From Brachybacterium sacelli (GTDB lineage: Bacteria; Actinomycetota; Actinomycetes; Actinomycetales; Dermabacteraceae), in NCBI RefSeq assembly GCF_017876545.1, contig NZ_JAGIOD010000001.1:1550001-1614000 (forward strand): a stretch of 64,000 bases of DNA, in the 5' to 3' direction. The notes below the pieces were generated by a model. It saw only the letters and a program-made list of their open reading frames with translations. It made no database searches and was not told the origin of the DNA. Shown here piece after piece: positions 1 through 64,000 of the stretch (the first letter of the stretch is position 1; every line of letters begins with the position of its first letter). Made by a program: the position numbers and the translations under genes.

Positions 1-429
1 CTCGAGCACGTCGTCGCCGAGCTGTGGGGACCCCGGCATCCGGTAGGGCAGCAGCGGGGTGCTGCCCACCCGCATGACGAAGTACGGCGTCAGCGGCGGG
101 ATCGCACTTGCCCGGCTCCACGGCTCGGTGCAGGAGAACGCGGTCGCCTGCGGGGAGTGGACGTGGACCACGGCGTGATTCCCGCTGCTGCGACCGTAGA
201 AGCCGAGATGCAGCGGCGTCTCCTTGGAGGCTTTCGCGCCGCCCAGGACGGTGCCGCCCAGGGAGACCACGGCGAAGTCCGAGGGGTCGAGCGCGCCGAG
301 CGGCGCCCCGGTGCCGGAGACGAGGAGGCGGTCGCCGTCGCGGGCCGAGATGTTGCCGGAGGTGCCCGGGCTGAGGCCGGCGTCGACGAGGGCGCGCCCG
401 GCGGCGATGAGGTCGTCCATCACGGTCAT
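1..429 (-). CDS. otnC: Class II aldolase/decarboxylase, OtnC-like (3' end off window)
   Basis: The 143 visible residues form the N-terminal part of a class II aldolase/adducin fold; the gene runs off the left edge. Visible motifs are the phosphate-binding GNIS near residue 25, the SGTG loop, the catalytic-type KETPLH segment and a metal-binding HVHS motif. Its ATG overlaps the stop of the upstream DUF1537 kinase (ATGA), so the two are translationally coupled. In known pathways such a pair acts on 3-oxo-tetronate: the kinase phosphorylates it and OtnC decarboxylates the 4-phosphate to dihydroxyacetone phosphate. The substrate here is inferred from pairing. Fuculose- or ribulose-phosphate aldolase activity is the alternative. 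Confidence 0.78.
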   Translation of the reverse strand, partial: MTVMDDLIAAGRALVDAGLSPGTSGNISARDGDRLLVSGTGAPLGALDPSDFAVVSLGGTVLGGAKASKETPLHLGFYGRSSGNHAVVHVHSPQATAFSCTEPWSRASAIPPLTPYFVMRVGSTPLLPYRMPGSPQLGDDVLE

Positions 430-1655
430 CGCAGGGCCTCCCATGCCGACGTGAACAGGTCGGTGCTCCCGAAGTTCCCACTCTTCAGTGCGAGCGCGAC
501 GGTGCGGTCGCCGGATGCGGTGAGCGACCAGCACACCCCGGGGGCGATCTCGGGCCCGATGCGCAGTGCGGTGGCGCCCAGTGCGCCGACGACCGCTCCG
601 CTGGACTCGCCGCCCGCGACGATGAGCGCGGCGCTGCGACCGGAGCCGACGAGCTGCGCAGCTACGGCAGCGATGACGGCTTCGACGGTGGCGGCCGGGT
701 CGAGACGCTCCTCGGGACGCAGGATGTCGTCGCGGGAACGGGCGGCGCAGACCACGGGGATCGCGTCCTGGGGCTGGTCCTCGATCCAGCCGCTGACCTG
801 CTTTGCGGCGGCAGCGGTGTCGTCGGCGGCGGCTAGCACGTCGATCACGTGCACGGGCTGGTTGCGGGAGGCGTGCTCGATCTGAGCGAGGCTCCGGGAG
901 GAGACGCTGCCGCACAGCACGACGCGCCGCCCGGGATCGGGTGCGTGCCAGTCCTCGTCGCTGGCCGTCGGCCCCGGCATTCCCAGAGCCAGGCCTGATC
1001 CGCCGGAGACCAGGACGTCGTCGGCGACCGCTGCGCCGATGGTGCGCAGGTCCTCGTCGTCCTCCGTGTCGAGGACGATGTACGGAGCGTCGGCGGCATC
1101 GAGCGCGGTGCGCAGGGACGCCTCGCCGCCCGCGATGCGGCCGCGATGGATCTCGGTGACGTCGTGGACGCTCTGCGGGCGGAGCAGGTCGGCCACCCGC
1201 GACCGCGTCATGGGAGTGAGGGGATGGTGCCGCATCGACGAGTTCTCGAGCAGGTCCTCGCCGACGTAGAGATATCCCTCGCGGACCCGACGGCCGTTGG
1301 CCGGAAGCGCGGGGACCACGACGCTGCGCGGCGCATGAAGCATCTCGAGGGCGGCGTCGAGGATCGGGCCGATGGTGCCCTGATCGGTCGAGTCGAAGGT
1401 GGAGCAGTACTTCACGTAGAACTGCTCGGCACCCCAGCGCTGCAGCCTGGCCAGGGCGGCACGTGAGCGGGCCACCGCCTCGGCGACCGGTGCGGTGCGA
1501 GTCTTCAGGGCGATCACCACGGCATCGACCGTGCGCAGCTGCTCCGGGGAGAGCTCGGAGTCCTCGATCGTGACGAGCACCCGATGTCCCGAAGCGCGCA
1601 GCATCATCGCCAGATCCGTCGCGCCTGTGAAGTCGTCGGCCACTGCTCCGAGCAT
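426..1655 (-). CDS. otnK: Four-carbon acid sugar kinase, DUF1537 family (OtnK-like)
   Basis: A 409-residue protein of the length normal for DUF1537 kinases. The N-terminus carries the family signature AVADDFTGATDLA and the C-terminal nucleotide-binding part has VAGGESSGAV. The family phosphorylates 3-oxo-tetronate or threonate/erythronate with ATP in the cytoplasm. I chose the ATG at 1655 because a GGAG sits about 7 bases upstream and the signature follows at once; an in-frame ATG at 1694 would add 13 unconserved residues. It is followed, with ATGA overlap, by the class II aldolase, which fits the OtnK-OtnC pathway. The dehydrogenase that would make the 3-oxo acid is not obvious unless it is the divergent oxidoreductase at 1849. 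Confidence 0.85.
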   Translation of the reverse strand: MLGAVADDFTGATDLAMMLRASGHRVLVTIEDSELSPEQLRTVDAVVIALKTRTAPVAEAVARSRAALARLQRWGAEQFYVKYCSTFDSTDQGTIGPILDAALEMLHAPRSVVVPALPANGRRVREGYLYVGEDLLENSSMRHHPLTPMTRSRVADLLRPQSVHDVTEIHRGRIAGGEASLRTALDAADAPYIVLDTEDDEDLRTIGAAVADDVLVSGGSGLALGMPGPTASDEDWHAPDPGRRVVLCGSVSSRSLAQIEHASRNQPVHVIDVLAAADDTAAAAKQVSGWIEDQPQDAIPVVCAARSRDDILRPEERLDPAATVEAVIAAVAAQLVGSGRSAALIVAGGESSGAVVGALGATALRIGPEIAPGVCWSLTASGDRTVALALKSGNFGSTDLFTSAWEALR

Positions 1656-1737
1656 GGCGTCTCCTCTCTGGCGGACTGTGTGCCCGTGAACCATCGGTCA
1701 CTCGAGCCGAGCCGGCTACGAGGTCCCGCCGATCCTC

Positions 1738-1783
1738 TCACACCTCTACGGATCAGTGTGAATCTGCGGTTCGATAGTTGACA
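1738..1783. promoter_or_regulatory. Divergent control region between kinase and SAF oxidoreductase
   Basis: The 193-base divergent gap (1656-1848) holds a perfect inverted repeat TCACAC (1738-1743), 12 bases, GTGTGA (1756-1761), and a -35-like TTGACA at 1778-1783 for the rightward gene, without a convincing -10. The repeat would suit a dimeric repressor such as a GntR protein, but no such regulator is encoded beside it in the window. This is pattern evidence only. Confidence 0.35.
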
Positions 1784-1848
1784 TTCCTGGAATCTCTGCC
1801 AGTGTTGTCCCGGTCTTGATCCATCCACCACGACAGTGAGGGCCGACG

Positions 1849-3222
1849 GTGCTCCTTCCACATCCCGACCGCGACCGATCGCCGATCCGCGTTGCGCTCA
1901 CCGGCGCGAACGGTGGGTACGGCCGCACCTTCCTCGCCCAGGTCACCCGTACTCCCGAGCTCATCCCGGCGGTGCTGGTCGATCCTGACGTCGACGGGGT
2001 GCTCGCCATGCTCACCGAGCTCGGCCTCGCCGCGCGAGCCCTCGTCTCCGAGGCGCCCACGCGCACCGCCCAGATCGTCGCCGACGGCGGCATCGCCCTG
2101 GTGAGAAGCGCTGACGCGATCGCGTGGGGCGTGCTCGATGTGCTCGTGGAGGCATGCGGGAAGGTGCCCCAGGGAACGGCTTATGCCGCCGCCGCCATTG
2201 ACAACGACACGCACGTGGTCATGGTCAGCAAGGAGGTGGACACGGTCGCGGGAGTCGCCCTCCACGCCCGCGCTGTGGCCGGTGGTCTCAGCTATCTCCC
2301 CGGTGACGGCGATCAGCCCGCGAACCTGCTGCGCATGCTCGACTGGGTGTCGGCGGTGGGGCTCGACATCGTCGCCATCGGCAAGGCGGGGGAGTACGAC
2401 CTGCAGTTCGACCCCGTGAGCGGGAAGCTCACCCAGGCGGGCGAGACGATCGACGCGCCCTCGCTGCGGGACCTGCTCACCCTCGGTGACGATGTCCACG
2501 AGACGCTGGAGCAGCGCGCCCAGGCGGCCTCTGAGCTCAAACGCGCCGCCGCGGCCGACTCCTGCGAGATGACCGTCGTCGCCATGCGCACGGGCGCCTC
2601 GGCGGACACCGAGGCGATGCACTACCCGGTCGCGCGCATCGACGAGCTGGCCGACATCTACGCCTCCCGCGAGCACGGCGGACTCGTCGGCACCGACGGC
2701 GCCGTCGACGTGTTCAGCGCTCTGCGGCTGCCCGGCGAGGCGAGCTTCGCGGGCGGGGTCTTCGCCGTGGTCCGCACCGGCGACCCCGTGACCTGGGAGG
2801 TGCTCCGCGCGAAGGGGCATGTGCTCAGCCGCGATGGCCGATACGCCTGTGTCTACTGGCCCTACCACTACATGGGGGTGGAGACCCCGCTGACCGTGCA
2901 CGCCGCGGTCGATCGAGCTCCCGCTCCGTCGCCCCGAGCGACGACGGTGCTCGCCGCCCGCGCGGTCCGCGATCTGCCCAAGGGTGACGTGCTCGCGGTG
3001 CGCGGTCACCACCACGAGATCGACGGTGCCGCACCCGTGATGCTGGGCGTGAGCACCGAGGCGGCCGCCTACTACCTCCTGGACGGGGCGCGTCTGGTGC
3101 GAGACGTACCCGCCGGAGAGCTGATCCGCGAGAGCGACGTCGAGGGGCTCGACCCTCTCGCCCGCGACCTCCACCGCGAAGGCCGCGCCCTGACCCCTGC
3201 GACCCGAGACGTGACGCGATGA
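1849..3222 (+). CDS. SAF-domain homoserine-dehydrogenase-like oxidoreductase (COG4091/DRL type)
   Basis: A 457-residue protein starting at GTG. It has a Rossmann nucleotide-binding motif GANGGYG at residues 19-25, a homoserine-dehydrogenase-like catalytic region, and a C-terminal SAF domain from about residue 365 (ARAVRDLPKGDVL). The family includes DRL of Brucella, which makes methylerythritol phosphate, but most members are uncharacterised. The divergent kinase/aldolase pair and the downstream carboxylate carrier suggest it oxidises or reduces an acid sugar or branched polyol derivative; this is inference. It is followed after 58 bases by the MatC-like transporter, probably in one transcript. 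It is not expected to be a true homoserine dehydrogenase because it lacks threonine-pathway neighbours. Confidence 0.75.
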   Translation: MLLPHPDRDRSPIRVALTGANGGYGRTFLAQVTRTPELIPAVLVDPDVDGVLAMLTELGLAARALVSEAPTRTAQIVADGGIALVRSADAIAWGVLDVLVEACGKVPQGTAYAAAAIDNDTHVVMVSKEVDTVAGVALHARAVAGGLSYLPGDGDQPANLLRMLDWVSAVGLDIVAIGKAGEYDLQFDPVSGKLTQAGETIDAPSLRDLLTLGDDVHETLEQRAQAASELKRAAAADSCEMTVVAMRTGASADTEAMHYPVARIDELADIYASREHGGLVGTDGAVDVFSALRLPGEASFAGGVFAVVRTGDPVTWEVLRAKGHVLSRDGRYACVYWPYHYMGVETPLTVHAAVDRAPAPSPRATTVLAARAVRDLPKGDVLAVRGHHHEIDGAAPVMLGVSTEAAAYYLLDGARLVRDVPAGELIRESDVEGLDPLARDLHREGRALTPATRDVTR

Positions 3223-3280
3223 CGCCCCACATCCCCTCTCGGACGTCCCGCACGATCCCTCAGAGCCGAAGGAGGCTCGC

Positions 3281-4633
3281 ATGAGCATCGAGATCATCGC
3301 CCTCATCGGACTGGTCGCCGTCTTCGCGATCTCCGCCCTGCGCAACGTCCACATGGGCGCCCTCGCCCTCGTCTTCTCCTTCATCGTCGGCATCTTCGTC
3401 GTGGGGGAGGGGCTCGAGGACGTGCTGGGCGGGTTCCCCGTCGACGCCCTCATCATCCTGCTGGGGATCACCTACCTCTTCGGCCTCGCCCACGAGACCG
3501 GGACGATCGACTGGCTGGTGGACCGCTCCCTGGCACTCATCGGGGACCGCGTCGCGCTGCTGCCGTGGGGTCTCTGGGCCGTCGCCACGCTCGTCGCCTG
3601 CCTGGGCACCTCGCACGCCGCCTTCGCGGTGGTGCCGATCGCCATGTCGCTCGCCCACAGCCATCGGATCAACTCCACCATGATGGGCATCGCCATGAGC
3701 TCGGCCATCGTCGGCGGTGCGCTCGCGCCGACGAGCATCGTGGGCATCACGGTCATGTCCGTGGCTCGCTCCGCGGACATCCCGTACAACCCCGGCCTGA
3801 TGTTCGCGCTGTCCATCGGCATCAACGCCCTGGTCGTCGCCGTCGCCTTCTTCCTGTTCGGCGGTCGCGAGCTGCTCGGCCGAGCCCGCGCGGCCGACGC
3901 GACCCGGACGTCCGGTTCCGACTCTGCCACCGGAAGCGGCGACGGCAGCGGGGGCGGGGGCGTCGCCGTGGCACAGCACGTCGAGGCCCCCGCGACCACG
4001 GAGCGCGCACCGCTCGCGGCGATGCAGCTGCTGGTGCTGGTCTCGATCCCGCTGCTGGTCATCTCGTTCTTCCTACTGACCCTCGCCGAGGTGGACATCA
4101 ACCTGGGCGTGGTGGCTCTGACCATCGCCGTGGTGATCGCCCTGATCGATCCGACGATCGGCAAGACGGCGATGAAGCGGATCGACTGGAGCACGATCCT
4201 GCTGCTCGGTGGCATCATCACCTACGTCGGGGTGCTCACCCGCCTCGGCGCCATCGATCAGCTCGGCGAGGCGGCCAGGTCCGTCAGCTCCCCGCTGATC
4301 GCCGCCCTGGTGATCTGTGTGGTCGGGGCCCTGGTCTCCGCCTTCGCCTCGACGATCGGCATCATCGGCGCCCTGGTCCCGCTCGCGGTGCCGCTGCTGG
4401 TCCCCGGAGGCGGGTTGGAGATGACCGGCTTCATCTACGCCCTGGCGATCTCCGCCTCCCTCGTGGACTGCGCACCGTTCGGCACCACCGGCGCGACGAT
4501 CGTGGCCTCCACCGTGGAGGAGCATCGCGCCACGGTGAACCGGAACCTCACCCGCTGGGGCCTGTCCATGGTCATCATCGGACCGGTCGTCACCCTGGCG
4601 ACGATGGTGGTGCCGTTCGCGGTCGCGGGGTAG
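3281..4633 (+). CDS. MatC/SLC13-like carboxylate transporter
   Basis: A 450-residue polytopic membrane protein. About eleven hydrophobic segments are split by a long Gly/Ser-rich hydrophilic loop at about residues 200-250 (SGSDSATGSGDGSGG). The N-terminal half resembles the dicarboxylate carrier MatC N-terminal domain (RNVHMGALAL, then a re-entrant-like SHAAFAVVP). The ion-transporter superfamily moves di- or monocarboxylates with H+ or Na+. A good ribosome-binding site (GAAGGAGG) precedes the ATG. Its position after the SAF oxidoreductase and near the acid-sugar kinase suggests it imports the sugar acid used by the cluster. The substrate is not readable from sequence. Confidence 0.75.
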   Translation: MSIEIIALIGLVAVFAISALRNVHMGALALVFSFIVGIFVVGEGLEDVLGGFPVDALIILLGITYLFGLAHETGTIDWLVDRSLALIGDRVALLPWGLWAVATLVACLGTSHAAFAVVPIAMSLAHSHRINSTMMGIAMSSAIVGGALAPTSIVGITVMSVARSADIPYNPGLMFALSIGINALVVAVAFFLFGGRELLGRARAADATRTSGSDSATGSGDGSGGGGVAVAQHVEAPATTERAPLAAMQLLVLVSIPLLVISFFLLTLAEVDINLGVVALTIAVVIALIDPTIGKTAMKRIDWSTILLLGGIITYVGVLTRLGAIDQLGEAARSVSSPLIAALVICVVGALVSAFASTIGIIGALVPLAVPLLVPGGGLEMTGFIYALAISASLVDCAPFGTTGATIVASTVEEHRATVNRNLTRWGLSMVIIGPVVTLATMVVPFAVAG

Positions 4634-4710
4634 TTCGCAGGTGACAGCGCCGGCGAACGCCGGGACATCGCACGGGACGGCTCACTCGTGGCGAGTCCCC
4701 GGTCGTGGAG

Positions 4711-6252
4711 TCACCCGATCTCGGCCATGGGCAGCGGCGCGGCGTCAGGATGCTCCGTGGCGTAGTAGGGGCCGGCCCTCCCAGTGCGAAGCCGCTGACG
4801 CAGCGCGGTGACCCACCAGAGGGCGGCCAGTGCCATGAACCCCGCGAAGACCATCCAATTGCCCGCGAACGCAGGCAGGAGAATCAGTGCGGCCTCGACG
4901 ATCAGGAAGACTGCCAGGCTGATGAAGAGCAACGGGAGGCGCGCTCGACCGAGGTTGAAAGTTCCGGGATCGGCTTCTGGGATGCGGCCGCGGAACGACG
5001 CGATGATCAGGGCGATGGTCTGCAGCACGTAGCAGGTGAAGAAGGCCAGCGTCGCGATCCCCAGGAAGTAGTTGAAGGCCCGCTCGTTCACGAGTGCGGA
5101 CAGCAGGAGCAGGACGGAGACGGCGCCCAACGTGAGGACCGACGTGGAAGGAACCTTCCGCTTCGGGGCGATATGACGCAGTGAGCGCGAGAAGGGCATC
5201 ATGTTGTCCCGCGACAACGAGTAGAGCAGTCGCGTGCCGACCAGGACGTTCGCCAGGAGGCACACGAGGATGTTGGTCAGGGCGATGGCGATCACCAGCT
5301 TCGAGAAGCCAGGCCCGAGCTGCTGGGAGATGATTTCGTCGATGGGGGCGGACGAGCCGGCGATCCCCTCCGGGTCCCGGATCGCCAGCACGTAGACGAG
5401 ATACATGGCGAACTCGATCACGCAGGACGCGATGAACGCGTTGAACATGGTCCTCGGGATCACGCGGCGTGCATCCTTGGTCTCCTCGGCGACGTCGGCG
5501 ACGGCTTCGACCCCGACGAGGCCGAAGAACGGACCGAGCGCCGCGGCGAACCACGCGACGACGTACGGCGTCGCCGAGGCGTCCGCCGGCGGCTGGAACA
5601 GCGTGGACAGGGGCTGTGCGCGATCGGGCAGGAAGATCAGGATCGCCGCGATCACCAAGGTGAGACCGACAGTCACCAGGATCTCGAGTCCTACCCCGAT
5701 GTTGTTGATGAAGGTCGCCAGGCGCACGCGATAGGCGTTGATCAGGACGCAGCTGATGACGACGCCGACGGCGATGAGGATCTGGCGAGGCTGAGTGAGG
5801 CTCAGTCCGAGCACGTTGCCGAGATACCCGGCGAAGACGTAGCCCAGGCTGGTCATCCCGCTCACCCAGCCGACCAGTGCGGCGAAGCCGGTGAACCATC
5901 CGAACGTCGAGCCGTTGAGGCGGCTGGTCCATTGGTACGAATACCCGGAGAGCGGCAGCTTCGCCGCGATGTCGGCAGCGATGAGCGTCCACAGGAGGAA
6001 CACCGGGATGGCGAGGAACAGCGTCCAGATGAATGGCGCTCCGGCGGACTGATACCCGGGTCCGAAGCCGGAGAAGACGGCCGTGGTCGCGCTGATGGTC
6101 GAGAAACCGATCGCGAACGAGGCGATCTTCCCGACGGAACGATCGAGCTTCTGCTCGTACCCGAACTCGGCCAGGCGGGCGTCCTCGTCCTGCGCGGACG
6201 GCGGTGTCTCGGGGGCAGGGGAGCGGTCCGGGCTGGGCGCGGGCTGGGGCAT
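4711..6252 (-). CDS. APC-superfamily amino acid/polyamine permease
   Basis: A 513-residue protein with about twelve transmembrane segments after a 30-residue Pro-rich hydrophilic N-terminus. The segment LDRSVGKIASFAIGFS and the Gly-rich FSGFGPGYQSAG helix break are typical of the APC amino acid-polyamine-organocation family, with closest feel to GABA/choline-type permeases. An AGGAG lies 6-10 bases before the ATG. It lies 130 bases downstream of the LysR gene on the same strand and could be read through from it or from its own promoter in 6253-6382, where I see no clear site. It faces the MatC-like gene tail-to-tail. Substrate unknown. Confidence 0.85.
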   Translation of the reverse strand: MPQPAPSPDRSPAPETPPSAQDEDARLAEFGYEQKLDRSVGKIASFAIGFSTISATTAVFSGFGPGYQSAGAPFIWTLFLAIPVFLLWTLIAADIAAKLPLSGYSYQWTSRLNGSTFGWFTGFAALVGWVSGMTSLGYVFAGYLGNVLGLSLTQPRQILIAVGVVISCVLINAYRVRLATFINNIGVGLEILVTVGLTLVIAAILIFLPDRAQPLSTLFQPPADASATPYVVAWFAAALGPFFGLVGVEAVADVAEETKDARRVIPRTMFNAFIASCVIEFAMYLVYVLAIRDPEGIAGSSAPIDEIISQQLGPGFSKLVIAIALTNILVCLLANVLVGTRLLYSLSRDNMMPFSRSLRHIAPKRKVPSTSVLTLGAVSVLLLLSALVNERAFNYFLGIATLAFFTCYVLQTIALIIASFRGRIPEADPGTFNLGRARLPLLFISLAVFLIVEAALILLPAFAGNWMVFAGFMALAALWWVTALRQRLRTGRAGPYYATEHPDAAPLPMAEIG

Positions 6253-6382
6253 GACACTTCTCCTGGCTTCATCGCGGGGATCCGGAGGCCGTTCTGCGAA
6301 CGGCCGTGCGAAGAAGTGAACTCGGCGGCTTCCTGCCGGGGAAGGTCGAAGGCGTGATGGACTGATCAGCGGGGCTTATCGA

Positions 6383-7279
6383 TCACGGCTGATAGGTGAC
6401 GTGTCGACGCATGTGCTCGAGCAGCCGCTCGGTGGACAGCCCGATCCGCTCCGGTGCCCAGGCGAGTGCGGTGTAGCTGACGGGCCGGTCGATGATCGGC
6501 ACGAAGGTGACGCCCGGCCGGTCGTACAGGCGGACCATCGAGGAGGTGGTGAAGCTCAGCCCGACGCCGCGGGAGACGTAGGTGGTCTCCTCCTCGTAGG
6601 TGGCGGCTTCCGCCGCGATGATCGGGGGCTCGCGACGGGCGTCCGCGGCGTACCAGTACTCGCGCCACCCTCCGGCGGACTCCGGGGCCACCACGATCGG
6701 TTCGTCGAGAAGCTCTTCGATCCTCAGCTCCCCGCGCGAAGCCAGGCGGTGGTTCCGTGGAAGGCAGGCGACCCAGGACTCTTCGTCGACGACGGCGTAC
6801 TCGATACCCGGCAGGTCGACAGGAGGACGCAGCAGTGCGATATCCACGGCGCCGGAGGCGAGGCCGGCGCTCGGATCGGTGAAGTCGAACTCCTGGGTCT
6901 CGATCGTCACTCCGGGGAACGCGTGTTCCGCCCCCTCGAGCAGGTCGAAGAGCAGGTCTGCTCCCGTGCCGATCAGGTAACCGATGCGAACCGGGGCGTC
7001 GTCCACCAGCATCGCTCCGGCGTCGAGCGCGGCATCGACTTCGGCGAGCGCTCGCTGGACGTGCGGGAGCCACTGGCTGCCGATGTCGGTGAGCGCGACC
7101 GACCGGGTGTTGCGATCGAACAGTCGCTCACCCACGAGCCGTTCGAGCTTCTGGATCGCCCCGGAGAGGGCGGGCTGGGTGATGAAGAGCTGCTCCGCCG
7201 CGTGCCGGTAATTGAGCTCCGTCCCGAGCACGGCGAAGTAGCGCAGCAGGCGCAGGGTGATGCCGGGGAATGACGACAC
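6383..7279 (-). CDS. LysR-family transcriptional regulator
   Basis: A 298-residue protein of standard LysR length. An N-terminal winged helix-turn-helix (residues about 5-65: LNYRHAAEQLFITQPALS) is followed by a two-lobed periplasmic-binding-protein-like effector domain. It is divergent from the yjbQ-kinase-isomerase operon, with a candidate LysR-type inverted repeat between them, so it most likely activates that operon and represses itself. The APC permease downstream on the same strand could be a second target. The effector is unknown, probably a pathway sugar phosphate. Confidence 0.9.
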   Translation of the reverse strand: MSSFPGITLRLLRYFAVLGTELNYRHAAEQLFITQPALSGAIQKLERLVGERLFDRNTRSVALTDIGSQWLPHVQRALAEVDAALDAGAMLVDDAPVRIGYLIGTGADLLFDLLEGAEHAFPGVTIETQEFDFTDPSAGLASGAVDIALLRPPVDLPGIEYAVVDEESWVACLPRNHRLASRGELRIEELLDEPIVVAPESAGGWREYWYAADARREPPIIAAEAATYEEETTYVSRGVGLSFTTSSMVRLYDRPGVTFVPIIDRPVSYTALAWAPERIGLSTERLLEHMRRHVTYQP

Positions 7280-7293
7280 GGCTCCTCCTCATT

Positions 7294-7310
7294 GATAACC
7301 GTTGCTTATC
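7294..7310. promoter_or_regulatory. Candidate LysR operator
   Basis: Perfect inverted repeat GATAA-N7-TTATC (17 bases, with a T-N11-A core) in the 117-base gap between the divergent lysR (start 7279) and yjbQ (start 7397). Size and place match a LysR recognition site. It sits 15 bases from the lysR start, as expected for autorepression. Binding is inferred. Confidence 0.5.
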
Positions 7311-7396
7311 TACTCATCGTAGCTTCGGCTTTCCGGCGACTCCACACGTGCCTCCACGATGGTCGCCCCAGCCCGACTACGGAGGAGGCCAGCACT

Positions 7397-7891
7397 GTGA
7401 GCCACAGCAGCTCGATCACTCGCACCACCCCAGCCCGCCAGGAGTTCTTCGACGTCACCGACGAGGTCGTCGAACTCGTGCGTTCCAGTGAGGTCTCCCG
7501 CGGGATCGTCCTGGCCTATACCCCGCACACGAGTTGCTGCGTGCTGCTCCAGGAGGAGTCGGAGGACACGACGTATTTCGGCACCCAGCTGATCCTGCAG
7601 GACACCCTCAACGTCCTCGCACGGATCGCACCACCCGTCCGGCACGAGGGCCAGTACCTCCATCCCGGCCCGATTCACGTCAAGAACGCCGCGGATCTGC
7701 GCGATGAACTGCCCGAGTGGGGTCTGAACACCGACGGGCACATCCTCTCCTCGATCCTCGGGCGCTCGGAGTCCATCCCGATCGTCGACGGGGAGCCGCT
7801 GCTGGGCGAGTTCGGGCGCGTCTACTTCGGGGACCTTGACAGCGTCCGGTCGCGGACCCGGACGATCCACCTCCAGATCGTCGGTGGCTGA
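7397..7891 (+). CDS. yjbQ: YjbQ/UPF0047 family protein
   Basis: A 164-residue protein of the YjbQ (secondary thiamine-phosphate synthase) family, with the conserved YTPHTS motif and the C-terminal DGHILSSILG...PIVDG stretch. The GTG at 7397 is preferred: GGAGGAGG lies 7 bases upstream, whereas a longer frame starting at 7292 would overlap the control region. Members show weak thiamine-phosphate synthase activity, but their true role is unsettled. It is the first gene of an operon with a FGGY kinase, two isomerase-like proteins and an SDR, ending 2 bases before the kinase start, so a role tied to sugar metabolism is possible. The operon has no other thiamine gene. Confidence 0.85.
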   Translation: MSHSSSITRTTPARQEFFDVTDEVVELVRSSEVSRGIVLAYTPHTSCCVLLQEESEDTTYFGTQLILQDTLNVLARIAPPVRHEGQYLHPGPIHVKNAADLRDELPEWGLNTDGHILSSILGRSESIPIVDGEPLLGEFGRVYFGDLDSVRSRTRTIHLQIVGG

Positions 7892-7893
7892 CC

Positions 7894-9381
7894 GTGCGCA
7901 TCTACGCGGTCGACGTCGGGACGACGAACCTCAAGGTCGTGCTGTACGACGAAGAGCTCAGACGACTCGCGGCGGCTACGACACCGGCGGTCTACGACCG
8001 GGAGGGCCTGCGGGTCGAGTACGACCCCGATCGGCTCTTCCGCGCGATCGTCGACCTCATCCGAGAATGCGCGCGCGGCGACGACGAGGCCTCGAGGTCG
8101 GCACAGGAGGATGCAGTGATCGTGCTGACCGGCCAGGCGGAGTCCTTCGTCCTCAACGACGCCCGAGGCTCTCCGGTCCGGCCGGGACTCTCGTGGCTCG
8201 ACGACCGGGCCTCGGTGCAAGCCGCAGAGATCGCCGAGGAGTTCGGCCCCGATGCAGCCTTCGCGGTCACAGGTCAACCGTTCCCGTCCTCGACGTGGCC
8301 CGCATCCAAGCTCTCGTGGCTGTCCCAGAACGAACCGGCGTCGCTCGGGACGGCGAGCTCGGTCCTGATGATCAAGGACGACCTGGTGCGTCGGTTCACG
8401 GGGGCGGCTCAGGGCGAAGCGACGACCCGCGGTTTCACCTACTTTTGGAACGTCCGGGACAAGACGTACTGGGCGCCGATGCTCGACTACTGCGGCATCT
8501 CGGAACAGGCCCTGCCTCCGGTGCTTCCCGCGGGCACCGATGCCGGCCCGATCCGCCCCGAGGTCACGGCTCTGCTGCCGAACGCGGCTTCGTATCGACT
8601 CAACGTCGGCGCGCTGGACCATTTCTGCGCGATGATCGGCACTGGGTCGTATGCCCCAGGAGCCGTCAGCGAATCGGCGGGCACCGTGCTCTCGCTCTCC
8701 CTCCTCGATCCGGACTGGACCTTTGACGAGAAGCGTCGCACCTCCTTCCACGAAGGGCTCGGGAGGGAGGACATCGTGCTCTTCGACGGCGTGGACGGGG
8801 GAGGGGCAGCCCTCGACTGGTTCCTCCGGTCGGGCCTCGGCGGGATGGACTACGCAGCGCTCGAGAAGGCGCTCGCCGGGCGGGGCGACATCGAGGCTCA
8901 CGCTCCCCTGTTCCTGCCGTATCTCACGGGGGTGAACCCGCCGGACTACTTCGAGGACGCCAAGGGGGCCTTCGTCGACCTCGTCTTCGCGCACGACGGG
9001 ATCGACATGGCCTACGCGGTCGAGGAAGGGGTTGCCCATCTGCTGCGCCGCACCCTCGCGCACCTGGGCACGCGGCCGATCCACGAGATCGTCTCGACCG
9101 GTGGTGGGACGGCGTCCGCGTTCTGGACGCAGCTGAAAGCAGACGTGTGCGGAATCGACATCGTCGTCCCTGCCGCCCCGGAGGCCACCTGCCGCGGCGC
9201 CGCCGTCCTGGCCCTCGTCGCCGCCGGACGGCTCGACCATCACACCGACGCGAACTCTCTGAATCCCCCGGCCCGTAGGCGATACGAGGCTTCAGCCGGG
9301 CCGGTGCGCGACCAGCGCTATCGACGGTTCCAGGAGCTGCTGGGCCGTCTCTTCCCACCCCACGACACGGAGGTCCGATGA
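7894..9381 (+). CDS. FGGY-family carbohydrate kinase
   Basis: A 495-residue GTG-initiated sugar kinase with two actin-like ATPase domains. The N-terminal phosphate-1 loop is DVGTTNLKVVLYD (residues 6-18) and the C-terminal adenosine loop is STGGGTASAFWTQLKADV. Length and motifs fit the xylulokinase/gluconokinase/erythritol-kinase group. ATP-dependent phosphorylation of a pentose, tetrose or their polyol/keto forms is expected. It starts 2 bases after yjbQ and overlaps the next gene (ATGA), so it is in the operon core. The downstream triosephosphate-isomerase-like gene favours a short-chain keto-sugar such as erythrulose, but this is inference. Confidence 0.9.
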   Translation: MRIYAVDVGTTNLKVVLYDEELRRLAAATTPAVYDREGLRVEYDPDRLFRAIVDLIRECARGDDEASRSAQEDAVIVLTGQAESFVLNDARGSPVRPGLSWLDDRASVQAAEIAEEFGPDAAFAVTGQPFPSSTWPASKLSWLSQNEPASLGTASSVLMIKDDLVRRFTGAAQGEATTRGFTYFWNVRDKTYWAPMLDYCGISEQALPPVLPAGTDAGPIRPEVTALLPNAASYRLNVGALDHFCAMIGTGSYAPGAVSESAGTVLSLSLLDPDWTFDEKRRTSFHEGLGREDIVLFDGVDGGGAALDWFLRSGLGGMDYAALEKALAGRGDIEAHAPLFLPYLTGVNPPDYFEDAKGAFVDLVFAHDGIDMAYAVEEGVAHLLRRTLAHLGTRPIHEIVSTGGGTASAFWTQLKADVCGIDIVVPAAPEATCRGAAVLALVAAGRLDHHTDANSLNPPARRRYEASAGPVRDQRYRRFQELLGRLFPPHDTEVR

Positions 9382-10181
9382 TGAAACTCTGCTGCTCTTC
9401 TCCCATGGTGCCCGGTGATTCTCTGACCGAGAAGGCGGAGAAGCTCGCACGGTGGGGCTACGAGGCGATCGCGGTCTTCGAGCCTCTCGAGACCTGGAAC
9501 GACGCCTCATCTGCCGAACTCGTCGACCTCGAGGGGCGCACCGGAGTGAAGCCCGTGGAGTTCGTCCTGCAGGACGAGGTGTACGGAAAGGCCATGTCCC
9601 TCGATCCAGCACTGCGCGAACAGTGCCGTGACATGTACCGACGGTCGGCCGAGGTATGCGCTGAGATCGGTGCCGTCATGGAGATCGAGTACGAGTACGG
9701 ATCGCAGGATCCGTTGCCGCTGTTCGACCCGTATCAGCAGCTGACCGCCGACCAGCGTGACGCGTTCGTGGCCTTCTACCGGGAGCTCCTGATCCATGTC
9801 GAAGGATCACGGGCCCGCGTGCTGCTCGAGCCGATCAACCGCTACGAGAGCCGTTACCTCAACTGCGTCATTGACAATCTCGCCGTGATCGAGGAGGCGG
9901 CCCACCCCCAGGCCGGCCTGCTGCCGGACCTGTTCCACCTGTCCATCGAGGAGGGCGACCCGGCCGCTTCACTGCGAGGGGCCGGTGACCAGGTCGCCCA
10001 CGTGCATCTCGGGGACAGCAACCGACTGCTCCCGGGCAGCGGCCATCTGGACTGGCCGAGCATCATCGAGGCCCTGCGTGACATCCGGTACGACGGATAC
10101 CTCAACCTGGAGTGCTCGACGGAGGGGGACCCGGAGAAGTCCTTGCCCGCCACCGCGAGATTCCTGCGAGACCTGCTGTGA
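9378..10181 (+). CDS. Sugar phosphate isomerase/epimerase (xylose isomerase-like TIM barrel)
   Basis: A 267-residue AP-endonuclease-2/xylose-isomerase-like TIM barrel. Putative metal ligands lie in LEPINRYES, LLPDLFHLSIEE, HVHLGD and LNLECS, the order seen in hydroxypyruvate isomerases and ketose 3-epimerases. The ATG overlaps the kinase stop (ATGATG offers two adjacent starts), with GGAGG upstream. It probably interconverts or epimerises the sugar before or after phosphorylation by the FGGY kinase. It is coupled to the TIM-like gene by a GTGA overlap. The substrate cannot be assigned. Confidence 0.82.
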   Translation: MMKLCCSSPMVPGDSLTEKAEKLARWGYEAIAVFEPLETWNDASSAELVDLEGRTGVKPVEFVLQDEVYGKAMSLDPALREQCRDMYRRSAEVCAEIGAVMEIEYEYGSQDPLPLFDPYQQLTADQRDAFVAFYRELLIHVEGSRARVLLEPINRYESRYLNCVIDNLAVIEEAAHPQAGLLPDLFHLSIEEGDPAASLRGAGDQVAHVHLGDSNRLLPGSGHLDWPSIIEALRDIRYDGYLNLECSTEGDPEKSLPATARFLRDLL

Positions 10182-10897
10182 TCCGGCCCCTGACGGCTCC
10201 GTTCTTCGAGATCGGTCCGAAGAATCTGCTCCGACGCAGAGCACTGGAGGAACTGGCTCTCGCGGCTGGAGCGGCTGCGAGCCGACACGGCATCACCGTT
10301 GTCCTCACGGTGCCCAGTGTGATGGTCGCCCCCGTCGCCGACCTGCATTCGGGGGTGCTCGTCTTCGCGCAGAGCATGGATGTCGACGAGATGGGGCCCT
10401 CCGTCGGCCGGGTGACAGTGGAGGCACTCGTCGATGCCGGTGCGGACGGCGTCATGCTCAACCACGACGCGGCCCCTCTCGACGAGGGGACCCTGGCGGC
10501 CGCTGTGCGGCGAGCCCGGTCGATCGGACTGAGGACGATCGTTGTGGCCGGCACCCATGCCGAAGCCCTTCACGCCGCCGCACTCGGACCGACCGCCGTG
10601 CTTCTCGAGCCGTCCGAGCTCATCGGCACGGTCGGCGCGGGTGAGCGGACATGGATCCCCTCGGTGAACCAGGCCCTGCACCAGGTGGACCCCCAGATTC
10701 TCGCGATGCATGCTGGGGGCGTCGGAAGCCCCGAGGCCGCGCGATCGATCATGGCCTCTGGAGCGGACGGCACCGGATCCACCAGCGGCGTGCTCGCCGC
10801 GACAGACCCCCTCCGTGCGGCGGCGGCATTCATCGCTGCTGCCAAGGAGGGCTGGGAAAGCACACCATTCGAAGACAGCACGAGGAGTGAATCATGA
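10178..10897 (+). CDS. Triosephosphate isomerase-like protein
   Basis: A 239-residue TIM-barrel protein from a GTG that overlaps the previous stop. Triosephosphate-isomerase-like catalytic residues seem kept: Lys15 in EIGPKNLL, His96 in VMLNHD, and Glu144 in LLEPSELIGT (compare EPVWAIGTG of classical TpiA). The overall sequence is far from housekeeping TpiA, as in the EryH/LerI group that isomerises erythrulose phosphates. Together with the FGGY kinase this suggests a tetrose-phosphate route, or another aldose/ketose phosphate interconversion. It is coupled to the SDR gene by ATGA. The functional proposal is inference; the fold and catalytic residues are seen. Confidence 0.75.
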   Translation: MIRPLTAPFFEIGPKNLLRRRALEELALAAGAAASRHGITVVLTVPSVMVAPVADLHSGVLVFAQSMDVDEMGPSVGRVTVEALVDAGADGVMLNHDAAPLDEGTLAAAVRRARSIGLRTIVVAGTHAEALHAAALGPTAVLLEPSELIGTVGAGERTWIPSVNQALHQVDPQILAMHAGGVGSPEAARSIMASGADGTGSTSGVLAATDPLRAAAAFIAAAKEGWESTPFEDSTRSES

Positions 10898-11661
10898 GGA
10901 CGGATCTCACGGGGAACGTCGCAGTCGTCACAGGCGGAGCTCGAGGCATCGGCCTGACAGTGGCGCAGGCGCTCGCCGCCGACGGTGCGGATGTTGCGCT
11001 GCTGGACCTCCTGGACACCGTCGAGGAGACTGCGGCCGGTATTGCCGACTTTCACGGAGTGCGCGCGATGGGACGCCGTCTGGACGTGACCGACCAGGAG
11101 GCCACGAACGCCGCCTTCGCCGAGATCGGAGACGAGCTCGGCGTCCCTCAGGTGATGCTCAGTGCGGCGGGGATCGAGATCAACGGGCCCTCGATCGACG
11201 TGTCGGCGGAAGACTGGCGGGCGGTGATCGATGTCAACCTCACGGGGACATTCTTCGCGGCTCAGGCGTTCGGACGAGGACTGCTCGAATCCGGCCTGCC
11301 CGGTAGCGCGGTCCTCATCGCCTCGATGTCCGGTCTGATCGTCAACGTCCCGCAGTGGGCGGCTTCGTACAACTCGTCCAAGGCTGCCGTCGCCCACCTG
11401 GGCAAGTCCCTCGCCGTGGAATGGGCGCCCTCCGGAATTCGCGTCAACTCCATCGCGCCCGGCTACGTCCTCACCGATCTCACCCGGCAGATCATCGAGC
11501 AGGAGCCGGAGCTGGAGGCCGATTGGGTAGCGCGGATCCCGCAAGGGCGCATGGCGACACCGCAGGACCTCACCGGGCTCGTCAGCTTCCTCGCCTCGGA
11601 TGCTTCGGAGTACCTGACCGGTCAGCAGATCGTGATTGACGGCGGGTACACCGCGGTGTGA
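10894..11661 (+). CDS. SDR-family oxidoreductase
   Basis: A 255-residue classical short-chain dehydrogenase. The cofactor motif TGGARGIG is at residues 13-20, an NAG-like AAG at 91-93, catalytic Ser144/Ser146, Tyr159 and Lys163 (YNSSK), and the usual C-terminal LTGQQIVIDGGY. Asp38 after the second strand suggests NAD(H). It is the last gene of the yjbQ operon, followed by a strong hairpin. It likely oxidises a polyol or sugar to the keto form that the FGGY kinase uses. Confidence 0.9.
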   Translation: MRTDLTGNVAVVTGGARGIGLTVAQALAADGADVALLDLLDTVEETAAGIADFHGVRAMGRRLDVTDQEATNAAFAEIGDELGVPQVMLSAAGIEINGPSIDVSAEDWRAVIDVNLTGTFFAAQAFGRGLLESGLPGSAVLIASMSGLIVNVPQWAASYNSSKAAVAHLGKSLAVEWAPSGIRVNSIAPGYVLTDLTRQIIEQEPELEADWVARIPQGRMATPQDLTGLVSFLASDASEYLTGQQIVIDGGYTAV

Positions 11662-11686
11662 TCCCCTCCGGGTGGCTGTCGGCGGT

Positions 11687-11736
11687 GGCGGTCCTGCCGG
11701 GGAGGCGGCTTCGGCCCGCGTCCCGGCAGGACCGCC
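11687..11736 (+). terminator. Strong hairpin terminator after the SDR operon
   Basis: A perfect 15-base inverted repeat (arms 11687-11701 and 11722-11736, GGCGGTCCTGCCGGG and its complement) with a 20-base loop, 25 bases after the SDR stop. There is no U-tract, which is common in high-GC actinobacteria. It ends the yjbQ operon and insulates the ABC operon downstream. Confidence 0.8.
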
Positions 11737-12002
11737 GCTTCCGCATGCGAGTGGAGCCCGGCACGGGCCCGGGGCCCTGGTGCACCCGCTCCCACCCGCG
11801 CCCCTTCCGTCTCTCTGACGCCCTGCGCTCGCCGTGCGCGGCCTCCGATGCGGTGCTCCGATGTCTCCTCGCAGATGCCGACGCGACGTGGTGCCACGTT
11901 CCAGGCGCTCACCGCGCACAAGGGGCGGCGGGACTCGAACGTCGACTTCGAAAGTCCTCTTGACACCTCCGATGTCTTGCGGAAAGGTGGCGCGCGTCAC
12001 GG

Positions 12003-12019
12003 CAGACATCCCATGTCTG
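12003..12019. promoter_or_regulatory. Candidate operator and promoter of the fucosidase ABC operon
   Basis: In the 422-base gap 11662-12083, after the terminator, a perfect 7-base inverted repeat CAGACAT-CCC-ATGTCTG lies 64 bases before the binding-protein start. A -35-like TTGACA is at 11960-11965 with a weak -10 (AAAGGT, 11983-11988), which would put the palindrome about 10-30 bases after transcription start, a repressor position. I see no gene in the rest of the gap. No regulator gene adjoins this operon. Confidence 0.4.
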
Positions 12020-12083
12020 ACCCTTCCGTCCACCCGCCGTGACAGACCGAAGACGACGACGATCTTCCTCGCGAGGAGGCGAC

Positions 12084-13331
12084 ATGAAGTCCGTGATGAG
12101 GCGACCGGCCCCGTCCCGTCGCACCGTGCTCGCCGGGCTCGGGGCCATCGGTGCGCTCGCCGCCCTCACCGCCTGCGGCGGCAGCGGGGGATCGGACCCC
12201 ACGACGACCCTCTACACCTGGATCTCGAACGAGAACGATCGCGCGCAGTGGCAGGCGTTCATCGACGCGGCGAAGGAGTCCGACCCCGAGTTCGCCCTGA
12301 CCCTCGAAGGTCCCAGCTTCGAGAACTACTGGACCAAGGTGAAGACCCGCATGTCCTCGGGAGATGCTCCGGCCCTGCTCACGACGCAGGCGGCCCGGGC
12401 CCAGGAGCTGGATGCGCTCCTGGCTCCGCTCGAGGACCTCGCCGAGGGGGCCGGGGTCGACCTCTCGCAGTACAACGAGGCGATGATCGCGGGCATGACG
12501 GTGGACGGCTCGCTGCGGGCGATCCCGTACGACGCGGAGCCGATGGTCCTGTTCTACAACCGAGCACTCTTCGAGGACGCAGGCGTGGAACTGCCGGGCA
12601 CCACCTACTCGATGGACCAGTTCCTCGACAATGCGACATCCCTGACCTCGGGCGAGAAGTACGGGCTGGCGATCTCCGCCGGACTCGTCCACCTGGGGAT
12701 GTCCGTCGGCTTCGCCAACGGTGGGAGCCCCGTGACGGACGGCGCGCTCACCCTCACGGATCCCAAGATCGTCGAGGCCATGCAGTTCGGCTTCGACCTC
12801 GTCGTGGAGCACGAGGTCGCCTCCGCTCCGGCCGCCGTCGACTCCGAGCCCGCCTCCCAGCAGGACCTGATGAACGGGAAGGTGGCGATGTACGTCGACG
12901 GTCCGTGGATGTACCAGGCATACGAGGACGCGCTGGGCGATGACCTGGGCGTCGCGATCATCCCATCGGAGACCGGCGAGGCGAAGGGCCTCATCCAGGG
13001 CTCGGGGTTCGGGATCGCGTCGAACGCGCAGGATCAGCAGAGCGCCTTCGCCTCGATCGCGACGATCACCACCCCGGAGGTGATCGGCGCCGTGGCGAAC
13101 TCCCGGGGAACCTTCCCGTCCCTCGCCTCGCAGGAGGAGCGATGGGCCGAGGGCAAGCTCGAGGACAACGTGGCGGCGGTGACGCGCCTCGCGCACGACG
13201 GCGAGCCGCTGATCACGACGCCCACCTGGAACGAGGTCGACTCGAAGTTCACCCAGTACGCGACCGACGGGTTCCAGGGCAACAGAACCGCGCAGGAGAT
13301 CCTGACCGAGATCCAGGAGGCGGTCGGCTGA
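12084..13331 (+). CDS. Carbohydrate ABC importer, solute-binding lipoprotein
   Basis: A 415-residue extracellular family 1 solute-binding protein. The leader has a twin Arg (SRRTVLAGLG) and a lipobox LTAC with Cys31 as lipidation site, followed by a Gly/Ser linker. I chose the ATG at 12084 because GAGGAGG precedes it and the leader begins there; 15 upstream residues of an open frame lack signal character. It is the first gene of an operon with two permeases and a GH29 fucosidase, so it probably captures a fucosylated oligosaccharide. Its stop overlaps the next ATG. The ATPase is not in this operon. Confidence 0.9.
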   Translation: MKSVMRRPAPSRRTVLAGLGAIGALAALTACGGSGGSDPTTTLYTWISNENDRAQWQAFIDAAKESDPEFALTLEGPSFENYWTKVKTRMSSGDAPALLTTQAARAQELDALLAPLEDLAEGAGVDLSQYNEAMIAGMTVDGSLRAIPYDAEPMVLFYNRALFEDAGVELPGTTYSMDQFLDNATSLTSGEKYGLAISAGLVHLGMSVGFANGGSPVTDGALTLTDPKIVEAMQFGFDLVVEHEVASAPAAVDSEPASQQDLMNGKVAMYVDGPWMYQAYEDALGDDLGVAIIPSETGEAKGLIQGSGFGIASNAQDQQSAFASIATITTPEVIGAVANSRGTFPSLASQEERWAEGKLEDNVAAVTRLAHDGEPLITTPTWNEVDSKFTQYATDGFQGNRTAQEILTEIQEAVG

Positions 13332-14281
13332 TGGCGGTCTCGGTGACGACGAGTCCTCTGCAGGCGGCTCCCGCGAAATCGCCGAGTCCCCGTGGGCCGC
13401 GCTCCCAGCAGCGCCACGGCTTCCGGGCGGCCTCGCCCTATCTCGGTCCCGGCATGCTCGGGTTCGCGCTCTTCATCGTGGTGCCGCTGGTCGCCTCCCT
13501 GATCATCAGCTTCTTCGACTGGCCGCTGTTCGGCGCGCCGCAGTTCGTCGGGCTGGAGAACTATCGGTACCTGCTCGCCGGGGACCCGGCCTTCTGGATC
13601 AGCCTGCGCAACACGCTGATCTTCGCGATCCTCTACACCGGCGTGAACCTGGCCGTCGCCCTCGGCCTCAGCTACTGGCTCATGAACCTCGGGGGCCGGT
13701 GGGCCGCCTTCTTCCGCGTGCTCTTCTTCATCCCGGTCGTGACGCCGATGATCGGCAACGCCCTGATCTTCCGGCTGATGCTCAACGACGACGGCATCGT
13801 CAACCAGATGCTCGGCGTGGTCGGGATCCAGGGGCCGCAGTGGCTGAACACCCCGTTCTGGGCGATGCTCTCGCTGGTGGTCATGTCCCTCTGGCAGGGA
13901 ATGGGGTACAACATCATCGTGCTCGGCGCGGGGATCGCCGGCATCAATCCCAGCGTCATCGAGGCCTCGCGGATCGACGGGGCAGGGGCGGTGAGCCGCT
14001 TCTTCCGAGTGGTGTTCCCGATGCTCTCCCCGACGATCTTCTTCTGCACGATCATGACCGTGATCGGTGCCTTCAAGGTCTTCGCGCAGCCGTACGCCCT
14101 CACCGAAGGCGGTCCCGGCAACGCGACCAACACCCTCGTGCTGCATCTGTACCGCAACGGGTTCTCCTTCGACAAGCTCGGCTACGCCTCAGCGATCGCC
14201 TGGGTCCTGTTCGTGCTGGTCATGCTCGTCACGGCCGTCCAGTTCAGCCAGCAGAAGAGGTGGGTCACCTATGACAGCTGA
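13331..14281 (+). CDS. Sugar ABC transporter permease (MalF type)
   Basis: A 316-residue inner-membrane permease with six main transmembrane segments and the ATPase-docking EAA loop (EASRIDGAG...FPML) near residue 215. The ATG shares its A with the binding-protein stop (TGATG), and the 3' end overlaps the second permease by 11 bases. The N-terminal 35 residues are a hydrophilic extension. It pairs with the MalG-type protein at 14271 and the lipoprotein at 12084. Confidence 0.9.
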   Translation: MAVSVTTSPLQAAPAKSPSPRGPRSQQRHGFRAASPYLGPGMLGFALFIVVPLVASLIISFFDWPLFGAPQFVGLENYRYLLAGDPAFWISLRNTLIFAILYTGVNLAVALGLSYWLMNLGGRWAAFFRVLFFIPVVTPMIGNALIFRLMLNDDGIVNQMLGVVGIQGPQWLNTPFWAMLSLVVMSLWQGMGYNIIVLGAGIAGINPSVIEASRIDGAGAVSRFFRVVFPMLSPTIFFCTIMTVIGAFKVFAQPYALTEGGPGNATNTLVLHLYRNGFSFDKLGYASAIAWVLFVLVMLVTAVQFSQQKRWVTYDS

Positions 14282-15125
14282 GATCGCTCACCGGTCACGC
14301 TCCTCGATCGCCCTCCCACAGGTCCTCTCGCGAGTGCTCATCTGCGTGGCGGGGCTGATCTTCCTCTTCCCCTTCGTCTGGATGATCGCGACCTCGCTGA
14401 AACCGACCGACGAGGTCTTCGCCACCGGGACGAGTCTGCTCGGATCGCGCATCGAGTGGAGCAACTACGTGGTGGCGTCGACGGACATCCCCTTCGGACG
14501 CATCCTGATCAACAGCGTGCTCATCGCGTTCGCCGGAGCGGCCCTGACCGTCACGGTGTCCGTGCTGAGCGCCTATGCGTTCTCACGATTCCGCTTCCGG
14601 GGCCGGGCGACGCTGTTCGGGGCGTTCCTCGCGACCATGGTGCTCCCGCAGGAGGTGCTGGTCATCCCGCTCTACCTGATGGTGGAGAAGGCGGGACTGG
14701 TCGATTCCTATCCTGCGCTGATCCTTCCCTTCGCCTTCGGCGCCTTCGGCACCTTCCTCATCCGGCAGTTCCTCCTCTCGCTGCCGCCGGACTACGAGGA
14801 GGCGGCCACCCTCGACGGCGCGAGCCGGCTCCGGACCCTCGTCAGCGTGGTGGTCCCGCTGCTCCGTGCACCGATCTCGGTGGTGTTCGTCTTCGCGTTC
14901 ATCGAGTACTGGGGGAGCTTCCTGTGGCCCCTGATCGTCGTCAACGACACGGCCATGGCCACCGTGCCGATCGGGCTCGAGATGTTCTCCGGCGAACGCG
15001 GCACCGACTGGGGCCCTCTCATGGCCGCCGTCACCCTGGTGGTCCTCCCCAGCCTCCTCATCGTCGTCCTGCTGCAGAAGCAGCTCCAGCAGGGGGTGTC
15101 GATGGGCGGCTTCGGCGGCCGCTGA
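14271..15125 (+). CDS. Sugar ABC transporter permease (MalG type)
   Basis: A 284-residue permease with six transmembrane segments and the EAA loop EAATLDGAS...VVPLL. The ATG at 14271 lies inside the end of the preceding permease and gives a standard MalG-type N-terminus (short cytoplasmic tail, then LICVAGLIFLFPF). A longer frame from 14067 only shadows the other permease. It is followed after 105 bases by the GH29 gene. Confidence 0.9.
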   Translation: MTAEIAHRSRSSIALPQVLSRVLICVAGLIFLFPFVWMIATSLKPTDEVFATGTSLLGSRIEWSNYVVASTDIPFGRILINSVLIAFAGAALTVTVSVLSAYAFSRFRFRGRATLFGAFLATMVLPQEVLVIPLYLMVEKAGLVDSYPALILPFAFGAFGTFLIRQFLLSLPPDYEEAATLDGASRLRTLVSVVVPLLRAPISVVFVFAFIEYWGSFLWPLIVVNDTAMATVPIGLEMFSGERGTDWGPLMAAVTLVVLPSLLIVVLLQKQLQQGVSMGGFGGR

Positions 15126-15230
15126 GACCGACCAGCACTTCACCCGCGGCACGACGCTCTGTCGCCTTCGACCAGCCACCACGACCCTCGACGACCCCGA
15201 CGACCCGACACCTCAGAAAGAGAGACCTCC

Positions 15231-16529
15231 ATGCGTGAGAACGACACGTGGGACGCCCTTCCGCAGCGACTGCCCGACTGGTTCCGCGACGCCCCGCTGG
15301 GCATCTTCATCCATTGGGGCCCGTACTCGGTCCCGGCCTGGGCCGAGCCCACTGCCGAACTCGGTGCGATCGAGAGCGACCTCGGCTGGTTCGCGCACAA
15401 TCCCTATGCGGAGTGGTATTTCAACACCAGCCGCATCGAGGGCTCGCCCGCCCGCGAGCACCATCGGAAGGTCCACGGCGATGCGCCCTACGACGACTTC
15501 CTCGACCAGTGGGATCCCTCGGCCTTCGACCCGGCCGCGTGGGCGGAGCTGTTCCGTCGGGCCGGCGCCGACTACGTCGTGCCCACCACCAAGCATCACG
15601 ACGGGATCACCCTGTGGGACGCCCCGGGCACGGGGGACCGCAACACCGTGCGGCGCGGCCCGCGCCGGGACCTCGTCGGCGAGATCGCCCGGGCGACGAC
15701 GGATGCCGGCCTGCGTTTCGGCGTGTACTACTCGGGCGGTCTGGATTGGCACGTGAGGCCGACGGAGCCGCTCGTGAGCGGCGAGGACGTCGGTGACCTG
15801 AAGCGTCCCCGGGACGACGAGTACGGCACGTACTGCAGCGCGCACATGCGCGACCTCATCGACCGCTACCAGCCGGACGTGTTCTGGAACGACATCGGCT
15901 GGCCCGACGAGAACTTCCACTTCGAGGCGGGCGGGCTGGGCGAGCTGCTCGAGCACTTCTACTCCCAGCGTCCGGAGGGGCTGATCAACGACCGCTTCGC
16001 GGGAGCGCATCAGGACTTCGTGACCACGGAGTACCAGGCCGGGGAGATCCCCGAGGACCAGCCCTGGGAGAACTGCCGCGGCATCGGACTGTCCTTCGGG
16101 TACAACCAGGTCGAGGACGAATCGCAGTACATGTCCGGCGCCCAGGCGGTTCGCCACGTGGTCGATGCCGTCTCGAAGGGAGGGCGCGTGCTGCTGAACG
16201 TCGGCCCCCGCGCCGACGGCACGCTGCCCGAGCTGCAGGTGGCGGTGCTCGAGGCGCTCGGCGAGTTCATGGCCGAGCACAAGGCGCAGCTGGCCGGCTC
16301 GCGCGGCCTCGGCGAGCTGGAGATCCCCGGGGCGCGCTGGGCTCGCGCCGTGGAACAGGACGGGACGTGCTCCGTGTTCCTCAGCGGCCCGCAGGGCGAT
16401 CTGGCGATCGGTGCCGCGGATCTTCCGGAGGGCTACGACTGGCCCGCAGGCGGCGTGACGGTGGAGCTTGCTGGCGAGGACGCCGCCCCGGTGGCCGTCA
16501 GCGCACGGCGCACGGACGACCGCCGATGA
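15231..16529 (+). CDS. Alpha-L-fucosidase, GH29
   Basis: A 432-residue glycoside hydrolase. GH29 marks are the N-terminal GIFIHWGPYSVPAW, the TKHHDG segment near residue 120, YYSGGLDW, and FWNDIGW, whose Asp221 matches the GH29 nucleophile. There is no signal peptide, so it acts in the cytoplasm on fucosylated oligosaccharides brought in by the preceding ABC importer. Length fits the bacterial catalytic domain without an added C-terminal carbohydrate-binding module. An AGAAAGAGAG lies before the ATG. No fucose catabolic gene (isomerase, fuculokinase) is adjacent, so released fucose is handled elsewhere. Confidence 0.92.
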   Translation: MRENDTWDALPQRLPDWFRDAPLGIFIHWGPYSVPAWAEPTAELGAIESDLGWFAHNPYAEWYFNTSRIEGSPAREHHRKVHGDAPYDDFLDQWDPSAFDPAAWAELFRRAGADYVVPTTKHHDGITLWDAPGTGDRNTVRRGPRRDLVGEIARATTDAGLRFGVYYSGGLDWHVRPTEPLVSGEDVGDLKRPRDDEYGTYCSAHMRDLIDRYQPDVFWNDIGWPDENFHFEAGGLGELLEHFYSQRPEGLINDRFAGAHQDFVTTEYQAGEIPEDQPWENCRGIGLSFGYNQVEDESQYMSGAQAVRHVVDAVSKGGRVLLNVGPRADGTLPELQVAVLEALGEFMAEHKAQLAGSRGLGELEIPGARWARAVEQDGTCSVFLSGPQGDLAIGAADLPEGYDWPAGGVTVELAGEDAAPVAVSARRTDDRR

Positions 16530-16592
16530 CGCCCTGCGCGGGAGCGGCATCCGCGTCGCGTGCTCGCAGGCTCTCTGCGGGTTGGGGCGCGA

Positions 16593-17375
16593 TCACCTCG
16601 ACATGCGTTCCAGGGCGGCCACGGCGTCCGGCAGCCACCCGGAGTCCCACCGATGCTCCCGGTGGGTGTCGTTGTCGTAGTGGTGCGGGATGCTGAGCTC
16701 GTCCATGAGCTCGTGGGCCGCGCTGAGGTGGTCGTAGGTCCACTCCGGTGCGTGCTTGCCGAAGTTCCCGTACCCGAACAGCGCGATCCTCGGTGCCTCA
16801 CCGAGCTCGTGGCCACGCGTTCTCACGAGGTGCGGGATCGCGAAATCCCGGAAATGCTCCGGGTTCGGCCAGTAGTAGGGCATCTCCCATTGGTCGGGCT
16901 GCTCCTTCATGAGCGGGGAGTCGAACGCGGCGGCAGCCCGGAACAGCTCCGGATAGCGCAGCAGCAGCTGGAGAGCCGCGGAACCGCCCTTGCTGTACCC
17001 GGCGAGGAGGCGAGGCAGGCTCGGATACTGCCGGTCGATGAACCCCACCACGTCCTCGAGGAAGTACAGGACCTGCTGGAACATCTGCCGATCCGGCAGG
17101 TCCGTCATCCACGGCCAGTCCGAGAACGTCGGGGCGACCACCACGAGGCCGTGCCGGTGATGGAGGTCGTGGCGGAGGACCTCGTCGAGGCCGTCGCCGG
17201 AACGGTGGCTCAGCTCCGGGCTGGACGGCAGGAGGTACAGCACCCGCGGGTTCTCGAGCGACTCGAGGTTGTCGGGTTCGAGAACGCGGATGGTCGTCTC
17301 GACCATCTGCCGGTCCGATCTGACGGTGTACTGCAGATAGTCGAGATGCAGCGGTGCGGAGTACTGCGCAGGCAT
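16593..17375 (-). CDS. Alpha/beta-hydrolase esterase (esterase D/feruloyl-like)
   Basis: A 260-residue alpha/beta hydrolase with nucleophile Ser128 in GYSKGG and a C-terminal His in DTHREHRW. There is no signal peptide, so it is cytoplasmic. The family includes esterase-D-like and acetyl/feruloyl esterases. It is the last gene of the leftward ABC operon whose binding protein begins at 20445, 25 bases after the second permease, and converges on the fucosidase gene. It may remove acyl decorations from the imported sugar. No glycosidase accompanies it in that operon. Confidence 0.8.
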   Translation of the reverse strand: MPAQYSAPLHLDYLQYTVRSDRQMVETTIRVLEPDNLESLENPRVLYLLPSSPELSHRSGDGLDEVLRHDLHHRHGLVVVAPTFSDWPWMTDLPDRQMFQQVLYFLEDVVGFIDRQYPSLPRLLAGYSKGGSAALQLLLRYPELFRAAAAFDSPLMKEQPDQWEMPYYWPNPEHFRDFAIPHLVRTRGHELGEAPRIALFGYGNFGKHAPEWTYDHLSAAHELMDELSIPHHYDNDTHREHRWDSGWLPDAVAALERMSR

Positions 17376-17400
17376 GAGGATCCTCTCGCGATGGTGGTGA

Positions 17401-18249
17401 CTAGGACTTCAATCCGCCCGCCGTCAGCCCGGACACCACATGGCGCTGCGCGAGGAAGAACACCAGCAGCACGGGGATGATGGACAGCGTGGTCGCCGCC
17501 ATCTGCACGCCCCACAGCGGACCGGCGAGGGGGTCCTCGTAGTGCGTCAGCGCCACCGGGACGGTCAGCTTCTCCGGCGAGCGCAGATAGATGAGCGGTT
17601 CGAGGAACTGGTTCCAGCTGTACCAGCAGGCGAGGACCACGACGGACGCCAGCGACGGCCGCACCAGCGGCACGAAGATCTGGAGCATGGTGCGTAACCG
17701 GCCGGAGCCGTCGAGGGCGGCCGCGTCCTCGAACTCCGCCGGCAACGTCAGGAAGGCCTGGCGCATCACGAATGTCGCGATCGGTGCGGTGACGAGCACG
17801 GCGGTGAAGACGACCAGTGGGTAATGCGTGTCGACCCACCCGAGCGCCGCCGCGTACTGGAACAGCGGGATGATCGTCGCCTCCGGGGGAATGAACATCA
17901 CGCTCAGGAGGGCGAGGAAGATCGCGCCGGAGGCGAGCGGCTTGATCCGGGCCAAGGCGTATCCGGCAGGGACGGACATGACGAGAGTGAGGACGGCGAC
18001 CAGCGCCATGATCACCACGGAGTTGAGGAACTGCTGCGCGAACGGCTGCAGCGCGAAGACGTCGGTGTAGTTCTCCCACCGGATCTCCTCCGGGATGATC
18101 GTCGGCGGATACCGCAGGATCTCGCTGGGAGACTTCAAGGAAGCGCTGATCATCCACAGGATCGGCGTCAGGGCCACGAACGCGACCAGGCACAGGAACA
18201 GGTAGTTCAGCGTGCGCCCGAGGAGCCTGCGTCGACTAGTCGTTCTCAT
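17401..18249 (-). CDS. Sugar ABC transporter permease (MalG type)
   Basis: A 282-residue permease with six transmembrane segments and EAA-loop region DAAALDGSG...FVPLV. It starts within the last 14 bases of the MalF-type gene upstream. The C-terminus VSGLTAGGLKS is typical of MalG-like sugar permeases. It works with the proteins of 18236-19159 and 19156-20445. Confidence 0.9.
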   Translation of the reverse strand: MRTTSRRRLLGRTLNYLFLCLVAFVALTPILWMISASLKSPSEILRYPPTIIPEEIRWENYTDVFALQPFAQQFLNSVVIMALVAVLTLVMSVPAGYALARIKPLASGAIFLALLSVMFIPPEATIIPLFQYAAALGWVDTHYPLVVFTAVLVTAPIATFVMRQAFLTLPAEFEDAAALDGSGRLRTMLQIFVPLVRPSLASVVVLACWYSWNQFLEPLIYLRSPEKLTVPVALTHYEDPLAGPLWGVQMAATTLSIIPVLLVFFLAQRHVVSGLTAGGLKS

Positions 18250-19159
18250 GGAACACCACTCGCTTCCTGGCCTGCCAGATGGCGGCCGTGAGCAGCAGGA
18301 TCAGCACGAACAGCAGCACTGCCAGCGCACTGGCGTAGCCGATGTCGTTCAGGAGGAAACCCTGCTTGTAGACCTCGAAGGCCAGCACCGAGCTCTGCAC
18401 GCCCGGCCCGCCCTCGGTGAGCAGCATGACGACCTCGAAGACCTTGAACGACCCCACGACCGTCAACATGAAGACCATGAGGATCGCGGGTGAGATCTGC
18501 GGGATCACCACGCTGCGCAGGATGCGGGGCGGGCCCGCCCCGTCGATCCGGCCCGCCTCGACGAGCTCATGCGGGACGGCCTGCAACGCGCCGAGCAGGA
18601 TCATGACGTTGATGCCGACGTTCTTGGTCAACTGGATCAGGGCGAACACGACCAGGGTCAGCCAGCCACCGCGCAGCCACGGGGGCCCATCGATCCCCAC
18701 GGCGCCCAGGAGGGCGTCGAGCAGACCGTCGGGCTGGACGATGAAACTCCACACCAGCGCCCAGGCCACCATCGTCACCAGCGCCGGGATGAAGATGATG
18801 GAACGGAAGATGTTGATCCCGCGCAATGCCTGATCGAGAAGGAGAGCGAGGAGCAGGGCGATGATCGTGCCCGCGATGCTCAGCACGCAGACGAAGAAGA
18901 AGGTGTTCGGCAGGACGGTGATCATGCTCGGGTCGGTGAGGATCCGGGAATAGTTCTCGAGCCCGATGAACTCCTGCGTGCCCGCCAGGACATTGACGTC
19001 GTGGACGCTGAGCCAGATCACCCAGACGATCGCGACCACGCCGACTGCGGTGAACCCGATCATCTGTGGGGCCAGAAGCGTGTATCCGAAGAGGTTGCGC
19101 CCCTTCTCGCGCCCCGAGGCGCGGCCCCGCACCGAGGAGGCGCCCGTCGACGCGGTCAT
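18236..19159 (-). CDS. Sugar ABC transporter permease (MalF type)
   Basis: A 307-residue permease with six main transmembrane segments and the EAA loop EAGRIDGAG...VIPQI. The ATG at 19159 overlaps the binding-protein stop (ATGA); an upstream in-frame ATG at 19189 would lie inside the binding-protein gene and is less likely. The N-terminus is a charged 25-residue tail before the first helix. Confidence 0.9.
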   Translation of the reverse strand: MTASTGASSVRGRASGREKGRNLFGYTLLAPQMIGFTAVGVVAIVWVIWLSVHDVNVLAGTQEFIGLENYSRILTDPSMITVLPNTFFFVCVLSIAGTIIALLLALLLDQALRGINIFRSIIFIPALVTMVAWALVWSFIVQPDGLLDALLGAVGIDGPPWLRGGWLTLVVFALIQLTKNVGINVMILLGALQAVPHELVEAGRIDGAGPPRILRSVVIPQISPAILMVFMLTVVGSFKVFEVVMLLTEGGPGVQSSVLAFEVYKQGFLLNDIGYASALAVLLFVLILLLTAAIWQARKRVVFHEND

Positions 19160-20445
19160 GCGCTCAGCACCGGATCGATCGCGTGGCACACCTTGGGCAG
19201 CGCCTCGTCGAGATCCGCGTCCGGCCGGTAGACGAACTCGTCGAAGGAGGAGTCGAGCGCATTGGCGACCCGGGCACCGTTCGGCGCGACGGGGAAGATG
19301 CGGCCGCGGCGAGTGATCGACTCGACGATCGGCTCGAGATCCGGTGCCGTGAGGAGGCCCGAGGATTCGGCCAGCACCTCGGCATTCAGAAGGCTCTCGC
19401 GCGCGGGTGGGAAGAACTCCGAGATCCGTCTGGCGTTCTCGCGGTTCGTGAGGAAGGCCAGGAACTCCAGGGCCGCATCGTGATTCTTCCCGGCCGCGAG
19501 CGCCACGATGGCGGACTGCCCGACTGCTTGCACGTCACCGGCCGGCCCGCCCGGAGTGGGGACGATGTCCCAGTCGAAGGTCGCGCCCTCGAGCAGCGAA
19601 CTGGCGCCCAGGAAGGCGGACGTGGCCCCTGCCTGCCCGCCCCAGAAGTCGACCTGCTGTCCGGGCACGGGGGAGGACCCGTCCTCGAAGACCATCGTGT
19701 GGAAGACGCCGAGGGCCTCGCGCATCTCGGGGCTGTCGGCGGTGCACCGTGTGGCGTCCTCGTCCCAGGGGGACGCGTCGTACGCGTTCATGATCGGCAG
19801 CAACCGGGTCCAGTTCTGGAACTCGAAATCATTGACGACGTACCCGGGGAGTCCTGTCGCCTCGGTGAGCTGCTTCGAGGTCTGCCGGAACGCCTCCCAT
19901 GTCCAGTCGTCCTCGGCGAGCAGCTCCGCCGGGGACTTCACGCCTGCCTCGGCGTAGAGGTCCTTGTTGAAGTACATGATGAACGGCCCGGTGGAGAAGG
20001 GCACGCCGTACTGGGCATCGCCCCGGCGCCACGGCTCCTGGAGGTCGGGCACGAGATCGTCGAGGTCGTAGCCGGCCGTGGAGGAGAGGACGGGACGGGC
20101 GTCGAGCAGGGCGCCCGCGTCCATGTACTCGAGGCTGGATTCCACGGGGAGCCACGTGAGATCAGGGGCGTCGTCGGCAGTCATGCCGGTGGTGAGCACC
20201 ATGTCGAGCTGGTCGAGGGTGAGGCTCTCGAACTCGATGATCGTCACGGCGTCGTGATCGGCCGTGAACTCGTCGGCGATCTCGTCGAAGACCGCCAGCT
20301 GGCCGGGGTCCGACGACCACATGGTCATGCGGAGCGTGATGCCGGTGCCCTCCGGTCGGTTCCGCGTGAACCCCGACGAACACCCGGCGAGGCCCGTGGT
20401 GAGCGCAGCGAGCCCGACGTCGGCGAGGAAACTGCGTCGTCGCAT
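19156..20445 (-). CDS. Carbohydrate ABC importer, solute-binding lipoprotein
   Basis: A 429-residue family 1 solute-binding protein. The leader MRRRSFLADVG ends in lipobox GLAGC with Cys22 lipidated. It heads a leftward operon of two permeases and an esterase, and is divergent from the DUF6772-like gene, with candidate operators between. The ligand is unknown; the LacI regulator at 21946 is the likely local control. Confidence 0.9.
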   Translation of the reverse strand: MRRRSFLADVGLAALTTGLAGCSSGFTRNRPEGTGITLRMTMWSSDPGQLAVFDEIADEFTADHDAVTIIEFESLTLDQLDMVLTTGMTADDAPDLTWLPVESSLEYMDAGALLDARPVLSSTAGYDLDDLVPDLQEPWRRGDAQYGVPFSTGPFIMYFNKDLYAEAGVKSPAELLAEDDWTWEAFRQTSKQLTEATGLPGYVVNDFEFQNWTRLLPIMNAYDASPWDEDATRCTADSPEMREALGVFHTMVFEDGSSPVPGQQVDFWGGQAGATSAFLGASSLLEGATFDWDIVPTPGGPAGDVQAVGQSAIVALAAGKNHDAALEFLAFLTNRENARRISEFFPPARESLLNAEVLAESSGLLTAPDLEPIVESITRRGRIFPVAPNGARVANALDSSFDEFVYRPDADLDEALPKVCHAIDPVLSA

Positions 20446-20467
20446 GTGAAGCCCTCCCGTCTGCAGA

Positions 20468-20485
20468 GCGCGCGACGTCGCGCGC
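20468..20485. repeat. 18-base perfect palindrome
   Basis: A perfect 18-base palindrome centred on GACGTC with CG-rich flanks, 23 bases upstream of the binding-protein start and inside the divergent control region 20446-20611. It could be an operator half of the region or an RNA hairpin in the leftward leader. Confidence 0.4.
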
Positions 20486-20500
20486 TACCGTCCTGGTAGG

Positions 20501-20514
20501 GTATAACGCTATAC
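20501..20514. promoter_or_regulatory. Candidate LacI-type operator overlapping a -10
   Basis: GTATAACGCTATAC is a 12/14 palindrome with a central CG, typical of LacI-family sites, and it contains TATA-like -10 elements on both strands. It lies between the divergent binding-protein operon and the DUF6772-LacI operon, so the LacI protein at 21946 is the obvious candidate to bind it. Confidence 0.5.
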
Positions 20515-20611
20515 TGATCGGCGCAACGTTGGAGGACTGCAGGGCATCAGTCCTGTTCAGTGTCCTGTGGCGCCTCCACTTCCGCGACTACAACGATTTC
20601 ACGAGGCAGCT

Positions 20612-21541
20612 ATGCAGAAGTTCCTGGCCTATGACCGGCAGCTCGAGCGCTTCAACCCGCTCGACCGAGTGATCACCTTCGACGACTTCGACACGGGGTT
20701 CAACGGGTGGATGGACCTCACCCCGAACTTCGTCTACGACGACTACGAATCCTTCGACAGCGCCGTGGACCTCACCAGCTGGGCTCCCTCGATGCTCAGC
20801 TCGGCCCCCATGCGGTTCGCCGCCTCCCACGGGTCGATGGAGGGCACCTACTCCCTCAAGCTGACGACGGGGGCGTCCGCCGCTCCTTCGACCGAGCCCC
20901 CCGCCGACGGCAGCATGGGGATCGCTCTGAAGCGGCTCTCCCGCTTCGGTGACCCCTCGAAGATCCAGATCGAGGCCTGGTACTCCTACACCCCGGCGCA
21001 GGACCGCATCGGCCATGGCGAGGAGGACATCCGCGCCTTCGGCTTCTACTTCGACGTCCAGGACGGCGAGCACCGGTACATGCCCGGTGTGCGCTACGTG
21101 AACTCCCTGGACGGGAAGCTGGTGAAGAAGTGGCAGTACTGGAAGGTCGCCGACGGCGTGACCCACGCGGACTGGAACTTCGGTGTCGAGGACGGCTGGT
21201 GCAAGCCAGGGATCGACAACCTCTGGTACGGCCGACGGCACGAGGACGGCTCCTCGGACGGCTATCAGTGGGTGCCCGGCGGGGAGCAGGACCTGCTCTA
21301 CAACGAGAGCCCGGACAAGATCAACTGGCTGTACTTCCGGCTGCTGGTGGACGTGGACAAGCGCGAGTACATCGAGCTGCAGAGCATGGATGAGGTGTTC
21401 GACCTGCGCGGCATCCAGCCGACGCTCGCCGACCGGTACCGCTCGATCGACAACCTCATCAATCCGATCTTCTACGTGGAGACGGACAACGACCGACCCG
21501 TCCACCTCTTCCTCGACTCCGTCGTGTACTCGACCGAGTGA
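20612..21541 (+). CDS. DUF6772-like family protein
   Basis: A 309-residue protein without signal peptide or membrane segment. It is rich in aromatic residues and beta-strand-like sequence (FDDFDTGFNGWMDL near residue 30, EAWYSYTP, GFYFDVQD), which looks like a carbohydrate-binding beta-sandwich; I believe it belongs to DUF6772, but this is recognition from memory. The ATG at 20612 has a GAGG 5 bases upstream. It is divergent from an ABC importer operon and followed by a small beta-rich protein and a LacI regulator, so it probably acts on the same imported compound. No catalytic motif is recognised. Confidence 0.6.
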   Translation: MQKFLAYDRQLERFNPLDRVITFDDFDTGFNGWMDLTPNFVYDDYESFDSAVDLTSWAPSMLSSAPMRFAASHGSMEGTYSLKLTTGASAAPSTEPPADGSMGIALKRLSRFGDPSKIQIEAWYSYTPAQDRIGHGEEDIRAFGFYFDVQDGEHRYMPGVRYVNSLDGKLVKKWQYWKVADGVTHADWNFGVEDGWCKPGIDNLWYGRRHEDGSSDGYQWVPGGEQDLLYNESPDKINWLYFRLLVDVDKREYIELQSMDEVFDLRGIQPTLADRYRSIDNLINPIFYVETDNDRPVHLFLDSVVYSTE

Positions 21542-21572
21542 CCCGGATCCGAGACGACGAAAGGAACACGCA

Positions 21573-21899
21573 GTGCAGACCACCAACACCTCCGTCCTGG
21601 CGCGCAGGATCCGGATCACCTCCGACCACACGACCCTTCCCTACGAGGCCGGCTGGGCGACGGAGGCCGTCTTCTTCACCCAGGTGGAGGGAGACCATCC
21701 CGAGCTCAGCGTGAGCACCGAGATCTCCCCCGACGGGATCACCTGGATCCCCCGGGGCGAGGCCCGCACCCTCCCCGAGGACCAGGCGATGCTGGACAGC
21801 AGCCTGACCGTGTTCGGCACCTGGGTGCGGCTGAAGATCGAGGGGGCGAGCGAGGAGCGGCCGGCCCGTATCCTGGTGCATCTCAACCTGAAGGGCTGA
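21573..21899 (+). CDS. Small beta-rich conserved hypothetical protein
   Basis: A 108-residue protein from a GTG preceded by GAAAGGA. No signal peptide or transmembrane segment. The sequence alternates hydrophobic and polar residues (VSTEISPDGITWIPRGE), suggesting a single beta-sandwich. It lies 31 bases after the DUF6772-like gene and before the LacI gene, with the same codon bias, so it is a real operon member. I do not recognise the family. Confidence 0.6.
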   Translation: MQTTNTSVLARRIRITSDHTTLPYEAGWATEAVFFTQVEGDHPELSVSTEISPDGITWIPRGEARTLPEDQAMLDSSLTVFGTWVRLKIEGASEERPARILVHLNLKG

Positions 21900-21945
21900 A
21901 TCGGGTGGGCCCTCGGGCCGCTGGGCTAGTCGGACGGAGAAGTAC

Positions 21946-22971
21946 ATGCAGGGCTCCCGGAAGACGGCGCGGCTGTCGGAAGTCGCGAAGCTCGCGGAGG
22001 TCTCGCCGGGCCTCGTCTCGCGGATACTCAACGAGGACCCCACGCTCAAGGTCCGACCGGAGACGCGCGCGCGGGTGCTGGATGCGATCGACATGCTGCA
22101 GTACACGCCGCATGCCTCGGCGCGTGCGCTGAGGAACTCCCAGACCGGGCTCCTGGGGTTCGCCCTGCACCATGTCAACGATCCGATCTATGCCCAGTTC
22201 GTCGAGACGGCGCAGATCGCCGCCGCGGAGCGCAAGTACTCGGTGGTCCTGCTCAACGCGGGCGAGCTCGTGGGGCGCCAGGACGCGTTCCGTGCGCTCG
22301 TCCGCGGGCACCGGGTGGACGGCCTGCTCATCCAGAGCGGATTCTCCACAGACGGGAACGGCCTGCAGGAGGTCGCGGGTTCCGTACCCTCGGTCGTCTT
22401 CAACGCGGATCAGACGCCGGGTCTGCGGACGGTGCGCCTCGACGACACCGCCGCCGCGTCGGTCGCGACGCGGCACCTGCTGGAGCTCGGGCACACGCAG
22501 ATCGCCTTCGTGGGCGCCGAGGGGGCGACCTCCGACCGCCGCGTGCGCGGGTATCTCGACGCGCTCGACGAGGCCGGCGTCGCTCCGATCCCGGCCATCT
22601 CCGGCGGCTGGGACGCCGGCGCAGCGCGCGCCGGCATCGAGAAGTACTTCGCGGCCGGCGGCAAGGCCACGGGCCTGGTCGTGGTGACCTCCACCAGCGC
22701 GCTCGGGGTCCACGCCGGAGTCATCTCTGCCGGGCTGTCGATCCCGGGCGACGTCTCGGTAGTGAGCATCCACAACGCCTGGTTCACAGAGCATCTCAAC
22801 CCGCCGCTGACGGTCGTGGAGCTTCCCCTGGCCGATATCGGTCGGCTGGCCGTGGATCTCCTGATCGACCAGATCGCCTCTCCGGCCGGGGGCGCGACCG
22901 TCCTCGAGGAGCCGGCCCCGCGTCTCCTCGAGCGAGGATCGACGGCAGCGCCCGGTGAGCGGAGCGGCTGA
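21946..22971 (+). CDS. LacI-family transcriptional regulator
   Basis: A 341-residue LacI/GalR protein. The N-terminal HTH is at residues about 10-30 (SEVAKLAEVSPGLVSRILN, with an unusual SPGLVS in place of the common SxxTVS), then a hinge and a periplasmic-binding-like sugar domain. It is the third gene of the rightward DUF6772 operon. It probably represses both this operon and the divergent ABC importer through the sites at 20468-20514. Confidence 0.9.
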   Translation: MQGSRKTARLSEVAKLAEVSPGLVSRILNEDPTLKVRPETRARVLDAIDMLQYTPHASARALRNSQTGLLGFALHHVNDPIYAQFVETAQIAAAERKYSVVLLNAGELVGRQDAFRALVRGHRVDGLLIQSGFSTDGNGLQEVAGSVPSVVFNADQTPGLRTVRLDDTAAASVATRHLLELGHTQIAFVGAEGATSDRRVRGYLDALDEAGVAPIPAISGGWDAGAARAGIEKYFAAGGKATGLVVVTSTSALGVHAGVISAGLSIPGDVSVVSIHNAWFTEHLNPPLTVVELPLADIGRLAVDLLIDQIASPAGGATVLEEPAPRLLERGSTAAPGERSG

Positions 22972-23061
22972 CTGCTGGACTACGCAGGCATGGCCGGCTC
23001 CTCGCCGAGCATCGACCCTCGATCACGGGGAGCGGGGCCCGGGGTCGCGACCGCGCGCACC

Positions 23062-24159
23062 TCAGCGGCTGTCGGGACGATCGCTGCCGAGCCGGTTCCC
23101 CGTCTCCGCATCGAACACGTGCGGCTCGGCCTCCCTCGCGTCCAGCCGCACGTGGTCGCCCGGGGCGAGGGTTGAGAATCCGGGCTCCCTCACGATGAAG
23201 ACTCCCTCGCCGAGACGCAGCATGATGTCGGTGGCATTGCCCAGCGGCTCGACCACCATGATCGTCCCGTCGTGCTCGGTCTCGGAACCCGGCTCCAGGG
23301 TGCACTCCGTGGGGCGCAGTCCGAGCCGCACCGTGGTGTGTCCGTCGAGGTCAGCCTCGGGGACCTCCACCTCGAGAGAGGTGCCGTCCAGGCGCACCCG
23401 ATGGGGGCCGACCACGGTCGCATCGAAGATGTTCATCCGCGGCTTGCCCACGAACCCGGCGACGAACTCCGTGGCCGGGGTCCGATAGATCTCGGCGGGG
23501 GTCCCGTACTGCTCCAGGCGCCCCGCGCTCATCACGGCGATGACGTCCGAGAGGCTCATCGCCTCTTCCTGATCGTGCGTCACGTAGACGCTCGTGGCGC
23601 CGATGTCGGCGTGCAGGAGCTTGAGCTCGGCGCGGGTCTTGTCCCGCAGCAGGGCGTCGAGGTTGGACAACGGCTCGTCGAAGAGCAGCACACCGGGGCG
23701 GCGGGCGATGGCGCGGGCCAAGGCCACCCGCTGGCGCTGACCGCCCGACAGCGCCTTGGGCCGGCGCTTCAGGTGGTTCTCGAGCTCGAGCTTCTCCGCG
23801 GACTCCAGCACCCTCCGGTCGATCTCGGCCTTCGGTATCTTGCGCATCTTCAGGCCGAAGGCGATGTTGTCCGCCACCGAGAGATGCGGGTACAGCGCGT
23901 AGTCCTGGAAGACGAACGCGAGGTCGCGCTTGTGCGGCTCGAGATCCTCGACGGCCTTCCCGTCGACGACGATGGAGCCCTCGGTGACGGACTCGAGGCC
24001 GGCGATCATGTTCAGCGTGGTCGACTTCCCACAGCCCGACGGGCCCAGCAGGGAGACGAAGCTCCCGTCGGGGATCGTGTAGGTCAGATGCTCCACGGCG
24101 TAGCGGTCATCCTTGGGGGAGAACTTCTTGCTGACTCCCTGCAGTTCGATCTGAGCCAT
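23062..24159 (-). CDS. Sugar ABC transporter ATPase (MsmK/UgpC/MalK type)
   Basis: A 365-residue ATPase. Walker A GPSGCGKST at residues 39-47, Q-loop FQDYALYP, signature LSGGQ at 137-141, Walker B LLFDEP at 158-163, H-loop YVTHDQEEA, and a C-terminal MalK-like OB/TOBE domain. Its ATG overlaps the permease stop (TGATG), ending the leftward operon from the oxidoreductase at 28391. It is the only ATPase for five importers in the window, so it may power several of them, as MsmK-type proteins do. The upstream continuation of its open frame to 24906 is a shadow of the permease. Confidence 0.95.
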   Translation of the reverse strand: MAQIELQGVSKKFSPKDDRYAVEHLTYTIPDGSFVSLLGPSGCGKSTTLNMIAGLESVTEGSIVVDGKAVEDLEPHKRDLAFVFQDYALYPHLSVADNIAFGLKMRKIPKAEIDRRVLESAEKLELENHLKRRPKALSGGQRQRVALARAIARRPGVLLFDEPLSNLDALLRDKTRAELKLLHADIGATSVYVTHDQEEAMSLSDVIAVMSAGRLEQYGTPAEIYRTPATEFVAGFVGKPRMNIFDATVVGPHRVRLDGTSLEVEVPEADLDGHTTVRLGLRPTECTLEPGSETEHDGTIMVVEPLGNATDIMLRLGEGVFIVREPGFSTLAPGDHVRLDAREAEPHVFDAETGNRLGSDRPDSR

Positions 24160-25085
24160 CAGCCCTTCACTGCTCCTTCTGTGATGCCTTGGACGATCCA
24201 CTTCTGGGCGAGGAGGGCGAGCACCAGCACCGGCAGGGCGGTGATCACGCCGGCGGTCGCGGCCGCGGTGTAGTCCATGGCGAACAGGCCCTGGAACGAT
24301 GCGGTCCGGACGGACAGAAGCGGGGTGGTGTTCGAGGTGAGGACCTTGGCGAGGAAGAAGTCGCTCCAGGCCGTGATGAACGCGAAGATCGAGGTGGCGG
24401 CGAAGCCCGGCCCGGACAGGGGCAGCACGACGCGGCGCACGATCCCCAGTCGCGTGCAGCCGTCGACCCGGGCGGCCTTCTCGAGATTCACGGGGATCGA
24501 CTCGAAGAAGCTGACCATCATCCAGATCACCAGCGGCAGGATGAAGGCCGTGTAGGTGAGGATCATCCCCAGCAGCGAGTCGTAGAGCCCGAACGCCCGC
24601 AGCAGCACGAACAAGGGCACAGCCAGGACGACGGCAGGGATGGCCTGGACGGCCATCATCGACAGCAGCAGGGTCTGCTGGCCGCGGAACCGGAAGCGGG
24701 CGAAGACGTACGCGCACAGCGAGCCCAGGATCATGCAGATGATCGTGGTGGCCGTGGCCACGAACAGGGAGTTGCGGATCGGCACCACGAAGGAGCTGTC
24801 GGACAGCAGGCTCGCGTACTCCCCGAGCGTGATGTCCCCGAGGGAGAAGTCCATGCGGGTGGAGCGCAGGTTGCTCGAGGGATAGATGCTGTAGACGACC
24901 AACCACCCGAACGGCACGGTGAGGTAGAGGATCAGCAGCGCCACGATCGCCCGGTGCACGATCGTGCTGGCGAGCCTCGGGCGGCCCCGGCGGCCCCGGC
25001 GGCCCCGGGGGACGGTACCCGCGTCCCGGGGAGCGGTGGTCTCCGGGCGCGGAGTCTCCGGCCCGGGGGAGGCAAGGGCTGTCAT
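24159..25085 (-). CDS. Sugar ABC transporter permease (MalG type)
   Basis: A 308-residue permease with a 40-residue Pro/Arg/Gly-rich N-terminal tail (GRRGRRGRPR), six transmembrane segments and EAA-like KAARVDGCT...VLPLS. The ATG at 25085 overlaps the stop of the MalF-type gene (ATGA). C-terminus GITEGAVKG is typical. The repeated cggccccgg in the DNA explains the odd basic tail. Confidence 0.9.
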   Translation of the reverse strand: MTALASPGPETPRPETTAPRDAGTVPRGRRGRRGRPRLASTIVHRAIVALLILYLTVPFGWLVVYSIYPSSNLRSTRMDFSLGDITLGEYASLLSDSSFVVPIRNSLFVATATTIICMILGSLCAYVFARFRFRGQQTLLLSMMAVQAIPAVVLAVPLFVLLRAFGLYDSLLGMILTYTAFILPLVIWMMVSFFESIPVNLEKAARVDGCTRLGIVRRVVLPLSGPGFAATSIFAFITAWSDFFLAKVLTSNTTPLLSVRTASFQGLFAMDYTAAATAGVITALPVLVLALLAQKWIVQGITEGAVKG

Positions 25086-25996
25086 GAGGCCTTCTCCTTC
25101 CGTCGGCCCAGCACCAGGATCCAGAACCCGGTCACCGCGATCACGATCGCCATGATCGTGATCGACAGGGCGGCGCCGTAGCCGCGATCCAGGTAGCTGA
25201 AGGTCGTGAGGTAGGCGAGGAAGTTGATCGTGGTCGTGGCCTCGGCGGGGCCGCCGGACCCGCCTGTGAGCACATAGATCGTGTCGAACACCTTGATCGA
25301 CCACATCGACTGCACGATGAGCAGGAACATCAGCGTGCCGCGGAGGTTCGGCAGAGTGACCTTCCAGAAGCGGTCCCAGCCCCCGGCGCCGTCGATCGAG
25401 GCCGCCCGGTAGATGTTCGAGGGGATCGCCTGCATCGAGGCGATGGTCATCAGGGCCAGGAACGGCGTGAGCTTCCAGACCTCGGAGAGCATGAGGACGC
25501 CCATGGTCAGCTGCGGGTCGGCGAGCCACTGGATCGGCGCGTCGAGGAGGCCGAGGCCTTCGAGCACGGCGTTCACGGCGCCGTAGGAGCCATCGAAGAT
25601 CAGCTTCCACATGATGCCGTTGACGACCGGGGGCACGGCCCAGGGGACCAGCAGCAGCACCCGGGCCAGGTTGCGGCCGCGGAACGGGTTCTGCAGCAGC
25701 GCGGCGATCCCGACGGCGAGGGCGACCCCGCCGAAGACGGTGACCAGGCAGAAGACGAAGGTGCGGCCCAGCGCCTGATGGAAGTTCGCGTCGGTGGCCA
25801 GCTGCACGTAGTTCTCGAGGCCGATGAACGCGGTGGCACCGGGCATCTTGTCGTTCAGCCGATACAGCGACAGCAGCACCGCGTAACCCAGCGGATAGAG
25901 GAACAGTGCGCCGATCGTGAGGACGGCCGGGGAGGCGGCGAGGACCGCGAACCGGCGATCTCCGCGCTCGGCGGCGGTGAGCGTGCGACGTGTCAT
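25082..25996 (-). CDS. Sugar ABC transporter permease (MalF type)
   Basis: A 304-residue permease with six transmembrane segments and EAA loop RAASIDGAG...TLPNL. It begins 4 bases after the binding-protein stop. An extended frame at 25917-28418 on the other strand is a shadow of this and the next genes. Confidence 0.9.
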   Translation of the reverse strand: MTRRTLTAAERGDRRFAVLAASPAVLTIGALFLYPLGYAVLLSLYRLNDKMPGATAFIGLENYVQLATDANFHQALGRTFVFCLVTVFGGVALAVGIAALLQNPFRGRNLARVLLLVPWAVPPVVNGIMWKLIFDGSYGAVNAVLEGLGLLDAPIQWLADPQLTMGVLMLSEVWKLTPFLALMTIASMQAIPSNIYRAASIDGAGGWDRFWKVTLPNLRGTLMFLLIVQSMWSIKVFDTIYVLTGGSGGPAEATTTINFLAYLTTFSYLDRGYGAALSITIMAIVIAVTGFWILVLGRRKEKAS

Positions 25997-26000
25997 GTGC

Positions 26001-27359
26001 TCATCCCATGTACTTCTCGACGATCGGCAGGAGCTCTTGCTGCGCCGCCTGCAGCGCTTGCGCAGGTTCGGCCTCCTGGTTCATGGCGCGGAAGATCTGC
26101 ACGGACAGCAGCTGGTCGAGCTCGTTGGACCACGGGGTCCCGTAGCGCTCGACCGGGTGCTGCGTCGCCTCCTGGTACGTCTCGACGACGGGCAGCGTCT
26201 CGAGGGTCGCGGGATCCTCGAGGATGGTCCGGGAGACCGGCAGCCACCCTTCCTGCTCGACGATCTCCTTCTGCGCGGTGGCGCTCGCGGCGAACTGCAG
26301 CCATTTCAGCGCTGCCTGCTTGTGCTGGGAGAAGGTGCTGATCGCGTAGCCCTCCGAGCCGTCGATGGACGAGGTGCGCACGGCGATACCGGGAATGAGC
26401 CCGTTCCCTGTGGTCCCGGCCGATGTGGCGGCATCCTCCGCCACGGCGGACGCCCATTGGAACGGCCAGTTGAACACCGTCGAGGTGCGGCCCTGGGCGA
26501 AGATCTCGATGAGGTCCGAGGCATTGGTGATCTGCAGCGACGTGGGATCCATGGCCTTGTGGACATGCAGGAGCTCGACCATCTTGGTCAGTCCCTCGAT
26601 GCCGGCCTCGCTGTCGAGCTGAGGGATCCAGTCCGCGTCGTACAGCTCCCCGCCGGCCAGCAGCAGCGACCGCAGGAAATTCTGGTAGGCGCCGGCCGGA
26701 TTGCCGATATCGCAGCAGTAGCCGTACCGCCCGTCGACGGTGGTCGCCTTGGCGGCCGCGACGAACTCGTCCCAGGTCTCCGGGACCGTCTCCGGATCGA
26801 GGCCGGCCTCGGCGAAGTGCTCCTGGTTCCAGAACATGGTCTGGACGCTCGCGAACTTCGGCAGCCCGAAGACGGTGTCGTCCCAACTGACCGCATCCAG
26901 CGCGGGACGGATCAGATCCTCGGGAATGGCGTCGGGGGCGAGCTCCTGGAGCCACCCGGCCTGGCCGAACTCGGCCGACCACCCGGCCCACGTCATGACG
27001 ACATCGATGGAGGCGTCCTGGGCGGCGAACGCCGTGGCGAAGCGGTCGTGGAGATCGTTGAAGTTCGCCATCTCGTAGTTCTTGACGACGATCCCGGTCT
27101 CCGCTTCGAACTGCTCGATCAACCCCTGCTTGAACACGAGATTCGTGTTGTCGTCGAGGATCGAGATCTCGGTGCCGGCGTGGTCGGACCCGTCCGGCGC
27201 CAGCGGAGCCGACGCTCCGGCGCCCCGACCGGAGGCACGCTCGGATCCGGGCATGACGCAGGCCGACAGGCCGAGCGCACCGGCGGTCGCTCCGGCGCCG
27301 AGCACCCGGCGGCGGGTGGCGACCCCGCGGCGGGTGGCGGAACGAGGAGAGAGGGCCAT
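26001..27359 (-). CDS. Carbohydrate ABC importer, solute-binding lipoprotein
   Basis: A 452-residue family 1 solute-binding protein. Twin Arg-type leader (TRRRVLGAG) and lipobox LSAC with Cys34, then a Gly/Ala/Ser linker to about residue 60. It is preceded by the Gfo/Idh/MocA oxidoreductase (15-base gap) and followed by the two permeases and the ATPase. Ligand not readable; the oxidoreductase suggests a sugar, inositol or amino sugar that is oxidised after uptake. Confidence 0.9.
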   Translation of the reverse strand: MALSPRSATRRGVATRRRVLGAGATAGALGLSACVMPGSERASGRGAGASAPLAPDGSDHAGTEISILDDNTNLVFKQGLIEQFEAETGIVVKNYEMANFNDLHDRFATAFAAQDASIDVVMTWAGWSAEFGQAGWLQELAPDAIPEDLIRPALDAVSWDDTVFGLPKFASVQTMFWNQEHFAEAGLDPETVPETWDEFVAAAKATTVDGRYGYCCDIGNPAGAYQNFLRSLLLAGGELYDADWIPQLDSEAGIEGLTKMVELLHVHKAMDPTSLQITNASDLIEIFAQGRTSTVFNWPFQWASAVAEDAATSAGTTGNGLIPGIAVRTSSIDGSEGYAISTFSQHKQAALKWLQFAASATAQKEIVEQEGWLPVSRTILEDPATLETLPVVETYQEATQHPVERYGTPWSNELDQLLSVQIFRAMNQEAEPAQALQAAQQELLPIVEKYMG

Positions 27360-27374
27360 GAGGATCTGCTCCCT

Positions 27375-28391
27375 TCAGGGGGTGATCTGCTCGGGAGAAC
27401 CGGTCTCGAGCGAGCGATGGATCGCTTCGATCGCTCGCGTGATGAGCAGCCCCTGGTCCGCGCCGGGAAGGTCGAGGTCCGCGCCGGCGACGAGGTCGAG
27501 GAAGTCGCGCATCATGGCGGGCGGCGCACCCTGCGGGCGCCCGCGATGGTCATGGGGGAGTGCGCCCAGGGTGGACGTCCGCTCGGCGGTCGCGTGCCGC
27601 CCGCCGGTGTCGTCGATATCGAGGGTGAAGGAGTCGCCCTCGGTCTCGACCTCGAAGCGGAACTCGAAGACCGACGACTTCCCCAGCGGCTGCACCCAGC
27701 CGCTGTCGAGGTCAAGGAGCGATCCGTCGGACATCGCGAAGCTCGCCGAGATCCGGTCGTAGGTGTCGACGCCGAGAGAGGGGAGGAGCCGTTTGACCCC
27801 CCGGGCGAACACCTCGACGGGCTCGGCGCCGGAGAGCCAGGTGGCCATGTCCAGCGAATGCGGCATGAGGAACCAGGCGGGGCTGGAGAGCGCGGCCCAG
27901 CTGAGCATCTGCGTGGGGACGAACAGGGTGTCCTGGAGCAGCGCCCGCTGGGAGAGGAGGGCGTGGCCGCTCTCCTGGATCTGGTGTCGCGCGGCCTGGA
28001 ACAGCGGGTTCCAGCGGTTCTCGAAGCCGACGACGATGCGGCCGCCGCCCCGTTCCGCGGCCGCGATGATCCGCTGCGCCTCCTCGGAGGTGGTGGCCAG
28101 GGGCTTCTCCACCAGCAGGTCGAGGCCCGCCTCGAGGGCGGCCACCGCGGGCTGCTCGTGCGCGAAGTCGGGGGTGGCGACGACCACGGCGTCGAGCTCG
28201 GAGCCTCGCTCCAGCAGCTCGTCGATGGATGCCGCGGTGGCGACGTCCGGGTCGGTCGCGAGCTGCGCGGCGCGGGTGGGATTCGGTTCGCAGATCGCGA
28301 CCAGCTCGGCGCCGGGATGGTCTCGCGTGGTCTCGGCGAAAATCCGTCCGCGCAGGCCGCCGCCGATGATTGCGATGCGGGGAGTCCCCAT
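27375..28391 (-). CDS. Gfo/Idh/MocA-family oxidoreductase
   Basis: A 338-residue NAD(P)-dependent oxidoreductase. Rossmann motif IIGGGLRGR at residues 7-15, the EKP motif (VEKPLATT) near residue 92 with the catalytic-type Lys, and a C-terminal Gfo/Idh/MocA beta-sheet domain. I chose the ATG at 28391, preceded by AGAGG; the frame extends to 28475 but crosses the promoter. It heads the leftward operon oxidoreductase-SBP-permease-permease-ATPase and is divergent from the ROK regulator. It probably oxidises the imported sugar at C1 or C3; substrate unknown. Confidence 0.88.
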   Translation of the reverse strand: MGTPRIAIIGGGLRGRIFAETTRDHPGAELVAICEPNPTRAAQLATDPDVATAASIDELLERGSELDAVVVATPDFAHEQPAVAALEAGLDLLVEKPLATTSEEAQRIIAAAERGGGRIVVGFENRWNPLFQAARHQIQESGHALLSQRALLQDTLFVPTQMLSWAALSSPAWFLMPHSLDMATWLSGAEPVEVFARGVKRLLPSLGVDTYDRISASFAMSDGSLLDLDSGWVQPLGKSSVFEFRFEVETEGDSFTLDIDDTGGRHATAERTSTLGALPHDHRGRPQGAPPAMMRDFLDLVAGADLDLPGADQGLLITRAIEAIHRSLETGSPEQITP

Positions 28392-28422
28392 GTGCGGTAC
28401 CTCTGTGTACTCGGGTGATAGA

Positions 28423-28448
28423 ATATGTTGGAGGACACTACAAACTAT
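28423..28448. promoter_or_regulatory. Candidate ROK operator and overlapping divergent -10
   Basis: An imperfect inverted repeat, ATATGTTGGAG-GACA-CTACAAACTAT (8 of 11 pairs), lies between the oxidoreductase operon (start 28391) and the ROK regulator (start 28580). A TGATAGAAT extended -10-like element for the rightward gene overlaps its left edge (28419-28424). It resembles the GTT...AAC core of actinobacterial ROK sites known from other genera. Confidence 0.5.
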
Positions 28449-28579
28449 GCCGGGGAACGTCCAGAGTGTTCTCATGGCGAGACACGATCGTGACGGGAAG
28501 GGCGGACAGCGGTGGACTGCGTGCGCGAAGCTCGCAGGGGCAGAGGCACGATGACGATGACGGGGGAGGGGCGCCGACG

Positions 28580-29749
28580 ATGAGCGATGCGGTGCTGACC
28601 GCGGCGGATCTCGGGCCCGCGAACAGGGCCCGGCTGATCCGGCTCCTGCATCGCGAGGGGCCCCAGAGCAGATCCGATCTCGCCGGTGCCCTCGGCGTCA
28701 GCCGAGCCACGGTCTCCACGATCGTGCAACCGGTCCTCGATGCCGGGCTGCTCGTGGAGCTCGCCCCGGTGCAGCAGGGAGCCAGGCCGGGGGCGAGCCG
28801 CGCCGGGAAGCCGGCCCGGCCGCTCTGGTTCAGCGATGCCGCGCTGCTGGGATGCGCGTACATCTCCGGCGACGGCCTGCACCAGGCGATCCTCCGGATG
28901 GACGGGGAGATCGTGCAGGAACAGCGGGTCCCGCTCGATGAGGACGACCCCATCGGCGGCATCGTCGCCGCTAGCGAGGAGTTCTTCGCGGGGTCCACGG
29001 TGCTGGGGCTCGGGATCGCCGCGGCCGGCATGGTCGACACGGACCAGGGCGCGATCCTCGAGATCTACCGGGCCCCCGCCCTCACCGGGATGCCCGTGGC
29101 CGCGCTGCTGGGCGAGCGCCTCGGAGTCCCGGTCGTTCTCGACCACCACCCTCGCGTGCAGGCGATCGGCGATCTCTGGTTCGGTCACGGGCGGGAGCTG
29201 ACCACCTTCGCCTCGCTCCACACGGGCGAGGTGCTCGGCGTGGGCATGGTCCACCACGGCCGGGTCCTCCGGGGCGACCAGGGAGCCGGCGGCGAGGTCG
29301 GGCACATCGTCGTGGACCGCGACGGGGAGCGATGCGTGTGCGGCAGGATCGGCTGCTGGGAAACCGTCGCTACCCTGCCGTGGCTGCGCCGCGAAGCCGA
29401 GCGGGCGGGCCTCGACGGAGCTGAGGAGATGACCTGCTCCGCGCTCGTCGCGCTGGCCGCGGAGAGTTCACCGGCAGCGGACCTGCTGCAGCGGTACCTC
29501 GAGAACATCGCCCTGGGGATCGCCGATCTGGAGCAGATGCTCGGCTTGCAGCGCTACCTGATCCACGGCGACGTCGGGCACGGTGGGCGCCCGGTCGAGG
29601 AGGCGCTCGCCGAGGAGCTCGGCCGGATGCTTCCCCGCCGCCGGTCCCTGCCGCAGGTCATCGCCGTGCCCGACGACGACCGGGCGACGCTGTTGGGCGC
29701 CGCCGGGCTGCTGCTGTCCTCGCAGTTCTCCTTGGACGTGGATCGGTAG
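28580..29749 (+). CDS. ROK-family transcriptional regulator
   Basis: A 389-residue ROK repressor. The N-terminal winged HTH is at residues about 15-65 (SDLAGALGVSRATVSTIV), followed by a ROK sugar-binding domain with the zinc motif CVCGRIGCWE near residue 253 and a preceding GGEVGHI. The sugar-kinase catalytic DxGxT motif is replaced, as usual in regulators. The ATG at 28580 has GGGGGAGG upstream; the frame open from 28370 overlaps the divergent promoter. It probably represses the divergent oxidoreductase-ABC operon and itself. Confidence 0.9.
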   Translation: MSDAVLTAADLGPANRARLIRLLHREGPQSRSDLAGALGVSRATVSTIVQPVLDAGLLVELAPVQQGARPGASRAGKPARPLWFSDAALLGCAYISGDGLHQAILRMDGEIVQEQRVPLDEDDPIGGIVAASEEFFAGSTVLGLGIAAAGMVDTDQGAILEIYRAPALTGMPVAALLGERLGVPVVLDHHPRVQAIGDLWFGHGRELTTFASLHTGEVLGVGMVHHGRVLRGDQGAGGEVGHIVVDRDGERCVCGRIGCWETVATLPWLRREAERAGLDGAEEMTCSALVALAAESSPAADLLQRYLENIALGIADLEQMLGLQRYLIHGDVGHGGRPVEEALAEELGRMLPRRRSLPQVIAVPDDDRATLLGAAGLLLSSQFSLDVDR

Positions 29750-29809
29750 TCCGTCGCCGGTCTTCAGATCCTGATCGCCGGGCGGGCCGGCGCGGCTGCT
29801 GTGGGAACC

Positions 29810-30802
29810 TCATCCGTCCGCACGCTGGCCCACACCGAAAGACTCCGCAGGGTCAGCCACCGCCACGGCAAGCGTCGTGTCCGACTGTCCGTAGTACGCG
29901 AACCACTTCCCGCGGAACTTCACCAGTCCCTCCACGAAGGTGACGTTGGAGACGAGCCCGTGGGTGTCCTCGTAGGTCTGCGGCCGCAGCCAGGGTTCCT
30001 GCAGGCGCGCCAGCACGGTGGTCGGCTCGGCGGGGTCGATCGCGATCTGTCCGCAGCGATAGTCGACCCCCACGGTCCCGTCCTCGTGCACCAATCGGGT
30101 CGCTCCGTTGATCAGCATCATCAGCAGACCGTTGTCGGTGAGCACGGGAGAGGTCCCGATCTCGACGAGGGCCTCGTCGAAGGTGCCGGGCGTGGGCAGA
30201 TACATGGGCTCGTCGTCGCGGGTCCCCGGGGTCCAGTGGATCAGGTCGTCGCTGGTGGCCCAGTAGATACCACCTTCGCCGAAGTACATCCACCACGTCC
30301 CGTGGATCTGCTGGGGCACGATGACGCCGGCCTTGGACCAGTTGTGTCCACGGGGATCGATGGTCTTGAAGGTGTCGAAGTCCTCGAACAGCGGCCCGTG
30401 CTTGGTCCAATTCCGCAGGTCGGGCGAGGTCGCCAGGCACAGCTGCGCCATCTGTCGGTCCCAGCCCGTGTAGGTGAGGTAGTAGGTGCCCTCGATGAAA
30501 GCGATGCGCGGGTCTTCGCAGCCGAACCGCTCGTAGTCGTGCTCAGGGGAAAGGACGGGGGCGTCTTCGCGCTCGAAGGTGTAGCCATCCGCGCTGGTGG
30601 CGATACCGATGTGGGAGACGATGTCGTCCGCGTGCGCCCGGTACAGCAGCACCACCTGGTCGTCGACCACCAGAGCTGCCGGGTTGTAGAGGTTCGAGGA
30701 CTCCCAGCTGTCGCCCGTCGGACGCAGGATCGGGTTGTTCTCGTACGGGACGAACGGGCCCAGCGGGAACGTGGCGCCGCCGAACAGGGACACGGTGGAC
30801 AT
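29810..30802 (-). CDS. Glycoside phosphorylase, GH130 (beta-mannoside type)
   Basis: A 330-residue five-bladed beta-propeller enzyme. GH130 marks are NPILRP near residue 20, YNPAAL, the catalytic-type CEDPRI near residue 95 and YYGQSD at the end. GH130 enzymes phosphorolyse beta-mannosides (for example mannosyl-glucose or mannobiose) to mannose 1-phosphate. There is no signal peptide. The ATG at 30802 has AAGGAG upstream. It is the last gene of the leftward operon LacI-SBP-permease-permease-GH130, so it should split the imported disaccharide in the cytoplasm. A GH43-like hydrolase is less likely. Confidence 0.85.
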   Translation of the reverse strand: MSTVSLFGGATFPLGPFVPYENNPILRPTGDSWESSNLYNPAALVVDDQVVLLYRAHADDIVSHIGIATSADGYTFEREDAPVLSPEHDYERFGCEDPRIAFIEGTYYLTYTGWDRQMAQLCLATSPDLRNWTKHGPLFEDFDTFKTIDPRGHNWSKAGVIVPQQIHGTWWMYFGEGGIYWATSDDLIHWTPGTRDDEPMYLPTPGTFDEALVEIGTSPVLTDNGLLMMLINGATRLVHEDGTVGVDYRCGQIAIDPAEPTTVLARLQEPWLRPQTYEDTHGLVSNVTFVEGLVKFRGKWFAYYGQSDTTLAVAVADPAESFGVGQRADG

Positions 30803-30845
30803 GCTTCTCCTTGACGTTGATCGGATGCGGTGTGACGGCGCCGAG

Positions 30846-31679
30846 TCAGCCCTTGACCCCGGCACCGATGTCGGACGGGCGGAAGTGCTTCTGGAACAGG
30901 CAGAACAGGATCACCACGGGCAGGGCGAGAGCGCAGGCACCGGCGAGGATGACTCCGTTGGGATTGGCTTCCGCCCGTGCCGCGTTCGAGATGAAGTTCG
31001 CGAGCGCCACGGCCAACGGCTGGATCGACGCGTCCTTCGTGATGAGGAAGGGCCAGAGGAACTCGTTCCACGGGCCGATGAAGGTGATGAGTACGACCGT
31101 GGCGATCGCCGGCTTCACCATCGGGATCGCCACCGACCACAGCACGCGCAGTTCGCCCGCACCGTCGATGCGGGCCGCCTCGAAGATCGACTCGGGAAGG
31201 GCCCGGAAGAACTGTCGGAAGATGAACACCGCTGCGGTGTTGATGAGGAAGGGCAGGATCATGCCCGCGTAGGTGTCGCCGAGCTGGTAGTACGAGGCGA
31301 CCTGCACGTACAGGGGAATCATCAGGAGCTGGAAGGGAACCATCTGCACGCCCAGCATCACCACGAACAAGCTGGTGCGACCGCGCCACTGCAGTCGGGC
31401 CAGGGCATACCCGGCGAGCAGCCCGAAGGTCAGGGTGCCCGCGAGCACCCCGAGGGCGAACACGAGGGAGTTGGCGAGCGAGCGCACCAGCGAGATGCGC
31501 TCGTTGATGCTCGCGACGTTCTGCAGGGTCCACCCATCGGTGGGGAACAGGTCGCCCGGGGTGTTGGTGGGGTTCTCCTGGAAGGCTCCCACCACCATGA
31601 AGTAGAACGGGGCGAAGAAGGCGAGCGCCATGAGGGCCAGCACGAGGTAGAACACGACGTTCTTGAGCGTACGAGGCAT
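30846..31679 (-). CDS. Sugar ABC transporter permease (MalG type)
   Basis: A 277-residue permease with six transmembrane segments and EAA loop EAARIDGAG...AIPMV. It begins 1 base after the MalF-type stop and is followed after 43 bases by GH130. Part of the importer with 31681-32559 and 32556-33902. Confidence 0.9.
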   Translation of the reverse strand: MPRTLKNVVFYLVLALMALAFFAPFYFMVVGAFQENPTNTPGDLFPTDGWTLQNVASINERISLVRSLANSLVFALGVLAGTLTFGLLAGYALARLQWRGRTSLFVVMLGVQMVPFQLLMIPLYVQVASYYQLGDTYAGMILPFLINTAAVFIFRQFFRALPESIFEAARIDGAGELRVLWSVAIPMVKPAIATVVLITFIGPWNEFLWPFLITKDASIQPLAVALANFISNAARAEANPNGVILAGACALALPVVILFCLFQKHFRPSDIGAGVKG

Positions 31680-31680
31680 G

Positions 31681-32559
31681 TCAGGACTCCTTCGTGAGGC
31701 GAGTCGAGATCAGCGAGAGCAGGCCGACGCCGATCACGAGGAGCACCCCGATCGCCGAGGCGACGTCCGGATTCCCCTGCTGGATGCCCTTCTGGTAGAT
31801 CAGCAGCACCGGGGAGCTCGAGGCACCGTCGGGCCCGCCGCCGTTGGTGAGTAGGTACGGCTCGGTGAACAGGTTCGCGCCGACGATGATCGACAGGATC
31901 AGCACGATCAGGGTGGTCGATCGGACGCCGGGGACGGTGATGTGCCAGAAGCGCTGGAGTGCCCCGGCGCCATCGGTGGAGGCCGACTCGTACAGCTCCC
32001 GCGGCACGGCCTGGAGCGCTGCGAGGTACAGCAGGATGTAGAAGCCGAGCTGCTTCCAGGTTACGAACAGAGCTATCGACGGCATGGCCAATGCGTCATT
32101 GACCAGCCAGGAGGGTGACGGGGCGAGCGGTCCGAGGATCGAGTTCACGATCCCGTCCTCGGAGAACAGCAGCATCCACACCCCGATCAGGGACACGCTC
32201 GCCGTGACGTAGGGGACGTAGAACGCCACCCGGAAGGCGGCGGTCCAGCGGGTGATGGCGTTCAATGCGGAGGCGAGCACCATCGACAGCGAGACGGTGA
32301 GCGGCACGTTGATCGCGAGGAACACCACGATGTTCACGAACGATTGCTGGACCCGCGGATCCGTGAGCGCCGCGCGATAGTTCGCCAGGCCCACGAACTC
32401 GTGATCGAGACTCACTCCGGGGGCCGCGAAGACGTAGTCGTAGAAGGAGATCCACACGGCGTAGGCCAGCGGATAGGCCATCACCACCGCCAGGAACACG
32501 ATGTAGGGCGCGGCGATGGCCAGTCCGAACGGCTGGCGGCCGAACAGTCGGGTGATCAT
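31681..32559 (-). CDS. Sugar ABC transporter permease (MalF type)
   Basis: A 292-residue permease with six transmembrane segments and an EAA-like loop ESASTDGAG...TVPGV. Its ATG overlaps the binding-protein stop (ATGA). Confidence 0.9.
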   Translation of the reverse strand: MITRLFGRQPFGLAIAAPYIVFLAVVMAYPLAYAVWISFYDYVFAAPGVSLDHEFVGLANYRAALTDPRVQQSFVNIVVFLAINVPLTVSLSMVLASALNAITRWTAAFRVAFYVPYVTASVSLIGVWMLLFSEDGIVNSILGPLAPSPSWLVNDALAMPSIALFVTWKQLGFYILLYLAALQAVPRELYESASTDGAGALQRFWHITVPGVRSTTLIVLILSIIVGANLFTEPYLLTNGGGPDGASSSPVLLIYQKGIQQGNPDVASAIGVLLVIGVGLLSLISTRLTKES

Positions 32560-33902
32560 GATCGAGCTCCCAGCAGGGTGTCGATGTCGCGGGCGACGGA
32601 GGGGAACTCTTCGGAGACTCCGCGTTTGCCGAGGATCACTGACGCCACGTACGCGTCGCGGAACCGTTGCCAGATCTCGATCGCTCCGGAGATGTTGGGG
32701 ACGTCCGCCACGCGGTCCGACTGCTCGGCAAAGGCGCGGTAGACGGGGTTCTCCTCGAAGAACTGCGGGTGCACCTCGAGCAGGTGGGTGCGCATCGGCA
32801 ACTGCCCGGTGAGGTCGAGCAGCGTGCGGTCCTGGTCGACGTCGGTCGCGAAGCGGAGCACGTCCCAGGCGGTGCGCTGATTCCGGCTGGAGGTGAAGAT
32901 CGAGGCGTTCTTGGCGTCGGCGAAGGTGGTGATCTGCTCCGGCGGGACCCCCTCCTGGGTGGGGACGGGCATGATCCCGTAGTCGATGGTGCCGTCGTAG
33001 GAGGCGATCGCCCAGGGCCCGGCGATCTGCATCGCGGTGGTGCCCACGGCCATGGCATTGTCCGTGGAGGTCTCCTGCGGGGCGAGCCCGCGCTCGTAGA
33101 TCTGGGCCCAGAACTCCCCGACGGCCATGCCCTCGGGACCGGCGAAGGTCGCCGAGCCGTCCTCGATGAGACGAGTCCCGTGGGTCTGGGCGAGCAGCAG
33201 TGGGTAGTAGTCGAACCAGGACTGGAAGTACTCGGCCGTCGGGGCGGGCCAGATCGCGGAGCGGGAGGCACCCGCATCGACGATCCTCTGTGCTCCGTCG
33301 AGGAACGTCTCGTAGGAGGTCATTCCAGGGTCATCGGGATCGAGACCGGCAGCCTTGAAGAGCTTGCGGTTGTACATGATCATCACGGGGTTGGATTTCC
33401 ACGGCATCTGGTAGTAGCGGCCGTCCTCATGGACGTACCCACGGGCCACCTCGCCCACGCGGTCCTCGATGTACTCGCTCCCGCCGTCGAACGAGGAGAG
33501 GTCTACGAGGCCACCCTGGCGGACCCAGTCGGAGGTCGCGGCAGGGGAGACGGCGAACAGCAGATCGGGCGTCGTGCCGGCGACGATGGCGGCGGTGATC
33601 GCCTCCTCGGTGCTGGCTCCGGCAGGCACTTCCTGGAGCGTGACCTTCTCGTCGGGGTGATCCACGTTCCAGGCATCGGTGACGGTCTTCCCCCAGGCGA
33701 GCTCCTGCTCGTTGTTGGAGGTCCATACGGTGATGGGGCCGCGCGACTGGCGTGCAGCCGCCTGATCCGCGACGACCGGGCGGGAGCAGGCGGAGGTGAG
33801 GCTCGCCGCTGCCAGTCCTGCGGCGGCCAACGCCCCGCGGGCGACGGCCCGCCGAGTCGGCCCGGCGGGTGGTGCTTCGGGTGGTGCATGGAGGGACGTC
33901 AT
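32556..33902 (-). CDS. Carbohydrate ABC importer, solute-binding lipoprotein
   Basis: A 448-residue family 1 solute-binding protein. Leader with twin Arg (PTRRAVARG) and lipobox LTSAC, Cys39 lipidated. The ATG at 33902 has GAGGAG 6 bases upstream; the frame extends to 34007 without a signal. It lies 43 bases after the LacI gene and before two permeases and the GH130 phosphorylase, so a beta-mannoside or mannose-containing oligosaccharide is the likely ligand. Confidence 0.9.
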   Translation of the reverse strand: MTSLHAPPEAPPAGPTRRAVARGALAAAGLAAASLTSACSRPVVADQAAARQSRGPITVWTSNNEQELAWGKTVTDAWNVDHPDEKVTLQEVPAGASTEEAITAAIVAGTTPDLLFAVSPAATSDWVRQGGLVDLSSFDGGSEYIEDRVGEVARGYVHEDGRYYQMPWKSNPVMIMYNRKLFKAAGLDPDDPGMTSYETFLDGAQRIVDAGASRSAIWPAPTAEYFQSWFDYYPLLLAQTHGTRLIEDGSATFAGPEGMAVGEFWAQIYERGLAPQETSTDNAMAVGTTAMQIAGPWAIASYDGTIDYGIMPVPTQEGVPPEQITTFADAKNASIFTSSRNQRTAWDVLRFATDVDQDRTLLDLTGQLPMRTHLLEVHPQFFEENPVYRAFAEQSDRVADVPNISGAIEIWQRFRDAYVASVILGKRGVSEEFPSVARDIDTLLGARS

Positions 33903-33945
33903 CGTTCTCCTCGGGTGGACGGGTCCGGCGGGTGTGGGGGCAGGT

Positions 33946-34995
33946 TCAGACCGGTGGGGGTGGCGGGCCGATGCTGCCGCGGAGGACGACAGTCGGTCCC
34001 TCGACACGGACCACGGGGCCCGACGCCCCGCCCAGCGCCTCGAGCAGGGTGCGGACCACGGTGGCGCCGACTTCGTCGGGCCGGGTGGAGACGCTGGTCA
34101 GGCCGGGGGAGAGGTGACCAGAGAGATCGGAGTCGTCGAATCCCGTGAGCGAGAGGTCCTCGGGGATGCGCAGACCGCGGCTGCGGGCCAAGGACAACCC
34201 GGCGACGGCCATGACGTCATTCGCGTAGACGATCGCGGTGGGGCGTGGCACCTGGTCCAGGAGCTCGGCGGTGCGGGCCTGGCCGGAGGCGGCCGTGAAG
34301 TCACCTTCGATGACGAGCGACGGATCCAGTTCGTGTTCGGTCATCGCCGCCGTGAAAGCGGCGCGTCTCTCTGTCGCATGGACGTAGTGCGGCGGGCCGG
34401 AGACGTGGGCGATCCGGTGGTGCCCGGCCTCGACGAGCAGGCCCACGAGCTCGTGGATCGCCGTGGCGTTCTCGGCGATCACAGCCGGAAGGGTCATGCC
34501 GTCGTCCTCGAGGAGAGGCTCCGGCCGGGTCGGGGCCAGCATCACGGCGGGGAGCCCCAGCGCGCGCATGAGAGCGGGCCGGCGGTCGCCGTGCTTGATG
34601 TCCAGCAGGATCACGCCGTCGACGCGTCCGGCGGCATACCGCGTGTATGCAGCGGTCTCGTCCTCTTCTGTGGTGACGACGCTGAGCAGCAGGCCCATCC
34701 CGGCCTCCGCGAGCACTGCTTCGCACCCGGCGATGAAGCGGGGGAAGAAGGGGTCGGCGGAGATGATCTCCGGGCGACGCGCGATGACGAGCCCGATGGT
34801 GGCGGTGCGCGAGCTGGCCAGGGCACGGGCACTCTCACTCGCCGTCCACCCGAGACTCTCCGCCGACTCGAAGATCCGCTGACGGGTGCCCTCGGAGACG
34901 GGGCGCTTGCCCGAGTACGCGAAGGAGACCGTCGCCTTGGAGACACCGGCACGGCGCGCGACGTCACCGATCGTCGCTCTGTGCGATGACGTCAT
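33946..34995 (-). CDS. LacI-family transcriptional regulator
   Basis: A 349-residue LacI/GalR regulator. N-terminal HTH IGDVARRAGVSKATVS at residues 9-24, hinge with SESARALASSRT, and a sugar-binding domain. The ATG at 34995 follows GGAGGTG; an in-frame ATG at 35031 has no such site. It is the first gene of the leftward GH130 operon and a perfect operator-like palindrome lies 53 bases upstream, so it probably autoregulates and controls the whole operon. Confidence 0.92.
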   Translation of the reverse strand: MTSSHRATIGDVARRAGVSKATVSFAYSGKRPVSEGTRQRIFESAESLGWTASESARALASSRTATIGLVIARRPEIISADPFFPRFIAGCEAVLAEAGMGLLLSVVTTEEDETAAYTRYAAGRVDGVILLDIKHGDRRPALMRALGLPAVMLAPTRPEPLLEDDGMTLPAVIAENATAIHELVGLLVEAGHHRIAHVSGPPHYVHATERRAAFTAAMTEHELDPSLVIEGDFTAASGQARTAELLDQVPRPTAIVYANDVMAVAGLSLARSRGLRIPEDLSLTGFDDSDLSGHLSPGLTSVSTRPDEVGATVVRTLLEALGGASGPVVRVEGPTVVLRGSIGPPPPPV

Positions 34996-35047
34996 CGCCC
35001 ACCTCCTCGTGCCGTGCTGGGAAGTTCGCAACTGGGACCCGCCGATG

Positions 35048-35059
35048 CAAACCGGTTTG
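35048..35059. promoter_or_regulatory. Candidate LacI operator
   Basis: CAAACCGGTTTG, a perfect 12-base palindrome with central CG and the flanks TG/AG, is of LacI/GalR operator form. It lies 53 bases before the LacI gene that heads the GH130 operon. Confidence 0.6.
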
Positions 35060-35119
35060 AGTGGCGTCCATGCAAGCGGTCGGAGAACGCTCTGTCAAGA
35101 CCCCGAGGCCGGATGATCG

Positions 35120-35464
35120 CGCGAAGTCCGATGCGCGGAGCGCGGCGTCGACGCGGTGCCGGTGATGTCCGGGATCGCCCCCATCACCGCTCTCGCGTTC
35201 CTGACCGCCGGCTTCGTGTACGGGAAGCTCTCGGGATCGGTCGGGTCCATCCGGCGCGAGACGGGCACCCTCATGGCTCACGGAGTCAAGGAGCTCGGCC
35301 CCGTCATCGCCCTGTTCTTCTTCATCTCCCAGTTAGTCGCCTACTTCCAGCGGACGAACATCGCCGGGATGCTCGCGGTGTGGGGCGCGAGCATGCTCCA
35401 GGCGATCAACCTGCCGATCCCGCTGCTCCTGGCACTGCTCATCGTCGTGGTCGCCATCATGTGT
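35120..35464 (+). pseudogene. AbgT-family transporter remnant
   Basis: A fragment of about 110 residues (from about VPVMSGIAPI to LLIVVVAIM) resembles an internal part of AbgT-family aminobenzoyl-glutamate transporters, including GFVYGKLSGSV, LFFFISQLVAYF and INLPIPLLL. Both ends are missing: upstream there is no start region, and after about 35464 the sequence changes to unrelated coding-like residues (ETARLDSANSFQTFWTQLR) up to the end of the DeoR gene. A full protein has about 500 residues. This is a decayed gene between two transport units. Confidence 0.6.
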
Positions 35465-35523
35465 GCTCGAGGAGACCGCCCGGTTGGACAGCGCGAACTC
35501 CTTCCAGACCTTCTGGACGCAGC

Positions 35524-36315
35524 TCAGGAATCGCCAGAGGGGACCAGGATCTGTACCCCCGCATCGGCGAGCGCGTCGGCCAATTGCGCTGGTGGTGGCG
35601 CATCTGTGATGAGGTAATCGGCTGCGGCGAGAGGCGCGACCTCGGCGAAGAGCCGCTTCTCGAACTTCGAGGAATCGACCATCAGGGCGGTGATGTCAGC
35701 GCGCTCCATCATCGAGCCCATCATCTGTGCCTCGCCCGGGTCGCCGGTCGAGAATCCCCTGTCTGCGGAGATAGCACCGACACTGATGAGGGCGATGTCT
35801 GCAGCGATGGAGATGTGCCCTCCGTTGGGGGAGAGGCCCAGGGACAGTGCGCCCACGGTGGCCTGAGATCCGATGCGTACCCGACCGCCGAGGAGGTAAA
35901 GCTCGCGGAGGCAGGCTGGATCGATCACGCTCGGGATCAGAACATTGTTCGTCGCGACTGTCAGGTCGCGCAGATCTGCGAGGCGCCGGGCGACGGCGAG
36001 CCCTGTCGATCCCGCGTTGACGATGATCGATGAGCTGTCGGAAACCAGTCCCACGGCTAGGTCGGCGATGGTCTCCTTCGCTTCGTTCTGCACTTCCTGC
36101 CTCACGTTCACCGTCAGCTCGGGCCACGCAGTGGTCGCTTTGCTCATGGCACCCCCGCGCGTGCGGACCACCTTGCCTTCGGTGCTCAGAGCATCGAGGT
36201 CGCGCCGGATGGTGTCGGCTGATACGTCGAACCGCTTGGCGAGCTCGGTCACCGTGACGTGCCCCGAGGTCGAAACGATCGCCTCGAGCTCGGATTTCCT
36301 GCCTGCTGGCAACAT
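35524..36315 (-). CDS. DeoR-family transcriptional regulator
   Basis: A 263-residue DeoR/GlpR regulator. N-terminal winged HTH (residues about 5-57: VTVTELAKRFDVSADTIRRDL) and C-terminal sugar-phosphate-binding domain with NAGSTG and STGDPGEAQMM. It is divergent from the ABC importer-aldolase-kinase operon, with three phased direct repeats between, so it probably represses that operon until a sugar phosphate accumulates. Confidence 0.92.
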   Translation of the reverse strand: MLPAGRKSELEAIVSTSGHVTVTELAKRFDVSADTIRRDLDALSTEGKVVRTRGGAMSKATTAWPELTVNVRQEVQNEAKETIADLAVGLVSDSSSIIVNAGSTGLAVARRLADLRDLTVATNNVLIPSVIDPACLRELYLLGGRVRIGSQATVGALSLGLSPNGGHISIAADIALISVGAISADRGFSTGDPGEAQMMGSMMERADITALMVDSSKFEKRLFAEVAPLAAADYLITDAPPPAQLADALADAGVQILVPSGDS

Positions 36316-36435
36316 CCTGTTCTCCCTCCGACCTCAGCGGCCCGGTCTTGAGTCGTGCTCGGCCCGGGTGGAGGGCCGCGCGTGATTGTGCGTTCGCTGC
36401 GGATCGCGGGAGCGCTATCTCGCGAACCACCGAAT

Positions 36436-36487
36436 GCGCACTTTGACGCAGAATAGCGCACTTGATGCTGGTAGTGGCGCGACTTTG
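36436..36487. promoter_or_regulatory. Three phased direct repeats, candidate DeoR operators
   Basis: GCGCACTTTG (36436), GCGCACTTGA (36456) and GCGCGACTTTG (36477) recur with starts 20 and 21 bases apart, that is about two helical turns. They lie in the 330-base gap between deoR (start 36315) and the binding-protein gene (start 36646). Tandem sites on one face of the helix are typical for DeoR proteins. Nothing else is seen in the gap. Confidence 0.55.
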
Positions 36488-36645
36488 CGCCTCTTGTTGC
36501 TGGGTCGAGGTGCCACAGTCCCCCAAGCCCAGGCGCCAATCCATGGTTGACAGGTGATCTGCGCCTCGCCTACTGTCCTCGCCATGCCCGCAGAAGCGCG
36601 CATAAGACAGCAAAGAGTGGCAGTAAGTCGCAACAGGAGGTTGTC

Positions 36646-37920
36646 ATGAGCAACGGTGCTCTGGGTCGCCGCACGGTCCTCGCAGGGGTGGGAGCCGCCA
36701 CTGCGGCGGGAGCTCTGACCGCGTGCGGAGGATCGGGTGGATCTGGCGGTGACGGGAAGCTCGAGTTCCAGCAGTGGTGGGAGCCGGAGCTCCCGGACGG
36801 GTTCCTGCGCGGTCTGATGGATGAGTTCGAGGACTCGCACGAGGGAATCACCGTGGAACTGCTCTCCGGGCCCTACGCAGCAACGAAGGAGCAGCTGATC
36901 GCCGGAGCAGCGTCCCGCACGATGCCCGATGTGATGGGGCTGGACGGGGCATGGGTCAACAGCCTCGCTGAGCAGAAAGCGCTGGCGGACCTCGATCAGC
37001 TCATGGCCGATGCGTCCTACGATGGCTCAGATCTGGCTGCCACGGTCGAGTTCGATGGCGCTGCGCGGATGATCCCGGTCGCGAACTTCCCCTACATCCT
37101 GTTCATGAACCGCGATGTTCTCAGCAAGGCCGGCGTCGACGAGCCTCCTGCGACACGGGAGGAATTCTCAGCTGCCGCGCAGGCAGCGGTCGACGTCGAC
37201 GGCAATGCCCAGGGGTGGGTGCTCCCCTTGTCGCTCGAGGCGCCCAACGGCGTGCAGAACGACGTCATGTCCTGGCTGTGGGCGAATGGCCAGTCGATGC
37301 TCTCCGACGGGAAGCCAGCACTGGAGAGCCCTGAGGTCCAGAGCGCCGTCGATTTCATCCTCGAGCTCGACGAGCAGGGACTCATCGCCCCAGGTTCCGC
37401 AACGCTGAAGGAGCAGGACAAGGTCGAGGAGTTCAGTTCAGGGCGTGCAGCAATGATCGTGGACACCATCGCGCATGTGAATCTGCTCCGCGAGGGGTCA
37501 CCAGACCTGGACTTCGAGGTTGCCGCGATGCCCCGGAGCGAAGATGCCGACGGAGAGCCCGGTGTCACCTACGGCAGCTGGGGAATCGGCGTCGCAGAAG
37601 CATCCGAGAACAAAGACGCCGCGTGGAAGCTCGTCGAGTTCCTCATGAGCGAAGACGTCAACTCGCGGATCGCGACGGCCGCCAACGCTTTCCCCGGCAA
37701 CTCCGCAGCGGTCCCCGACAGCGTCGAAGAGGACGAGGTGATCAAGGCCGCCTTCGACGTCTGGCAGAGCGGAACTCCGATCAACGAGTTCGTCGGCCTT
37801 CCTGTCGCCGAACAGTTGATGCGCGACTTCGCCGAACAGCTGCAGAAGACGCTCGAAGGATCGCAGGTCGTGGACCAGGCGCTGACAGCAGCGCAAGAAA
37901 CATGGATGGCCCAGTTCTGA
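36646..37920 (+). CDS. Carbohydrate ABC importer, solute-binding lipoprotein
   Basis: A 424-residue family 1 solute-binding protein. Leader GRRTVLAGVG with lipobox LTAC, Cys27 lipidated, then a Gly/Ser linker. AGGAGG lies 5 bases before the ATG. It heads the rightward DeoR-linked operon: two permeases, class II aldolase, ADP-type kinase and PMI-like isomerase. The enzymes suggest a sugar that enters as a ketose or becomes one before bisphosphate cleavage. Confidence 0.92.
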   Translation: MSNGALGRRTVLAGVGAATAAGALTACGGSGGSGGDGKLEFQQWWEPELPDGFLRGLMDEFEDSHEGITVELLSGPYAATKEQLIAGAASRTMPDVMGLDGAWVNSLAEQKALADLDQLMADASYDGSDLAATVEFDGAARMIPVANFPYILFMNRDVLSKAGVDEPPATREEFSAAAQAAVDVDGNAQGWVLPLSLEAPNGVQNDVMSWLWANGQSMLSDGKPALESPEVQSAVDFILELDEQGLIAPGSATLKEQDKVEEFSSGRAAMIVDTIAHVNLLREGSPDLDFEVAAMPRSEDADGEPGVTYGSWGIGVAEASENKDAAWKLVEFLMSEDVNSRIATAANAFPGNSAAVPDSVEEDEVIKAAFDVWQSGTPINEFVGLPVAEQLMRDFAEQLQKTLEGSQVVDQALTAAQETWMAQF

Positions 37921-37967
37921 CCCCGAGTCATCGCGCGTTTCGATCTGACTCCGTCGAAGGAGAACTC

Positions 37968-38915
37968 ATGACCACATCCACTGCCGTAGACCCTTCGCGT
38001 GGGTCGTTGCCCGAGCGGCCACATGGCCGCAACCGGCACAGTGTCCACGGATCGCCGCTTCGCCCGTACGCCTTCCTCACCCCGACCCTCCTCGTCATGC
38101 TCGTGCTCATGGTGGTTCCGATCGTCATGGTCATCTGGTACTCGTTCCAGGACTCGGCAGTCACCATCCCGTCCACGGAATTCGTCGGCCTGGAGAAGTA
38201 CCGTCAGGTGCTCTCCGACGGCACCTTCTGGACGGCGACCGCGAACACCGCGCTCTTCGCCGGCATCAGTGTCATCGCCCACTTCATCATCGGCATCGGA
38301 TTCGCGACCCTGCTGAACTCCGAGCTGCTCAGCCCGCTGGTGCGAGCGATCTTCCGCACGGTGTTCATCCTGCCCTGGCTCTTCACCGTCGCCGTCGTGG
38401 CGGTGCTGTGGCGCATGCTGCTGAACCCGAACGGCATCGTGAACTATCTGGTCACCACGTTCGGCATCACCGATTCCGGCGTCGAGTGGCTCGCGAACTC
38501 GAGCACCGCACTTCCCATCATCATCTTCATCAACATCTGGTGCGGTTACCCCTTCTTCATGGTCAGCCTGCTCGCCGGGCTCCAAGGGATCCCGAAGGAC
38601 CTCTACGAAGCGGCTCGTGTGGACGGCGCCGGCATCATCCATCAGTTCTTCCACGTCACCATCCCGCAGCTGCGCCCGATCATCCTCAGCATGGCCATCC
38701 TCGACTTCATCTGGACTACCCAGCAGTTCGCTCTGATCTGGATGACGACCGGCGGGGGCCCCGTGGACAGCACGGAGATGCTGAGCACCTACACGTACAA
38801 GCTCGCGTTCTCGACCTACGACTTCAGCGCGGCGTCCGCCAGCGCAGTCGTCGTCCTACTGCTCTCGATGATCCTCGCGGTCCTGTACGTCCGTCAGCAA
38901 AGGGCGCGTGATTGA
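37968..38915 (+). CDS. Sugar ABC transporter permease (MalF type)
   Basis: A 315-residue permease. After a 35-residue hydrophilic N-terminus come six transmembrane segments and EAA loop EAARVDGAG...TIPQL. The ATG follows GAAGGAG by 6 bases. The frame open from 37623 is a shadow of the binding protein. Confidence 0.9.
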   Translation: MTTSTAVDPSRGSLPERPHGRNRHSVHGSPLRPYAFLTPTLLVMLVLMVVPIVMVIWYSFQDSAVTIPSTEFVGLEKYRQVLSDGTFWTATANTALFAGISVIAHFIIGIGFATLLNSELLSPLVRAIFRTVFILPWLFTVAVVAVLWRMLLNPNGIVNYLVTTFGITDSGVEWLANSSTALPIIIFINIWCGYPFFMVSLLAGLQGIPKDLYEAARVDGAGIIHQFFHVTIPQLRPIILSMAILDFIWTTQQFALIWMTTGGGPVDSTEMLSTYTYKLAFSTYDFSAASASAVVVLLLSMILAVLYVRQQRARD

Positions 38916-38916
38916 G

Positions 38917-39840
38917 ATGACTGCCCTGCGCGAAAGGACGACACCTCAGATGTCCCACGCCCACAGCACCACCGACCGCGGCCCCGCGCCTGCTGCGCTG
39001 CGCCGCCCCCAGAGGAGCGCAGCGCCCAAGAGGATCGGCATCCATGCGCTGTTGATCGCGTGCGCTCTCTTCCCCGCACTGCCGATCGTCTGGATGGCTT
39101 CGACGTCGTTCAAGCCGAACGGGCAGGTGTTCGACTGGCCGCCGAAGCTCATCACCTCGGCCATGAACTTCGACTCGTACGCCGCGATCTTCGCCGATGG
39201 TGGCAAGCTGCGCTTCTTCCTGAACAGTTACGTCGTGGCCGGATCCGTCACGGTGCTGACACTGCTGGTCTCGGTGCTCGCCGCCTACGCGCTCAGCCGC
39301 TACGAGTTCCCCTTCAAGCGGGCCCTGAACGTTCTCATCATCTCGGTGCAGGCCGTCCCGCCGATCACCTTGCTGATCCCGTACTTCGGACTCGTCGTCA
39401 CGCTGGGGCTTTATGACACCTATGGCGGGCTGATCCTCACGTACATGGTGTTCACGCTGCCTTACGCGATCATCATGATGACCGGGTACTTCAACACCCT
39501 TCCCAGAGAGCTCGACGAAGCCGTCATGGTCGACGGCGCCGGCCCGCTCACGGTGCTCTTCCGGATCCTGCTGCCGATCTCCGTCCCCGGGCTCGTGTCC
39601 GTTGGTGTCTATACCTTCATGATCGCGTGGAACGAGTACTTGTTCGCACTCACCCTCACTCGCACGAACGAGATGCGGACCGTGCCGATCGGCATCCAGC
39701 TGCTCATGGGACAGCACTCCTACGACTGGAGCCAGATCATGGCGATGAGCATCCTCGGCTCCATTCCGATTCTGGTGCTGTTCACCTTCTTCCAGCGGTA
39801 CTTCCTCAGCGGGATGTCCGCCGGAGCGGTCAAGGCCTGA
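38917..39840 (+). CDS. Sugar ABC transporter permease (MalG type)
   Basis: A 307-residue permease with six transmembrane segments and EAA-like loop EAVMVDGAG...LLPIS; it ends GMSAGAVKA. The start is uncertain: GTG 38908, ATG 38917 or ATG 38950 (AAAGGA about 11 bases upstream) are all in frame and differ only in the hydrophilic tail. Confidence 0.88.
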   Translation: MTALRERTTPQMSHAHSTTDRGPAPAALRRPQRSAAPKRIGIHALLIACALFPALPIVWMASTSFKPNGQVFDWPPKLITSAMNFDSYAAIFADGGKLRFFLNSYVVAGSVTVLTLLVSVLAAYALSRYEFPFKRALNVLIISVQAVPPITLLIPYFGLVVTLGLYDTYGGLILTYMVFTLPYAIIMMTGYFNTLPRELDEAVMVDGAGPLTVLFRILLPISVPGLVSVGVYTFMIAWNEYLFALTLTRTNEMRTVPIGIQLLMGQHSYDWSQIMAMSILGSIPILVLFTFFQRYFLSGMSAGAVKA

Positions 39841-39925
39841 CCACCCGGGTCGGCCCGCATCCGAAGCCGGCCCACCCCTGAACCCCCGGGCGAGAGCGTC
39901 CGGGTCCGACGAAAGGACCGAGCGA

Positions 39926-40807
39926 ATGCTCATCAACGGAATCGATCTGCTGACCACTGCGAATGAGAACTCCTTCGCGGTGCCGGCGTTCAACATCAGC
40001 GACTGGGCGATGATGCGGGGAATCATCGAGATCAGCGAAGAGCTGGACAGTCCACTCATCGTCGCAATCCACCCCGACGAGCTGGCGCACGCGGGCGAGG
40101 ACGTCATGCCGTCGATCATCCAGGCGTCCCGGAAGGCATCGGTCCCGGTGGCGATCCACTTCGACCACGGCACCACCTACGAGCAGATGCTGCAGGCAGT
40201 GCGCACCGGCTTCACCTCCGTGATGCTCGACGGCTCCATGCATGAGTACGAGCAAAACGTCGAGCTCACCCAGCAGGCCGTCGGTGTGGCCCACCCGCTG
40301 AGACTGTCCGTCGAGGCGGAGCTCGGCACCATCGGCAAGACCGACGACGAGGCCGAGGCGGGCACCGACGACATCATCTACACCGACCCCGAGGTGGCGC
40401 GGGACTTCGTCGAGAGGACCGGGGTGGACAGCCTCGCAGTGGCCATCGGTACCCGGCACGGGATCTACCCCTCCCACCTTAAGCCGGAGCTGAAGCTCGA
40501 TCTGCTCAAGGAGCTGAAGGCCGCGGTGTCGATCCCCCTGGTGCTCCACGGCGGCTCCAACAACCCCGACGACGAGATCGCAGAGGCCGTGACGCTCGGG
40601 GTCAACAAGATCAACATCTCCAGCGACATCAAGGTCGCCTACCACCAGAAGATGCGCGAGGTGCTGCAGGACGGCGGCATGCGGGAGCCCAACGTCATCC
40701 AGCCCGACTGCGTCGGGGCCATGAAGGAGACCGCTGCCCACAAGATCCGCCTGTTCGCTGCCGACGGCAAGGCCGCGCTCTACCCGCGGCTCACCGACCT
40801 GCGCTGA
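39926..40807 (+). CDS. Class II ketose-bisphosphate aldolase (GatY/KbaY/FbaA family)
   Basis: A 293-residue zinc-dependent aldolase. The catalytic Asp and zinc His are in HFDHGT (about residues 79-84), the second zinc His in GTRHGIYP, the third in VLHGGS, and the phosphate/K+ site in NKINISSD. The family splits fructose-, tagatose- or sorbose-type bisphosphates to dihydroxyacetone phosphate and an aldehyde. It follows the permeases and precedes an ADP-dependent-type sugar kinase that would make the bisphosphate. It is not likely to be the housekeeping fructose-bisphosphate aldolase because of this context. Confidence 0.9.
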   Translation: MLINGIDLLTTANENSFAVPAFNISDWAMMRGIIEISEELDSPLIVAIHPDELAHAGEDVMPSIIQASRKASVPVAIHFDHGTTYEQMLQAVRTGFTSVMLDGSMHEYEQNVELTQQAVGVAHPLRLSVEAELGTIGKTDDEAEAGTDDIIYTDPEVARDFVERTGVDSLAVAIGTRHGIYPSHLKPELKLDLLKELKAAVSIPLVLHGGSNNPDDEIAEAVTLGVNKINISSDIKVAYHQKMREVLQDGGMREPNVIQPDCVGAMKETAAHKIRLFAADGKAALYPRLTDLR

Positions 40808-40820
40808 GGGGGCGACGCTG

Positions 40821-42047
40821 ATGACCCCATCGATCGTGCTGGGATTGGGCGGCTGTCTTGACAGCGAGGTCGCCCTCGACCCGTCGAGACTGCAGGCGCT
40901 GGTCGACGACCACGCCCTCTCGCTGGCAGAGATCCGGCAGCCGACCACACTCACAACAGAACGTGATCTGCTCATCAGCGTCCTGGACTTCCTGCGGGAC
41001 GGCGTCGGCGGCGAGCGCTACGTCTCAACCGTCGACGCCGTCCTCGACTTCGAGAGCCACTTCGAGCACGCGACGACCCTGGGCGGGACCAACGTGCGAG
41101 CCGGTCGGACCTTGGCGCAGCTGGGACACCCGAACCTGCTCCACGTTCCCGGCCGGGACGAGATCTTCGAGAGCCTGCTCGTCGAGGGCTCCACCGTGCC
41201 GGCGCGGACGCCTCCCGCGGAGTACGTGCCGCACCTGATCGTCCAGTACCCCGAGGGACTGCGCCTGCAGTTGAGCGACGGGGCTCTCGAAGCAGCGCAC
41301 GCGAACCGCGTGATCCTCGTACACGACCCGGTCAGCGAGCTCACCCCGCTCCACGACACCCTGCCGGAGTGGCTGCAGCCCGGGGGAGTGGTCGTGCTCT
41401 CCGGGCTGAACTCGATCCGGGACGAGCGGATTCTCGAGGATCGTCTCGTCACGCTCCGCGGCATCCTCGACGACGCTCCCTCCGGCCTGCGGGTCCTCTA
41501 TGAGGACGCCGACTACCACGTGCCCAGCTTCCGCCGCAGAGTGTGGTCGGAGATCGCCCGCAGAGCCTCCGTGGTCGGGATGAACGAGGACGAGCTCGCG
41601 TCCTTCACCGGCCGACCTGTGGATGTCACGGATGCCGAGCAGATCGCCGCTGCACTCGAGATGGTGCTGGATCACCTGCCGGGAGGTGTGGTGATGGTGC
41701 ACTCGAAGTACTGGGCCCTTGCCGCTGGAGCTTACGCTCACGAGCTCGACGGAGCACTCGAGAACGGGATCCTCGCTGCCGGGGGGAGGTTCCTCGATGG
41801 CGACGACGCGCAGGCGAGCTCGCTCGAGACGGTGCGAGCTCGCCCGCGGAGCCTCCACGGAAAGGCCGTTGCCGCGACGTTGCCCGCGCTGCTGGCCGCT
41901 CCGGTCACGGTGGTGCCGGCGCGCGAGCTCCGCACCTCGACCCCCACGACCATCGGCCTCGGCGACACCTTCCTCGGCGGGTTCATCGCCGGGCTCGTCG
42001 AGGCCGGTGCACTGCTGGAACCTTCATCGACTCGGGTGATCTCATGA
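40821..42047 (+). CDS. ADP-dependent glucokinase/phosphofructokinase-family kinase
   Basis: A 408-residue ribokinase-fold kinase of the ADP-dependent PFK/GK family. Seen are the sugar-site GGTNVRAG near residue 89, the NExE-like GMNEDEL near residue 254, and the catalytic GLGDTF near residue 375 (GXGD Asp as base). The family is mainly archaeal or eukaryotic, with bacterial members near sugar operons. Between the class II aldolase and a PMI-like isomerase it probably phosphorylates a ketose phosphate. ADP rather than ATP as donor is a family expectation, not seen. It overlaps the next gene by ATGA. Confidence 0.8.
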   Translation: MTPSIVLGLGGCLDSEVALDPSRLQALVDDHALSLAEIRQPTTLTTERDLLISVLDFLRDGVGGERYVSTVDAVLDFESHFEHATTLGGTNVRAGRTLAQLGHPNLLHVPGRDEIFESLLVEGSTVPARTPPAEYVPHLIVQYPEGLRLQLSDGALEAAHANRVILVHDPVSELTPLHDTLPEWLQPGGVVVLSGLNSIRDERILEDRLVTLRGILDDAPSGLRVLYEDADYHVPSFRRRVWSEIARRASVVGMNEDELASFTGRPVDVTDAEQIAAALEMVLDHLPGGVVMVHSKYWALAAGAYAHELDGALENGILAAGGRFLDGDDAQASSLETVRARPRSLHGKAVAATLPALLAAPVTVVPARELRTSTPTTIGLGDTFLGGFIAGLVEAGALLEPSSTRVIS

Positions 42048-43036
42048 AACCCGCACATCTCGACCGCAACCAGCCACCGGGACGCTTCTACCGAGGCGGT
42101 GCACGGATCGCCGCGTTCCGTGAAGTGGCCGTGCACGGGGAGTTCGAGCCCGAGGATTGGGTGGGCTCGACCACGGAAGTCACGGGGGAGCCGGGCCTGG
42201 GCCTGTCCGTCCTGCCCGACGGGCGTTTGCTGCGCGACGCGATCGCTGCGGACCCCGTGGCGTGGCTCGGCGCCGAGCACGTCGCCGCGTTCGGCGAAGA
42301 CACTGAAGTGCTCACCAAGCTGCTCGACGCCGGAGAACGCCTGCCCGTGCATATTCACCCCAGCCGCGAGTTCTCCGAGGAGCACCTCGGACTGACGCAT
42401 GGCAAAGCGGAGGCCTGGGTCTACCTCACCGATGGGGAGGCCCACATCGGATTCCTCCCCGAGGTGACCCGCGACCAGGTGCTGCCCCTGCTGAGAGCGG
42501 GGGAGACCGCCCCGGTGCTCGAGCTGATGCACCAGCTCACCGTCACGGCAGGGGACGTCGTGTACTGCCCGCCAGGCATCCCGCACGCGATCGGCAGCGG
42601 CTCGTTCATGGTCGAGGTGCAGGAGCCTGCCGATCTCTCGATCTTCCTGGAGTGGAAGGACTTCCCGCTGCCCGGAGGAGCGGGAGGACATCTGGGACTC
42701 GACGACGAGACGGCCGCAGGAGCGGTGGTGGCTGGGATCGAGCGGGCGGTGGTCGACCAGTTCGTCTCCGCGGGAGGCGGGACGACGGGTGATCTGCTGG
42801 ACGGGGCCAATGCGCCGTTCCGCGTCGATCGGCTGCGAGCGGGTGACGAGATCGAGGCGGGGTTCGCCGTCCTCATCGTGACCGCGGGTGCGGGGCGTGC
42901 GAAGAACGAATCAGGTGATCTGATCACACTGGACAGAGGGTCGGCGTTCTCGGTACCGCACGTATGGGGATCAGTGACGATCGACGGACTCGAAGACCTG
43001 GAAGTGATCGTGGCTCGGCCGCCAAATCCCGCATGA
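42044..43036 (+). CDS. Mannose-6-phosphate isomerase-like (class I cupin) protein
   Basis: A 330-residue cupin-type isomerase. Zinc ligands of type I PMI appear in HIHPS (near residue 103), GKAEAW and GIPHAIG. It is shorter than most full PMIs (about 390), with the helical insert reduced, as in the B. subtilis ManA/YvyI group. Coupled by ATGA to the ADP-type kinase, it likely isomerises an aldose 6-phosphate to the ketose 6-phosphate, after which the kinase and aldolase complete a small glycolysis. Mannose itself is only one possible substrate. Confidence 0.82.
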   Translation: MKPAHLDRNQPPGRFYRGGARIAAFREVAVHGEFEPEDWVGSTTEVTGEPGLGLSVLPDGRLLRDAIAADPVAWLGAEHVAAFGEDTEVLTKLLDAGERLPVHIHPSREFSEEHLGLTHGKAEAWVYLTDGEAHIGFLPEVTRDQVLPLLRAGETAPVLELMHQLTVTAGDVVYCPPGIPHAIGSGSFMVEVQEPADLSIFLEWKDFPLPGGAGGHLGLDDETAAGAVVAGIERAVVDQFVSAGGGTTGDLLDGANAPFRVDRLRAGDEIEAGFAVLIVTAGAGRAKNESGDLITLDRGSAFSVPHVWGSVTIDGLEDLEVIVARPPNPA

Positions 43037-43251
43037 GCTGCGTTCAGGAGCCGACGGTGTGAGTGGCACTCGCGGAGAAGTCGTAAAACGCACCCGCCGA
43101 TAGTTCCCGCCTCAGTTGTCCCGAAGCATCCACACCCGCCGCAGGGGGACGCGTTCGGCGATGTCTTCTGGCAACTTCTCGTAGTTGCGCGGCGCTGAAC
43201 CCTGAAGTCCTCCGGTCACGAAGGCATCACGTTCGGCGGACCCCTCGCCAT

Positions 43252-43267
43252 GCACACGTTTGCGTGC
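43252..43267. promoter_or_regulatory. Possible operator before the amino-sugar operon
   Basis: The 271-base gap 43037-43307 holds an imperfect palindrome GCACACGTTTGCGTGC about 40 bases before the symporter start, and a short GAGTG-G-CACTC hairpin at 43061-43071 that could end the previous operon. The LacI protein at the end of the operon (50103) would be the binder. Weak evidence; I see no gene in the gap. Confidence 0.25.
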
Positions 43268-43307
43268 CACGCTCCCGGGCACCAAGCTCAAGAGATGAGG
43301 GAGAACA

Positions 43308-44846
43308 ATGGCTGTTCTTGACTGGGTCGTCATCGCCGGCTACTTCGTCGTGATGGTCCTGATCGGGCTCTACGCGAAGTCGAAGATCAGCGACGCCTCG
43401 GACTTCTACGTCGCCGGCGGGAAGCTGCCTGCCTGGCTGGTGGGCATCTCCCATCACATGTCCGGCTACTCCGCCGCGGTCTTCGTGGGCTACGCCGCGC
43501 TCGCCTACACCACCGGCTTCGCCGTCTACGTCTGGTGGGCTCTGAGCATCACCGTGGCCTGCAGCATCGGCGCCTGGCTGTTCGCGCCGCGCTGGCCCCG
43601 CCTGCGGCGCAAGCTCGGCATCATCTCGCCGCTGGAGTACCTGGCCACGCGCTTCAACGTGCCCACCGAGCAGCTGCTCGCGTGGTCCGGCGCGCTGTTG
43701 AAGGTGTTCGACGTGGCGGCGAAGTGGGTGGCCAGCGCCATCCTCCTGCAGGTCTTCGCGGGCCTGCCGATGGTGTGGGGGATCCTCGTGGTCGGCGGCG
43801 TCACCATGGTCTACTCCACGATCGGCGGGATCTGGGCGGACGTCCTCACCGACCTCGGCCAGTTCATCATCCAGTTCATCGCGGCCATCGCGATGCTCCT
43901 GATCGTCCTCGTGAAGCTCGGCGGGATCTCCTCGCTGTGGACCATGTGGGATCAGCTGCCTTCCGGCCACGCCCTGCCCTTCAACGACGACCTCACCCTC
44001 TGGTTCTTCCTCGCCTACTGCGTCATCTCCACGCTGTCCTACAACGGCGGCACCTGGAACCTCGCGATGCGCATGATCTCCACCGCTGACGGTGCTGCGG
44101 CACGCCGCTCCATGATCTTCTCCGGCGTCCTCTACCTGATCTGGCCGCTGGTGCTGTTCGTGCCGATGTGGGCGGCTCCGATCTTCCTGCCGGACCTGGC
44201 CGATCCCGAGCAGTCCTACGCACTGCTGGCCCAGCAGCTGCTGCCCGCCGGGCTCATCGGCCTCGTGCTCGCCGGCATGTTCTCGCACACCATGGCGATG
44301 ACCGCTTCGGACGCGAACGCGATCTCCTCGGTGGTGGTGCGGGACATCATCCCGGTGCTGCGCCGGGACCGCGGCTTCCTGCCGGAGCGGAGCGAGCTGT
44401 TCATGGCCCGCCTGACCACGTTCCTGTTCATCACCCTGTCGATGGGCATCGCGCTCACGGCAGATAGCTTCGGCGGCGTGCTCGGCCTGCTCATCGCCTG
44501 GTTCGGCGCCCTCGTCGGACCGATCGCAATCCCGATGCTGCTGGGGCTCCTGCCGGCCTTCCGGCGGTCCGGCTCGGCGGCGGCGATCACCTCGTGGGCC
44601 GTCGGCCTCGTGATCTTCGCGCTCAACAAGTACGTGCTCGCCGGCCCGATCGCCGAGCTCGGCACCGCGACGGAGCAGACGCTCACGGTCACCGCACCCG
44701 TGGTGAGCTCGATCATCGTGTTCATCGCCTACGGGTTCCTCCGCCCGGCGCACAGCGCGCAGGTCGACGAACTGGTCGAGTCCCTGAACCACGATGATCC
44801 GGCCCCCGGACCGGCTGACGCGGCGACTCAGGAAGCCACCCGATGA
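43308..44846 (+). CDS. Sodium:solute symporter (SSS family)
   Basis: A 512-residue membrane protein with about thirteen transmembrane segments. N-terminal FYVAGGKLPAW and SHHMSGYSAAVFVG are typical of SSS transporters such as NanT/SglT relatives, and the sodium-site region MFSHTMAMTASDAN is kept. GAGGGAG precedes the ATG. It heads the amino-sugar operon and is coupled by ATGA to the epimerase, so it probably brings in N-acetylmannosamine, N-acetylglucosamine or a related sugar with Na+. Confidence 0.9.
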   Translation: MAVLDWVVIAGYFVVMVLIGLYAKSKISDASDFYVAGGKLPAWLVGISHHMSGYSAAVFVGYAALAYTTGFAVYVWWALSITVACSIGAWLFAPRWPRLRRKLGIISPLEYLATRFNVPTEQLLAWSGALLKVFDVAAKWVASAILLQVFAGLPMVWGILVVGGVTMVYSTIGGIWADVLTDLGQFIIQFIAAIAMLLIVLVKLGGISSLWTMWDQLPSGHALPFNDDLTLWFFLAYCVISTLSYNGGTWNLAMRMISTADGAAARRSMIFSGVLYLIWPLVLFVPMWAAPIFLPDLADPEQSYALLAQQLLPAGLIGLVLAGMFSHTMAMTASDANAISSVVVRDIIPVLRRDRGFLPERSELFMARLTTFLFITLSMGIALTADSFGGVLGLLIAWFGALVGPIAIPMLLGLLPAFRRSGSAAAITSWAVGLVIFALNKYVLAGPIAELGTATEQTLTVTAPVVSSIIVFIAYGFLRPAHSAQVDELVESLNHDDPAPGPADAATQEATR

Positions 44847-46135
44847 GCGCGCTGCGGGGCCACCTCGAGCGCGACGTGCTCGGCTGGTGGAGCAGGGAAG
44901 GGGCAGACGACCACCTCGGCGGAGTCCACACCTGCTTCACCAACCGCGGCGAGCCCACCAGCAGCGAGAAGTACACGTGGTCGCAGGGACGCTGGGCCTG
45001 GACCTGCGCGCTGGTCGCCGATGAGATCGACACCGGACGCCTCACGGGAGACAGCACCCTCTGGCGGGGCAGAGCGTCCCGCACCGCCGAGTTCCTCGCC
45101 GCCCACGCGTTCCTGCCGGACGATCGCACCAGCTTCCGCCTCAGCGATGCCGGGAAGAAGCTGCCGGACGAGAACGGTGAACTGGCCACGAGCGTCTTCG
45201 CCGATCTCTTCGCCGTGCTCGGCCTGGCCGGTGCGGCACGCGGCGCCGGCGAGAGGGCCCACGGCTGGCTCTCCCAGGCTCACCGCACCCTGACCGGCGC
45301 AGAGACCTCCCTGCGCGCCCGGACCGCGAAGAGCGCCCCGTACCCGGTGCCGCTCGGGTTCCGGGACCTGGCCGGTCCGATGACGCTCGTCCATGTCGCC
45401 GGGGAGCTGCACCGAGCGGACGCCTCCGACGACGCACGTCGAGTCACCGCCGACGCCCGGACAGCGCTGATCGGGGGAGAGGAGGCGTTCCTCGGCGACG
45501 ACAGCTGGTGGGAGTTCCGCCCAGATGCCGCCACCGAACATGACACCCTGCTGGCCCGGCACGTCACCCCTGGGCACCTGCTCGAGCTGCTGTGGATGCT
45601 CGTGCACGTCGGCGACCAGCTGCCGCAGCTCGCGATCCCGGAACCGACGCTCACTGCGCTCGCCGTGCGCGCGCTCGAGACGGGCTGGGACGAGGCGGAG
45701 GGTGGGCTGCTGCGCTACGTCGACCGCGACACCGGCGGCGCCCCCGTTGGCCGCCTGCTCGATACCCCGTACGAAGCCCTCGTGGAGCACACCTGGGACA
45801 CCAAGCTCTGGTGGGTGCACGCTGAAGCGATGTACGCGACGGCCCTGCTCGCCCACCGCACCGGCTCCCGGGAGCTCACCCGTTGGGCCGAGCGGGTGCG
45901 CGAGTACACGCTGGGCACGTTCCCAGACCCGGACGGCCAGGAATGGATCCAGATCCGGTCCCGCGACGGCAGCCCGCTGGACGAGGTGGTGGCGCTCCCG
46001 GTCAAGGACCCGATGCACATCGCGCGCTCGCTCCTGCTGCTGAATGCGCTCGAGCACGACATCGCGATGGACCACACCACGCCCGCCATCACCACGCCCG
46101 CCAACACCACGACCACCGAGGAGACTTCACTGTGA
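44843..46135 (+). CDS. N-acylglucosamine 2-epimerase (AGE) family protein
   Basis: A 430-residue alpha/alpha-barrel protein. AGE-family marks are the N-terminal WSQGRWAW, the catalytic-type HVTPGHLLELLW near residue 235, and DTKLWWVHAEAM near residue 320 with the second His. The C-terminal 15 residues are a Thr/Pro-rich tail. AGE enzymes interconvert N-acetylmannosamine and N-acetylglucosamine (or mannose and fructose for relatives). With NagA and NagB next to it, ManNAc to GlcNAc is the best guess. The stop overlaps nagB. Confidence 0.82.
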   Translation: MSALRGHLERDVLGWWSREGADDHLGGVHTCFTNRGEPTSSEKYTWSQGRWAWTCALVADEIDTGRLTGDSTLWRGRASRTAEFLAAHAFLPDDRTSFRLSDAGKKLPDENGELATSVFADLFAVLGLAGAARGAGERAHGWLSQAHRTLTGAETSLRARTAKSAPYPVPLGFRDLAGPMTLVHVAGELHRADASDDARRVTADARTALIGGEEAFLGDDSWWEFRPDAATEHDTLLARHVTPGHLLELLWMLVHVGDQLPQLAIPEPTLTALAVRALETGWDEAEGGLLRYVDRDTGGAPVGRLLDTPYEALVEHTWDTKLWWVHAEAMYATALLAHRTGSRELTRWAERVREYTLGTFPDPDGQEWIQIRSRDGSPLDEVVALPVKDPMHIARSLLLLNALEHDIAMDHTTPAITTPANTTTTEETSL

Positions 46136-46878
46136 CGACCCCTGACTTCCCCCTGGAGATCCACGCGCTCCCCACCGCCCAGGAGATGGGTGTCGCGGCA
46201 GCGGCGGCAGCCGCCCCGATCCTGCGTGAGGCCATCGCCGCACGCGGCAGCGCCCGGTTGATGCTCGCCGCCGCCCCCAGCCAGTCCGCCACGCTCCAGG
46301 CGCTCGCGGCCACCGAGGATCTCGACGTCAGCGCGATCGACTGCTTCCACATGGACGACTACCTCGGCCTCGCCCCGGACGCGCCGCAGGGCTTCGGCAA
46401 CTGGCTCGAGCACGAGCTGTTCCGACGCGTCACCCCGCGCAGCTTCCACCGCATCGACGTCACCGCCGACCCGGAAGCTGCGGCCGCGACCTACCGCGAG
46501 GCGATGGGGGAGGAGCCCTTCGACGTCACGCTGTGCGGACTCGGGGTGAACGGCCACCTCGCCTTCAACGACCCACCGGCGGACTTCGCGGACCCGCTCT
46601 CGGCGCGCGTGGTCGAGCTCGATGAGGTCTCCCGCCAGCAGCAGGTCGACGAGGGCCACTTTCCCTCGCTCGATGCCGTGCCCGTCCACGCCATCACCGT
46701 CACCATCCCGCGCCTGCTGAACGCCCGACGTATCGTCGCCTCCGTCCCCACGGCCGTGAAGCGCCAGGCGGTCCACGACGCCGTGCACCAGCCGATCACC
46801 GGTGCGCACCCCGGCACGGCGCTGCGTACCCACCCCGATGTCCACCTGTTCGTCGATGCGGAGGCAGATCCCCGATGA
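46132..46878 (+). CDS. nagB: Glucosamine-6-phosphate deaminase
   Basis: A 248-residue NagB/SgaA family enzyme starting at GTG (GTGA overlap; GAGGAG upstream). The active-site segments FHMDDYLGL and GLGVNGHLAFNDPP match the conserved NagB motifs (Asp and the proton-relay His). It converts glucosamine 6-phosphate to fructose 6-phosphate and ammonia in the cytoplasm. It lies between the epimerase and the SIS protein, and nagA follows in the same operon. Confidence 0.93.
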   Translation: MTTPDFPLEIHALPTAQEMGVAAAAAAAPILREAIAARGSARLMLAAAPSQSATLQALAATEDLDVSAIDCFHMDDYLGLAPDAPQGFGNWLEHELFRRVTPRSFHRIDVTADPEAAAATYREAMGEEPFDVTLCGLGVNGHLAFNDPPADFADPLSARVVELDEVSRQQQVDEGHFPSLDAVPVHAITVTIPRLLNARRIVASVPTAVKRQAVHDAVHQPITGAHPGTALRTHPDVHLFVDAEADPR

Positions 46879-47642
46879 CCACCGATCCCGCAGCTCTCGC
46901 GAGCGAGTACTTCGAGACCATCACCGACCTCATGGCCCGCATCCGCACCGAGGAGCAGACCGCCGTCGCCGAGGCGGCGCGCCTGCTGGCGGACCAGATC
47001 GCCGCGGACCGCCTGATCCACGTCTACGGCCCCGGCGGCCACTCGAACCTCGCCTCGCAAGAGGTGTTCTTCCGTGCCGGCGGGCTCATGCACGTCTCCG
47101 CGATCCTCGACGAGGGCACCCTGCTCTCCGGCGGCGCCCTGCGCTCCATGGCGATCGAGCGCACCCCCGGCTACGGCCGGATCGTCATCGAGGACAACCA
47201 GCTGGGGCCGGGCGACCTGCTGATCCTCGTGAACGCCTACGGGATCAACACCGCCCTGATCGATGCGGCGCTCACCGCGAGGGAGCACGGCTGCACCCTG
47301 ATCGGCGTCTCCAGCCGCGTCCACGCCGACTCCACCGCGCCGGAGCATCCCGCGCGCCACCCCTCGAGACAGAACCTGCACGATGTCGTGGACCTGCACC
47401 TCGACACCAAGGTCCCCGTCGGGGACGCAGCGATCGAGATCGACGGGGTCGCCGAGCGCACCGGCGCCGTCTCCACCTTCGCGAACGCCTTCACCATGAA
47501 CTGGCTGATGATGAGCACCGTCGCCGCGCTCGCCGAGCGCGGCATCGACCCGCCGATCTGGCGCTCCGGCAACGCCCCCGGAGGGGACGAGGCCAATGGG
47601 CAGTTCATCGCGAACTTCACGGGACGGGTGAGATCGCTGTGA
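46875..47642 (+). CDS. SIS-domain phosphosugar-binding protein
   Basis: A 255-residue single-SIS-domain protein. The phosphosugar loop is VYGPGGHSNLA near residue 52, with GDLLILVNAYG and GVSSRVHADST following, and an AFTMNW helix. It resembles the KpsF/GutQ or YhfA-like SIS group rather than the two-domain GlmS. In the amino-sugar operon it may be a sugar phosphate isomerase or a regulator-like binder. Coupled by ATGA to nagB and by GTGA to nagA. Confidence 0.78.
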   Translation: MTTDPAALASEYFETITDLMARIRTEEQTAVAEAARLLADQIAADRLIHVYGPGGHSNLASQEVFFRAGGLMHVSAILDEGTLLSGGALRSMAIERTPGYGRIVIEDNQLGPGDLLILVNAYGINTALIDAALTAREHGCTLIGVSSRVHADSTAPEHPARHPSRQNLHDVVDLHLDTKVPVGDAAIEIDGVAERTGAVSTFANAFTMNWLMMSTVAALAERGIDPPIWRSGNAPGGDEANGQFIANFTGRVRSL

Positions 47643-48769
47643 GCCCGCTCGTACGCGGTCTCGACCCGGTCACCGGGGACGTGCTGGAGATCACGGCCGA
47701 CGCGACGATCACCCAGATCGACCGTCGACCGGGCCCGGCAGGCGAGGAGCTGCCGTACCTCGCACCCGGCTTCATCGATCTCCAGGTCAACGGCTTCGCA
47801 GGGATCGACGTCAACGGACCGGAGGTCACCGCCGAGCGCATCGCCGAGATCACGGCAGCGCTCGCCCGGATCGGCGTCACCACCTGGGTGCCTACCATCG
47901 TCACCGCCTCCGAGGAGGCGATTCGCCATGCGCTGCGCTGTGTCGCCGAGGCTCGCGCCTCGTCGCCGCAGCTCGCCCACGCAATCCCCTTGGCCCACGT
48001 CGAAGGCCCGTTCCTCTCCGACCAGGACGGCCCCCGCGGAGTGCACGATGCCGCGCAGATCCGTCCGATCGACCCCGAGGAGGTCGCCCGCTGGCAGCAG
48101 GCTGGGCCGGTCGGGATCGTCACGCTCTCCCCACACACCGACGACGCCCCCGCACAGATCGCCCGCATCGTCGGCCTCGGCGTGCAGGTCGCCATCGGCC
48201 ACACCCATGCGACCGGACCGCAGATCACCGCCGCCGTCGATGCCGGCGCGAGCCTGTCCACGCACCTGGGGAACGGGATCTTCCCGCAGCTGCCCCGCCA
48301 CCCCAACCCGCTCTGGACCCAGCTCGCCGAGAACCGCCTCACCTGCGGTCTCATCGCCGACGGGCACCACCTGCCGGCAGAGACCCTGGAGGTCATGCTG
48401 CGCGCCAAGGGTGTGGATCGGGCGTTCCTGGTCTCCGACGCGACCGAACTCGCCGGCAAGGATCCCGGCCGCTACCAGACCGCCGTGGGCGGCACGGTGG
48501 AGCTCACGGCCGACGGGCGCCTCGCCTACGTGGGCACCGAACTGCTGGCCGGCGCTGCCTCCGACGTGGCCGCCGGCCTGCGGTTCGTGCTGCGCTCGAC
48601 GAGCCTGTCCCTGCCGGATGCCCTCGCGCTCGTGACCCGCACTCCGGGCCGCATCCTCGGCCGCGACACCACATTGCGCGTCGGGGCCCCTGCGGACCTC
48701 GTGACACTCACGGACGACGGGACGATCCAGGGCGTGTGGCAGCACGGCGTGGAAGCCTCGCCCGCATGA
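47639..48769 (+). CDS. nagA: N-acetylglucosamine-6-phosphate deacetylase
   Basis: A 376-residue amidohydrolase from GTG. NagA marks are PGFIDLQVNG, metal-binding HVEGPF with Glu, GHTHA, STHLGNG, DGHHLP, and catalytic Asp in VSDATE. The family usually has HLFNAM in place of HLGNG. It deacetylates GlcNAc 6-phosphate to glucosamine 6-phosphate for NagB. It overlaps the ceramidase-like gene by ATGA. Confidence 0.92.
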   Translation: MSPLVRGLDPVTGDVLEITADATITQIDRRPGPAGEELPYLAPGFIDLQVNGFAGIDVNGPEVTAERIAEITAALARIGVTTWVPTIVTASEEAIRHALRCVAEARASSPQLAHAIPLAHVEGPFLSDQDGPRGVHDAAQIRPIDPEEVARWQQAGPVGIVTLSPHTDDAPAQIARIVGLGVQVAIGHTHATGPQITAAVDAGASLSTHLGNGIFPQLPRHPNPLWTQLAENRLTCGLIADGHHLPAETLEVMLRAKGVDRAFLVSDATELAGKDPGRYQTAVGGTVELTADGRLAYVGTELLAGAASDVAAGLRFVLRSTSLSLPDALALVTRTPGRILGRDTTLRVGAPADLVTLTDDGTIQGVWQHGVEASPA

Positions 48770-50121
48770 TCACGGTCGGAGCTGCCGTCGAGCCGCTGGG
48801 CATCACCTCGCCGGTGCCCATGTCGGGCTTCGCCGCCCGCACGGAACCGAGCGCGGGGGAGCACGACGTGCTCGGCGCCCGAGCTCTGGCGATGGATGAG
48901 ATCGTGCTGATCGCGATCGACGTGTGCGCACTCGAGGAAGGAACATGCCGAGCCATCGCCGGGGGCGTGCGGCCCGAGGCGCCGGAGCAGGTGATCGTCA
49001 CCGCGACCCACACCCACGCCGGCCCGTGCTCCACGCCCACCCGTCTCACCCGCTGCGAACCCGAGATCGAGCAGGCGATCATCGACGCCGCGATCGCAGC
49101 CGGTGCGTCGGCCCGAGGTTCCCGCCGGTCCTGCACGATGGAGTACCGCGCCGCGCACGGGGTGGGCGTCGCCTTTGACCGTCGGCATGCGGACCGTGCG
49201 GTGGATCCTCCGGTGCAGATGCTGCAGTTCACGGCGGTGGGCAGTGGGGGAGTGCCTGGCGGTGCCGGCGCCGGACGCGTGGTCGCCAGCCTGCTCACCT
49301 ATCCCTGCCATCCCGTCGTGCTCGACGGCACGAACCGCCTGCTCTCCGGGGACTACGTGCACCCCCTGCGGGAACGGATCGAGGCCGAGAATCCGGGCTC
49401 CATCGCCGTCTTCGCGACCGGTTGCGCGGGGGACATCAACACCGGGCACAGCGCCGAGGCGTCCTACTCGCTGCAGGGTTCGACGAGCCGCACCTTCGCC
49501 GAGGCGCATCGAGTGGGGACGAGGGTTGCGGAGGCTGCGCTCGCCGCGGACCCAGCCGGCGTCGGCACTGCTGGCGAGGGGGCCAGTGCCGCGGACCCGA
49601 TGGGCGCGGGCACGGCTGGCGCGGACCCTGCTAGCGGCTCCCGGGACATGGGCCCGGCGTCCCTCGTGACCGCACCGGTCACGGTCGCGATGACCCGGCC
49701 TGATGCCGCACGGGTCGCCGAGGACAGCGCCGCGTGGACACGAGACCTGGCAACGGCCGAACCTGGCCGCGCCACGCTCCTGAGCCTGTGGCTCGACTGG
49801 GCACGCGCCGTCCCCGAGGGCGCCGACTGGACCGGCCGCGTGAGCGCGTTCCGGCTCGGAGACGTCACCGTCGTGGCTCTGCCCGGTGAGCCGTTCCTCG
49901 CCGTCGCCGAACAGATCAGCGCACAGGTCGATGGCCCCTGCGTGGTGCTCGGCTATGCCGACGGCTGCCCCGGGTACTTCCCGACCATGGGGGAGTATCC
50001 CCACGGCGGGTACGAGGTGGAGGATGCTCATCGGTACTACGGCATGCCGGGCCCGTTCGCGGCCGGCTCGGCCGAGATCCTGGTGGAGAAGGCGGTGGAG
50101 GTATGTCGGGCGCTCGGGTGA
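48766..50121 (+). CDS. Neutral/alkaline non-lysosomal ceramidase-like hydrolase
   Basis: A 451-residue protein of the ceramidase N-terminal-domain family. Family features are the N-terminal SGFAAR, a zinc-type THTHAGP near residue 80, a HP motif in TYPCHPVVLDG, and FATGCAGDINTGH near residue 220. It has no signal peptide and lacks the C-terminal immunoglobulin-like part of true ceramidases, so it is a short cytoplasmic member. It contains a 15-residue tandem repeat linker from residue 260. In this operon it may cleave an N-acyl bond of an amino sugar or glycolipid. Substrate unknown. Confidence 0.72.
   Translation: MITVGAAVEPLGITSPVPMSGFAARTEPSAGEHDVLGARALAMDEIVLIAIDVCALEEGTCRAIAGGVRPEAPEQVIVTATHTHAGPCSTPTRLTRCEPEIEQAIIDAAIAAGASARGSRRSCTMEYRAAHGVGVAFDRRHADRAVDPPVQMLQFTAVGSGGVPGGAGAGRVVASLLTYPCHPVVLDGTNRLLSGDYVHPLRERIEAENPGSIAVFATGCAGDINTGHSAEASYSLQGSTSRTFAEAHRVGTRVAEAALAADPAGVGTAGEGASAADPMGAGTAGADPASGSRDMGPASLVTAPVTVAMTRPDAARVAEDSAAWTRDLATAEPGRATLLSLWLDWARAVPEGADWTGRVSAFRLGDVTVVALPGEPFLAVAEQISAQVDGPCVVLGYADGCPGYFPTMGEYPHGGYEVEDAHRYYGMPGPFAAGSAEILVEKAVEVCRALG
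49543..49650 (+). repeat. 45-base tandem repeat inside the ceramidase-like gene
   Basis: Two copies of a 45-base unit (49543 and 49588) plus a partial third give AADPAGVGTAG / AADPMGAGTAG / GADPAS. The Ala/Gly/Pro-rich linker interrupts the catalytic domain and may vary in length between strains. Confidence 0.65.
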
Positions 50122-51101
50122 AGAAGGCGCCGACGATCGTGGAGATCGCCCACGAGCTCGGCGTCTCTCCATCGACGGTCTCCCGAGCCTTCACTGCCCC
50201 GCGTCTGTTGAAACCGGAGACGGTGGAGCGGATCCGGGCCGCGGCCGCTGAGCGTGGCTACGTGCCCAACGTCCACGCCCGAGCGCTCAGCACCGGGGTG
50301 CCGCGCACGATCGGTCTGATCGTCCCCGACATCGCGAACCCCTTCTTCCCACCGATGATCCGCGCTGCCCAGCGCACCGCTGAAGAGACCGGCCACACCG
50401 TGCTCATCGCCGACACCGACGGCGATGTGGAGCGCGAGAAGCGGACCATCGAACGCCTCACCGCCCAATCCGAGAGCCTCATCATCGCCAGTTCCCGCCT
50501 GCCTTCGGCGCAACTGTGCGAGCTCACGGCGAGGCGCAGGGTCCTGTTCATCAACCGCGACGAGCCTGAGACAGCCCGGATCCTGGTGAGTTCGCGGGAT
50601 GCGCTCGGCCAGTGCATGGCTCGACTGCTCGAACTGGGTCATGAACGCTTCGTCTACGTGGGCGGGCCGGAAGGGTCATGGTCCGACGGTGAGCGGCGCG
50701 GCATCGTCGAGGAGTCCCTCGCTGGCTCCGGCGCGACGCTCGAGTCGATGCGGATCCCGAGCGGCACCTACGCCGACACGATGGCAGCCGCCGACCAGAT
50801 CCTCGCCGGCTCTCCGACCGCCGTGGTCGCCTTCGACGACGTCATCGCCCACGCCGTCATCGATCTGCTGCATGACCGCGGGGTCTCCGTGCCGGGTGCG
50901 GTGAGCGTGGTGGGCTGCGACGACACCGTGGCACTGACCACCCAGCCGCCATTGACGAGCATCGCGCTCAAGGTGGCCGACGCGGCGCGGTTGGCCGTGC
51001 GGACCGTCGTGGAAGGGCAGGTGAGCGAGATGCTCACGCCCCAGCGGATCGCGCTGCAGGGGGAGCTGGTGGAGCGGGCAACGGTGGCGGCGGTCGGTTG
51101 A
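50103..51101 (+). CDS. LacI-family transcriptional regulator
   Basis: A 332-residue LacI/GalR regulator with HTH TIVEIAHELGVSPSTVSRAF at residues 11-30 and a periplasmic-binding-like sugar domain. It overlaps the ceramidase-like gene by 19 bases and ends the amino-sugar operon, which it probably controls. The ATG at 50103 gives a normal N-terminus. Confidence 0.92.
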   Translation: MSGARVKKAPTIVEIAHELGVSPSTVSRAFTAPRLLKPETVERIRAAAAERGYVPNVHARALSTGVPRTIGLIVPDIANPFFPPMIRAAQRTAEETGHTVLIADTDGDVEREKRTIERLTAQSESLIIASSRLPSAQLCELTARRRVLFINRDEPETARILVSSRDALGQCMARLLELGHERFVYVGGPEGSWSDGERRGIVEESLAGSGATLESMRIPSGTYADTMAAADQILAGSPTAVVAFDDVIAHAVIDLLHDRGVSVPGAVSVVGCDDTVALTTQPPLTSIALKVADAARLAVRTVVEGQVSEMLTPQRIALQGELVERATVAAVG

Positions 51102-51203
51102 GTGATCCTCGACCGCGTGCGGTCACGACAGCATGACCTCATATGGCAAGCGACATCGAGCGCTGCGCTCACGCCATCAGACGAGATCGGCGTTCCGTAA
51201 TGG

Positions 51204-52934
51204 TCAGGCGTCCTGCGCAGTCAGGCTCGCAGGCGGCAGCCAGTCGGCCCTGAGCAGCTGAGCGACGTCGGTGAGGCCGGCGGTGTCGCCTCCCACGGTG
51301 TCGGAGGCGGCGGCGATCCGCTCCACCATCACCTTGGAGACCTGCTCTTCGACGGTGCCCTGGGCGTAGGCGATGTGCCAGGGGGAGACCTGGTGGTCGC
51401 GGTGAGTGCGGCCGGTGACCTGCCGGCCCGCGATGCCCGAGAAACGGGCCTGATGGAAGATGCCGACGCGGGGGTCGGTGCTGGCCTGGCGGCCGCCTTC
51501 GAGGGTCTCGCCGGCGTGGAGGCTGATCGAGGCGACCGTGGTGAAGACGCAGACCTTCGCCTGCCCGGTCTGGAAGCGCAGCCGCTCGGCCTCGACGTCG
51601 AACCGGCCTTGACCGTAGATCGTGGCGACCTCGAGGCCCGAGTCCCGCAGACGCTCGGCGATCGGGTCCGCGGCGGTGCCGACGAACTCGACCGAGCACG
51701 CCACCTGTCGCTCGGCCTCGACCTGCTGGGCGATCCAGGCGACCGTGGAGTCCACGCGGATCAGCCCGGCCTTCTGCCGGAAGCGCAGCAGCGCCGCCCG
51801 GCCCTTGGCGGTATTGCGGCCGCGCCGGGCGATGTCCATCTCCCGGCAGAACTCTCCCCATTCCGCCTTGTACGCCGCGCGTTCCGTCGGCGTGAGCGTC
51901 ACCGGCATCCCGGAGATCGGCACCGGCCCCCAGGGGGCGGCGCGGTGCAGCATGGCGGTGGGCTGGCGGTCCTCGAGCCAGCTGCGCACCCGCGAGAGAT
52001 CCTCCGCCCGACGGGTGGCGTCGGTGGTCCAGGTCGCGCCGTAGCGTCCCCGCTCCAGAGCGATCCCGTGACGCTCGAGGGCGGCGGCGAAGTCGGTGCC
52101 GGGCTGCTTCGCCGAGGTCCACTCCGCCATCGGTTCAGCGTGCACCTGTGCGTAGGCGGGCGCGAGGTAGGGCAGCTCGAGCGGCGTATGGCCGGGCGTC
52201 GCGGTCGTCGCGATGACGAACGGTGCCTTCTCCGGCGGCCGTGCGTGCCCGGAGATCCGCGCCCAGAGCTTCCACCGCTTCGTCGTGGTCCGCCGCAGCG
52301 CGTGGGCCTCGTCCGCGATGATCACCTCCCACGGATGGTCTGCGACCTTCTCCAGGCGGTCCCAGGTGATCACCACCCACTCCAGGCCGTCATCGCCGAG
52401 AGCCGTGATGGTGCGGCACCAATGCCCGATCGTGATCGCGGCGGGCCGGTCCGCGACCACGAGCACTCGCCGCGCGCCGCGGAGGTCGCCGACCGCGCTC
52501 GCTCCGAGGACGGCGGAGATCGTCTTGCCGACTCCGGGCTCGTCGGCCAGGAGGAACTGCCGTCCACCGGCCGCAGCGCATGCCGCGATCGCATCAGCCG
52601 CCTCGTACTGGTTCTGCCGTGGCTCGAGATCGTCGGCCGGCTGAGGGTTCGGTGTGGGGTCCCCAGGGTTGAGGGTGTTCTCGAGGAAGCGCCCGAGCGT
52701 GTGCGGCCCGGGCGCGTAGGGCGCGAGGTGCTCGGGCAGCGAGCGCCCGACGAACAGGTGCATCCTCACCGTCGGGTGCCAGGAGGCGCCCTCGACCTGG
52801 GTGCCGTAGGGGACGTCGAGCACCCACAGTCTCTCGCCGGGACCGACGAACGGCAGCGGCCGTTGCGACGGGCGCGTGCTTTTCCGGCGCGGGGACCTGC
52901 GGCGGCGGGTACTGGATCGGCGAGGGCTGGCCAC
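51204..52934 (-). CDS. SNF2-like superfamily 2 helicase
   Basis: A 576-residue protein with Arg-rich N-terminus (residues 1-25), Walker A DEPGVGKT at 131-138, Walker B DEAH at 208-211, a TATPGH motif III-like, and a C-terminal helicase half with SVEFVGTAADP, FTTVASISLHAGE and QVTGRTHRDHQ (motif V-VI-like with Arg). Length and layout fit the SNF2-like helicases found in phages and islands. No nuclease or methyltransferase is adjacent. It is solitary, between the amino-sugar operon and an SRPBCC gene. Function unassigned; DNA translocation is expected. Confidence 0.75.
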   Translation of the reverse strand: MASPRRSSTRRRRSPRRKSTRPSQRPLPFVGPGERLWVLDVPYGTQVEGASWHPTVRMHLFVGRSLPEHLAPYAPGPHTLGRFLENTLNPGDPTPNPQPADDLEPRQNQYEAADAIAACAAAGGRQFLLADEPGVGKTISAVLGASAVGDLRGARRVLVVADRPAAITIGHWCRTITALGDDGLEWVVITWDRLEKVADHPWEVIIADEAHALRRTTTKRWKLWARISGHARPPEKAPFVIATTATPGHTPLELPYLAPAYAQVHAEPMAEWTSAKQPGTDFAAALERHGIALERGRYGATWTTDATRRAEDLSRVRSWLEDRQPTAMLHRAAPWGPVPISGMPVTLTPTERAAYKAEWGEFCREMDIARRGRNTAKGRAALLRFRQKAGLIRVDSTVAWIAQQVEAERQVACSVEFVGTAADPIAERLRDSGLEVATIYGQGRFDVEAERLRFQTGQAKVCVFTTVASISLHAGETLEGGRQASTDPRVGIFHQARFSGIAGRQVTGRTHRDHQVSPWHIAYAQGTVEEQVSKVMVERIAAASDTVGGDTAGLTDVAQLLRADWLPPASLTAQDA

Positions 52935-52972
52935 CCTGCGAGGCTATCGGTGCCCGGCAGTGACGCGGATGC

Positions 52973-53524
52973 TCAGACGCCGCGCCGGTCGTCCCCGGCC
53001 GTCCCCTCGCCGGGCTGCACTGGTGGGGCGTCGCCGACGTCGGCTCGGAGGGCGGCGAGGGTCCGGGCGATGTTGCCTCGCTGGAAGTCCGCGAACAGGT
53101 GGCCCCGGGTGACGACCCGGTCGAACCGTGCGGCCAGGGCGTCGGGCCACCGGGTGCGCCGGTCGGTCCACCGCTCGGTGACGAGGGTGCCGCCGTCGAC
53201 GGGCTCGAACGTGTAGGTCCACGTCGCGATATTGCCCTTCAGCAGCGGCCGCCTCGGGCCGATCGCGGTGACGTCGAAGGCGAACCGCTCACCCGGCACG
53301 GCCTCGGTGACGGTGCAGGACGTCACCCAGCGGGTCCCGCCGCGGCGGTTTCTGCCGACGAAGGTCGTCCCGACGGTCGCCGGGGTGCCGGGGTGCGGCA
53401 CGGAGGCTCCCGTGTTCTCCGGGCTCCAGCGGCCCATCTGCGAGGGATCGGCGATCTGTCGGTACAGCACCATCGGCTCCGCGGCGACGTCGATGCTGTC
53501 CTGGACCTGCAGTGTTCTGGCCAT
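52973..53524 (-). CDS. SRPBCC-family polyketide cyclase/dehydrase-like protein
   Basis: A 183-residue START-like protein: ADPSQMGRWSPE, GTTFVGRNRRG, and a C-terminal helix FQRGNIARTLAALRADV. The ATG at 53524 begins the SRPBCC fold; the frame open to 53662 lacks family character. Such proteins bind hydrophobic ligands; no ligand can be named. It is divergent from the flotillin-like gene over 217 bases. Confidence 0.8.
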   Translation of the reverse strand: MARTLQVQDSIDVAAEPMVLYRQIADPSQMGRWSPENTGASVPHPGTPATVGTTFVGRNRRGGTRWVTSCTVTEAVPGERFAFDVTAIGPRRPLLKGNIATWTYTFEPVDGGTLVTERWTDRRTRWPDALAARFDRVVTRGHLFADFQRGNIARTLAALRADVGDAPPVQPGEGTAGDDRRGV

Positions 53525-53741
53525 CTGCCGGATCGTACCTGTGGTGGGCCTCTCGCCGAGGCGGGCAGGGCATGCGCGAAGTTCGGCCCCTCTGTGCGCG
53601 GATCTCGCCCCTTCCGTGCCCGGTCCCGGCCCGTCCGGAGGCGAGCGGCGGGGCGCTGTCACTTCCCGGCAGGGGAGATATCCCCGGCACTTTCATGGGA
53701 CCCTGAACACACTCGTCCCCTCCCACTCAGAAAGCAGAGCC

Positions 53742-55223
53742 ATGGAATCGTTCCTCGGACTCGGTATCGCAGGCCTGATCCTCGCGCTCCTGGTCGTCGT
53801 CCTCGTCGTCGCGGCGATCGTCTTCCTCATCATCCGCAGCTGGATCAAGGTCGCCCGCGCCGACGAGGCGCTGGTGATCTCCGGGAAGAGCCAGAGGAAT
53901 GAGGACGGCAGCACCTCGGCGACCACCGTCGTGGTCAACGGCAAGGCGATCGTCAATCCGGTCACCCAGCGCCACGAGGTCATCTCCCTGCGCCAGCGCC
54001 AGGTGAACATGCGCGCGGACGCTCAGTCCGCCGACAACGTGACCGTCTCCGTCGACGCCGTCGCGCTGGTGAAGATCGGTTCGGACCCCGCGCTGGTGCG
54101 CCGGGCGGCCGAGCGCTTCGCCTCCCAGGACGAGGCCATCGAATCCTTCACGCAGGACCAGCTCGAGGGCGTGCTGCGCGGCGTCATCGCGCAGCAGACG
54201 GTCATCTCCCTGATGCGGGACCGGAAGGTCTTCTCCGAGCAGATCGCCGAGACGGTGATCCCGGAGCTGCGCGAGCAGGGCCTCATCCTCGACTCCTTCC
54301 AGATCCGGGGGATCGCCGACGACGTCGGCTACATCCAGTCGCTCGGGGCCCCGGAGATCGAGGCCAAGCGCCAGGCGGCGGAGATCAGCCAGACCAACGC
54401 CGAGCGCGCGGTCGCCAAGGAGAGCATCCGCAACCAGGAGCAGAACCTCATCGAGCAGCAGGCGCTCGACACGAACAAGGCGAACGCGCAGGCCGAGGTG
54501 GGCCGTGCCCGGGCGCAGGCCGAGCAGGCGGAGGCCCTGGCCGGGGAGAAGTCCCGCCAGGAGGTGCTCCAGCAGCAGGCGGAGAACAAGCAGGCGCAGC
54601 TGGACGCGGACGTCAAGCGCGTCGCCGACGCCGAGCTGTACCGCCGCCAGAAGGATACTGAAGCCGACGCCTTCGAGGAGCGTCGCCAGGCCGAGGCCCG
54701 CGCCGAGGTCGCCGACGCCGACGCCCGCGCCGTGAAGTTGCGCGCCGAAGCCGACGCCGAGGCCGAGCGCCTGGCCGGCGAGGCTCGCGCCACCGCGATG
54801 CGCGCCGAGGCCGAGGCCCTCCGGGAGAACCAGGAGGCGCTGCTGGCCCAGCGCGTCGTCGATCAGTTGCCGACCCTCATGGAGACCTTCGCCAAGGGCT
54901 ACGCACAGATCGGCGAGATCACCGTGGTCAGCTCCGACGGCAACGGCGGCGACGTCGCCGGCAAGCAGTTCTCCGGCGAGTCCGCCGGCGCGCTGCGCGG
55001 CGTGTTCGACACCGTCGAGGCGACGCTCGGGCTGAGCATCCCGGACCTGATCCAGGGGCGCGCCGTGGGGGCGGCCCAGGGTGAGGCGATCGGGGACGCG
55101 CTGCGGGAGCAGCCGACGGATCGGCCGACGGGGGCCGGGTCTGCTGAGGGTGTCGCCGCGGCTCCTGCCGGCGACTCGTCAGCGGCTCAGAGCCGCGGAA
55201 CGGACGAGGCGGGCACCGACTGA
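53742..55223 (+). CDS. Flotillin-like SPFH-domain membrane protein
   Basis: A 493-residue protein with a single N-terminal transmembrane helix (residues about 7-32), an SPFH domain (about 35-200), a long Glu/Ala/Gln-rich coiled coil (about 205-390) with repeated AEAxAERLAGEAR-like heptads, and a low-complexity tail. This layout is that of flotillins (FloT/YuaG), scaffold proteins of membrane microdomains. No NfeD-like partner is adjacent. The start follows AGAAAGCAGAG, a weak ribosome-binding site. Confidence 0.88.
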   Translation: MESFLGLGIAGLILALLVVVLVVAAIVFLIIRSWIKVARADEALVISGKSQRNEDGSTSATTVVVNGKAIVNPVTQRHEVISLRQRQVNMRADAQSADNVTVSVDAVALVKIGSDPALVRRAAERFASQDEAIESFTQDQLEGVLRGVIAQQTVISLMRDRKVFSEQIAETVIPELREQGLILDSFQIRGIADDVGYIQSLGAPEIEAKRQAAEISQTNAERAVAKESIRNQEQNLIEQQALDTNKANAQAEVGRARAQAEQAEALAGEKSRQEVLQQQAENKQAQLDADVKRVADAELYRRQKDTEADAFEERRQAEARAEVADADARAVKLRAEADAEAERLAGEARATAMRAEAEALRENQEALLAQRVVDQLPTLMETFAKGYAQIGEITVVSSDGNGGDVAGKQFSGESAGALRGVFDTVEATLGLSIPDLIQGRAVGAAQGEAIGDALREQPTDRPTGAGSAEGVAAAPAGDSSAAQSRGTDEAGTD

Positions 55224-55249
55224 CCTGTCCCGCGACCGGCTCAGTGCGG

Positions 55250-55639
55250 TCAGCGTGCCTGGTCCACGAGGTGGTCACCGTCCATCCCCGTGGTGGTGTT
55301 CACGCCGAGGGTGAGATCCTCGTGCGTCTCGGTGTTCGTGTAGGTCACGTAGACGTGCCCGGCGGCGCCCTCGGCATCGGTGCGCATCCACTGCGTGGGC
55401 GCCTCGTCGTGCTCCGTGATCGCGCTGCGGGCATCGGCCGTGGTGTAGCGCTGCAGGTCGGCGTCGTCGCCGGCACCGAATTCCTGCACGGTGCGGTCCG
55501 CATAGGAGACGGGGCTGATCGTGCTGGTCTCGGAGTCCGAGGGCGCCGGGGTCGCCGGGGCGGCGAGAGCCGCGGGCGCGGACACGGCCCCGGCCAGGCC
55601 GATGGCGGCGATGGCTGCGAGATGGCGGGTGCGGGTCAT
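55250..55639 (-). CDS. Small secreted protein of unknown function
   Basis: A 129-residue protein with a Sec signal peptide (MTRTRHLAAIAAIGLAGAV, AxA cleavage near residue 26 in ALAAPA). The mature part is acidic and Thr/Asp-rich, about 100 residues, without cysteines. No family recognised. A TTGACA-like -35 lies at 55764-55759 on the same strand in the 177-base upstream gap. The gene converges on the flotillin-like gene. Confidence 0.7.
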   Translation of the reverse strand: MTRTRHLAAIAAIGLAGAVSAPAALAAPATPAPSDSETSTISPVSYADRTVQEFGAGDDADLQRYTTADARSAITEHDEAPTQWMRTDAEGAAGHVYVTYTNTETHEDLTLGVNTTTGMDGDHLVDQAR

Positions 55640-55816
55640 GAGTGATCACTCCTTGTTCGGTTCCCCCGGGGGCGTCGCCGCGCACTGCGCGTCACGTCCG
55701 CCACTCTCAAGGGTGGAATAGCTTCCGTTGACCTACTCTTTGCCTTCTCATGACGTGGTGTCAAGGGTGGTCGGCATCTCCCAGTCCAGCACCGGCGTGT
55801 AGGAGAGTCGGGCCCC

Positions 55817-57304
55817 TCAACCGTCCGACCGGGAGAACCTGTTCGTCATCCGATTGCTCGCCGTGAACAGCACCGAGCCCAGTAGGGCATCGGTCGACTC
55901 GCGGATCTGCTCAGCAATTCCGGTGTTCGCCGCGGCCAGCAGAGCCGGGACGTCTCCCGCCGAGTCGACCCCGGCTGCTGAATCATCGGCTGCATGCACC
56001 GCGGCGTGGCCGAGCGTGAGGGTCCTCTGCTGGTAGCGCTCGATGTCGGGGATGATCTCCGCGTAGTGCGCATCGGCCAGCGCCGCGATCAGCCGGGAGG
56101 CCCAATAGAAGCTGTCGGTGCTCACCACCTCGGGGGTGGTGGCGAGGTATCCCGGGGCCTCCTCGACGTTCGTGAACATCGGGATCAGCGTGTTGAACGG
56201 GTTCGAGGCGTAGGCGACCCACTGCAGGGCACGGTGGGACTCGGGCAGGCCCGGCCGGATCTGCAGGATCGCGAGCGCGTTGTGGCGATTGATGCCGATG
56301 GGACGGAAGGCGCGGCGCTCGGTCTCGGTGCCGCGCGGGGAGTAGGGGTCGAACACGGTGCCCTGGTAGTGGGAGCTGAGCACGTCCTTGACGTCCTCGA
56401 TCATCAGCAGGCGCTCGGGCCGGCGGCTCCACGGGAGATCGTCGGAGTCGGGGCTCGCGCCGGGGAGCCCCGCGTCCCAGTCCTCACTGGTGGGGTTCAG
56501 GGTGCGCTGCATGTACCAGGCGCGGGGCGTGTTGTAGACGTGGTCGTGCTCTGAGTGAGAGCCGAAGGCCTCGCGCGGGTTGAACACCGCGGCGTCGTGG
56601 TCGGTGTCGTCGCGCAGGGTGAGGTCCAGGTGGTGCTCGCGCAGGAAGGCGCGCAGGTCGGGGCTCGCGAGATGGTCACGGCCGGGCCCCTCCGCATCCT
56701 CGAGGTCGAAGGAGTCGATGCCCAGCTGGTTCGGCATCGTCACGTAGTGGTCCTCGGGCACGCGCCGCGCGATCCAGTGATGTCCGCCCACGGTCTCGAG
56801 CCACCAGATGTCGCTCTCGTCGCTGAAGGCGATCCCGTTCATCTCGTACGTGCCGTGCTCAGCCAACAGCGCGCCGAGCCGCTGCACGCCCTCACGGGCG
56901 GAGCGGATGTAGGGGAGGACCAGGGTCACGAAGTCCTCCTCGCCGAAACTGCCGGGCTGCTCCCCGTCGCGCTCGACCAGCGGATCCGCGCCGAGCACCC
57001 GCGGGTTGCTCGTGATCGTCTCCGTCGCGCTCATCGCGACGTTCACCGCGTTGATCCCGGCGCAGCCCCAGATCCCCTCGTCCGGAAGGGCGTTGGGGAT
57101 CGAGGTATACCGCAGCGGCTCCTCCGGGAGCTCGATCGTGCGCCGGCCGACCACGGACGTGTACGTGCGCGGCTGGTCCTCCGGGCGCACCACCACGATC
57201 CGCTTCGGGTCGAAGCTCCCGTTCGAGGAGTCCTCAGTGCGGGCGACCAGGGGTGAGCCGTCGGCGCTGGCATGGCGGCCGACGAGGAGGGTGGTGCAGG
57301 GCAT
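55817..57304 (-). CDS. C69-family dipeptidase (PepD-like)
   Basis: A 495-residue Ntn-hydrolase-type dipeptidase. Cys3 in MPCTTLLVG is the expected N-terminal nucleophile after processing, with the C69 features ARTEDSSNGSFDPKR, GCAGINAVNVAMSATE, and DIWWLETVGGHHWIARRVPEDHY. It is cytoplasmic and cleaves dipeptides. The ATG at 57304 gives this N-terminus; upstream in-frame residues are unconserved. A hairpin of 8-base arms precedes it in the leader. Confidence 0.9.
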   Translation of the reverse strand: MPCTTLLVGRHASADGSPLVARTEDSSNGSFDPKRIVVVRPEDQPRTYTSVVGRRTIELPEEPLRYTSIPNALPDEGIWGCAGINAVNVAMSATETITSNPRVLGADPLVERDGEQPGSFGEEDFVTLVLPYIRSAREGVQRLGALLAEHGTYEMNGIAFSDESDIWWLETVGGHHWIARRVPEDHYVTMPNQLGIDSFDLEDAEGPGRDHLASPDLRAFLREHHLDLTLRDDTDHDAAVFNPREAFGSHSEHDHVYNTPRAWYMQRTLNPTSEDWDAGLPGASPDSDDLPWSRRPERLLMIEDVKDVLSSHYQGTVFDPYSPRGTETERRAFRPIGINRHNALAILQIRPGLPESHRALQWVAYASNPFNTLIPMFTNVEEAPGYLATTPEVVSTDSFYWASRLIAALADAHYAEIIPDIERYQQRTLTLGHAAVHAADDSAAGVDSAGDVPALLAAANTGIAEQIRESTDALLGSVLFTASNRMTNRFSRSDG

Positions 57305-57347
57305 GGTGTGAGGGCTCTCCTCAGGAAGCAGTTCAGTGCGACCCGTG

Positions 57348-57369
57348 CGAGGAGGATGCGGCCTCCTCG
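57348..57369 (-). promoter_or_regulatory. Hairpin in the dipeptidase leader
   Basis: CGAGGAGG (57348-57355), 6-base loop, CCTCCTCG (57362-57369): a perfect 8-base stem 44 bases before the dipeptidase start. The sequestered GGAGG could act on translation, or it may be an operator. Pattern only. Confidence 0.35.
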
Positions 57370-57867
57370 TGCAGATGCGTCTCGGCACACCCTACGACCG
57401 GACGGCGAGCCTCCTCACCGTGCGGGGACGATTTCCTCCTCGAAAACACAATGACCGCCTGAATCGCCCTGGTTTCCTCCGCCAGCAGCCACTTCGAGCA
57501 CAAGGGCTCATCGGCGACGGTTGTGCTCAGCTGGGCTAAGGCGGTCTTCGAGAGACTCGTAAGGTCCGGGCACTCGATACACTTGTCGGTTGTAAGCGTT
57601 TCCTTGAAATGGCACGAGCTGCGCGCGGGCGCGGCGTACACGGGGTCAGTGTCGTTTGAAGCAGATGTTCCCCGCGGGCATGCGGCCAGCGTCGTCATGT
57701 GTGGTTCTGTAGGTTTCCAGCATCAGCGCGGCCCGTCGACCTAGGGCCGGAACTCGGAGTTCGCGCACGGGGTACACTGCTCGACGGAACGTCTAGTTTG
57801 ATACGAGAATCTCCCGCCGAGGCAAACTTGAGCTCACTTGCGAGAAGGGTTTGCTTCGCAGGGCGCT

Positions 57868-57894
57868 TAATGCAAACATTTTTGATGTGCATTA
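57868..57894. repeat. Inverted repeat in a 660-base gene-poor gap
   Basis: TAATGCA (57868-57874), 13 bases, TGCATTA (57888-57894). It lies about 75 bases before the membrane-protein start and may be its operator. The gap 57305-57967 is less GC-rich to its right, with no convincing gene; the open frames at 57333-57698 and 57523-57744 have no coding bias. Confidence 0.35.
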
Positions 57895-57967
57895 GCTTTC
57901 CCATGTGCGTGGGGTAACTCGAAGGAGAGCGACCGGTAGGGCGTCACTGCGCCCCGCGACGATTGGA

Positions 57968-59221
57968 ATGATAATGGTGGGGAGTATTTTGATAGCTGGC
58001 GCAATCGTCGCCTTTGCAGCGATTGTGATCGTCAGGAGATGGAGAAGGTCTGCAGAAGCAACTGAGCTGTCTTTGTGGCGCAGGGCGGGATTCGTAAGTT
58101 CTTTCCTGGGTGTACTCGGAGGTGCAGGGATAATCGCCTTGCCGAACGCTACGGAGCGCTCACCGCTGCTCGGCCTTGCCGCCGCGCTGACCTTTATCAT
58201 CGGGATCATGGGGGCGGTCGGTGCATGGCGCGTCGATGCGTTCCTGAGGCGGTGGGGAACTACGACGGTCCGCCAGGCGCTCCCGCGGGCAGCCGCCAGC
58301 CGAGGGAGAGCAGTCAGGGACTCTGCTGTCGTGCTATGGCGGAACGTCACCGCACAGAACTGGTCTGAAGTGCGGCCGGAGGATTTCACCACCAAACGAC
58401 TGGAGGGGTTGCGGGGGTACTTCGGCCTCTACATCGTCCTGTTCCTCACGCTTCTGGCCGTGGCGACTCTCGGGGGTATGACCTCTGTGCTTATGGGAAA
58501 TGATATTTCGAACGCCGCGTTTGCAGCGTCGGTCTCTCTGAATGCTGTGCTGATAGCGTCGCACGCAGTTCTGTCGGCATTGCTAATGATGGCGGTTCTA
58601 TGGCTATTCAGGGCCGTGAGTTTGATCCAGGTATCGCTTTCTCCGGGGCGCGCGCTACGCACCGCAGCGGAGGCGGTGGGATGGGGTACCGCGGGAGGCG
58701 CGTTATTTGGTGCACTGGTCCCTCTGCTAATCACCTTCGAGCCAGTGGCGATCCTGTTTGGGGCCGGATCTGACGGTGGTGCGATCTATGAACCCAATAT
58801 AATTGTAAAACTTTCCGCGATTGGCGCGGTCGGAGGCCTGTTGTTCGGCGCTGCGATGATTCCATCGCTAGTGCTGCCGAGTGCCGAAAATCTGCTCTAT
58901 CGCCGGCTCCTAGGCCCGGTGGTTTATTGCGTGATCATCGGGATCACGTCGTTGAGCATGGCGCCGATCGGCCGGACGGGAAGGGAGCTTCTCGATATGA
59001 ACAGTTCGATCCTGGGCCTCGACGGGGTTCGCTGCGATGCAGCGGCGCCTGGTGGGGTAGATTTGGCGAAGCAATCGGTGGTATTGGAGCTCGTTGACGA
59101 GTGCGGGGGCGAGCTACTGTTGCCGGACACCGCTGTGGTGTGGAGCATTGTCCCACTGGTGCTCGGAATCGCTTTCGTTTTGGTCATCAACGACCTGAGG
59201 AGAAAGCGGGCATCCATGTAG
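57968..59221 (+). CDS. Polytopic membrane protein of unknown function
   Basis: A 417-residue protein with about nine hydrophobic segments: one at residues 2-20, pairs near 50-90, a cytoplasmic-like loop around 100-150, more at 160-300, and a C-terminal helix VVWSIVPLVLGIAFVLVI. A Cys-containing loop (VRCDAAAPGG...VDECGGE) precedes the last helix and may be extracytoplasmic. GC is lower and codon use less biased than in its neighbours, suggesting transfer. The start is unclear: ATG 57968 or 57974, or GTG 57905; GAAGGAGAG lies at 57921. I do not recognise the family. Confidence 0.6.
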   Translation: MIMVGSILIAGAIVAFAAIVIVRRWRRSAEATELSLWRRAGFVSSFLGVLGGAGIIALPNATERSPLLGLAAALTFIIGIMGAVGAWRVDAFLRRWGTTTVRQALPRAAASRGRAVRDSAVVLWRNVTAQNWSEVRPEDFTTKRLEGLRGYFGLYIVLFLTLLAVATLGGMTSVLMGNDISNAAFAASVSLNAVLIASHAVLSALLMMAVLWLFRAVSLIQVSLSPGRALRTAAEAVGWGTAGGALFGALVPLLITFEPVAILFGAGSDGGAIYEPNIIVKLSAIGAVGGLLFGAAMIPSLVLPSAENLLYRRLLGPVVYCVIIGITSLSMAPIGRTGRELLDMNSSILGLDGVRCDAAAPGGVDLAKQSVVLELVDECGGELLLPDTAVVWSIVPLVLGIAFVLVINDLRRKRASM

Positions 59222-59452
59222 GGGACGATTCGGGCCTGCAGTTCCGCCGCCCCCCGGAGTTAAACCTCCGTGACGCCAAACGACCTCGCCAAGTGTTGGG
59301 ACGGGTGGACGGCTACCGGCAGGTGTGGAACGTGGTGTACCATGGCGTCCGCAACGATCGGTCGGACAATTCAAGGGAATCGAAACCGCAGTGCTCCGCA
59401 ATGAGACCGACGAATGCAAGAGGGGTTGCGAGTTCCTTAGCGGCATCTGGGA

Positions 59453-59761
59453 GTGAGCGTGGACCGTGAAATGCTTCTTCGCGCCAGCAGGCTGCGAGCC
59501 TGTATCGATTGCGCCGGCCGGAGACTTGGGAGCACGCCGTCCGAGCGGGCCCAGCAACTGCACGAGGCCGCGGCAGTCCTCGGAGCAGTCGTCCTGTGAG
59601 GCTCTTCGTTGGTCATCGGGCACTTGCGGCTCCTGAGGGAAGTCCACTCGGAGCTCAGCGATGTCATGAGAGGCCGCTGGCCCCCAGCACACTTCACGGG
59701 TCGCCACGCAGAGAAGTGGGAGCACGCGGTTGACGCGATTCTCGGCAAAGACGCGCCGTGA
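59453..59761 (+). pseudogene. Short reading frame interrupted by an in-frame TGA
   Basis: From GTG 59453 a frame with coding-like GC bias gives 48 residues (ASRLRACIDCAGRR...AAAVLGAVVL), a TGA at 59597-59599, then continues in the same frame for 53 codons (HLRLLREVHSELSDVM...HAEKWEHAVDAILG) to a stop at 59761. It is either one gene of 102 codons with a nonsense change or two small genes, the second from TTG 59609. The 231-base stretch before it (59222-59452) shows only a 5-base hairpin at 59255-59270 that could end the membrane-protein gene. No family recognised. Confidence 0.45.
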
Positions 59762-61498
59762 TCAGGGCCGCGGGCGCGATGCTCCCAGCACCCGCCGGAA
59801 CCGATCTCGCAGCAGCGGGTCGACCACGTAGAGGTACGTCCCTCGCATCCCGCGCGTCAGCAGCACTCGGTAGACGTTCGTGACGTACTGCAGCAGATCA
59901 TCGTCAGTCGTGTCGCGGCCGCGCATCCGATTGTTCTGCTTGCCCTTCTTGTCGAAGTAGTTGGCCTTGTCGGCAGCGAGGAGTTCGGTCTCGGGGTCGA
60001 TCCGCAGGTCCCCGCCGATCAGTACTCCGGCATAGTTGAGGTCGTAGCCCTGGACGGTGTGGATAGAGCCGACCTCTTCGAGCGCGGTCTTCGAGGCGAT
60101 CCAGTCCACGTCGGAGACGTTCCAGTTCAGTCGGACGCCGTCGAGCTCGATGTCGTACTCGCCATTCTTCCTCCTGCTGCGCCACTCCCAGGCGTAGCCG
60201 GCAACAAGCCGTGCCAGGCCGAACTCGGCGTCGCGCTCGCGGATGCGCTGATGCATGGCGCCGAGGTCGTCGAACAGCTCCACCTCGTAGTCCTGAAGGT
60301 CGGGCACGTCGGGTGGCGGGTCGTCGGAGATCATTGTGCGAGCGAAATCGAGATACTCCTTGCCGCCCTTCACCCGCATCTGAGTCTCCAACGGATACCA
60401 GCGCTCCAACTGCCTCGTCTCGTCGATGACCCGGTCGAACACCTCGGGTTCGATGTCCGCCGGCCGAACGCTCTGCGCGGTGTCGAGCAGGAGAATCGTG
60501 TGCCGGGAGCGTGCCCGGAGCCAGTCGAGCTGGTTCAGCGAATAGTCGTCGGTACCGAACAGACGTCGGGTGATCTCCCCGAATCTCTTGGTGAGGGTGC
60601 CGTGAGCCTGTGAGGCACGCTGCGTGAGGCGATGCGCCTCATCGACGATCAGCACGTCGAAGTCCTCCTCGGCGTCGGCCACGTCGTACGGGGTCAGCAC
60701 TGCGGCGTCGCGGAGAGCAGGCACCTTACGGAACACCTTGGCGATCGACAGCCGTAGGGACTTCTGTGGGACCACGAGACCGATCCGCAGGCCCTCGAAG
60801 AGCTCCCGGTTCCCCTCGACGAAGAGATCGGAGAACATCGAGTCACCCTCCACCTCGTCCGTGGGATCGAACTCGGCGATGTCCCGCATCAGCTTCATCA
60901 GATAGATGCCCACGATGGTCTTGCCGGTCCCCGGATCGCCCTGGATGACCGCGAGCGAGTTTTCGCTGCGGGGGAGGTCCTCGACGAGTCCCTCCATGAT
61001 GTCCAGCACTGCGATTCCCTGCTCGGTGTTCAACGCCTTGTAGGGCGAGAGCTTGAACAGGTCAGAATTCTCGATCTGAGGGATCGTGCGCTCGAAGTAG
61101 CCCCGAGACCGGAGCTCCTCGAAGATCTCCTTGAAGGTGTCGTTGTACTCGCTGCGCTGGTAGTAGTCCTGGTTGGTGATCCCCTCGTTGCGATTGAGGA
61201 GGTCGAACTTCCCGTCACCGTCGAGCAGCCGGATGAGCAGGGACTCGAGGTCGAGGCACGCGGAGCCGTTGAACCGGTCGTCGATGACGATCCGCACTTC
61301 GCGCAGATGCTGCTTCTGCTGCGACTTCAGGTGCTGGCGCATCCGGCGATCCGCGCTGCCGGTCTCGCCCACGTAGATGTCGTGACCGTCCTCGATCAGG
61401 TACACGACCGGCCAGTTGGAGAAGCGGGGGAGTCTGGTCCTGGTCTCCTCGACAGACTCCGGGGCGAAGCGCAGCTCCTCGATCTCAAAGTCGGTCAT
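59762..61498 (-). CDS. GIY-YIG nuclease-DUF2075 helicase fusion
   Basis: A 578-residue fusion. Residues about 28-105 form a GIY-YIG-like domain (VVYLIEDG then IYVGET, followed by Arg in RRMRQHL and Glu in LESLL). Residues about 155-575 form a DUF2075/Schlafen-like superfamily 1 P-loop helicase: Walker A GDPGTGKT at 187-194, Walker B LIVDEAH at 283-289, then LLLDTAQS, IHTVQGYDL and LTRGMRGTYLYV (motif VI-like). It starts inside the end of the MazG-like gene (14-base overlap), so the two are coupled. A nucleic acid end-processing role is inferred. Confidence 0.88.
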   Translation of the reverse strand: MTDFEIEELRFAPESVEETRTRLPRFSNWPVVYLIEDGHDIYVGETGSADRRMRQHLKSQQKQHLREVRIVIDDRFNGSACLDLESLLIRLLDGDGKFDLLNRNEGITNQDYYQRSEYNDTFKEIFEELRSRGYFERTIPQIENSDLFKLSPYKALNTEQGIAVLDIMEGLVEDLPRSENSLAVIQGDPGTGKTIVGIYLMKLMRDIAEFDPTDEVEGDSMFSDLFVEGNRELFEGLRIGLVVPQKSLRLSIAKVFRKVPALRDAAVLTPYDVADAEEDFDVLIVDEAHRLTQRASQAHGTLTKRFGEITRRLFGTDDYSLNQLDWLRARSRHTILLLDTAQSVRPADIEPEVFDRVIDETRQLERWYPLETQMRVKGGKEYLDFARTMISDDPPPDVPDLQDYEVELFDDLGAMHQRIRERDAEFGLARLVAGYAWEWRSRRKNGEYDIELDGVRLNWNVSDVDWIASKTALEEVGSIHTVQGYDLNYAGVLIGGDLRIDPETELLAADKANYFDKKGKQNNRMRGRDTTDDDLLQYVTNVYRVLLTRGMRGTYLYVVDPLLRDRFRRVLGASRPRP

Positions 61499-61805
61499 AT
61501 TTTGTGCTCCGTCCCTTGGCCTTGTCCACCGGGTACTTCCGTGCTGTGCGCTCGAGCTTCGAGCGGACGATCTGCTCGGGGTCCAGGTCGAGACGGTCCG
61601 CGAGGAGCAAGGCGTAGGTGAGGACGTCGGCGAGCTCATCGGCCACACGTTCGCGATCGCCGTCGGCTCCCCACTGGAAGCACTCGAGCAGCTCACCCGC
61701 CTCGATCGCAACGGACTTGGAGAGGTTCTCCGGAGTGTGGAACTGTTCCCAGTCTCGCTCGGCCATGAAGGCTTGCAGCGTCTCGAGAACAGATTCGCTG
61801 GTCAT
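61485..61805 (-). CDS. MazG-like nucleotide pyrophosphohydrolase
   Basis: A 106-residue all-alpha NTP pyrophosphatase of the MazG-like/dCTPase type. Metal motif EAGE (35-38) with Glu41 and ELAD (57-60) matches the ExxE...ExxD pattern. It would hydrolyse a nucleoside triphosphate, perhaps dCTP or a modified nucleotide, to the monophosphate. It is the first gene of a two-gene operon with the GIY-YIG/DUF2075 helicase. Confidence 0.88.
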   Translation of the reverse strand: MTSESVLETLQAFMAERDWEQFHTPENLSKSVAIEAGELLECFQWGADGDRERVADELADVLTYALLLADRLDLDPEQIVRSKLERTARKYPVDKAKGRSTKYDRL

Positions 61806-61949
61806 GATGTCACCGTAGCAACGAGTTCAGTCGAGCGCGAAGGGGAACCACCTGCAGCACCGGCCCTGGATCGTGCTTAAGGGGCACCAGCCACCGGGGT
61901 CTACGTGGAGTCGAGCGTCGTCTTCGCGGAGTACGCCCGCACGTCGCCC

Positions 61950-62138
61950 TCACCCGCCGATCGAGGTGAGGACGATGATCACGGTGACGAAACTGCTGCC
62001 GCAGCTGGTGTGGTGGGACCTCACGTGCTCGTCGGCGCCGACGACGCGGGCACCCTCGAACCGTTGAGCGCTACTGAGCCCGAGCCGTTCCAGACCACAG
62101 AAGGCGTCTAGGTCAGGGGCTGACAACGTAGCGCTCAT
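61950..62138 (-). pseudogene. ISL3-type transposase remnant (N-terminus)
   Basis: A 62-residue frame starts like actinobacterial ISL3 transposases (SATLSAPDLDAFCGLERLGL) but then loses similarity after about residue 40. There is no DDE domain. The rest of the 463-base gap 61806-62268 shows no gene. It marks an old insertion between the MazG/helicase module and the PTS operon. Recognition is from memory of the family. Confidence 0.5.
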
Positions 62139-62214
62139 TGCGTAACCAGCCGACCTGCATTCTCATCCGCGTAGAGCCGGTTTAACCTGTGCAGAGCCCA
62201 AGTACGCTGAGTCA

Positions 62215-62247
62215 GGGTGCCCTCCTTCGCCCAATAAAAGGGCACCC
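62215..62247 (-). terminator. Terminator after the SIS/PTS operon
   Basis: GGGTGCCC (62215-62222), 17-base loop, GGGCACCC (62240-62247), 22 bases after the stop of the SIS gene on the minus strand. The perfect 8-base stem suits an intrinsic terminator; there is no long U-tract. Confidence 0.65.
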
Positions 62248-62268
62248 CGCATGCCGCGACATGAGGCT

Positions 62269-63318
62269 TCAGCGCTCCTTGCTGGCGAGACGGTCGTGGA
62301 AGGTCGGGTCCTTGGGCGCTGTCGGGTCGTAACCCTTGGCCCACGGGACGAGTGCAGAGATCATCTGTCCCGCGATGGGGAACAGGAAGGTCTCGAACTC
62401 GTCGCGGGGGATGTCCCCAAGGTGGAGATCGGTGTGCGCCGCCTCCCCGGTGCCGATCACCACGACGTCTTCAGTCCACTCCCGCAGCACAGCGGCCATC
62501 GTCTGCATTCGCGGTTCGGTGCCGTCATCCAGCAGGATCACGAAAGAGTCCTCGGTGATGGCGTTGTAGATGCCGTGGATGAACTCGTTGAATTCATAGG
62601 CGGAGACTGGCACCCGCAGTGTTTCCAGAGTCTTCAGAGCCACTTCGAGGGTGTCGCCGTACAAGGAGGCCGGGCCGACAAACCGCAGATCCTTGGTCGT
62701 GGCAAGTCGCGCCGAGTTCTTGCGCACCCACGCCTCGGCCGCTTCGGTGACGCCGTCGAACCGGTCGATGGTCTCCTGCAGTCGCTTCGCGGCATCCGCG
62801 AGCGCCGCCTCATCGAGCGCGCCCCGGGCGCGTCCGATGGCCTGAGCCAGTAGCAGCAAGTTCAGCTTGGTTCCGTAGTAGCCCTTTGTCTTCGCGCCGG
62901 CCTCCTCCTCGCCGACCGCGACAGTGAGAACGTGGTCGGCGAGCGTGTCGATCACGGCGTTCTGGGTGCCGCACATCGTTGCGAGAGTGCAACCGGCATT
63001 CTGAGCGATCTTCAGAGCCTTGAGTGTGGACAGACTGCCGCCGCCCTGCGAGACACCGACGAAAAGAGTTCGCGAGCCATCGCCAAGCATCTCTCTCGTC
63101 ACGGCGAACGGATAGACGGCGTGCACATCTAGGCCACTCGCCCTACGCATCGCGTTCTCCATCTGGGCGGCGCTGTGATAGCTGGTACCGGAACCGGCCA
63201 CGATGATGCGGTCAAAATGTTCGCCCTTCACCGGAGCGAAGAGCGATTCTGCGCCCCTACGAATGTCTTGCAGGCGAGCGGGCGTCTCGCGAATGTATTC
63301 CTCGATGCGATTGTTCAC
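62269..63318 (-). CDS. Two-SIS-domain phosphosugar isomerase/deglycase
   Basis: A 349-residue protein with two SIS domains (about residues 20-160 and 190-340), like the isomerase half of GlmS and the FrlB/AgaS group. First-domain loop GSGTSYHSAA (42-51), then GVSQGGGSLST; second domain FVGPASLYG and YEFNEFIHG. It lacks the glutaminase domain. Next to a mannose-family PTS it should act on the imported sugar phosphate, for example fructosamine 6-phosphate or a glucosamine-type adduct. It is the last gene of the operon, 13 bases after IID. Confidence 0.85.
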   Translation of the reverse strand: MNNRIEEYIRETPARLQDIRRGAESLFAPVKGEHFDRIIVAGSGTSYHSAAQMENAMRRASGLDVHAVYPFAVTREMLGDGSRTLFVGVSQGGGSLSTLKALKIAQNAGCTLATMCGTQNAVIDTLADHVLTVAVGEEEAGAKTKGYYGTKLNLLLLAQAIGRARGALDEAALADAAKRLQETIDRFDGVTEAAEAWVRKNSARLATTKDLRFVGPASLYGDTLEVALKTLETLRVPVSAYEFNEFIHGIYNAITEDSFVILLDDGTEPRMQTMAAVLREWTEDVVVIGTGEAAHTDLHLGDIPRDEFETFLFPIAGQMISALVPWAKGYDPTAPKDPTFHDRLASKER

Positions 63319-63331
63319 GATAATGTTCCTT

Positions 63332-64000
63332 TCAGAGAATGTGGAGAGCGTGAAGGAGGATGCCGGAGGCCAGGGTGGCCAGAGTGATCCGCGTAACGGA
63401 CACTTTTCTCCGGATCAGCAAGAAAATGATCATCACGGCGGCCAGCGGAAGCATCGATGGCAGTATCTGGTCGAGAATCTCTTGGATCTCGACCGAAGAT
63501 TCCTCGAGCGAGAAGGTGACCGTTGTTGTGATCGACAGGAGCGTGGCGACCATTCCTCCCACCACCATCATTCCGATAATGTTTGCAATGGACATGACGC
63601 GCTCCATGGCTCCGGAGGCCGACATCTTCTCGAGAGCTTCGTTGCCGAACCGATATCCGAGTCGCAGACCGTAGTACCGGGTGAGCAGGTGCGGGACGTT
63701 ATAAAGCACCATGAAGAGGATTGGTCCGAGAACATTCCCTTGGCTGGCCAGGGAGATGCCGATCCCCGCGGCGATCACCCGCAGGGTGCCCCAGAACAAG
63801 GAGTCCCCGATCCCGGCGACCGGCGCCATGAGTGCGGCCTTGACGGCGTTGATCGAGGAGGTGTCGAAGTTCTTGGGGTCCTTTGCGTTCTGCTCCTCCA
63901 TGGCGGCGCTTATACCCATGATCGCGGGCGATACCGCCGGGGTGGTGTTGAAGAATGTCAGGTGGCGTTGCAGCCCTTGAGCGCGCGCCTGCTCGGTCTG
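63332..64000 (-). CDS. PTS mannose-family IID component (5' end off window)
   Basis: The 222 visible residues include the IID hallmark HLTFFNTTPAVSPAIMG, AALMAPVAGIGDSLFWGTLR and a C-terminal set of hydrophobic segments ending LLHALHIL. IID forms the membrane channel with IIC and takes up a mannose-, fructose- or amino-sugar-type substrate with phosphorylation through IIB. The start lies right of 64000. The downstream SIS protein suggests a glycated or amino-sugar substrate. Confidence 0.92.
   Translation of the reverse strand, partial: QTEQARAQGLQRHLTFFNTTPAVSPAIMGISAAMEEQNAKDPKNFDTSSINAVKAALMAPVAGIGDSLFWGTLRVIAAGIGISLASQGNVLGPILFMVLYNVPHLLTRYYGLRLGYRFGNEALEKMSASGAMERVMSIANIIGMMVVGGMVATLLSITTTVTFSLEESSVEIQEILDQILPSMLPLAAVMIIFLLIRRKVSVTRITLATLASGILLHALHIL

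Follow-up and report, generated by a model that had tools for sequence, protein, structure and literature searches.

A linked MazG-like and nuclease-helicase gene pair in Brachybacterium sacelli, a candidate anti-invader module

The two proteins and their closest described relatives

Nuclease-helicase fusions are a known form of phage defence, as in the Nhi and AbiO systems, and other defences act by removing deoxynucleotides, as do those based on dCTP deaminase and dGTPase. The window, by which we mean the whole 64,000-nucleotide stretch of Brachybacterium sacelli DNA analysed here, encodes a nuclease-helicase that resembles the former, and its gene overlaps that of a MazG-like pyrophosphohydrolase (Table 1). 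To our knowledge, no MazG partner belongs to the Nhi and AbiO systems, enzymes of the DCTPP1/RS21-C6 type have no tie to a nuclease-helicase, and no named defence system has exactly this pair. The likeness to AbiO and Nhi is weak and local, confined to the helicase core (PADLOC; 6.1e-06 and 8.2e-05, respectively), and the full-length Nhi model gave no match to the window helicase. Two PADLOC candidate systems are similar in part, the PDC-S14 models to the GIY-YIG part (best 8.5e-06) and PDC-S41 to a piece of the helicase (1.1e-12), but neither model covers both domains. MazG is listed among the predicted, not validated, defence domains of DefensePredictor, but the accessible portion of that article does not name a pair of MazG and a GIY-YIG/SLFN-helicase (PMC13092281). 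A literature search, which omits subscription papers and most preprints, found no published description of the pair.

Table 1. Features of the locus, in positions of the window
Feature	Position	Strand	Details
MazG-like gene	61485..61805	-	106 aa, ATG start
GIY-YIG / SF1 nuclease-helicase gene	59762..61498	-	578 aa from ATG at 61498
Overlap, 14 nt	61485..61498	-	MazG end YDRL-stop and helicase start MTxFE on common DNA
GIY-YIG domain	61154..61414	-	~residues 29-115; Y33, Y42-V-G44, R52, H56, E85, N102
SF1 helicase domain	59819..60955	-	residues 182-560; PF09848 and invariant columns
Low-GC orphan membrane protein	57905-59221		GC 0.599 vs 0.676 for the window

The helicase domain belongs to PF09848 (229.8 bits, E 7.8e-68, cut-off 24), formerly DUF2075 and currently named SLFN-g3_helicase ("Schlafen group 3") in Pfam. 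This domain is shared with the Schlafen proteins SLFN11 and SLFN5, and human SLFN11 was the best PDB match in a Foldseek search with the structure model (mean pLDDT 64.7; 5.2e-07, TM 0.30); the model for the viral locus L153 had a pLDDT of 61.5. Unlike the Schlafen proteins, the window protein has no match to the Schlafen/AlbA_2 RNase core domain (Pfam, E up to 1) and carries a GIY-YIG domain at its N-terminus instead. The Walker A (GDPGTGKT, G187-T194) and Walker B (DEAH, 286-289) motifs had been described as intact in the initial annotation, and indeed G187, G190, G192, K193, D286, E287 and H289 are invariant in an alignment of the window protein with 19 relatives that are 26-78% identical to it. 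Residues D339/Q342, G477-D486 and R549, which are likewise conserved, correspond to what we number as the later SF1 motifs III, V and VI.

The GIY-YIG domain had been called complete-looking, which holds for the Tyr-Tyr/Gly-Arg-Glu-Asn set that we take to be catalytic. Y33, Y42, G44, R52, H56 and E85 are invariant in the same alignment, N102 is kept in at least 90% of the 20 sequences, and the corresponding part of the structure model has the order strand-strand-helix-strand-helix. The match of the window protein to PF01541 (19.6 bits), however, falls below the cut-off of 22.6, which the domain of one relative (L094) exceeds with 28.1 bits.

The smaller protein matches PF12643 (72.9 bits, E 2.6e-20, cut-off 27 bits) as well as PF03819 (25.4 bits, cut-off 22). 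Its putative metal ligands, E35xxE38...E57xxD60, are invariant in all 12 aligned sequences, including that of the window, in agreement with the intact motifs noted earlier. The assignment to the MazG family thus stands, but it can be refined from a generic MazG to the DCTPP1 type, since the protein matches DCTPP1/RS21-C6 structures (PDB 6sqw, 2a3q, 2oie) at 8.6e-30 with a profile and at 1.4e-18 as a single sequence. The alignment spans nearly the whole protein, with ERDWEQFH, ExxE, FQW and ELxDVL kept, and differs in that L10 of the window protein takes the place of the mammalian H38. Judged from sequence, it is a DCTPP1/RS21-C6-type all-alpha NTP pyrophosphohydrolase, close to dCTP pyrophosphatase. 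According to one study, DCTPP1 acts on dCTP and C5-modified dCTP (PMC7162842), and we infer that the bacterial protein is a dCTP or 5-modified-dCTP pyrophosphatase, although the mammalian enzyme serves house-keeping and the bacterial substrate is predicted from homology only.

Linkage, distribution and mobility of the pair

The initial annotation had reported that the two genes overlap by 14 bases, as the coordinates of the open reading frames bear out; a longer, TTG-started frame of the nuclease-helicase extends to 61711. The same 14-nucleotide overlap is present in Brachybacterium copies and in several other genera, and translational coupling of the two genes is likely. Both are under purifying selection, as indicated by dN/dS values of 0.10-0.49 in 10 comparisons of the helicase gene and 0.17-0.42 in 9 of the MazG-like gene. 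The adjacency is more than chance: congeners retain it, together with the overlap, despite differing flanks, and the dN/dS values add to this.

Within Brachybacterium, the helicase is encoded in 12 of 38 genomes and adjoined by MazG in all 12, in one case as a mere remnant. Among 396 genomes of Actinomycetota, at least 39 contain the helicase, at least 54 MazG and at least 32 both, these counts being lower bounds because in each genome the two phylum searches scored no more than a few top candidates; the MazG profile (A2), derived from 12 helicase-adjacent genes, leans to such copies. The co-occurrence across these 396 genomes is strong if kinship is ignored (Fisher 5.6e-26). Furthermore, MazG is located within 3 kb of the helicase in 24 of the 39 helicase-bearing genomes (upstream in 14, downstream in 9 and divergent in 1), the kind of association that had been proposed as a check on the pairing; none was found within that distance in the other 15. 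A mirror-tree comparison of the two proteins over 18 loci gave a correlation of 0.864, which shared descent inflates and which none of 5000 permutations reached. Taken together, these sequence patterns indicate that the pair is a linked, co-selected unit.

Relatives of the helicase were also identified on plasmids, where MazG adjoins two of the seven full-length relatives examined (L090, L091), and on contigs deposited as phage. A first scan of the viral contigs with query A1 found no relative. Among the viral matches listed were five helicase loci, two with MazG adjacent (L151, L153), and at least 47 MazG loci, four with a helicase near (L163, L164, L195, L196). Since 43 of the 47 listed viral MazG loci lack a helicase within the retrieved stretches, we rejected MazG alone as a marker of the module. 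Nor need the two genes always act together, as suggested by one Brachybacterium genome (G016) in which MazG lies in three pieces, interrupted by a transposase/IstB insertion and at one further point, next to a helicase with an open frame, 90% identical to that of the window. The reverse is seen in another genome (G023), where the helicase is split and MazG is open; another MazG-like copy, which contains a stop, lies 30 kb away.

The GIY-YIG domain had been viewed as part of the pairing, but it does not appear to be essential, because the same MazG often adjoins helicases of a sister group, in which a PD-(D/E)XK-like domain takes the place of GIY-YIG. In an alignment of 17 sequences, a subset of this group, the RxD motif was present in 16 of 16 and ELKQW in 17 of 17. 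The split between the two types was read on fetched loci only, which cover 28 of the 39 helicase-bearing actinomycetotal genomes; 13 of these are of the GIY type, with MazG adjacent in 11.

The surroundings of the pair change from genome to genome. When ten Brachybacterium copies were compared together with roughly 30 kb of flank on either side, less than 6 kb was common to the two genomes in 43 of 45 pairs, a figure for the pair loci only. A conserved housekeeping operon at one site, the observation that would have spoken against the original proposal, can be rejected, since the pair occurs in 12 of 38 congeners and the immediate flanks differ. These features, together with the relatives on plasmids, agree with the earlier description of an accessory stretch, and they indicate that the pair is patchily distributed and moves horizontally between genomes as a unit. 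A gene for C69 dipeptidase lies on the same contig in six genomes (G000, G011, G058, G025, G027, G016), in all six at about 2-51 kb from the pair, so that a regional hotspot may exist even though the immediate flanks differ.

Genomic neighbourhood and a second nuclease-helicase

In the window itself, the neighbours are metabolic, a C69 dipeptidase and a SIS sugar isomerase (Pfam), and a defence island, which was looked for with Pfam and PADLOC, was not found. The low-GC orphan noted earlier has no Pfam match over the cut-off and none in PADLOC or NCBIfam; an IS remnant was not confirmed, and the two open reading frames read there have no Pfam match. Elsewhere, the pair may be modestly enriched for defence-gene neighbours; some copies lie near a type IV restriction enzyme, PD-Lambda-1, a BrxHI-like protein, Cas9 or Cas3e, and restriction genes occur near the plasmid relatives of the helicase. 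Matches to PADLOC numbered 139 families among 131 neighbour proteins and 43 among 131 controls (1e-15), but families rather than proteins were counted and a single Cas3 or helicase matches about 20 of them, so this is not a formal test. The neighbours were the nearest 131 of 164 proteins (at least 120 aa, within 4.5 kb), called by a GC-position script that missed the pair itself in L105, and the controls were chosen at random from 210. Named defence systems accounted for 5 of 10 large neighbours, chosen by size or closeness and not at random; the first 25 of 136 neighbour Pfam families listed are mostly metabolic or transport families. The initial view of a defence module is thus partly supported, by the mobile, linked nature of the pair and by the defence genes near some copies, but not by the neighbours in the window.

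A different nuclease-helicase, with PLD, ResIII and DUF3427 domains, adjoins the pair at three loci (L025, L090, L087). It resembles the pair in having a pyrophosphohydrolase as neighbour, but combines an SF2-type helicase with a PLD nuclease and a partner of the Nudix fold. Nudix genes were sought beside DUF3427 genes in 20 of 42 genomes and were regular in one of two types only, with 8 of 8 for the L090 type and 1 (weak) of 12 for the other. In L025 and L090 the pair has both a Nudix and a DUF3427 gene alongside, in L087 a DUF3427 gene without Nudix. The helicases of L025 and L087 are closer to the mostly Nudix-less type (~41-56% vs ~27-35%), and PADLOC labels that of L025 mREase_IV, a modification-directed restriction enzyme of type IV. 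For each of the two Nudix proteins checked, the best match among solved structures is a MutT, and MutT is known for 8-oxo-dGTP.

The combination of a nuclease-helicase with a (d)NTP pyrophosphohydrolase thus recurs, and it is tempting to speculate about a general, undescribed class of immunity in which restriction and nucleotide control form one system. Two unrelated helicase frames, SF1 Schlafen-type (with GIY-YIG or PD-(D/E)XK) and PLD-ResIII-DUF3427, would have converged with two unrelated pyrophosphohydrolase folds, DCTPP1-like MazG and Nudix, on the destruction of dCTP or 5-modified dCTP, and would sometimes be stacked. The pyrophosphohydrolase would block the phage from making a shielding modified cytosine, or the host from incorporating one. 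We put this idea forward only tentatively, since two of the three stacked copies (L025, L087) belong to the type in which Nudix is usually absent.

Proposed function and alternative explanations

We favor the hypothesis, with a probability of roughly 0.55, that the two genes form an anti-invader module that moves horizontally and combines an attack on DNA with the removal of dCTP or modified dCTP. The helicase would load onto invading phage or plasmid DNA and move along it, and the nuclease domain would nick or degrade it. At the same time, the MazG-like enzyme would hydrolyse dCTP and/or 5-modified dCTP to the monophosphate, leaving the invader short of precursor for replication or base modification, and the starved invader could then neither out-replicate the nuclease nor chemically shield itself from it. 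Coupled translation across the overlap would supply the two proteins in a fixed proportion.

The same enzymes might instead serve self-protection, with a nuclease-helicase that attacks modified-cytosine DNA and a pyrophosphohydrolase that spares the chromosome by clearing the host pool of 5-modified dCTP, derived for example by salvage from degraded phage DNA. The type IV restriction enzyme of L025 would fit such a scenario, as would the fact that the partners, of two unrelated folds, have relatives among the 5-methyl-dCTP hydrolases (DCTPP1/RS21-C6; Nudix MutT2 and the CTP pyrophosphohydrolase NudG). We find it doubtful, because no base-reader domain such as SRA was detected in the window helicase with Pfam and the affinity of the Nudix proteins to MutT points to 8-oxo-dGTP. 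If, on the other hand, the helicase-nuclease processed damaged DNA while its partner cleaned the dNTP pool, the pair would be an accessory to stress responses or DNA repair, with no role against invaders. The metabolic neighbours in the window and the house-cleaning functions of DCTPP1, MutT and NudG are what one would expect under this explanation; the patchy presence in Brachybacterium, the changing surroundings, the relatives on plasmids and phage contigs, and the proximity of several copies to restriction and CRISPR genes are not, and we consider it distinctly unlikely.

Finally, the tight coupling through the overlap and the correlated divergence of the two proteins could mean that MazG is an antidote or regulator, which destroys a nucleotide signal that the helicase makes or uses on sensing invaders, or restrains a helicase that is toxic without it. 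In G016, however, the helicase remains open beside a fragmented MazG and is seemingly not lethal alone, unless its activity has otherwise been lost, which weakens a strict toxin-antidote interpretation; moreover, among characterised enzymes, those most closely related to MazG act on dCTP. Such a role is highly improbable.

Should the anti-invader hypothesis hold, DNA attack and control of the dNTP pool, which are usually treated apart, would be joined in one coupled two-gene unit, and a Schlafen-type helicase would become part of that immunity unit. The pair is a small, directly clonable system and allows the substrate of its MazG-like protein to be predicted concretely, as dCTP or 5-modified dCTP.

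Gene structure and predicted activities of the pair

The initial annotation described a nucleotide pyrophosphohydrolase with intact metal motifs, overlapping by 14 bases a nuclease-helicase fusion with intact Walker A and B motifs and a complete-looking GIY-YIG domain. Most of this was borne out. The two genes share 14 nt, and in the alignments E35xxE38 and E57xxD60 are retained in the MazG-like protein, and Walker A, Walker B and the later SF1 motifs in the helicase domain. This domain is SLFN-g3_helicase under current Pfam naming and was formerly DUF2075. The GIY-YIG claim stood for the catalytic residues (Y33, Y42-V-G44, R52, H56, E85 and N102 are retained in the alignment) but not for the profile score, as PF01541 remained under the cut-off in the Pfam scan of the window protein (19.6 versus 22.6 bits); a relative passed it. 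The strand and helix order in a model of modest quality (mean pLDDT 64.7) fits GIY-YIG, as do the residues, despite the score. The top solved-structure match of the helicase model was human SLFN11 (5.2e-07, TM 0.30). The window's genome has one helicase copy.

Among solved structures, the MazG profile matched the dCTP pyrophosphatase DCTPP1/RS21-C6 over nearly the whole domain (8.6e-30) and 4qgp, an uncharacterised “pyrophosphatase” (8.4e-27), and far more weakly dimeric dUTPase (6.5e-08) and MazZ (2e-04). The window MazG as a single sequence matched 4qgp at 4.6e-19 and DCTPP1 at 1.4e-18. DCTPP1 is described as hydrolysing dCTP and C5-modified dCTPs (PMC7162842), and we infer that the window MazG may do the same.

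Locations of the pair and of related or neighbouring features (L, fetched loci; L025 from genome G011, L023 from G016, L090 a Lactiplantibacillus plasmid, L094 a contig deposited as phage)
Feature	Location	Strand	Basis
MazG-like gene, 106 aa	window 61485-61805	-	ORF and Pfam
GIY-YIG (N-terminal) and SF1 helicase (C-terminal) gene, 578 aa	window 59762-61498	-	ORF and Pfam
438-aa protein	window 57905-59221		
C69 dipeptidase gene	window 55817-57388		
Nudix and PLD-ResIII-DUF3427-kind helicase	L025:11658-15256		
Nudix and PLD-ResIII-DUF3427 helicase	L090:2312-5609		
Two genes without Pfam match and DUF2357-PDDEXK_7 gene	L090:7805-12735		
PD-Lambda-1-like protein (DUF4041, T5orf172/MUG113)	L031:11230-12825		
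GHKL-type ATPase and Hypoth_Ymh protein	L109:7697-9376		
Row of two helicases and MazG	L094:3064-6968		
Interrupted MazG with helicase	L023:8441-17833		
Second MazG-like copy, with stop	G023:C1:661054-661344 (L053)		

Linkage and selection

Full-strength helicase matches were found in 12 of the 38 Brachybacterium genomes, and MazG adjoins the helicase in the same 12. Two more gave weak MazG matches alone and two further ones nothing more than short PF09848 matches barely above the cut-off; sub-cut-off PF09848 matches in additional genomes of the genus were short P-loop matches. The identical gene overlap recurs in the listed copies of the genus and in several other genera. The dN/dS values of the helicase (0.10-0.49, 10 comparisons) and of MazG (0.17-0.42, 9 comparisons) show that purifying selection acts on both genes. 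Their protein distances are correlated (r = 0.864 over 18 loci, with 0 of 5000 permutations as high; r = 0.598 inside the genus), a correlation to which shared descent contributes. Damaged copies also occur. In G016 a transposase/IstB pair lies between the first two of three MazG pieces and an integrase gene between the last two; the helicase frame beside them is open and 90% identical to that of the window, so that this is a natural MazG-less copy. The helicase is broken into two frames in G023 and reaches the contig end in G005. At a distance of 30 kb from its pair, G023 also carries another MazG-like copy, which contains a stop and shares 60% identity with the window MazG.

Profile searches of 396 genomes sampled across the Actinomycetota identified the helicase in at least 39 genomes, MazG in at least 54 and both in at least 32. 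Co-occurrence of the two genes, a check proposed in the initial annotation, was observed within 3 kb in 24 of the 39 helicase genomes (MazG lies upstream of the helicase in 14, downstream of it in the same orientation in 9 and divergently in 1). No MazG was found within 3 kb in the other 15. That the gene order varies yet the linkage is retained favours function over accident. The MazG profile leans toward helicase-adjacent copies because it was built from such copies; it also recovered many unlinked ones, chiefly in one family (f21). Fetched loci from 28 of the 39 genomes resolved two helicase lineages. The GIY-YIG lineage comprises 13 genomes, with MazG adjacent in 11. The N-terminus of the other lineage has RxD in 16/16 and ELKQW in 17/17 aligned sequences, which in our reading suggests a PD-(D/E)XK-type signature, a family label unsupported by Pfam naming.

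Genomic surroundings and mobile elements

The pair itself was the sole widely recurring content within 20 kb of the copies in the window and 10 loci; other flank genes, alternative frames of the pair excepted, matched in at most 3 loci. When 10 copies were compared together with roughly 30 kb of flanking DNA in both directions, the shared flank was below 6 kb in 43 of 45 genome pairs and zero in 24 of these, figures that describe the surroundings of the pair alone. The exceptions were G000/G015 (14 kb) and G030/G031 (16 kb). The C69 dipeptidase gene lies about 2-51 kb from the pair in 6 Brachybacterium genomes, which hints at a regional insertion hotspot. Between this gene and the pair is the 438-aa protein, which fits its earlier description as a low-GC orphan (GC 0.599; no Pfam match above cut-off and none in NCBIfam or PADLOC); the initial annotation considered it a membrane protein.

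To survey the defence context, we compared 131 of 164 proteins within about 3.5-4.5 kb of the pair at 23 loci with 131 of 210 control proteins from 18 regions of pair-bearing genomes. At 1e-15 the neighbours matched 139 PADLOC families and the controls 43, a contrast that is a rough guide because the families overlap heavily; the control list consisted mostly of kinase models. The Pfam families shown for the neighbours were chiefly for transport and metabolism. A second scan of 10 neighbours chosen for size or closeness gave five clear defence proteins (type IV REase, Cas9, Cas3e, a BrxHI-like helicase and PD-Lambda-1) and five weak or negative results. PADLOC found no defence gene near the window copy. 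The PD-Lambda-1-like protein of L031 is about 100 nt from the pair's MazG, and the GHKL-type ATPase and Hypoth_Ymh protein near the pair in L109 possibly represent a further defence gene.

A plasmid tblastn search gave 39 records, 10 covering most of the query. MazG was adjacent in two of seven examined, a Lactiplantibacillus and a Ligilactobacillus plasmid, the latter with the pair adjoining type I restriction genes. The phage collection contained five matching records, and MazG was adjacent in all three fetched (L087, L088 and L094), human faecal contigs of unverified phage status. The L087 helicase is 48% identical to the window protein over its whole length, and L094 has a non-GIY-YIG SLFN-g3 helicase (PD-(D/E)XK-type N-terminus), MazG and a GIY-YIG-SLFN-helicase in a row. 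Among the IMG/VR matches listed, MazG was adjacent in 2 of 5 helicase loci and the helicase present in 4 of 47 MazG loci.

A possible anti-invader function and a second pairing

Our data show linkage, overlap, selection, intact catalytic sets and a patchy presence with varying flanks. We hypothesize that the helicase would act upon invading DNA, that the nuclease domain would cut it, that MazG would remove dCTP or modified dCTP, and that nuclease-helicase and MazG would jointly halt the invader. Removal of dCTP or modified dCTP could serve starvation, loss of a shielding modification or self-protection. We slightly favour an anti-invader module that operates broadly in this way, with a probability of roughly 55%. 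The pair is called a candidate nuclease-helicase defence, of an already known kind. MazG appears among the predicted, unvalidated defence domains of DefensePredictor (PMC13092281). The PADLOC models included none that matched MazG or that covered both domains of the window helicase protein, and no paper on the pair was found among the open-licence literature searched. The initial annotation likewise knew of no named defence system with exactly this pair.

A second kind of nuclease-helicase has a comparable partner. In L025, 67 nt past the pair, a Nudix gene overlaps the gene of a 1047-aa protein that is a type IV REase by PADLOC. In L090, MazG and the GIY-YIG-helicase come after homologues of these two proteins (28% and 39% identical), and Pfam identifies the large one as PLD-ResIII-DUF3427. 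A relative of the large protein overlaps MazG in L087, where there is no Nudix. The further genes that follow the GIY-YIG-helicase in L090 may be a larger system. DUF3427 occurred in 42 of the 396 Actinomycetota genomes, and the surroundings were fetched for 20. Nudix was adjacent, in either orientation, in 8/8 loci with a full-length DUF3427 (L253-L260), versus one weak match among 12 with a partial one, which indicates that one type is regularly paired with Nudix. The L090 protein falls into the full-length type and those of L025 and L087 into the partial type; L025 thus has Nudix although its type is usually without. The closest PDB match of the two Nudix proteins checked was a MutT, with further matches to MutT2 and to the CTP pyrophosphohydrolase NudG (2rrk). 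Activity on 5-methyl-dCTP is described for mycobacterial MutT2, E. coli Orf135 and RS21-C6/DCTPP1 (PMC10742078).

The design of a nuclease-helicase with a pyrophosphohydrolase therefore occurs twice, with unrelated parts. On a bold reading, such pairing may represent a wider principle.
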